From a virus: a stretch of DNA of 21,327 bases. Below the pieces are notes generated by a model. That model made no database searches. It was not told the origin of the DNA and saw nothing but the letters and a program-made list of their open reading frames with translations. Of the stretch, positions 1-21,327 are shown piece after piece. Location: positions 1 to 21,327 of IMG/VR virus record IMGVR_UViG_3300006921_000203; one strand, 5' to 3'. A program made the translations under genes and the position numbers. Within the stretch, counting starts at the first letter, position 1; each line of letters starts with the position of its first letter.

Positions 1-124
1 CACAAATTTTAGGGAACAATGTAAAAACGACAAAGAATTTATACAAGTTATGAATTTTATGTTTAGCCCAGAATTTATGCAATCTGATGACAAAGGGGAA
101 AGAAAAATTTACAAAAATAAATAA
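1..124 (+). CDS. 3' end of an unrecognised small protein gene (5' end outside window)
   Basis: One frame is open from base 2 to the TAA at 122-124 and encodes the last 40 residues of a protein rich in Lys, Phe and Met (reads TNFREQCKNDKEFIQVMNF and so on, ending KIYKNK). There is no start codon that must be the true one; the frame continues past the left edge. No family is recognised. The stop codon lies one base before the conserved CGAAA of the first hammerhead ribozyme, the same stop-then-ribozyme arrangement seen after genes at 590 and 1269. That geometry is the main support for this being a real gene. Confidence 0.6.
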   Translation, partial: TNFREQCKNDKEFIQVMNFMFSPEFMQSDDKGERKIYKNK

Positions 125-125
125 A

Positions 126-182
126 CGAAACGCCTTCGGGCGTCTTGCACTAGTCGAGAAAGTGCAACTGATGAGATTCGAC
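126..182 (+). ncRNA. Hammerhead ribozyme copy 1 (type II order, pseudoknotted)
   Basis: Core CGAAA is at 126-130. Stem III is 130-134 paired with 139-143 around a TTCG tetraloop, followed by the cleavage triplet GTC (142-144). Stem I is TTGCAC 145-150 paired with GTGCAA 162-167, then CTGATGA at 168-174. Stem II is only G175-C126. Loop I bases 153-158 (GTCGAG) pair with 177-182 (TTCGAC) as a pseudoknot. Predicted cleavage is after C144, which would leave a 65-nt leader before the start at 210. The hammerhead core and its chemistry are established; cleavage of this copy is inferred. Confidence 0.88.
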
Positions 183-209
183 AATAAATTTACAATAATG
201 GAGATATAA

Positions 210-494
210 ATGAAAGAATTAACTGAAGATATGTACCAAGGAACTGTTGGATTTATAAATAATATTATGGACGATGGTCGATTATTTTATTTATATGATA
301 GATGGCAAGATGAAAAAGAATACGAAGATTTTGCTGACTATATTGAACATGCTAAAGGTTTTATTGAAGAATTTGGTTTAATATTTGTTAAAATGACCAA
401 AAGTTTTAAAATTGTTGTAAGAAATCTTGATACGCTTGTTGAAATAAAAATAAATAAAAGTAATGCAAATGTTACTTATATAGGTGACGAATAA
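210..494 (+). CDS. Unrecognised 94-residue phage protein
   Basis: No family is recognised. The protein is acidic, with many Asp/Glu in the first half (DRWQDEKEYEDFADYIEH) and a more beta-prone, Lys-rich second half (KMTKSFKIVVRNLDTLVEIKINKSN), so a small soluble alpha/beta protein is plausible. The start is supported by TGGAG at 199-203, seven bases upstream. The gene follows hammerhead copy 1 and overlaps none of its bases. A small hydrophobic ORF begins at 495, immediately after its stop codon, so the two are probably co-translated on one processed mRNA segment. Confidence 0.8.
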   Translation: MKELTEDMYQGTVGFINNIMDDGRLFYLYDRWQDEKEYEDFADYIEHAKGFIEEFGLIFVKMTKSFKIVVRNLDTLVEIKINKSNANVTYIGDE

Positions 495-590
495 ATGAAT
501 ACAAACGATATAATAATGACAATTTCCCATTTTGTTGTGGGAATAATAATATTTGTAACTGTAAAAACAATTGCAATATATTTAATTTAG
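495..590 (+). CDS. Small hydrophobic membrane peptide, 31 residues
   Basis: ATG directly follows the stop of the previous gene (TAAATG), suggesting translational coupling rather than an independent ribosome binding site. The peptide reads MNTNDIIMTISHFVVGIII and continues with FVTVKTIAIYLI; residues 8-31 are one long hydrophobic stretch fit for a single transmembrane helix with a short polar N-terminus. The TAG ends at 590, two bases before hammerhead copy 2. No family is recognised. Small early phage membrane peptides often alter host membrane functions, but nothing here shows which. Short length leaves some doubt that it is translated. Confidence 0.5.
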   Translation: MNTNDIIMTISHFVVGIIIFVTVKTIAIYLI

Positions 591-592
591 AT

Positions 593-649
593 CGAAACGC
601 CTTCGGGCGTCATATGTTAGAGGTGAAAACATATCTGATGAGATACCTC
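593..649 (+). ncRNA. Hammerhead ribozyme copy 2 (type II order, pseudoknotted)
   Basis: CGAAA is at 593-597. Stem III (597-601/606-610) with TTCG is identical to copy 1, with GTC ending at 611. Stem I is ATATGTT 612-618 paired with AACATAT 628-634; CTGATGA is at 635-641. Loop I GAGGT (620-624) pairs with ACCTC (645-649). Stem II is the longest of the set: G642-A643-T644 can pair with A591-T592-C593 (3 bp). Stem I and pseudoknot both differ in sequence from copy 1 but keep pairing. Predicted cleavage after C611 leaves 65 nt before the start at 677. Confidence 0.9.
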
Positions 650-676
650 AAGAATTTAATATAAATGGAGATAGAA

Positions 677-1009
677 ATGAACAAAGAAAGACAAGAAAAA
701 CTAAAAAAGGGCTTGTTGAACGATAGGTTTGAAAAATTAACTAGCTTCAAAGACGAAGACGGAGGTAGATATGTTTGGATGAGCCTTAGCATAAGCAAAG
801 AATTTTATGTTGTTGAAACTGAAATTGCAAGAACAAAATATTACAAGCGTTTTAACGATGCTTTAAATTATTTTAAAAAACATGAAGGTGATGAAGAAAC
901 ATGGATTGATTTAACTTGGCCAATGCCAGAAATACTTGGGCATAACTATGACCAAATTGCAGTTCAAGATTTGGATTGGATCGAAACTTACCAACTAACA
1001 AGACAATAA
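677..1009 (+). CDS. Unrecognised 110-residue protein
   Basis: The reading frame opens at an ATG at 665, but that ATG is part of the ribosome binding site ATGGAGATAGAA. The start at 677 (MNKERQEKLKKG) has correct spacing and matches the arrangement before the genes at 210 and 1021, so it is preferred. The N-terminus is strongly basic, followed by an aromatic-rich body with several Trp and Tyr (RYVWMSLS, TWIDLTWPMPEILG). No family is recognised. It lies between hammerhead copy 2 and the gene at 1021, whose ribosome binding site starts at its stop codon. Confidence 0.75.
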   Translation: MNKERQEKLKKGLLNDRFEKLTSFKDEDGGRYVWMSLSISKEFYVVETEIARTKYYKRFNDALNYFKKHEGDEETWIDLTWPMPEILGHNYDQIAVQDLDWIETYQLTRQ

Positions 1010-1020
1010 TGGAGATAGAA

Positions 1021-1269
1021 ATGGAAAAAGCAACAGTAAAATACACAAAAGAAGACGCAATAATTACTATGCCTATTGAAAATTATAGAAAAATGTGCGG
1101 ATATTTCAATACATTTAATGAAGCAATGAATGAACTTGGTGAAACAATGGATTTTCGTTTAAGCGAATTAAGTTCCATGGATTACTTAAGATTTTCAATG
1201 CAACATAATTTAGGTTTTGAAAAAATTAAAGGGCATTGGTCGGATTATAAAATACCCGACAGAAAATAA
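1021..1269 (+). CDS. Unrecognised 82-residue protein
   Basis: The start at 1021 (MEKATVKYTKEDAI) is chosen because ATGGAGATAGAA lies just upstream at the same spacing as for the gene at 677; a longer frame from 976 would overlap the previous gene by 34 bases. The protein is Met-rich and amphipathic, reading PIENYRKMCGYFNTFNEAM and then ELGETMDFRLSELS. No family is recognised. The TAA at 1267-1269 is three bases before hammerhead copy 3, so this gene and the one before it probably form one mRNA segment bounded by two ribozymes. Confidence 0.72.
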   Translation: MEKATVKYTKEDAIITMPIENYRKMCGYFNTFNEAMNELGETMDFRLSELSSMDYLRFSMQHNLGFEKIKGHWSDYKIPDRK

Positions 1270-1272
1270 AAA

Positions 1273-1329
1273 CGAAACGCCTTCGGGCGTCTTATACTAG
1301 TGCTGAAAGTATAACTGATGAGATAGCAC
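1273..1329 (+). ncRNA. Hammerhead ribozyme copy 3 (type II order, pseudoknotted)
   Basis: CGAAA is at 1273-1277, stem III with TTCG is identical to copies 1 and 2, and GTC ends at 1291. Stem I is TTATAC 1292-1297 paired with GTATAA 1309-1314; CTGATGA is at 1315-1321, then G1322 to pair with C1273. Loop I GTGCT (1300-1304) pairs with AGCAC (1325-1329). Predicted cleavage is after C1291. A promoter-like repeat follows at 1335-1352, and the next start codon is at 1373. Confidence 0.9.
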
Positions 1330-1334
1330 AAATT

Positions 1335-1352
1335 TATACGGATGTATAGATA
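1335..1352 (+). promoter_or_regulatory. Promoter-like repeat, copy A
   Basis: TATACGGATGTATAGATA matches copies at 2992-3009 and 7823-7840 with the shared core TAyrCGGwTGTATAG. The TATAG ending resembles the initiation region of promoters used by T7-class single-subunit RNA polymerases, and each copy is followed within about 40 bases by a start codon. The left half can also form a TATAC/GTATA hairpin here, but that pairing is imperfect in copy B. Use as a promoter for either phage polymerase is an inference. Confidence 0.4.
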
Positions 1353-1372
1353 CAAATAAACGGAGTAAAAAA

Positions 1373-1537
1373 ATGATAACTGAAGCTGAAGCGATTAATT
1401 TAGGAATCAAATATAAAAAAGAAAACCCTAAATGTTTTCATAGTGCTAAATACTGTGCTAAAAAAATTCTTCAACATCAAACTTACGAATGGTTTGAAGC
1501 TGATATGACAAAAAGCCGGAGGAACAAACAAGCATGA
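1373..1537 (+). CDS. Unrecognised 54-residue protein
   Basis: The start ATG at 1373 follows CGGAG at 1361-1365 with good spacing. The product reads MITEAEAINLGIKYKKENP and continues with two Cys, one His, and a basic tail (KSRRNKQA). Cys21, His23 and Cys28 could bind metal, but there is no convincing motif. The last codons contain CGGAGGAAC, which acts as the ribosome binding site of the next gene, and the stop TGA overlaps the next ATG (ATGA at 1534-1537), indicating translational coupling. No family is recognised. Confidence 0.65.
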   Translation: MITEAEAINLGIKYKKENPKCFHSAKYCAKKILQHQTYEWFEADMTKSRRNKQA

Positions 1538-2040
1538 ATATATTTTATTTTGATGAAGACCCAGTTGAAGCTGCCAAAGTTCAGCCTGATAAAATGCTAG
1601 TTAAGATGGTTCTCGAGACAGCTCAAATGCTATCTTGTGCCCATCGCGAACTTGATGGTGATGCTTATGCCGATATGCATAATTTATACAAATCTACGCA
1701 TAAAAATCATCCTTGTTCGATCTGGGTTAGACAGTCCAGAGCAAATTATGAATGGCTATATAAACATTTTATAGCTTTATCTGAGGAATATACAGAACGT
1801 TATGTTAGAACGCATTTAAGTTATACAAAACTTAAAAATGCTCTCTTTCAAACCCCTTTTAATATTCCAGCAGGCGAAATGACGCCAATTGCCCAGGCTA
1901 TGCCAGATGAGTATAAACATGAAGACCCTGTGACCGCTTATCGTAGATATTGTATCAATGAAAAGCATTATGCAGCTTGGAACGAAATGCCCGAACGTAA
2001 GCCAACGTGGTGGGAAAAGGAGATAAAAAATGATAATTAA
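1534..2040 (+). CDS. Conserved phage protein of unknown function (168 residues)
   Basis: The sequence looks like a compact, conserved domain rather than a random ORF. It has an N-terminal FYFDEDPVEAA segment, a helix KMLVKMVLETAQMLSCAHREL, a central STHKNHPCSIWVRQSRANY with invariant-looking His, Cys, Trp and Arg, then LYKHFIALSEEYTERYVR and a C-terminal TAYRRYCINEKHYAAW ending in PTWWEKE. I recall proteins of this shape as common hypothetical proteins in phages but cannot assign a function; a nucleic-acid enzyme is only a guess. Translation is coupled to the preceding gene by ATGA. The next gene starts inside its last codons, with GGAG at 2020-2023. Confidence 0.82.
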   Translation: MNIFYFDEDPVEAAKVQPDKMLVKMVLETAQMLSCAHRELDGDAYADMHNLYKSTHKNHPCSIWVRQSRANYEWLYKHFIALSEEYTERYVRTHLSYTKLKNALFQTPFNIPAGEMTPIAQAMPDEYKHEDPVTAYRRYCINEKHYAAWNEMPERKPTWWEKEIKNDN

Positions 2041-2350
2041 CAAAATGTTAAATTTAACTCATGGTGAAGTTTATGTAATTCTTTATGAGGGAAAAAAGTC
2101 AATTCGATTTTCTGATGCAGATAATCCAGTTCGATTTCGACAAGAGCTGCATGTACAACTTGCAAATGCTTTTGATGAGATAACTATTACCGTAGTTGCC
2201 TATATGGGTCAATTTGGTAAATGGGCATTGGATAAAGAATGGACTCTTAAAGATAAAGGTGTTAGTGAAAGCTGGCAATGGGCTAATGAATTAGCTCAAG
2301 AGCTAGAGCACCATGGCTTTATGGAAGAGCTTGAAAAAGCCATTAATTAA
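2030..2350 (+). CDS. Unrecognised 106-residue protein
   Basis: The start at 2030 overlaps the previous gene by 11 bases and has AAGGAG nine bases upstream. The N-terminal half looks beta-rich (GEVYVILYEGKKSIRFSD, then ITITVVAYMGQFGKWAL). The C-terminal third is acidic and helical (WQWANELAQELEHHGFMEEL). No family is recognised. It is followed by a 7-bp hairpin (2359-2380) and hammerhead copy 4, so it probably ends an mRNA segment that begins after copy 3. Confidence 0.75.
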   Translation: MIINKMLNLTHGEVYVILYEGKKSIRFSDADNPVRFRQELHVQLANAFDEITITVVAYMGQFGKWALDKEWTLKDKGVSESWQWANELAQELEHHGFMEELEKAIN

Positions 2351-2358
2351 GTATTTAA

Positions 2359-2380
2359 TTATGTATCACTATATGCATAA
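2359..2380 (+). other. Hairpin upstream of hammerhead copy 4
   Basis: TTATGTA (2359-2365) can pair with TGCATAA (2374-2380), including one T-G pair, around an 8-base loop. No T-run follows, so it is not an intrinsic terminator. It fills most of the 35 bases between the stop codon at 2350 and copy 4. It may shield the 3' end of the upstream mRNA after cleavage, but it is AT-rich and could be chance. Confidence 0.3.
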
Positions 2381-2385
2381 AACAA

Positions 2386-2442
2386 CGAAACGCCTTCGGG
2401 CGTCTTGCACTAGACCTGAAAGTGCAACTGATGAGATAGGTC
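2386..2442 (+). ncRNA. Hammerhead ribozyme copy 4 (type II order, pseudoknotted)
   Basis: CGAAA is at 2386-2390, stem III with TTCG is identical to copies 1-3, and GTC ends at 2404. Stem I is TTGCAC 2405-2410 paired with GTGCAA 2422-2427, as in copy 1; CTGATGA is at 2428-2434. Loop I GACCT (2413-2417) pairs with AGGTC (2438-2442). Copies 1 and 4 share stem I but have different pseudoknot strands, each self-complementary, so the pseudoknot is supported independently. Predicted cleavage is after C2404, 56 nt before the start at 2461. Confidence 0.9.
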
Positions 2443-2460
2443 AAAATTAACGGGGATATT

Positions 2461-2817
2461 ATGAGCGAAATACAAGTTCAATGGAATGAAAATAGACCGG
2501 TAGACAAATTGAACACCGGAATAGAAACATTAGTAGCTAGTATAGAAAATTGGGGAAAAGATAGAAAAATAACGGTAAATGGTAATCCAATAACTCAAGC
2601 AATTAAAACATTGGAAGAAACGCATGAATTATTAGAAGCTGTTAATCGTAATAACCAACATGATATAAGAGATGCTATTGGAGATATTGTAGTAACTCTT
2701 ATAATGCAATGTAAATTACAAGGAATGACCCTTGAGGAATGTTTATTCTTTTCATTTCAAGAAATTAAAGATCGAAAAGGTGAATTGAACGAAGTAGGGG
2801 ATTTTATTAAAAAATGA
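2461..2817 (+). CDS. MazG-like nucleotide pyrophosphohydrolase
   Basis: MazG-type all-alpha enzymes hydrolyse (d)NTPs to monophosphates plus pyrophosphate using Mg ions held by acidic helices. Visible here are KTLEETHELLEAV (Glu52, Glu53, Glu56) and, after a short loop, DIRDAIGDIVVTLIMQC (Asp71, Asp75), the usual paired acidic helices, then a third helix with EEC and a final FQEIKDRKGEL. At 118 residues it is a single-domain phage-type member. The start is preceded by CGGGGAT at 2451-2457. T4 dCTPase belongs to the same fold superfamily. With a likely dCMP-directed ThyA-family gene 640 bases downstream, a role in making dCMP from dCTP is attractive but unproven. Confidence 0.82.
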   Translation: MSEIQVQWNENRPVDKLNTGIETLVASIENWGKDRKITVNGNPITQAIKTLEETHELLEAVNRNNQHDIRDAIGDIVVTLIMQCKLQGMTLEECLFFSFQEIKDRKGELNEVGDFIKK

Positions 2818-2832
2818 TGCAGGAGCAACAAA

Positions 2833-3006
2833 ATGAGCAATAATAAAATGTTGATAACAGATGTCATTGATAAAATTGTAAAGTTAGCAATGGAAAGCGA
2901 AGATTTAGAAATTATTTTAAGCTCTACTGCTGCTTTAAAAACTTTAAATATATTGCAAGAGTTAGGTTTTATGCATATATCTGTAGATAGTTACGCGGAT
3001 GTATAG
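2833..3006 (+). CDS. Unrecognised 57-residue protein
   Basis: The start ATG at 2833 follows AGGAG at 2821-2825, just after the stop of the MazG-like gene. The product reads MSNNKMLITDVIDKIVKLAM and continues as an amphipathic acidic helix (ESEDLEIILSSTAALKTL) ending HISVDSYADV. It looks entirely helical and may be a small binding protein. Its last codons and stop lie inside the promoter-like repeat at 2992-3009, so that element overlaps coding sequence. No family is recognised. Confidence 0.6.
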   Translation: MSNNKMLITDVIDKIVKLAMESEDLEIILSSTAALKTLNILQELGFMHISVDSYADV

Positions 3007-3009
3007 ATA
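2992..3009 (+). promoter_or_regulatory. Promoter-like repeat, copy B
   Basis: TACGCGGATGTATAGATA is identical to copy A (1335-1352) at all but two positions, both in the left half, and shares the CGGwTGTATAG core with copy C. It overlaps the end of the small gene at 2833-3006 and is followed by AAAGGAG and the start at 3024. Such conservation in an otherwise divergent region supports a functional site; use as a phage promoter is inferred. Confidence 0.4.
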
Positions 3010-3023
3010 TAAAGGAGACATAA

Positions 3024-3320
3024 ATGGAAGAATTTAAAAAATTTGATGGTGGAAAAATTCGTTATGATTTAGTACCACCTAAAGTGATTCAAGGCATTGC
3101 AGAAGTTTTAACATTTGGCGCAAGTAAATATGGCGCTAATAATTGGAAATCTGTCGATGACCCTGAAAGATATGTTGGCGCTTTGTATAGGCACCTTGAA
3201 GCATATCGTAAAGGTGAGATAATCGATCCGGAAAGTGGATTTTCTCATTTAGCACACGCTAGCACAAATCTAGCATTTTTAATAGAACTCGGCCATGAGT
3301 CGAGCAATTGGAGTAAATAA
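3024..3320 (+). CDS. dATP/dGTP diphosphohydrolase-like protein (former DUF5664 type)
   Basis: The whole 98-residue protein matches the remembered pattern of the phage family now called dATP/dGTP diphosphohydrolase N-terminal domain. It has a K-x-RYDLVPP start (residues 11-19), LTFGASKYGANNW (29-41), ALYRHLEAYRKGE (53-65) and DPESGFSHLAHASTNLAFLIE (68-88). The paired RH...E and DxE...H segments are the likely metal and phosphate ligands of an HD/MazG-like helical fold. Relatives include the MazZ protein of 2-aminoadenine phages, but no PurZ-like gene is seen in this window, so Z-DNA is not implied. It sits between the MazG-like and ThyA-family genes, suggesting shared work on dNTP pools. AAAGGAG supports the start. 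Confidence 0.75.
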   Translation: MEEFKKFDGGKIRYDLVPPKVIQGIAEVLTFGASKYGANNWKSVDDPERYVGALYRHLEAYRKGEIIDPESGFSHLAHASTNLAFLIELGHESSNWSK

Positions 3321-3454
3321 TGAAAGCACACACTAAAGTAACAGCACACAATTTTGGTAAACACAATGACGCAAGAAAAATGCTAATGAGATATCACGGC
3401 ATTAGTAGTCGTTCAGCTGCCAAAGCACTCAAATATATAAATAGCTTTAAATAA
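3320..3454 (+). CDS. Small basic protein, 44 residues
   Basis: ATG overlaps the last base of the preceding stop (TAATG). The product MKAHTKVTAHNFGKHNDARK continues to MLMRYHGISSRSAAKALKYINSFK. It is rich in Lys, Arg and His with a net positive charge, so nucleic-acid binding is plausible. The RSAAKALKYI end looks like a short helix. No family is recognised. Tight coupling to the upstream gene and the start at 3459 four bases beyond its stop support translation. Confidence 0.5.
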   Translation: MKAHTKVTAHNFGKHNDARKMLMRYHGISSRSAAKALKYINSFK

Positions 3455-3458
3455 AACT

Positions 3459-4202
3459 ATGTATATTGATGAGGTGTACAAACAGCTTGTCAAAGAAATT
3501 TTAGCCGATGGCGTTCAGAGGGATACCAGAAATGGTAAAACTCTGAGCGTTTTTGGCACTAGTATCAAATTTGATATAGCTGAAATAGGACTTCCTTTAT
3601 TAAGTTATAGGAAGATTTTTACTAAAGGAATAGTAGGTGAGTTTTTAGGCTTTTTACAAGATGTTAAAACAAATGAAGAGTTTGAAGCTTTAGGTTGTTC
3701 ATATTGGAAACTTTGGGCGGATAAAGATGGCAAACTTGAATTAGACTATCCTCCACGAAAGCAATGGAAAGCTTTAATTGATGGCATTAAGAAAGATCCA
3801 AACAGTCGAAGGCATATGATTAATCTATGGAATTCAGATCGTTTAGATGAGCTTAGTTTACCTTGCTGCCATTTTAATTATCAATTTTATGTTAGAAACG
3901 GGTTTATAGATTTAATTTGGACCCAGCGAAGTTTAGATGTTGCTATTGGATTGCCAAGCGACTTAATTCTTTCTGCGTTGTATTTAGCAGAAATAGGCAG
4001 AAAAACAGGATTAACGCCTGGAAAAGTAACTATGAACTTTGGAGATACACATATTTACCAAGAACATTTACAAACTATTGAAGATATGATTACAGATAAA
4101 ATTCCAAGCCATTCTCGAATAAATTTTAATTGGGATGGCAAAAATCTTGTATATTATGATTACTTTCCTTATGAAAAAATTAATTTTGAATTAAAGAGGT
4201 AA
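3459..4202 (+). CDS. ThyA-family pyrimidine (hydroxy)methyltransferase, probably dCMP-directed
   Basis: The enzyme family transfers a one-carbon unit from methylene-tetrahydrofolate to C5 of a pyrimidine nucleotide. Family marks are clear: Arg near residue 21-24 with TLSVFG, E61, WADKDG (86-91), SRR (116-118), catalytic Cys137 in PCCHFNYQFYV, QRSLDVAIG (156-164), and GDTHIY (195-200). The key difference is LPSD: Asp168 falls where thymidylate synthase has the Asn (E. coli N177) that selects dUMP. T4 dCMP hydroxymethylase has Asp there, and Asn-to-Asp mutants of thymidylate synthase shift to dCMP. The segment before RKQW also departs from the usual GPVYGKQW. I therefore predict dCMP methyl- or hydroxymethyltransferase; an ordinary thymidylate synthase is the alternative. 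No strong ribosome binding site precedes it. Confidence 0.85.
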   Translation: MYIDEVYKQLVKEILADGVQRDTRNGKTLSVFGTSIKFDIAEIGLPLLSYRKIFTKGIVGEFLGFLQDVKTNEEFEALGCSYWKLWADKDGKLELDYPPRKQWKALIDGIKKDPNSRRHMINLWNSDRLDELSLPCCHFNYQFYVRNGFIDLIWTQRSLDVAIGLPSDLILSALYLAEIGRKTGLTPGKVTMNFGDTHIYQEHLQTIEDMITDKIPSHSRINFNWDGKNLVYYDYFPYEKINFELKR

Positions 4203-4206
4203 TAGT

Positions 4207-4473
4207 ATGTATGATGATGATGGTAAAGAATTGTGGGATTATAGGTCTAGAGTATATGATAGAAAAGTAATAACTGTTTTTATAAAAGAAGCGGAAAATT
4301 TACTTGGAAATTTGATATACTCTAGAAAACGTTTTACAGGAGAAGGTTTTCCAGAAAAAGCTGAGGCAGCTATTTTTGAAGGACTAACTGAAGATGAATC
4401 TAATACTTTGGACCATTTAGAAAGGTGTATGCACGACAAAGCTTTTGAAATTCCAAAAGGAATTAGGTGGTAA
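4207..4473 (+). CDS. Unrecognised 88-residue protein
   Basis: The start follows AGAGG at 4195-4199. The protein begins MYDDDGKELWDYRSRVYDRK, then has a helical middle (FIKEAENLLGNLIYSRKRF) and an acidic C-terminal part (EGLTEDESNTLDHLERC). No family is recognised. It is separated from the ThyA-family gene by only four bases, so it is co-transcribed with it. A lipoprotein-like small gene follows at 4495. Confidence 0.7.
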   Translation: MYDDDGKELWDYRSRVYDRKVITVFIKEAENLLGNLIYSRKRFTGEGFPEKAEAAIFEGLTEDESNTLDHLERCMHDKAFEIPKGIRW

Positions 4474-4494
4474 TTATAAATATAAGGATAAATT

Positions 4495-4668
4495 ATGATA
4501 AAATATGTGGTAATAATTTTTATGCTTGCTTTAGTTGGCTGCGGCGAACTTGAACAACAAATGATCGAGCACCAAACTAGAGGCCAAATAGAATGCAAAC
4601 CGGTAGATGCTCAAGGTTGCATAGGGTGGTTAGGAGATAAACCTATAATGGTGGAGGAAGAAGTATGA
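4495..4668 (+). CDS. Putative small lipoprotein, 57 residues
   Basis: The N-terminus MIKYVVIIFMLALVGCGELE is a textbook lipoprotein signal peptide: one Lys, a hydrophobic stretch, then the lipobox LVGC with Cys16 as the predicted lipidated residue. The mature part is about 42 residues with two further Cys (34 and 42) that could pair. AAGGAT at 4482-4487 gives the ribosome binding site. The stop overlaps the next ATG (ATGA). Its place among early-type genes suggests envelope modification or superinfection exclusion rather than Rz1-type lysis, but nothing decides this. Confidence 0.65.
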   Translation: MIKYVVIIFMLALVGCGELEQQMIEHQTRGQIECKPVDAQGCIGWLGDKPIMVEEEV

Positions 4669-4763
4669 GCGGTTGGACTTTGAGTACTTTGCCAGAATGG
4701 ATAATGTTTGGTCAATTATTAGTTTTAGGATTTGTTTTAAGCTTAATAATTTTAGATGCATAA
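4665..4763 (+). CDS. Small single-pass membrane protein, 32 residues
   Basis: Coupled to the lipoprotein gene by ATGA, with GGAGGAAG just upstream (4652-4659). The product MSGWTLSTLPEWIMFGQLLV continues LGFVLSLIILDA: a short polar N-terminus and one hydrophobic helix over residues 12-30. It pairs naturally with the lipoprotein before it as a two-gene envelope cassette. The stop is three bases before the partial ribozyme repeat at 4767. Confidence 0.55.
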   Translation: MSGWTLSTLPEWIMFGQLLVLGFVLSLIILDA

Positions 4764-4766
4764 ATT

Positions 4767-4782
4767 CGAAACGCCTTCGGGC
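4767..4782 (+). repeat. Truncated ribozyme repeat (CGAAA and most of stem III)
   Basis: CGAAACGCCTTCGGGC here repeats the first 16 bases of hammerhead copy 5, which starts 20 bases downstream at 4787. The fragment lacks the GTC cleavage triplet, stem I and the CTGATGA core, so it cannot cleave. It looks like a 20-base tandem duplication or the stub of a lost copy. Confidence 0.85.
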
Positions 4783-4786
4783 AATA

Positions 4787-4843
4787 CGAAACGCCTTCGG
4801 GCGTCTTAGAACAGAGTTGAAGTTCTAACTGATGAGATAACTC
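4787..4843 (+). ncRNA. Hammerhead ribozyme copy 5 (type II order, pseudoknotted)
   Basis: CGAAA is at 4787-4791, stem III with TTCG is identical to copies 1-4, and GTC ends at 4805. Stem I is TTAGAAC 4806-4812 paired with GTTCTAA 4822-4828; CTGATGA is at 4829-4835. Loop I GAGTT (4814-4818) pairs with AACTC (4839-4843). Predicted cleavage after C4805 leaves 57 nt before the start at 4863. Confidence 0.9.
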
Positions 4844-4862
4844 AATTAATATAAGGAGAAAT

Positions 4863-5030
4863 ATGAAAACAATAGAAAGACCTGCGCCATTAGCACCTTT
4901 ATCCCCTTTTTCAAATTGTAATAACAACGATAGGCACGACTCAGATGCTGAAGAGCTTAAAAATGAGTCTAACCAAAAAGATTCTGACCCTATGGATGAT
5001 GCTGCCATGTCAATGAGAGATTTCTTGTGA
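4863..5030 (+). CDS. Unrecognised acidic, probably disordered 55-residue protein
   Basis: AAGGAGAAAT directly before the ATG gives a strong start. The product begins with a Pro-rich segment (MKTIERPAPLAPLSPFSN), then a low-complexity Asn/Asp/Ser/Glu part, and ends DDAAMSMRDFL. An acidic disordered chain with a short helical hydrophobic tail is typical of small phage proteins that bind and inhibit a host target, but no target can be named. The next gene starts with GTG overlapping its stop (GTGA). Confidence 0.6.
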   Translation: MKTIERPAPLAPLSPFSNCNNNDRHDSDAEELKNESNQKDSDPMDDAAMSMRDFL

Positions 5031-5206
5031 AATTAGTTAGGCGGACTTTTAAACAATTAGCTGAAGACGCTAAAAATCAAAAAAGTAAAACTGACATAGA
5101 ATGGGATTTGTTGGATAAAGATATTAATGGTAAAGAAAATGTTGGTAAAGAAAAACAAGACTATGTAGAACCAAGAATTTTATGGAAAAAAGATTGGAAT
5201 AGATAG
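5027..5206 (+). CDS. Unrecognised basic 59-residue protein (GTG start)
   Basis: The frame opens at GTG overlapping the previous stop codon (GTGA at 5027-5030). It encodes a basic N-terminus (KLVRRTFKQLAEDAKNQ), a Lys/Asp-rich middle, and a C-terminus with PRILWKKDWNR. No ATG occurs in the usable part of the frame, so a coupled GTG start is the reasonable choice. No family is recognised. The small membrane protein gene at 5216 follows nine bases later. Confidence 0.5.
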   Translation: MKLVRRTFKQLAEDAKNQKSKTDIEWDLLDKDINGKENVGKEKQDYVEPRILWKKDWNR

Positions 5207-5215
5207 GAGTAATAA

Positions 5216-5347
5216 ATGAGTTATAAAAATAATAAAGCAAAAAAGAAAACTCCAATGGATAAATTGTTGTATTGGGTTATTTTTAAAATAGCTTATCATA
5301 TAGGATTTATTTATTATTTTATAAAAAGGCTGATTTTGCGTAGATAA
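5216..5347 (+). CDS. Small basic membrane protein, 43 residues
   Basis: The ribosome binding site is TAGGAG at 5205-5210. The N-terminus is Lys-rich (MSYKNNKAKKKTPMDK), followed by a hydrophobic, Tyr/Phe/Ile-rich stretch (residues 17-36) and a basic tail KRLILRR. Positive charge on both sides of one helix suggests a small inner-membrane peptide. The TAA is followed directly by the AAAGGAGG ribosome binding site of the RNA polymerase gene. Confidence 0.55.
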   Translation: MSYKNNKAKKKTPMDKLLYWVIFKIAYHIGFIYYFIKRLILRR

Positions 5348-5359
5348 AAGGAGGAATAG

Positions 5360-7591
5360 ATGGAGAATGGAAGAGAAACATTACTTCTGCAAATCACCGG
5401 TCAGCTTAATCATATGACCGCGGCTATACCTAGAGGGCCTAAGTCCGCTTTTAGAAAAGTGTTATTAGGCACAGATAATATTCGAGGAATAGCCGGATTA
5501 ATTCTAGACCATACAATAAAAGCAATTTCTAAAGGAACTGGGCTAACCACAGCAGCAGAAGGGCTCGCTATTGAAATGAATAAGCTTACAACTTTTAATT
5601 TAAAAGCGGGAACTGGTAGGAAAGTTAAGTACGCTTTAATATCAGCGGGGGTAGAAGCTTTTGGCTCTTTAAAGTCTTTAAGTTATATAGACAAAGTAAC
5701 AGAAAGGCAAGGAGTTATGAAATTAAACAAGCTTGATTTTATAAATGAAAATAATTTATTATTTGATTATTTTAAAGATCAATTAACAATTTCAGAATTA
5801 GAGCTTCCTAAAGAAGATTATACTTATTGGACGCACCCTAGAAAAGATGGTAGAACAATTGTTAAAAAGATGCCTAAATCTTTAGCTTCTCAATATACGC
5901 ATATTAAAATGCCAAAGGTTTATGCAGCTCTGAATGCTTACGGTAGCACTAAATTCAAAGTAAATGAAGATTTATTAGAATTGCTGTCGCAAATGGAAGA
6001 AAATAATCATGAGTTTATTCCCAGGTTAATTGATTCTGAAGAAGTATCAGACGCTTTATATTCATTAATGAAATTTAAAAGAGTATCTGAATTTGTGGGC
6101 GAGCAAGCAAAGAAGTGGTATTTAGCTAATGTTAGCCAGCAACTTATGAAAAAAGGATTAACAACTGTTCAAATAGATGGAAGAAGTAAAAAGTATAGTA
6201 AAAGAAAAGCGTCAGGGTGGTTCAAAGAAAAAACTAGTGGGCCTCTTGACCTTGTAAGAGCTTCGTCTAAAAGATATGAGTTTGATAAAGTAACTTTTAT
6301 GGCAAAAAGAATGCAAGGTAAAACTTTTCATTACGATTTTCAATTAGACAGCCGGGGGCGTATGTACCCTGTTGTTAATTATTTTGAGCCAACAGGCTCT
6401 GATTTAGCTAAAAGCTTATTAATGTTTAAAAATGGAGTGCCTTTAAGCGATAATGTTTTATATAACTTAGCAATTCATACTGCAAATTGTATGGGTGAAG
6501 ATAAATTGGCTATGGATGATAGAGTATTATTTGTATGGGTGCATATGGATGAAATATTAAAGGCTGCGGAGGATTTAACAAATTCTGAGTGGCTAAATCA
6601 ATTTAAAAATGAGAAAAAATCTAAATTTCAGCTAATGGCCGCTGTATTAGAATGGAAAAAGTATCATGAGCAAGGTGAAGATTATATTTGTTATTTGCCA
6701 ATTGGGTTAGATGCAACTAATTCAGGCTTACAGGTATTATCTGCTGTAACTAGAGATACTGTTGGAGCTCAAGAAACTAACGTTATTAACCATCCTAATC
6801 AAGAAATTGGCGATGCTTATATGGTAATTGCTAAATCCGTGTTAAACGGTGGGTTTGCTTATAAAGATTATGAGCATTTAGGCAATAAGGCTTGGCGTAA
6901 GCTGTGCAAAAGGCCTACTATGTCGTATTATTATGATGCAGGCAGAGAGTGCATTCAGGAGCAAACTTATGATGATCGCAGAGACCATGGTGTTGATGCG
7001 TTGTCTGAAATGACTTTTGACGATGCATCTTACGTAGGTACTGCAATTTACGATGGTGTAGAGTCAGCATTTCCGAGGCAAACTCAAGCAAAAGAAGCAT
7101 TAAAGCAAGGAGTTGAAATTGCTTTGAGGGATAACGGAGGCAAAGCTTTAGTAACTTGGAAAACTGCATCGGGATTTACAGCGTTTCAAGATTATTCAAG
7201 AATTGAAACAGGTAGAGTTAATTGTAGTTTTGCAGGAAAATTAGTGCAATTATCTTTTCAATTGTTTATAGATAAGCCGATGAAAAGTGACCATGCTAAA
7301 GGTATAGGAGCTAATTTTGTGCATTCGCAAGATGCCGCGTTATTATCGTTGACTATAGCTAATTTAGCAGAAAAAGGGGTTGAATCGTTTATGATGATTC
7401 ACGACCAATTTTCAGTTAATGCCGAAGAAACTTCTCTACTATTGGAAACATTCAAAGAAACATTTATTGAAATATTTGAAAAAGACCAATTAGGAGATGC
7501 TCTTAAAGCGTTTGGGCTGCATGCCAATCCGGTTATGTACGGAAATTTAGATATACAAGATGTAGCGGAAGCTAAATATATAATTTCATAA
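5360..7591 (+). CDS. Single-subunit DNA-directed RNA polymerase (T7/N4 RNAPII class)
   Basis: This enzyme would transcribe the phage genome from phage-specific promoters. Catalytic elements appear in order. DSRGR is at residues 330-334. Motif A is LPIGLDATNSGLQ, with Asp451 as the first metal ligand. Motif B is R513...KRPTMSYYYDAG, with Lys517 and Tyr525 matching T7 K631 and Y639. Motif C is FVHSQDA...MMIHDQF, with Asp682 as the second metal ligand. The Gly that follows the motif B Tyr in T7 is Asp526 here. At 743 residues it is about 140 shorter than T7 RNA polymerase, mostly in the N-terminal domain, so promoter recognition may differ. AAAGGAGG gives a strong start. It lies just after the early-type small genes, as in T7 and N4. 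Confidence 0.95.
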   Translation: MENGRETLLLQITGQLNHMTAAIPRGPKSAFRKVLLGTDNIRGIAGLILDHTIKAISKGTGLTTAAEGLAIEMNKLTTFNLKAGTGRKVKYALISAGVEAFGSLKSLSYIDKVTERQGVMKLNKLDFINENNLLFDYFKDQLTISELELPKEDYTYWTHPRKDGRTIVKKMPKSLASQYTHIKMPKVYAALNAYGSTKFKVNEDLLELLSQMEENNHEFIPRLIDSEEVSDALYSLMKFKRVSEFVGEQAKKWYLANVSQQLMKKGLTTVQIDGRSKKYSKRKASGWFKEKTSGPLDLVRASSKRYEFDKVTFMAKRMQGKTFHYDFQLDSRGRMYPVVNYFEPTGSDLAKSLLMFKNGVPLSDNVLYNLAIHTANCMGEDKLAMDDRVLFVWVHMDEILKAAEDLTNSEWLNQFKNEKKSKFQLMAAVLEWKKYHEQGEDYICYLPIGLDATNSGLQVLSAVTRDTVGAQETNVINHPNQEIGDAYMVIAKSVLNGGFAYKDYEHLGNKAWRKLCKRPTMSYYYDAGRECIQEQTYDDRRDHGVDALSEMTFDDASYVGTAIYDGVESAFPRQTQAKEALKQGVEIALRDNGGKALVTWKTASGFTAFQDYSRIETGRVNCSFAGKLVQLSFQLFIDKPMKSDHAKGIGANFVHSQDAALLSLTIANLAEKGVESFMMIHDQFSVNAEETSLLLETFKETFIEIFEKDQLGDALKAFGLHANPVMYGNLDIQDVAEAKYIIS

Positions 7592-7632
7592 GAGATTAGG
7601 CTTCCGCGCATATAATTAATAAGGAGTAAAGT

Positions 7633-7821
7633 ATGGCAAGCGATTTTCAAGAGCTATGCGAAATATATGGGTTAAGCCCAGGGGACCCTGAAGCCATTGA
7701 TAAGCTAATATTTTTAATCAATAGAACAGACAATTCTCGCGATGAAGAATTTTATAACGACCAAGGATTTTTTGTTGACGAAGATTTGTTACCCGAAGAT
7801 GATGAGCCGCCAGATAAGTAG
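7633..7821 (+). CDS. Unrecognised acidic 62-residue protein
   Basis: AAGGAGTAAAGT precedes the ATG. The chain is strongly acidic, with Asp/Glu runs in the second half (DNSRDEEFYNDQGFFVDED and LPEDDEPPDK). The first half reads FQELCEIYGLSPGDPEAIDK, like a short helical adaptor. No family is recognised; DNA-mimic or binding-peptide roles are possible but unsupported. It follows the RNA polymerase gene by 41 bases, and the promoter-like repeat copy C begins two bases after its stop codon. Confidence 0.65.
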   Translation: MASDFQELCEIYGLSPGDPEAIDKLIFLINRTDNSRDEEFYNDQGFFVDEDLLPEDDEPPDK

Positions 7822-7822
7822 T

Positions 7823-7840
7823 TATGCGGTTGTATAGTAT
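7823..7840 (+). promoter_or_regulatory. Promoter-like repeat, copy C
   Basis: TATGCGGTTGTATAGTAT shares TAyrCGGwTGTATAG with the repeats at 1335-1352 and 2992-3009. It sits in the 39-base gap between the genes at 7633 and 7861, followed by AT-rich sequence and TAGGAG. Being intergenic, the match is not explained by coding constraint. It would drive the exonuclease, SSB and downstream replication genes if it is a promoter. Confidence 0.4.
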
Positions 7841-7860
7841 ATATTAAAAATAGGAGATAT

Positions 7861-8388
7861 ATGAATACATGCACAAGTTGTAAAATAGAACTTGTCGATG
7901 GAGCTAATTGGTCTGCGAAAGGCAGGCATAAGTTTTGTAGGGCATGTTTTAAAAATAAATACAATAAAAAGAGAATGTTCTTAGATGGAAAGTATATTCC
8001 CATTTCAAGTAAAATTCATAAACCAGGAATATTCAAGTCATTAGATGATGCGTGGTCACACGTTGAGTTAGACAATAAAGATGTTTCAGGAGAAATTTAT
8101 ATTATGACTAACGAGGCTTTTAAAGGTTGGGTTAAAGTAGGTATGAGTATTAATGCTAAAGATAGATTAACAAAATACCAAACTGGCGATCCCCATAGGT
8201 CTTATAAGTTATATAGCACATTCCATACAGAAGATAGACATGAAACAGAGGGACAAATTCACCAGATTCTACAAGCTGAGTACAAACGACAAAATGAGTG
8301 GTTTAAAGCTAAGCCCCAAGAAGCTGAATGGATTATTTCTCAATATTTTGGAGTAAGATATGAAGAAACAAATAAAAGCGCTAATTGA
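7861..8388 (+). CDS. Zinc-finger protein with GIY-YIG-like (T5orf172/MUG113-type) domain
   Basis: The N-terminus has four cysteines as C4-x2-C7 and C26-x2-C29, a likely small zinc finger. The C-terminal half matches the T5orf172/MUG113 branch of the GIY-YIG nuclease superfamily: EIYIMTN (78-84), WVKVGMS (90-96), Arg102 in AKDRLTKYQTGDP, then RHETEGQIHQIL with Glu130 and His134, and NEWF at 145-148. Such proteins are often stand-alone homing-type nucleases or phage DNA-processing proteins. The zinc finger suggests DNA contact. The exonuclease gene starts inside its last 29 bases. TAGGAG lies upstream of the ATG at 7861. Actual nuclease activity is not certain. Confidence 0.78.
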   Translation: MNTCTSCKIELVDGANWSAKGRHKFCRACFKNKYNKKRMFLDGKYIPISSKIHKPGIFKSLDDAWSHVELDNKDVSGEIYIMTNEAFKGWVKVGMSINAKDRLTKYQTGDPHRSYKLYSTFHTEDRHETEGQIHQILQAEYKRQNEWFKAKPQEAEWIISQYFGVRYEETNKSAN

Positions 8389-9217
8389 CGGCGATGTATT
8401 AGTTTATTGGTCTGCAAATTGGGGCCAAACTAATTATTTTGACGTAGTAAATAGCGGTGGAGAAGTTTTGGATTCAAGAGAAAGCAAAAGATTTGCTCAA
8501 GATTCAGCTAATGATTTAATGGACTTTGGAGACGAAGACTTAATAGTTGAAGCTGGGGATATTCGCTTAACTAAGTGGAAATCCTGCATTGAGTTTATTG
8601 ATAACTTTATTTTGAAAATAGTGCGAGATGCACAATGCGAAACTTTTGAAATCCATTTATCAGGAACTACTAACTTTAGGAAGGAAATTAGTGTAACTAA
8701 GCCTTATAAAGGAAATAGATCATCTGAAAAACCGTATTATTATCAAAAAGTAAGAAATTATTTAATTGATAAATATGATGTTGTTGTAAGTGTTGACGAA
8801 GAGGCTGATGATACATTGGCTATAGCCCAAAGTAAAGATCCAGATGGTACATGCATATGCACTGTTGATAAAGATCTTTGGATGGTTCCGGGTAATAAAT
8901 ACAACTTTAGAAAAGAAGAAGCAAGCTACGTAACAGAATTTGATGGCATGAGATCAATGCAATTTCAAATGTTAACAGGTGACCCAGTAGATAATATACA
9001 AGGGGTAGCTAAAATAGGAAAGGTAACAGCTGAAAAACTATTAGCTAAACACCCCGAAATTGATGATGCTTGGGTTGCAATTGCTGAAGCTTACAAGAAA
9101 GCCTATGGAAAATCTTACAAAAGCGTAATGATTGAAATGGGGAGGTTGCTCTGGATGAGAAGAGTAGAAAATGAAATGTGGGATCTTCCACAAATACTAA
9201 GAAAAGGAGAAATATAA
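8360..9217 (+). CDS. 5'-3' exonuclease of the FEN/T7 gp6 class
   Basis: The product (285 residues, near the 300 of T7 gp6) would remove RNA primers and degrade host DNA for phage synthesis. Visible metal-binding residues are Asp10 and Asp12 in LIDGDVLVYW; the cluster DEEADD (Glu148, Asp150, Asp151); and Asp170 and Asp172 in TVDKDLWM. A helix-3-turn-helix DNA-binding segment, MLTGDPVDNIQGVAKIGKVT (204-223), follows, with Asp208 and Asp211. The start overlaps the preceding gene by 29 bases, with GGAG at 8350-8353 giving the ribosome binding site. The SSB gene begins at the base after its stop codon. Confidence 0.9.
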   Translation: MKKQIKALIDGDVLVYWSANWGQTNYFDVVNSGGEVLDSRESKRFAQDSANDLMDFGDEDLIVEAGDIRLTKWKSCIEFIDNFILKIVRDAQCETFEIHLSGTTNFRKEISVTKPYKGNRSSEKPYYYQKVRNYLIDKYDVVVSVDEEADDTLAIAQSKDPDGTCICTVDKDLWMVPGNKYNFRKEEASYVTEFDGMRSMQFQMLTGDPVDNIQGVAKIGKVTAEKLLAKHPEIDDAWVAIAEAYKKAYGKSYKSVMIEMGRLLWMRRVENEMWDLPQILRKGEI

Positions 9218-9769
9218 ATGGCAAATTTATTAGAAAATGTTGAATTAAGCTGGTGTTTTCTAGACCCTAAAAATCCTCAATTGAATTTTGAGAAAAAGCA
9301 GTGGTCAGCGACAGCTAATGTTGATAAGAAAACAGCCTCGGAGTTCAAAAAGAAAGGCTTGATACGCTCTTTACGTCCAGTTGAAGATGCGGATGGTAAT
9401 GAAACAGGGCAATACAAGTTAACCTTTAAAGCTAACGCGGTTACTGCAGGAGGAAAGGAGCTTAAAGCACCTGGGGTATTTACTAAAGACGCTGCAGGTT
9501 TAATTGTTCCTTTAGTAGGTGTAACTGTTGGTAATGGCTCTAAGGGGACTATTTCTTACGATACATATGATTGGAAATATAACGGGACTAGCGGCACTTC
9601 AATGTCACTTAAAAATGTTTTAGTCACCGATTTAATTCCTTATGAAGCTGATATTCCAGCGGGTTCTGAATTTGGAACAATAGAGAAAGGCGCAGAATTT
9701 GTTGAAGCTTCACCATTTAAAGATGACTCGGACTTAAATCTTGAAATTGATACAGACGATGACTTTTAA
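9218..9769 (+). CDS. Single-stranded DNA-binding protein, T7 gp2.5-like
   Basis: Length (183 residues), position between exonuclease and primase-helicase, and the very acidic C-terminal tail ending EIDTDDDF match gp2.5-type phage SSBs. Their tail with terminal Phe docks onto the polymerase and helicase. The body has the beta-rich, Gly/Thr/Lys pattern of an OB fold (SATANVDKKTASEF, VGVTVGNGSKGTISYDTYDW). AAGGAGAAATAA before the ATG supports the start. It would coat ssDNA during replication and recombination. The fold assignment rests on overall pattern, since this family has no invariant motif. Confidence 0.8.
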   Translation: MANLLENVELSWCFLDPKNPQLNFEKKQWSATANVDKKTASEFKKKGLIRSLRPVEDADGNETGQYKLTFKANAVTAGGKELKAPGVFTKDAAGLIVPLVGVTVGNGSKGTISYDTYDWKYNGTSGTSMSLKNVLVTDLIPYEADIPAGSEFGTIEKGAEFVEASPFKDDSDLNLEIDTDDDF

Positions 9770-9782
9770 TTAAGAACCCCTA

Positions 9783-9810
9783 AGTGGTTTTCTTGGAGGA
9801 GAAAGCTACT
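9783..9810 (+). other. 11-bp hairpin abutting hammerhead copy 6
   Basis: AGTGGTTTTCT (9783-9793) pairs with AGAAAGCTACT (9800-9810), with two G-T pairs, around a TGGAGG loop. The next base, 9811, begins CGAAA of ribozyme copy 6. No T-run follows, so it is not an intrinsic terminator. It may stack on the ribozyme, cap the 3' end of the SSB mRNA after cleavage, or be an RNase III-type site. Confidence 0.55.
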
Positions 9811-9873
9811 CGAAACACCAGGTAAAACTGGTGTCATACGCTACCGTTGAAAGCGTATCTGAAGAGATAACGG
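9811..9873 (+). ncRNA. Hammerhead ribozyme copy 6 (divergent, pseudoknotted)
   Basis: CGAAA is at 9811-9815. Stem III is longer and unrelated in sequence to the other copies (ACACCAG 9815-9821 paired with CTGGTGT 9828-9834, loop GTAAAA), with GTC ending at 9835. Stem I is ATACGC 9836-9841 paired with GCGTAT 9853-9858. The core reads CTGAAGA (9859-9865), so U7 is replaced by A, the one core position known to tolerate change. Loop I CCGTT (9844-9848) pairs with AACGG (9869-9873). Predicted cleavage after C9835 leaves 64 nt before the start at 9900. Confidence 0.88.
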
Positions 9874-9899
9874 AATAAATAATATAAAAGGAGACACAC

Positions 9900-11582
9900 A
9901 TGAAAGAGCAACCAGGCGTATTTATTCGCCACGAAGCTTGCCCAGTTTGTGGATCAAACGACAATAGAGCAATATACGATAACGGCAATAAGTTTACTTA
10001 TTTCTGTTTTGGGTGTGAAGATTCTGGTGTTGTAAAAGAGCAAACAACGGTTAAACAAACACAAACACAAGGAAATGAATTTATGAACACTAGAGAAACA
10101 GTTCAGGAAGTATCTACTTTTCCTGTAAGAGGTTTTAAAGAAAGAAGAATTAAGAAAACAATAGCTGAACTTTATGGTGTTAAAGTAGGATATAGTGAAA
10201 CAGATGGAAAAACTATTCAGTTTCATTATTATCCAATAACTAATAAAGGCAAGGTTGTTGGATTTGAAAGAAGAGAAGTAGCGGATAAAAAGTTTACAGC
10301 TATTGGCTCGGTTAAAAATAGCGATGAGCTATTTGGTCAGGCCAAATTTCCACCAGGATCTGCAAAGAAAATTGTGGTAACTGAAGGTGCTTTAGATGCT
10401 ATGTCGGTTCAGCAACTATACCAAAATAAGCAACAAGAATGGCCAGTAGTATCAGTTATTAATGGCGCTGGAAATGCGAAAAAACAAGTACAAGCTAATT
10501 TAGAGTACTTAAATAGCTTTGATGAAGTTGTTTTTATGTTTGACGCTGATGAACAGGGGCTAGACGGTGCAAAAGAATGTGCTAAAATTATTCGTACAGG
10601 TAAAGCTAAAATAGCAGCTTTAGGCAGATATGGTAAAGATGCTAATGACTATTTAAAAGTAGACAAGTTGTATGAATTGGAAAAAGCAATTTGGAATGCC
10701 GAGCCTTACTCACCAGCAGGTATTGTAAACTCTGCAGATACTTGGGAATTATTTCACGAGGATCGAAGGGAAGATTCGGTTTTATACCCAGAATGTTTTG
10801 GTGAAGTTAATAAAATGACTTACGGCAGAAGAACCGGTGAATTAACAATATTTACAGCCGGCACAGGAAGCGGTAAATCTTCATTTGTTAGGGAAGATAT
10901 TTATCACATTCTTCAAACAACTGATATTCAAGTAGGTATAGTGTCTTTAGAGGAGTCTATTAGAGAAACACTTGATGGTCTTATTGGGCTGCATTTAAAT
11001 AAAAGAATAACTTTGCCCGATGTTGAATTTGATAGAGAAGGAGATGAGGGTAGAGGAGCTTGGGAAGCTGTAGCTGGAAGTGGCCGGTTGACTATGCTCG
11101 ACCATCAAGGGTCGGTTAGTGACAACTCTTTAATGGAAAAGATTGAATTTATGGCTGCTAGCGGTTGTAAATTTATATATTTAGACCACATAACTTTAGC
11201 AGTAAGTGAGGTAGATGGAAGTGTTAACGAGTCTATGGATAAGTTAATGTCTGATTTATTGAAATGTTGTAAAAAGTTTGATGTTTGGATTGGTGTGGTT
11301 TCACATTTAAGAAAAACTGGTGGAGGCACTAAAACTTTTGAAGAAGGTGCTAATATTACTGAAGACGCATTAAAAGGGTCGGGGTCTCTTAAGCAGATTG
11401 CTTTCCAAATTATCGGTTTTAGTAGAAACAAGTATGAAGAAGACGAGTTTGAAAGACAACGCGTAAAGATTAGCGTGCTTAAAAATCGCTTTACAGGATT
11501 TACAGGCCCCGCTGGTCATGCAAGATTTGACAGTGATACAGGCAGATTAACAAATGTGCCCGTAGAGTTTAGTCAATTATAA
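9900..11582 (+). CDS. Primase-helicase, T7 gp4-like
   Basis: The protein synthesises primers and unwinds DNA as a ring. The zinc-binding domain has C14-x2-C17 and C36-x2-C39. A Thr/Gln-rich linker follows (about 48-60). The TOPRIM primase core has Glu162 in VVTEGALDA and Asp215 and Asp217 in FMFDADEQG. The RecA-like helicase domain has Walker A GTGSGKS (321-327), SLEESIRETLDGLIG (349-363), Walker B IYLDH (426-430), and an arginine-finger-like FSRN (507-510). At 560 residues it is nearly the size of T7 gp4 (566). AAAGGAGACACAC precedes the start. A possible internal start at 10083 would omit the zinc domain, as gp4B does in T7. The leader holds ribozyme copy 6. Confidence 0.95.
   Translation: MKEQPGVFIRHEACPVCGSNDNRAIYDNGNKFTYFCFGCEDSGVVKEQTTVKQTQTQGNEFMNTRETVQEVSTFPVRGFKERRIKKTIAELYGVKVGYSETDGKTIQFHYYPITNKGKVVGFERREVADKKFTAIGSVKNSDELFGQAKFPPGSAKKIVVTEGALDAMSVQQLYQNKQQEWPVVSVINGAGNAKKQVQANLEYLNSFDEVVFMFDADEQGLDGAKECAKIIRTGKAKIAALGRYGKDANDYLKVDKLYELEKAIWNAEPYSPAGIVNSADTWELFHEDRREDSVLYPECFGEVNKMTYGRRTGELTIFTAGTGSGKSSFVREDIYHILQTTDIQVGIVSLEESIRETLDGLIGLHLNKRITLPDVEFDREGDEGRGAWEAVAGSGRLTMLDHQGSVSDNSLMEKIEFMAASGCKFIYLDHITLAVSEVDGSVNESMDKLMSDLLKCCKKFDVWIGVVSHLRKTGGGTKTFEEGANITEDALKGSGSLKQIAFQIIGFSRNKYEEDEFERQRVKISVLKNRFTGFTGPAGHARFDSDTGRLTNVPVEFSQL
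10069..10085 (+). promoter_or_regulatory. Possible internal translation start for a short primase-helicase form
   Basis: AAGGAAA (10069-10075) lies eight bases before an in-frame ATG at 10083 (Met62 of the primase-helicase), just after the zinc domain and linker. T7 makes gp4B from an internal start at Met64 in the same place. Whether ribosomes use this one is unknown; a competing out-of-frame ATG lies at 10075. Confidence 0.35.
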
Positions 11583-11599
11583 ATAAAGGAGATATAAAT

Positions 11600-13522
11600 A
11601 TGAATGAAAAGCTCGTAGTTGACCTGGAAGCAAATGGCTTTCAGGCTGATGTTACTAAGCTATGGTGCATCAGCATGTTTAATATAGAAACAAAAGAAAA
11701 AGAAACTTTTACTGATTGTAATGATAATTATAGGAGTATTGAAGAAGCTCTTAAAATTATGTCAACAGCAAAACAAATTATTGGACATAATTGGATTGCG
11801 TATGACCAAGTAGTGCTAGAAAAGTTGTACGACTTTAAAACTAGCGCAACGCTTGTTGATACGTTCCTTATGTCTCAATTATTGGACTTTAATCGCAAAC
11901 TCGGGCGAACGAAAGGCAGGCATAGTTTAGCTCAATGGGGCGAAGCTTTAGGAGTTCTTAAGCCAGCGCAAGAGCAATGGGAAGTGTACGAAGATGCTAT
12001 GCTTAATAGATGCGAAATGGATGTACAAATAAATGTTCGCGTTTATATACAATTAATGAAAGAGTTTAAGAAATCAGGTATTCCTAAGTCAGTTATTCAA
12101 CGTGAGTTTGCTATTGCTAGAATTAGCGCGCAACAAGTAAAAAATGGTTGGTTGATTGATGAAAGATTGGCTTTAAGGCACATACATTTTCTAAAGAAAG
12201 AAATTGAAACACTCAGGAAAAATATTGAGCCATTAATGCCTAAAATTGTTAAATGCCCAGATGTCTGGGTTACTAATAAAGAATGCAACGAAATCTTAGG
12301 AACAGTCGGTATTAGGTATGACACTGAGTTAAAAGAAGGGCAACGCTTGAAAAAACCAATTTTACCAAGGTATACTAAAGCTGGCCAATTACATTCAGCG
12401 CAAGTTAAGTGGCTTGGGGAAGAAGTAGAAGTCCACGGTGCTTACTGCCGGGTACAATTTGACGACGCTAAATTAACGCAACACAGCGAAGTGAAAAAGT
12501 TACTATTTAAAAATGGGTGGAAGCCAACTGAATGGAATATGAAAAGAACTGCCGAAGGGAGAATGATTAGAACTTCAGCTAAATTAACGGAGGATTCCTA
12601 TGGGTCTATTAAAGGGACTCTTGGCAAAGATATTGCTTTACACGCTACATACCAGCATCGCCTTAACACTCTTCAAAATCAAAAAGAAGAAGCAAAAGGC
12701 TGGCTAGGATCAAGGCGCAAAGATGGTAGAATTGAGTGCGTGCCATTTACTTTAGGAACAGCAACAGGTAGAATGAGTCACAAAAATCTAGTAAATGTTC
12801 CAGGGGCTAAAGCGACATTTGGCAAAGAAATGAGAGAAATCTTTATAGCGCCTCGTGATAAAGTTTTAGTTGGGTGTGATTTAGCATCTGCGCAATTAAG
12901 ATTGCTAGCTGCTGCTATGGGAGATAAAACTTACTCAGAAACAGTTATTGCTGGTAAAGAGTCCGAAGGAACTGATGTTCACACGGTAAACCAAAAAGCC
13001 GCGGGTTTAAAAACTAGAGCGCAAGCTAAAACTTTTATATACGCGTTTTTATTTGGGGCAGGTGACACTAAAATTGGTTCTATTGTTGGTGGTAAAGCTA
13101 AAGACGGTAAAGATCTTAAAGCAAAATTCTTAAAGAGCTTTCCGGCATTAAGCAAGTTACAATCTAAATTGAGGTTAGATTTTGAAAAGTCTGGTGGCAA
13201 AACTATTATTGCTCAGGATGGTAGAAAAATTCAAGTCGATTCTCCTCATAAATTACTTAACTATTTGCTACAAGGTAACGAAGCTATTCTTGCAAAAGAA
13301 TGGGCTAATATATCTGCAAAGCTAATAGAAAAAAATAATATTGATTGTAAGCTACTAGCTATTATGCACGATGAGCAAAACTTTGAGTGCTCTGCCGAAG
13401 ATGCGCCTAGACTAGCGACTATACTAGAAAAGGCTGCAACTATAGCAGGTGAGCAGTTAGGTTTTAATTGTAGAATGGATGGCACATCTAAAATAGGAGA
13501 AACTTGGTATGACATACACTAA
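11600..13522 (+). CDS. Family A DNA polymerase with 3'-5' exonuclease, T7 gp5-like
   Basis: The replicative polymerase (640 residues; T7 gp5 has 704). Exonuclease: Asp8 and Glu10 in VVDLEANGF, Asp69 in GHNWIAYDQ, Asp141 in CEMDVQ. Polymerase: TATGRMSHKNLVNVPG (387-402); motif A VGCDLASAQLRLLA with Asp427 and Gln432 where most family A enzymes have Glu; motif B KTRAQAKTFIYAFLFGAG with Arg473, Lys477, Tyr481; motif C IMHDEQ with Asp591. Residues about 245-311 (KKPILPRY ... LLFKNGWKPTEW) resemble the thumb insertion of T7 gp5 that binds thioredoxin. Tyr481 corresponds to T7 Tyr526, a residue associated with fast, virulent-phage polymerases. GGAGATATAAAT precedes the start. Confidence 0.95.
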   Translation: MNEKLVVDLEANGFQADVTKLWCISMFNIETKEKETFTDCNDNYRSIEEALKIMSTAKQIIGHNWIAYDQVVLEKLYDFKTSATLVDTFLMSQLLDFNRKLGRTKGRHSLAQWGEALGVLKPAQEQWEVYEDAMLNRCEMDVQINVRVYIQLMKEFKKSGIPKSVIQREFAIARISAQQVKNGWLIDERLALRHIHFLKKEIETLRKNIEPLMPKIVKCPDVWVTNKECNEILGTVGIRYDTELKEGQRLKKPILPRYTKAGQLHSAQVKWLGEEVEVHGAYCRVQFDDAKLTQHSEVKKLLFKNGWKPTEWNMKRTAEGRMIRTSAKLTEDSYGSIKGTLGKDIALHATYQHRLNTLQNQKEEAKGWLGSRRKDGRIECVPFTLGTATGRMSHKNLVNVPGAKATFGKEMREIFIAPRDKVLVGCDLASAQLRLLAAAMGDKTYSETVIAGKESEGTDVHTVNQKAAGLKTRAQAKTFIYAFLFGAGDTKIGSIVGGKAKDGKDLKAKFLKSFPALSKLQSKLRLDFEKSGGKTIIAQDGRKIQVDSPHKLLNYLLQGNEAILAKEWANISAKLIEKNNIDCKLLAIMHDEQNFECSAEDAPRLATILEKAATIAGEQLGFNCRMDGTSKIGETWYDIH

Positions 13523-13673
13523 TGGCGAAATGCAGGAAGAAGATGGCATTTACTGCGAAAGAATAGATGGAGAAGTTTTATGTATGAAGTTTTCTGAATA
13601 CATGAAAAAAGGTTTTGTGCTTTCTGAAGCATTACCAATTAAGGAAATGACAAACCCTCCAAAGGGTCATTAA
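13509..13673 (+). CDS. Unrecognised acidic 54-residue protein
   Basis: The ATG at 13509 overlaps the end of the DNA polymerase gene by 14 bases; an ATG at 13530 is the alternative start. The product reads MTYTNGEMQEEDGIYCERID then GEVLCMKFSEYMKKGF and ends with a Pro-rich tail. Cys16 and Cys25 are its only cysteines. No family is recognised. It is the last gene before the intrinsic terminator at 13684-13722, closing the replication gene block. Confidence 0.55.
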   Translation: MTYTNGEMQEEDGIYCERIDGEVLCMKFSEYMKKGFVLSEALPIKEMTNPPKGH

Positions 13674-13683
13674 ATAAATTAAG

Positions 13684-13722
13684 CAATTTAACCTGTATAA
13701 AATATGGGTTAAATTGTTTTTT
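13684..13722 (+). terminator. Intrinsic terminator after the DNA polymerase block
   Basis: CAATTTAACC (13684-13693) pairs perfectly with GGTTAAATTG (13707-13716) around a 13-base loop and is followed by six T residues (13717-13722). This is a classic intrinsic terminator. It lies eleven bases after the stop at 13673 and before the reductase gene, so the nrd block probably has its own promoter or depends on read-through. Confidence 0.85.
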
Positions 13723-13743
13723 CGCAAATAAACAGGGAGAAAT

Positions 13744-15525
13744 ATGAGAAATTATTTAGGAATAAAAATTGACCTAAAAAAAGATTTAAAAATAACAGAA
13801 CAAGCAAAAGAATTGCTTGATAATTTTTATTTAAAGAAGGGAGAAACGTCACCTCAGCAAGCTTACGCAAGAGCAAGCGTTGCATATTCGGGTGGTGACT
13901 TAGAATTAGCGCAAAGACTTTACAATGCTGTATCAGATGGGTGGTTTATGTTTTCATCCCCAATACTTTCTAACGCACCAAAAGAGGGAGAACCTGTAAA
14001 AGGCTTACCTATTAGCTGCTTTTTGTCTTATGTACCAGACACATTAGAAGGCCTTATAGAGCATCAATCTGAATTAGCTTGGCTATCGGTAAAAGGGGGA
14101 GGTGTTGGGGGCCACTGGTCGGATGTTAGAGCGGTTTCGGATAAAGCACCGTCGCCCATTCCTTTCATTAAGGTTGCTGATTCATCAATGACTGCGTATA
14201 AGCAAGGTAAAACAAGAAAAGGATCTTATGCAGCTTATTTGGATATTAGTCACCCTGATATTGTAGAGTTTCTTAATATCAGAGTGCCCACAGGCGGAGA
14301 TAGCAATCGTAAATGCTTTAACTTGCATAATGCTGTAAATATTACAGACAGCTTTATGAACAAAGTTATTGAAGGCAAATCTTGGGACCTGATTGATCCT
14401 CACGATAAATCTGTTAGAGATACTGTAGACGCTAGAGATTTATGGCAAAGAGTTTTAGAAACAAGGTTTAGAACGGGAGAGCCTTATATTAACTTTATTG
14501 ACGAATCTAATAGAAAATTGCCTCAAGCATTAAAAGATAAAGGGCTATCTATTAAAGGGTCTAACTTGTGCAATGAAATACATTTGCCTACAGATAAGGA
14601 CAGAACAGCCGTTTGCTGTTTGTCGTCGCTTAATTTAGAAAAGTTTGAAGAATGGCAAAATACTACATTAGTGCAAGATTTAATCACTATGTTAGATAAT
14701 GTACTTGAAGAGTTTATAAAACACTCACCCCCAGAAATTGCAAGAGCTGCTTATTCTGCCGCGTCTGAGCGCAGCTTAGGCTTAGGGGCCATGGGATTTC
14801 ATAGTTATTTACAGGCAAGCAATATACCTTTTGAGTCGGCATTGGCTGTCAGCAAAAATCAAATGATATTTAAGCATATTAAAGAAAAAGCAGTAGAAGC
14901 TACAAAAGCTTTAGCTAAAACTAGAGGTGAATACAAGTTAGGTAAAGGCACAGGCCGTAGAAATAGTCATTTGTTAGCTATTGCGCCTAACGCTAATTCA
15001 GGCATGATACTTGGAACATCGCCCTCTATTGAACCTCTTAAATCAAATGCATTTACGCATAGAACCAGAGTAGGGGCTCATTTAATTAAAAATACAAATT
15101 TAGAATTTGTGTTAGAAGAGCACAGGCTAAGATTAGCTGAAAGTAAAGAGTGGTTAGAAGAAGAATGGAGAGACATTATAAGGCATGAGGGGTCTGTTCA
15201 ACATTTAGATTACTTAACAGATTGGGAAAAAGATGTATTTAAAACTGCATTTGAACTAGATCAGCATTGGGTTGTTCAGCACGCAGCAGACCGACAAGTG
15301 CATATTTGCCAAGGGCAGTCTGTCAATGTTTTCTTTGAAGCGGGGTCAATGAAGTCTTATGTTAATAGCGTCCACGTTACCGCTTGGAAATCTAATCTTA
15401 AGGGCTTATATTATTTAAGAGCTTCTGCTGGTGAAACAGGTGAAAAGGTTGGAATAAAAGTAGAACAAGATAAAATTAAAGATTTTAAAATTGATGATAC
15501 TGAATGCTTAGCGTGTTCAGGATAA
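13744..15525 (+). CDS. nrdA: Ribonucleoside-diphosphate reductase large subunit (class I, NrdA)
   Basis: The subunit reduces ribonucleotides to deoxyribonucleotides using a radical from the small subunit encoded next. Catalytic residues visible: Cys92 in PISCFLS and Cys291 in AVCCLSSLNL (redox pair), Asn274, Cys276 and Glu278 in SNLCNEI (the radical-site triad), the GLYYLRA tyrosine pair of the radical path, and the C-terminal tail CLAC (Cys588, Cys591) that passes electrons from thioredoxin. At 593 residues it lacks the N-terminal ATP-cone of the 760-residue E. coli protein, so dATP feedback inhibition through that cone is absent, as expected for a phage enzyme. AGGGAGAAAT precedes the ATG. 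The small subunit follows after 16 bases. Confidence 0.95.
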   Translation: MRNYLGIKIDLKKDLKITEQAKELLDNFYLKKGETSPQQAYARASVAYSGGDLELAQRLYNAVSDGWFMFSSPILSNAPKEGEPVKGLPISCFLSYVPDTLEGLIEHQSELAWLSVKGGGVGGHWSDVRAVSDKAPSPIPFIKVADSSMTAYKQGKTRKGSYAAYLDISHPDIVEFLNIRVPTGGDSNRKCFNLHNAVNITDSFMNKVIEGKSWDLIDPHDKSVRDTVDARDLWQRVLETRFRTGEPYINFIDESNRKLPQALKDKGLSIKGSNLCNEIHLPTDKDRTAVCCLSSLNLEKFEEWQNTTLVQDLITMLDNVLEEFIKHSPPEIARAAYSAASERSLGLGAMGFHSYLQASNIPFESALAVSKNQMIFKHIKEKAVEATKALAKTRGEYKLGKGTGRRNSHLLAIAPNANSGMILGTSPSIEPLKSNAFTHRTRVGAHLIKNTNLEFVLEEHRLRLAESKEWLEEEWRDIIRHEGSVQHLDYLTDWEKDVFKTAFELDQHWVVQHAADRQVHICQGQSVNVFFEAGSMKSYVNSVHVTAWKSNLKGLYYLRASAGETGEKVGIKVEQDKIKDFKIDDTECLACSG

Positions 15526-15541
15526 ATATAAGGAGAGAGAA

Positions 15542-16510
15542 ATGAGTTTATTAGAAGAAAGCAAAACGTATAAACCTTTTAAGTACCCGTTTGCAATGGA
15601 GGTCACAGAGGACCACGAAAAAATTCATTGGGGAACATGGGAACTAAAATTGCAAGAAGACGTTGACCAGTGGAAAAAAGAAGTAATAACCCCGGAAGAA
15701 AAGAATCACATAACACAAATATTTAGATTGTTTACACAATCAGATGTGCAAGTGGCCACAAACTATTGTGATTTATTTATTCCTAAGTTCAAAAACAATG
15801 AAATTAGAAATATGCTTTTATCCTTTGCTAATCGTGAAGGAACCCATCAAAGGGCTTACGCATTATTAAATGATACGCTAGGATTTCCAGACGAAGAATA
15901 CTCAGCATTTTTAGAGTATAAAGAGATGGTTGCTAAAATTGAATTTATGCAAAACAATGATGTAACAACCCATCATGGCTTAGGAAAAGCTTTAGCGCAA
16001 ACTTGTATTAATGAAGGTATGAGCTTATTTTCAGCATTTATTATGCTTCTTAACTACCAACGTTTTGGCAAAATGAAAGGTATGTGTGAAGTTGTTGAGT
16101 GGTCAATAAGGGATGAGACCAAACACGTAGAGGCTATGACCAAGTTATTTAGGGTATTTGTTGATGAGCATCCTCGTATTGTTAATGATGAATTTAAAAA
16201 CGAAGTATACGAAATGGTTAGAGTTGCTGTTGCATTGGAAGACAAAGTAGTTGATTTAGCATTTGGCCTTGGCCCAGTTGAAGGACTGACGGCTAAAGAA
16301 GTTAAAAGCTATATTAGGTACATTGCGGATAGAAGGCTTATACAATTAGGGCTAAAACCTAATTTTAAGGTTAAAGAGAACCCATTACCTTGGGTAGAAT
16401 GGATTATTGGTGGTGACAGCTTTAAAAACTTTTTTGAAGGGACTGTTACAGATTACAACGCGGCAGGAATGTCAGGCGATTCTTGGGGTTGGGCAGAGGA
16501 GGCACAATGA
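15542..16510 (+). CDS. nrdB: Ribonucleoside-diphosphate reductase small subunit (class I, NrdB)
   Basis: This subunit holds the di-iron tyrosyl-radical cofactor. All ligands can be placed at the same spacing as in E. coli NrdB: Asp68, Glu99, His102 and radical Tyr106 in NREGTHQRAY, Glu158 in CINEGMSLF, and Glu192 and His195 in RDETKH. The enzyme is therefore class Ia-like rather than a Tyr-less variant. The C-terminus (SGDSWGWAEEAQ) would bind the large subunit. Length (322) is slightly short of the E. coli 376. AAGGAGAGAGAA gives the start. Its stop overlaps the next start codon (ATGA at 16507-16510). Confidence 0.95.
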   Translation: MSLLEESKTYKPFKYPFAMEVTEDHEKIHWGTWELKLQEDVDQWKKEVITPEEKNHITQIFRLFTQSDVQVATNYCDLFIPKFKNNEIRNMLLSFANREGTHQRAYALLNDTLGFPDEEYSAFLEYKEMVAKIEFMQNNDVTTHHGLGKALAQTCINEGMSLFSAFIMLLNYQRFGKMKGMCEVVEWSIRDETKHVEAMTKLFRVFVDEHPRIVNDEFKNEVYEMVRVAVALEDKVVDLAFGLGPVEGLTAKEVKSYIRYIADRRLIQLGLKPNFKVKENPLPWVEWIIGGDSFKNFFEGTVTDYNAAGMSGDSWGWAEEAQ

Positions 16511-16680
16511 GCAATCCTAACAACAATCAAAACGCCTTAAGCTTAGCTTTAGAAATAAATAGATCTTTGAAAAAAGAAATAGAAGATTTAAAAGAAGAGC
16601 TAGAAAGGCTAAAATACAAAGAAGTGCGTCTTAGCAAAGAAGAGTATATTGCTAAAATAGGAGAGTTAGATGGTATATAG
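16507..16680 (+). CDS. Small coiled-coil protein, 57 residues
   Basis: The start at 16507 (MSNPNNNQNALSLA) is chosen over an upstream ATG at 16483 inside nrdB because GAGGAGG lies directly before it and the ATGA overlap couples it to nrdB. Residues 11-50 form one charged helix with heptad-like Leu/Ile spacing (INRSLKKEIEDLKEELERLK), typical of a short coiled coil. No family is recognised. The next small gene overlaps its end. Confidence 0.65.
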   Translation: MSNPNNNQNALSLALEINRSLKKEIEDLKEELERLKYKEVRLSKEEYIAKIGELDGI

Positions 16681-16846
16681 AAATAAATGCACAGTTTGTG
16701 GGCTTGAAGAGGATGAGCATAGGGCTTTAGCGGATTATAATAAACCTAGCCCTTGCACAGCTTGTGGAAGTAAAACTAAAAATGTTATAGATGGAGTTAG
16801 GGTTAAGCCATTTACGAATGGCCCTAATAATGGGAGAATGAAGTAA
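16670..16846 (+). CDS. Small zinc-ribbon-like protein, 58 residues
   Basis: ATG at 16670 overlaps the end of the coiled-coil gene by 11 bases, with AGGAG at 16659-16663 upstream. Two CxxC pairs (Cys7-Cys10 in CTVC and Cys29-Cys32 in CTAC) separated by 18 residues form a likely zinc ribbon. The C-terminus is basic and Asn/Gly-rich (KPFTNGPNNGRMK). T7-like phages often place small zinc proteins near endonuclease I, and the next gene is that nuclease. No named family is recognised. Confidence 0.65.
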   Translation: MVYRNKCTVCGLEEDEHRALADYNKPSPCTACGSKTKNVIDGVRVKPFTNGPNNGRMK

Positions 16847-17253
16847 TGGGTTATAGACCAAATAATAAATGGAAAGCTTCAATAAGAAATGCTGATTCTA
16901 AATGGGAAGGGGAGTTAGGAGAAGGGTTACTAAAAGATTGGGAACACCACCCAGATAAAATTTCTTACACAATTGACCATACTTACACCCCGGACTTTGG
17001 CAAAGGTAATTTAATTATAGAAGCTAAAGGTAGATTTATGGACAGCGCAGAAGCTAGAAAATATGTGTGGATTAGGGACTCTTTGCCAAAAGGTAAAGAG
17101 TTGCTATTTTTATTTTATAATCATAAAACTCCAATGCCTCATGCAAAAGTTCGTAAAGATGGAACAAAGCTAACCCACGGCGAATGGGCAACTAAAAATA
17201 AATTCAGGTGGTATACTGAAAACACAATAACACAAGTAATAGGAGATAAATAA
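16846..17253 (+). CDS. Endonuclease I (Holliday junction resolvase), T7 gp3-like
   Basis: The enzyme cuts branched DNA and host DNA. The PD-(D/E)xK core is visible: Glu21 or Glu23 in the first helix, Asp50 in YTPDFGKGN, and Glu59 with Lys61 in IIEAKGRF, followed by the family's helix SAEARKYVWIRD. Spacing matches T7 gp3 (E20, D55, E65, K67), and 135 residues is close to its 149. The C-terminal part includes LTHGEWATKNKF, like the SYGEFCEKHGIKF region of T7. The start overlaps the preceding stop codon (TAATG). Confidence 0.9.
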   Translation: MGYRPNNKWKASIRNADSKWEGELGEGLLKDWEHHPDKISYTIDHTYTPDFGKGNLIIEAKGRFMDSAEARKYVWIRDSLPKGKELLFLFYNHKTPMPHAKVRKDGTKLTHGEWATKNKFRWYTENTITQVIGDK

Positions 17254-17453
17254 TGGCTACAATAGCAAAAGTAACAATTCAACTGGTGGATGTGGATTCA
17301 CCATTTTTAAATACTTCTATAGTAGAAATAGATGAGGTACCAATGAGTGATGATGTTCATAGGAGCCTTATCCAGTTTTTACTTGAAACTAAACAACCAA
17401 AAGAAGATAAAAATAAAAAGCCGGCAATTGTTGGCTCTGAGGAGAAAAAATAA
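17253..17453 (+). CDS. Unrecognised 66-residue protein
   Basis: Start overlaps the endonuclease stop (TAATG), with GGAGATAAAT upstream. The first 50 residues look like a small alpha/beta domain (MATIAKVTIQLVDVDSPF, then SIVEIDEVPMSDDVHRSLIQ). The tail is Lys/Asp/Glu-rich and probably disordered (KQPKEDKNKKPAIVGSEEKK). No family is recognised. Coupled on both sides by one-base overlaps. Confidence 0.65.
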   Translation: MATIAKVTIQLVDVDSPFLNTSIVEIDEVPMSDDVHRSLIQFLLETKQPKEDKNKKPAIVGSEEKK

Positions 17454-17638
17454 TGCAATGTGATAAATACCCAGTTATGGAAATAGCAGAGGCACTTAGC
17501 ACCGCAGTTAATTTATACGAAAGTATTAACTACAGTGATGAAATGAAAGAGGAGTTAGAAATTACAATTTTAGGGCTAATTAAGTCTTTAAGAATTTCAG
17601 CGTTTCATAGTTCGGAGAAAAGAGAATGCATAAAGTAA
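17453..17638 (+). CDS. Unrecognised helical 61-residue protein
   Basis: Start overlaps the previous stop (TAATG), with GAGGAG about ten bases upstream. The chain is nearly all helical, acidic in the middle (YSDEMKEELEITILGLIKSL) and basic at the end. Cys3 and Cys59 are its only cysteines. No family is recognised. Its last 13 bases contain the start of the thioredoxin gene, and the GGAG inside it is that gene's ribosome binding site. Confidence 0.65.
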   Translation: MQCDKYPVMEIAEALSTAVNLYESINYSDEMKEELEITILGLIKSLRISAFHSSEKRECIK

Positions 17639-17907
17639 TAAAATTTCATGCGGATTGGTGTGGGCCTTGTAAAAACTATGGCCCTATATTTGATAAGGTA
17701 ACAAATAGGCTTACAGGAGATTGGAAAGTAGAAAAATATAATATTGAATCTCCAGAGGGCTCTGAAATAGCAGTAGCTTACGGAGTAAAGTCAATACCTA
17801 CAACAGTAATTGAAATTAGTGGCAAAGAGCCGCGAAAGTTAGTTGGAGCATTATCAAGTGATACTCTAGCAAAAGAGCTTACTGTCAAAAAAGGACTAGT
17901 TGAATAA
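17626..17907 (+). CDS. Thioredoxin
   Basis: A 93-residue thioredoxin with active site WCGPC (Trp11 to Cys15), the structural KFHADWCG strand before it, and the cis-Pro region KSIPTTV (56-62). It can reduce the C-terminal CxxC of the phage ribonucleotide reductase. T7 uses host thioredoxin as the processivity factor of its DNA polymerase; the thumb insertion seen in the polymerase here raises the possibility that this phage supplies its own. It is the last + strand gene with strong support before the convergent terminators. The start overlaps the previous gene, with GGAG at 17614-17617. Confidence 0.93.
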   Translation: MHKVIKFHADWCGPCKNYGPIFDKVTNRLTGDWKVEKYNIESPEGSEIAVAYGVKSIPTTVIEISGKEPRKLVGALSSDTLAKELTVKKGLVE

Positions 17908-17915
17908 GTAAATAT

Positions 17916-17957
17916 GGGCTATAGTTGGGTTAAAACCTGGTTATGGCCCTTTATTTT
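17916..17957 (+). terminator. Intrinsic terminator after the thioredoxin gene
   Basis: GGGCTATAGTT (17916-17926) pairs with GGTTATGGCCC (17939-17949) through 11 positions, with several G-T pairs; the loop can close further (GGG with CCT). It is followed by TTTATTTTT. G-T pairs form only in the + strand RNA, consistent with stopping rightward transcription. A 25-codon ORF (17914-17991) spans the same bases, but it has no ribosome binding site. Confidence 0.75.
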
Positions 17958-17991
17958 TGCCCATTGCTTCATATTACTTGTTTTAAAGTAG

Positions 17992-18132
17992 TTAAAAATA
18001 AAGCTAAACAAACATAAGCCAAGCATTTAAAAGTGCTCTATACGGGGATCCTGGAGATCAGCTTTTCCTTAAAAAGCAAAAATAAAGCTACAAATTGGAC
18101 GTTATATCCAAAATGTAGCTTTATTTTTTGTT
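17992..18132. other. Convergent intergenic region with a chain of small hairpins
   Basis: Between the + strand block and the - strand genes, 141 bases hold successive inverted repeats: AGCATT/AGTGCT (18022-18037), GATC/GATC around CTGGA (18047-18059), GCTTTT/AAAAGC (18061-18077), then the bidirectional terminator at 18078-18128. AAAAATAAAGCT occurs as a direct repeat at 17994 and 18078. No ORF is supported here. Beyond termination, its function is unknown. Confidence 0.6.
18078..18128. terminator. Bidirectional intrinsic terminator
   Basis: AAAAATAAAGCTACA (18078-18092) pairs perfectly with TGTAGCTTTATTTTT (18114-18128). The apical part can form a second stem (TTGGA 18095-18099 with TCCAA 18107-18111). 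The arm ends are A-rich on one side and T-rich on the other, so RNA from either strand ends in a U-rich tract. It separates the rightward block from the leftward genes. Confidence 0.88.
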
Positions 18133-18363
18133 TTAGTAGCCTCGCCAATCTTTCGTGGCTTTTACTAACTTTTGAGCTTCAATCTTTCTTACATTTGCTT
18201 CAGCTTTAGACATTCCAGCTTTAAGATTATCGTGATAAACTTTATTAACCATAAATGTGTTAACTTTGGGAGTACCCGCAAATTTTTCAGGCCCTCCGTT
18301 AGCTTTTAACAATTCAGCATCTGTCATTCCTTGAGCAGACATTACATTGTAATCTTTGTACAT
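18133..18363 (-). CDS. Unrecognised 76-residue protein
   Basis: The ATG at 18363 is preceded on the - strand by GAGGAGGATAACT, a strong ribosome binding site lying over the end of the RNA polymerase-like gene, only two bases away. The protein starts MYKDYNVMSAQGMTDAELLK and has a Lys/Ala-rich helical C-terminal half (GMSKAEANVRKIEAQKLVKA) ending DWRGY. No family is recognised. Its position after a probable virion protein suggests a late, structural or accessory product. Confidence 0.75.
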   Translation of the reverse strand: MYKDYNVMSAQGMTDAELLKANGGPEKFAGTPKVNTFMVNKVYHDNLKAGMSKAEANVRKIEAQKLVKATKDWRGY

Positions 18364-18365
18364 AG

Positions 18366-21327
18366 TTATCCTCCTCGAACAACGTTAGTAAATCTTTCTA
18401 CAGGTTGTGCTCCAATATCAAACTTAGTTTCCATAGTTAAACCCTTAGCTTCAATTTTAGCTAGTATACTTTCCGTGGACATACCAGTAGCTTTAGCTAA
18501 GCCTTCAACCATCTTTTCTCTAATATTGTAATTAGCGTGGAGATCTTGAAATACTTTTCCTGATAATTGTTTGACCGCCTTAACATCATTTGGATGAACA
18601 AAGAATGCGTCATGCACAACTCTAACTTCAATACCTGCGGCATCCGCAGCTTGAACCAATTTATGCAAAAATCCCGCGTCCATCATATGTGTTACATTAG
18701 GCGCCATTCCCTGAGTCACCATTTTTGCATCTGTTGCAATCTTTTTAATGGCTTCAGGGGATATATCAGATTTAGGGACTTGATTGTATACAGTTACTTC
18801 TTGCCCTCTCCATTTAGCATCTTTTGCTGCCGCTAAATCGGGAACACCTTCAGGGCCAATAGTGGACCTAAAAGTTCTTTCGCTTCCCATAACATATCTT
18901 GTTAAGTCAGTTATATCACCAGAGGGGCCTTCAACTAGCAAAGGCTTTCTATTTTTAGCAGTGTTAAAAATCTTACCTATAACAGAATTAAATTCTTTAA
19001 ATTGATATTGAGTAGCAAGACCTTCATTTAAAGCCTTAGCCATACCCTTATCCCAATGAAATTCCATTAATTCGTCGGGATCAACACCACGTTCTAAAAT
19101 TGCTAACTTTTTTCTGCCATCTAATTGCGTGTTTAAATCAATTTTAAGAGTATCGTTTCCTGCTCCATAAGGAACTTTCATAACAATAGGTTTAACAATT
19201 CCTCTGTCCCCACCTAAAAATTCGTCTGAAATTTCTTTAAACAAACGAGCTTTTTCAGGATCGGTTTGGGCTAGCTCTTCGTAGCTAGACTCCATATACT
19301 TTTTGTATTTAACTCCAACATCTGTGTATAAGTCTTTAGCAATAGCGTCATCTGGAACACCTTCACTTAGCATTCTTATTTCTGCAGCAGTCAATCCTGT
19401 ACGGTCAACGGGGTCAGTAAGGACACTTGTTAACTTTAATATATTTTCATCACCGTATTGTGCGCCAATATGCTGAGAACCTGAAGAAGGCGCGTCAACC
19501 TCAATCATCATATTAGACTCATAAGGAACACCATTATCATGCGCTTTCTTAATCCGAGCTACTTCCATAACTCCTCTTAAATAAGGCCCCGCATCTTTTC
19601 GGTTCATCCATTTTGGATTCCAATCAGGATTATTTACATTGTCTAAAGCTTCTTGACCTTGCTTAAGGTAAGTATCTTTATTTTTTAGCCAATGCGAATG
19701 TCTATCTAATCCAGTGCCTTGTATTTTACTCAATCCCGCTTTATCGTCAAATAAAACTAAATCATCAACAATTTGGTTAAAGCCTTCATCCCCGTATACT
19801 ATCGGCTTTTTAGCCCCTGTAAAACCATGCCTAATTGCACCACCAGAGTTTAAAGAAGCTCCGGAAGGGTCTATAGGCGAAGTGCGCCCTCGCGTATCAA
19901 CATTATGTTGCATATAAACTTTAGCTTCAGGGTCATTAGCAAATCTTTTTTCCAACTCTTCGTCTAGTCTTCTAGTAAAGCTTTGTTTAGATTTGTACTG
20001 ATCTCCCCTAGTTTTAGTTTCTTTAGCAATAGAATCTAATGCTTTTGCGCGGCTTGAGAATGTCGATTCTTTTAATTCGATAAACTGCTTTCCTGTAGCA
20101 GGCTTATTAGGAAATGCCTCTTTAAGCATCTCCCCCAATTTATCGTACGCTTCAGTTAATTCATCTTGCTCTGTGTCAGTTAATCTGTGCATATTTAATG
20201 ACTCTTTATGCTCAGCTAATGGGCCAGGGCGTTCTTTTAAAATTCCCTTTTTGCCAAGTGTTTTAGTTAACGCAAAGAAATCTTTATCCATACCAAGCTG
20301 CTGCTTGCCTAAAATATTTAAGGATTTAATAACTGAGGGAAAGTTAGATTCTGATAATTGAACTTTGGTTCCTCCAGAAAAGAACTCTGCCTTAGTAGAC
20401 CCTCTTGGAAATCCAACTATTTCGCCAGCTTCATTCATAACCCAGTCACCATGGAAATCAATAGATGGATTTCTAGCTTCTCTAGGGCCTTCAAGAGCAT
20501 TCATTAATGTTCTTCCCCCAGAACGTGCCCAATCTTTAAAGCCTTTATTAGTAGTTAATAATAATTCGTCTTTAACTTCTAACCCTTTACCAATTTTGGT
20601 TTTAACTGTAGCTTCTTCAATAAACTCTCCTAAATTACCTCGGGTGTAGTTTAGCATAGTAGCCCCGGCTTCTCTACGTTTTTGTGGAGACCACCTATTT
20701 TTAGTGCCTATAGTCATACGGGCTTCTATCTTACGCCCTACTTTATCGTATAAGTCTTGCAAAGATACTCTTTCATAAACTTTTTCATGTCCGGCAACTT
20801 TTCTAGCTTGCCCAGCAGCGTTTTCGTCAATAACTCTTAGTGAGTCAATAAACATCCCGACTATTTTTTCATCGGACATATCTTCACTTTCAAATAATTT
20901 TTTGATGTCATTGCTTTTACGCATATCAGAAACAGACGACTTAAAGTTTTCAGTAGCTTTTGCTATAGAAGTAACTGTCTTATTACCCATTTCAGTTAAT
21001 TGCATAGTAGCAGGTTCAATTTCAAAGATATTTTTTACTTGCCCTTCAGGAATAAAGGTTTCAGGTGTATCTGGGCCATCCATAGCTAATCTAGTTTGCC
21101 CCTGCCCTAATTTAGATGAGTCAGCCCTTGCAGTTATAACACCTAGCTCACGAGTTCCATACGCCGCGTTTTGGTCAGCATAACTAGTGGGGCTAGTAAA
21201 TATACCCGGGCCTTTACCCGCGGCTGCAGGAGTCGATCCTGGACGATATTTAAAGTTACCTTCGTGAATGTCCCCCTGAGCATTTGTTCGATGAATATAA
21301 GTGTCCATAACTTCATCGCCAAAGTCA
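18366..21327 (-). CDS. Large N4 virion-type RNA polymerase (C-terminal part; 5' end outside window)
   Basis: The frame is open to the window edge (an ATG at 21308 gives 980 residues, but in-frame codons continue upstream), so the full protein is probably larger. Numbering from that ATG, all single-subunit RNA polymerase elements are present: DTRGR (471-475), motif A EVDAPSSGSQ with Asp605, motif B R702...KPIVMKVPYG with Lys706 and Tyr714, and motif C NVTHMMDAGF...VVHDAFF with His899 and Asp900. The Arg-4-Lys-8-Tyr spacing equals T7 and N4 enzymes. It differs strongly from the other polymerase here. N4 carries a giant virion RNA polymerase encoded on the strand opposite its early genes, as here. 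Residues 1-100 may be a separate ART-like domain. Confidence 0.85.
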   Translation of the reverse strand, partial: DFGDEVMDTYIHRTNAQGDIHEGNFKYRPGSTPAAAGKGPGIFTSPTSYADQNAAYGTRELGVITARADSSKLGQGQTRLAMDGPDTPETFIPEGQVKNIFEIEPATMQLTEMGNKTVTSIAKATENFKSSVSDMRKSNDIKKLFESEDMSDEKIVGMFIDSLRVIDENAAGQARKVAGHEKVYERVSLQDLYDKVGRKIEARMTIGTKNRWSPQKRREAGATMLNYTRGNLGEFIEEATVKTKIGKGLEVKDELLLTTNKGFKDWARSGGRTLMNALEGPREARNPSIDFHGDWVMNEAGEIVGFPRGSTKAEFFSGGTKVQLSESNFPSVIKSLNILGKQQLGMDKDFFALTKTLGKKGILKERPGPLAEHKESLNMHRLTDTEQDELTEAYDKLGEMLKEAFPNKPATGKQFIELKESTFSSRAKALDSIAKETKTRGDQYKSKQSFTRRLDEELEKRFANDPEAKVYMQHNVDTRGRTSPIDPSGASLNSGGAIRHGFTGAKKPIVYGDEGFNQIVDDLVLFDDKAGLSKIQGTGLDRHSHWLKNKDTYLKQGQEALDNVNNPDWNPKWMNRKDAGPYLRGVMEVARIKKAHDNGVPYESNMMIEVDAPSSGSQHIGAQYGDENILKLTSVLTDPVDRTGLTAAEIRMLSEGVPDDAIAKDLYTDVGVKYKKYMESSYEELAQTDPEKARLFKEISDEFLGGDRGIVKPIVMKVPYGAGNDTLKIDLNTQLDGRKKLAILERGVDPDELMEFHWDKGMAKALNEGLATQYQFKEFNSVIGKIFNTAKNRKPLLVEGPSGDITDLTRYVMGSERTFRSTIGPEGVPDLAAAKDAKWRGQEVTVYNQVPKSDISPEAIKKIATDAKMVTQGMAPNVTHMMDAGFLHKLVQAADAAGIEVRVVHDAFFVHPNDVKAVKQLSGKVFQDLHANYNIREKMVEGLAKATGMSTESILAKIEAKGLTMETKFDIGAQPVERFTNVVRGG

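Follow-up and report, generated by a model that had tools for sequence, protein, structure and literature searches.

The ThyA-family enzyme encoded in the viral DNA analyzed here is probably a dCMP 5-methylase that supplies the phage with 5-methylcytosine (5mC) DNA. A sequence-only reading of the gene had proposed dCMP as a substrate, and at the level of sequence this proposal is well supported, because of (i) the residue at the position equivalent to Asn177 of E. coli ThyA; (ii) the conservation of that residue across a whole phage branch; and (iii) the gene neighborhood. That reading had left the product as either 5-methyl-dCMP (5mdCMP) or 5-hydroxymethyl-dCMP. Of the two, 5mdCMP is the likelier, and the hydroxymethyl product is disfavored because the signature of T4 dCMP hydroxymethylase (dCH) is absent, the Cys-His pair and C-terminal tail resemble those of thymidylate synthase (TS), and small genes with a predicted DHFR fold accompany the enzyme in relatives.

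The window, i.e., the whole stretch of 21,327 bases that we analyzed, is a virus record and probably a fragment. It encodes a T7-type RNA polymerase, a gp2.5-like SSB, a primase-helicase, a family A polymerase, and a class I ribonucleotide reductase (features with coordinates are given in Table 1). The second single-subunit RNA polymerase, on the minus strand, could be a virion RNA polymerase. A DenV-type pyrimidine dimer glycosylase gene lies upstream of the cassette, and such a gene is likewise found close to TS in Vibrio phage VPMS1.

Table 1. Features of the window discussed in the text
Feature	Position	Strand	Basis or remark
Pyrimidine dimer glycosylase (DenV-type)	1534..2040		PF03013 8.4e-8
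MazG/PRA-PH-type nucleotide pyrophosphohydrolase, predicted dNTP (dCTP?) pyrophosphatase	2461..2817	+	PF03819 3.5e-7, PF01503 4.7e-5
DUF5664 dNTP pyrophosphohydrolase-type protein	3024..3320	+	PF18909 2.5e-31; 138 bp upstream of TS
ThyA-family protein, predicted dCMP 5-methylase	3459..4202	+	ATG start, 247 aa, PF00303 1.1e-51
Asp96-Tyr97, branch-specific Asp preceding general-base Tyr (ThyA Val93-Tyr94)	3744..3749	+	alignment
Cys137-His138, catalytic Cys and TS-type His (ThyA Cys146-His147)	3867..3872	+	alignment
Codon GAC of Asp168 (E. coli ThyA Asn177, T4 gp42 Asp179)	3960..3962	+	alignment
T7-type single-subunit RNA polymerase	5360..7591	+	PF00940 4e-53
T5orf172/MUG113-domain protein	7861..8388		Cys-rich N-terminal stretch
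Second single-subunit RNA polymerase	18366..21308	-	PF00940 3e-16; at least 980 residues

Fold and active site of the enzyme

The profile match, together with the catalytic Cys and the RS.D and GD.H.Y motifs, places the protein in the PF00303 ThyA superfamily, and TS models were its sole matches in an NCBIfam search. Its AF2 model (pLDDT 88.9) matched residues 1 to 264 of E. coli ThyA with a Z score of 28 and an rmsd of 1.9 A over 241 aligned residues, and a TS-type C-terminal tail was modelled up to ThyA residue 264. T4 dCH was absent among the matches listed in structure searches with this model, which carries no weight either way. The gene is under purifying selection, since its dN/dS against its nearest relative (L010, 85% identical) is 0.12.

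We derived residue equivalences from an alignment of the window protein with E. coli ThyA and T4 gp42. The alignment bore out the earlier observation that an Asp occupies the Asn177 position, and likewise that Cys137, RS.D, and GDTHIY are intact: QRS.D (residues 156 to 160) aligns with ThyA QRS.D (165 to 169), and GDTHIY (195 to 200) with ThyA GDTHLY. Asn177 is the mark of a canonical TS, and the window enzyme has Asp168 instead. Trp80, Tyr94 (ThyA numbering), and the tail are TS-like. At the His147 position, the window enzyme has His, T4 gp42 has Thr, and Xp12 relatives have Pro.

The T4 dCH signature consists of an Asp at position -3 relative to the catalytic Cys and a Ser at position -2 relative to the Tyr (PMC6400193). 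The window enzyme shares with T4 gp42 the ThyA fold, the Cys nucleophile, and the Asp at the cytosine-reading position, but it has Leu134 where gp42 has Asp145 and Leu95 where gp42 has Ser94, thus carrying neither Asp/Glu at Cys-3 nor Ser/Thr at Tyr-2, and it keeps both the His and the C-terminal tail. A second comparison is offered by Xp12, the DNA of which contains 5mC (PMC7653180). We represented this lineage by Bosavirus/Pamexvirus relatives (Stenotrophomonas phages DLP4 and AXL1; Pseudomonas phage PaMx28) rather than by Xp12's own enzyme and genome (MT664984). Their cassettes resemble those of the window's branch in the ThyA fold, Asp177, a linked pyrophosphohydrolase, and often a dCMP deaminase; they differ in having Pro at position 147, a different C-terminus, and DHFR genes of full length, whereas the window has His138 at the 147 position, an FxLK tail, and DUF5664, with no deaminase or DHFR seen. 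A third likeness is to engineered TS (E. coli N177D and L. casei N229D), in which Asp177 is combined with His147 and a TS tail; this replacement is reported to move the preference from dUMP to dCMP and to yield 5mdCMP (as cited in PMC8670742). The window enzyme differs from these in being natural and branch-fixed, and in its additional Asp96, Cys136, and Ser167 and its linked genes.

The window enzyme has Ser158, aligned with ThyA Ser167, and Arg117/Arg118, aligned with ThyA Arg126/Arg127; we take Ala176 of MilA to correspond to ThyA Ser167. In MilA-type CMP hydroxymethylase, Ala176 and Lys133 admit ribose (PMC5175136); use of ribonucleotides in the MilA manner was set aside for the window enzyme, which has the above residues in place of Ala176 and Lys133.

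The phage branch carrying Asp177

Of the 89 phage branch members aligned, 86 have Asp at residue 177 and three have Asn; Asp is also found in 13/13 IMG/VR relatives from other contigs at 45 to 85% identity, a few of these contigs being near-copies of one another. Asn177 was found in 85/85 canonical viral ThyA proteins sampled; the canonical set comprised 86 rows, and its sole Asp177 row, from Pelagibacter phage Kolga, is placed inside the Asp branch by the tree. The branch is monophyletic (SH-aLRT 99) in a quick tree of which some inner branches are unsure. L077, L081, and L091, the three members with Asn, fall within it, and we therefore read them as three reversions. Judged from the aligned sequences, Asp168 in the window enzyme is not a matter of chance.

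Further changes, which the sequence-only reading did not mention, set the branch apart. Asp stands at the ThyA Val93 position (Asp96 in the window) in 89/89 members, the three Asn members included; in the canonical set, this position is Val, Ile, Met, or Leu in 84/86 rows, and the one Asp row shown is again Kolga, a branch member. ThyA Pro92 is replaced by Leu, Val, or Ile, Pro145 by Cys (85/89 members), and Phe176 by Ser or Ala, and the conserved C-terminus, I-x-F-x-L, is of the TS type. Isolates belonging to the branch are Edwardsiella phage KF-1, Vibrio phage VPMS1, Pseudoalteromonas phage PH1, Dickeya phage Amaethon, and Kolga, the enzymes of which all have Asp177, Asp93, and His147. As the sequence-only reading had expected, all five are annotated as TS; the label is not universal, as the uncultured MW202665 record says 'pyrimidine hmase'. 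In a Gracilibacteria contig (L094, 8001-8759), the Asp enzyme has PSD at the 177 site; its reading frame requires genetic code 25, in which its 15 in-frame TGA codons specify Gly.

Asp enzymes of the Xp12 type lie on a separate branch of the tree. The tree groups the T4 and Xp12 types together, an uncertain placement given their long branches, and the number of independent origins hangs on this point. By alignment and tree, the present branch forms a further Asp177 lineage alongside those of T4 and Xp12; among these three, it alone has retained His147.

Nucleotide-pool genes around the enzyme

The order MazG-DUF5664-TS of the window recurs in three relatives (L010, L026, and L011), and many others, including KF-1 (gp27, deaminase plus PF18909), PH1, and Amaethon, encode a fusion of DUF5664 with a dCMP deaminase. 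In one locus (L053), a single 395-residue ORF, beginning 383 bases past the TS stop, combines pyrophosphohydrolase, dCMP deaminase, and DUF5664. A DUF5664 protein hydrolyzes dATP, dUTP, and dGTP to monophosphates (PMC12884076); that the proteins of these phages also cleave dCTP is something we infer.

A deaminase or DUF5664 gene was present within 3 kb in 61/77 branch loci versus 5/80 canonical TS loci (p ~2e-22, a value that ignores phylogeny), and a MazG/NTPP pyrophosphohydrolase in 63/77 versus 6/80, likewise ignoring relatedness; the profiles used to score the neighborhoods had proteins of the branch and of the Xp12 type as their training set, and these counts therefore favor the branch. 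A deaminase alone lies within 3 kb in 54/77 branch loci, and the HxE and PCxxC motifs are intact in 60/64 deaminase ORFs. Deaminase plus pyrophosphohydrolase also occur in 27/34 loci of the separate Xp12-type lineage. Among branch members, a nearby deaminase or DUF5664 accompanies 0/3 Asn versus 56/66 Asp enzymes (p 0.005, uncorrected). Genes resembling dNMP kinases (phrog_139, 2.7e-10 and 7.6e-13) directly follow the Asp enzyme in four loci (L033, L073, L074, and L076).

We found no deaminase, DHFR, or dNMP kinase in the 21,327-base window, which is a fragment; with no deaminase there, the host or an unseen part of the genome would be the source of thymidylate. Likewise, a PF00383 search of the 42-kb VPMS1 record was negative. 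Neither ThyX nor a second TS was found in 49 records.

In MetaGPA, phage contigs were selected for modified cytosine, and the modified contigs were associated with TS Asp177, PF01503, PF00383/PF14437, and ligase PF14743/PF01068, position 147 being the other modification-associated residue (PMC8670742). TS, deaminase, and PF14743/PF01068 ligase domains all occur in both KF-1 and PH1, and PH1 also has a weak PF01503 match. Taken domain by domain, the branch cassette appears to match the set enriched on those cytosine-modified contigs.

Proposed route, alternatives, and significance

Methylation of the TS type produces dihydrofolate, and a mini-DHFR adjoining the enzyme, as seen in some relatives, is expected if dihydrofolate is its product. 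In relatives, 11 Asp loci and one Asn locus have, next to TS or close by, a gene of 112 to 137 residues, shorter than ordinary DHFR; in 8 of these Asp loci it abuts TS. Their sequence matches to DHFR are weak, and profile-profile comparison with phage DHFRs gave nothing; their predicted fold (pLDDT 90), however, retrieved DHFR as all 50 of the PDB matches listed (E ~3e-6 to 5e-5). Members of this predicted-DHFR-fold family directly follow TS in L034, L039, L040, L053, L028, L029, L030, L088, and L091.

In the route we propose, the MazG and DUF5664 pyrophosphohydrolases would provide dCMP by hydrolyzing dNTPs, dCTP perhaps among them, to dNMPs. The enzyme would bind dCMP via Asp168, Cys137 would attack C6, and a one-carbon unit from methylene-tetrahydrofolate, followed by TS-type hydride transfer, would give 5mdCMP and dihydrofolate, as the active-site residues and neighboring genes suggest. 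Kinases would then convert 5mdCMP to 5mdCTP, the phage polymerase would incorporate it in place of dCTP, and the resulting virion DNA with 5mC would be expected to resist many restriction enzymes. Weighing against a dCMP methylase, His147 is kept, unlike in T4 gp42 and the Xp12 relatives and at a position associated with modification in MetaGPA (PMC8670742), and the window, though a fragment, is without deaminase, DHFR, and dNMP kinase. CpG and TpG frequencies, taken as a trace of 5mC, likewise gave no signal and did not clearly separate Asp from Asn members, and in open papers we found no enzyme assay, virion-DNA analysis, or restriction digest (KF-1, VPMS1, PH1) for the branch.

The main alternative, though an unlikely one, is a thymidylate route run in reverse order (dCMP to 5mdCMP to dTMP), in which 5mdCMP is mainly an intermediate, the linked deaminase makes dTMP from 5mdCMP or dTTP from 5mdCTP, and virion DNA is ordinary or partly methylated. 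The frequency of nearby deaminases with intact motifs fits such a route, as does a single TS with no ThyX; moreover, dCMP deaminases accept 5mdCMP, and an Xp12 enzyme converts 5mdCTP to dTTP (PMC12088426). Yet Asp is kept even though no deaminase was seen in the window or in the VPMS1 record, Xp12, the precedent, has 5mC DNA despite doing both, and in some relatives the adjoining dNMP-kinase-like genes fit direct use of the modified dNMP.

A T4-type dCMP hydroxymethylase leading to 5-hydroxymethylcytosine DNA is very unlikely: the Asp at the T4 Asp179 position would suit it, but the Asp145 and Ser94 of the T4 signature are missing, His is retained where T4 has Thr, the C-terminal tail that T4 lacks is present, and we noticed no glycosyltransferase gene among those of the window. 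The DHFR-fold genes of relatives, too, fit a dihydrofolate product, and hydroxymethylation yields none (PMC6400193). We consider least probable of all an ordinary dUMP-dependent TS that tolerates Asp, perhaps offset by the branch-specific Asp96. The TS-like Cys-His pair, Trp80, Tyr94, and tail would all agree with this, and the three Asn members with the same Asp96 background indicate that Asn and Asp are both compatible with the scaffold; against it, Asn is invariant in the 85 canonical TS, its change to Asp is reported to shift preference to dCMP (PMC8670742), and Asp accompanies a nucleotide cassette that is mostly missing at canonical TS genes.

If the dCMP 5-methylase reading is true, nature, too, would have adopted and fixed the single Asn-to-Asp switch engineered in the laboratory, while retaining His147. 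Asp177 together with Asp93 would provide a sequence rule for finding such enzymes, and the natural Asn members, which are without the deaminase/DUF5664 part, a built-in comparison. More speculatively, and with considerable doubt, this may be a natural dCMP-methylase lineage apart from the T4 and Xp12 types that keeps His147 and methylates first in many small phages, passing dCMP through 5mdCMP to 5mC DNA and, in phages with a deaminase (frequently as a DUF5664 fusion), also to thymidylate, such that one enzyme would be the source of both 5mC and T. The dCMP 5-methylase reading itself predicts modified cytosine in KF-1, VPMS1, PH1, Amaethon, and Kolga, as well as in many uncultured phages whose enzymes are annotated as thymidylate synthase.
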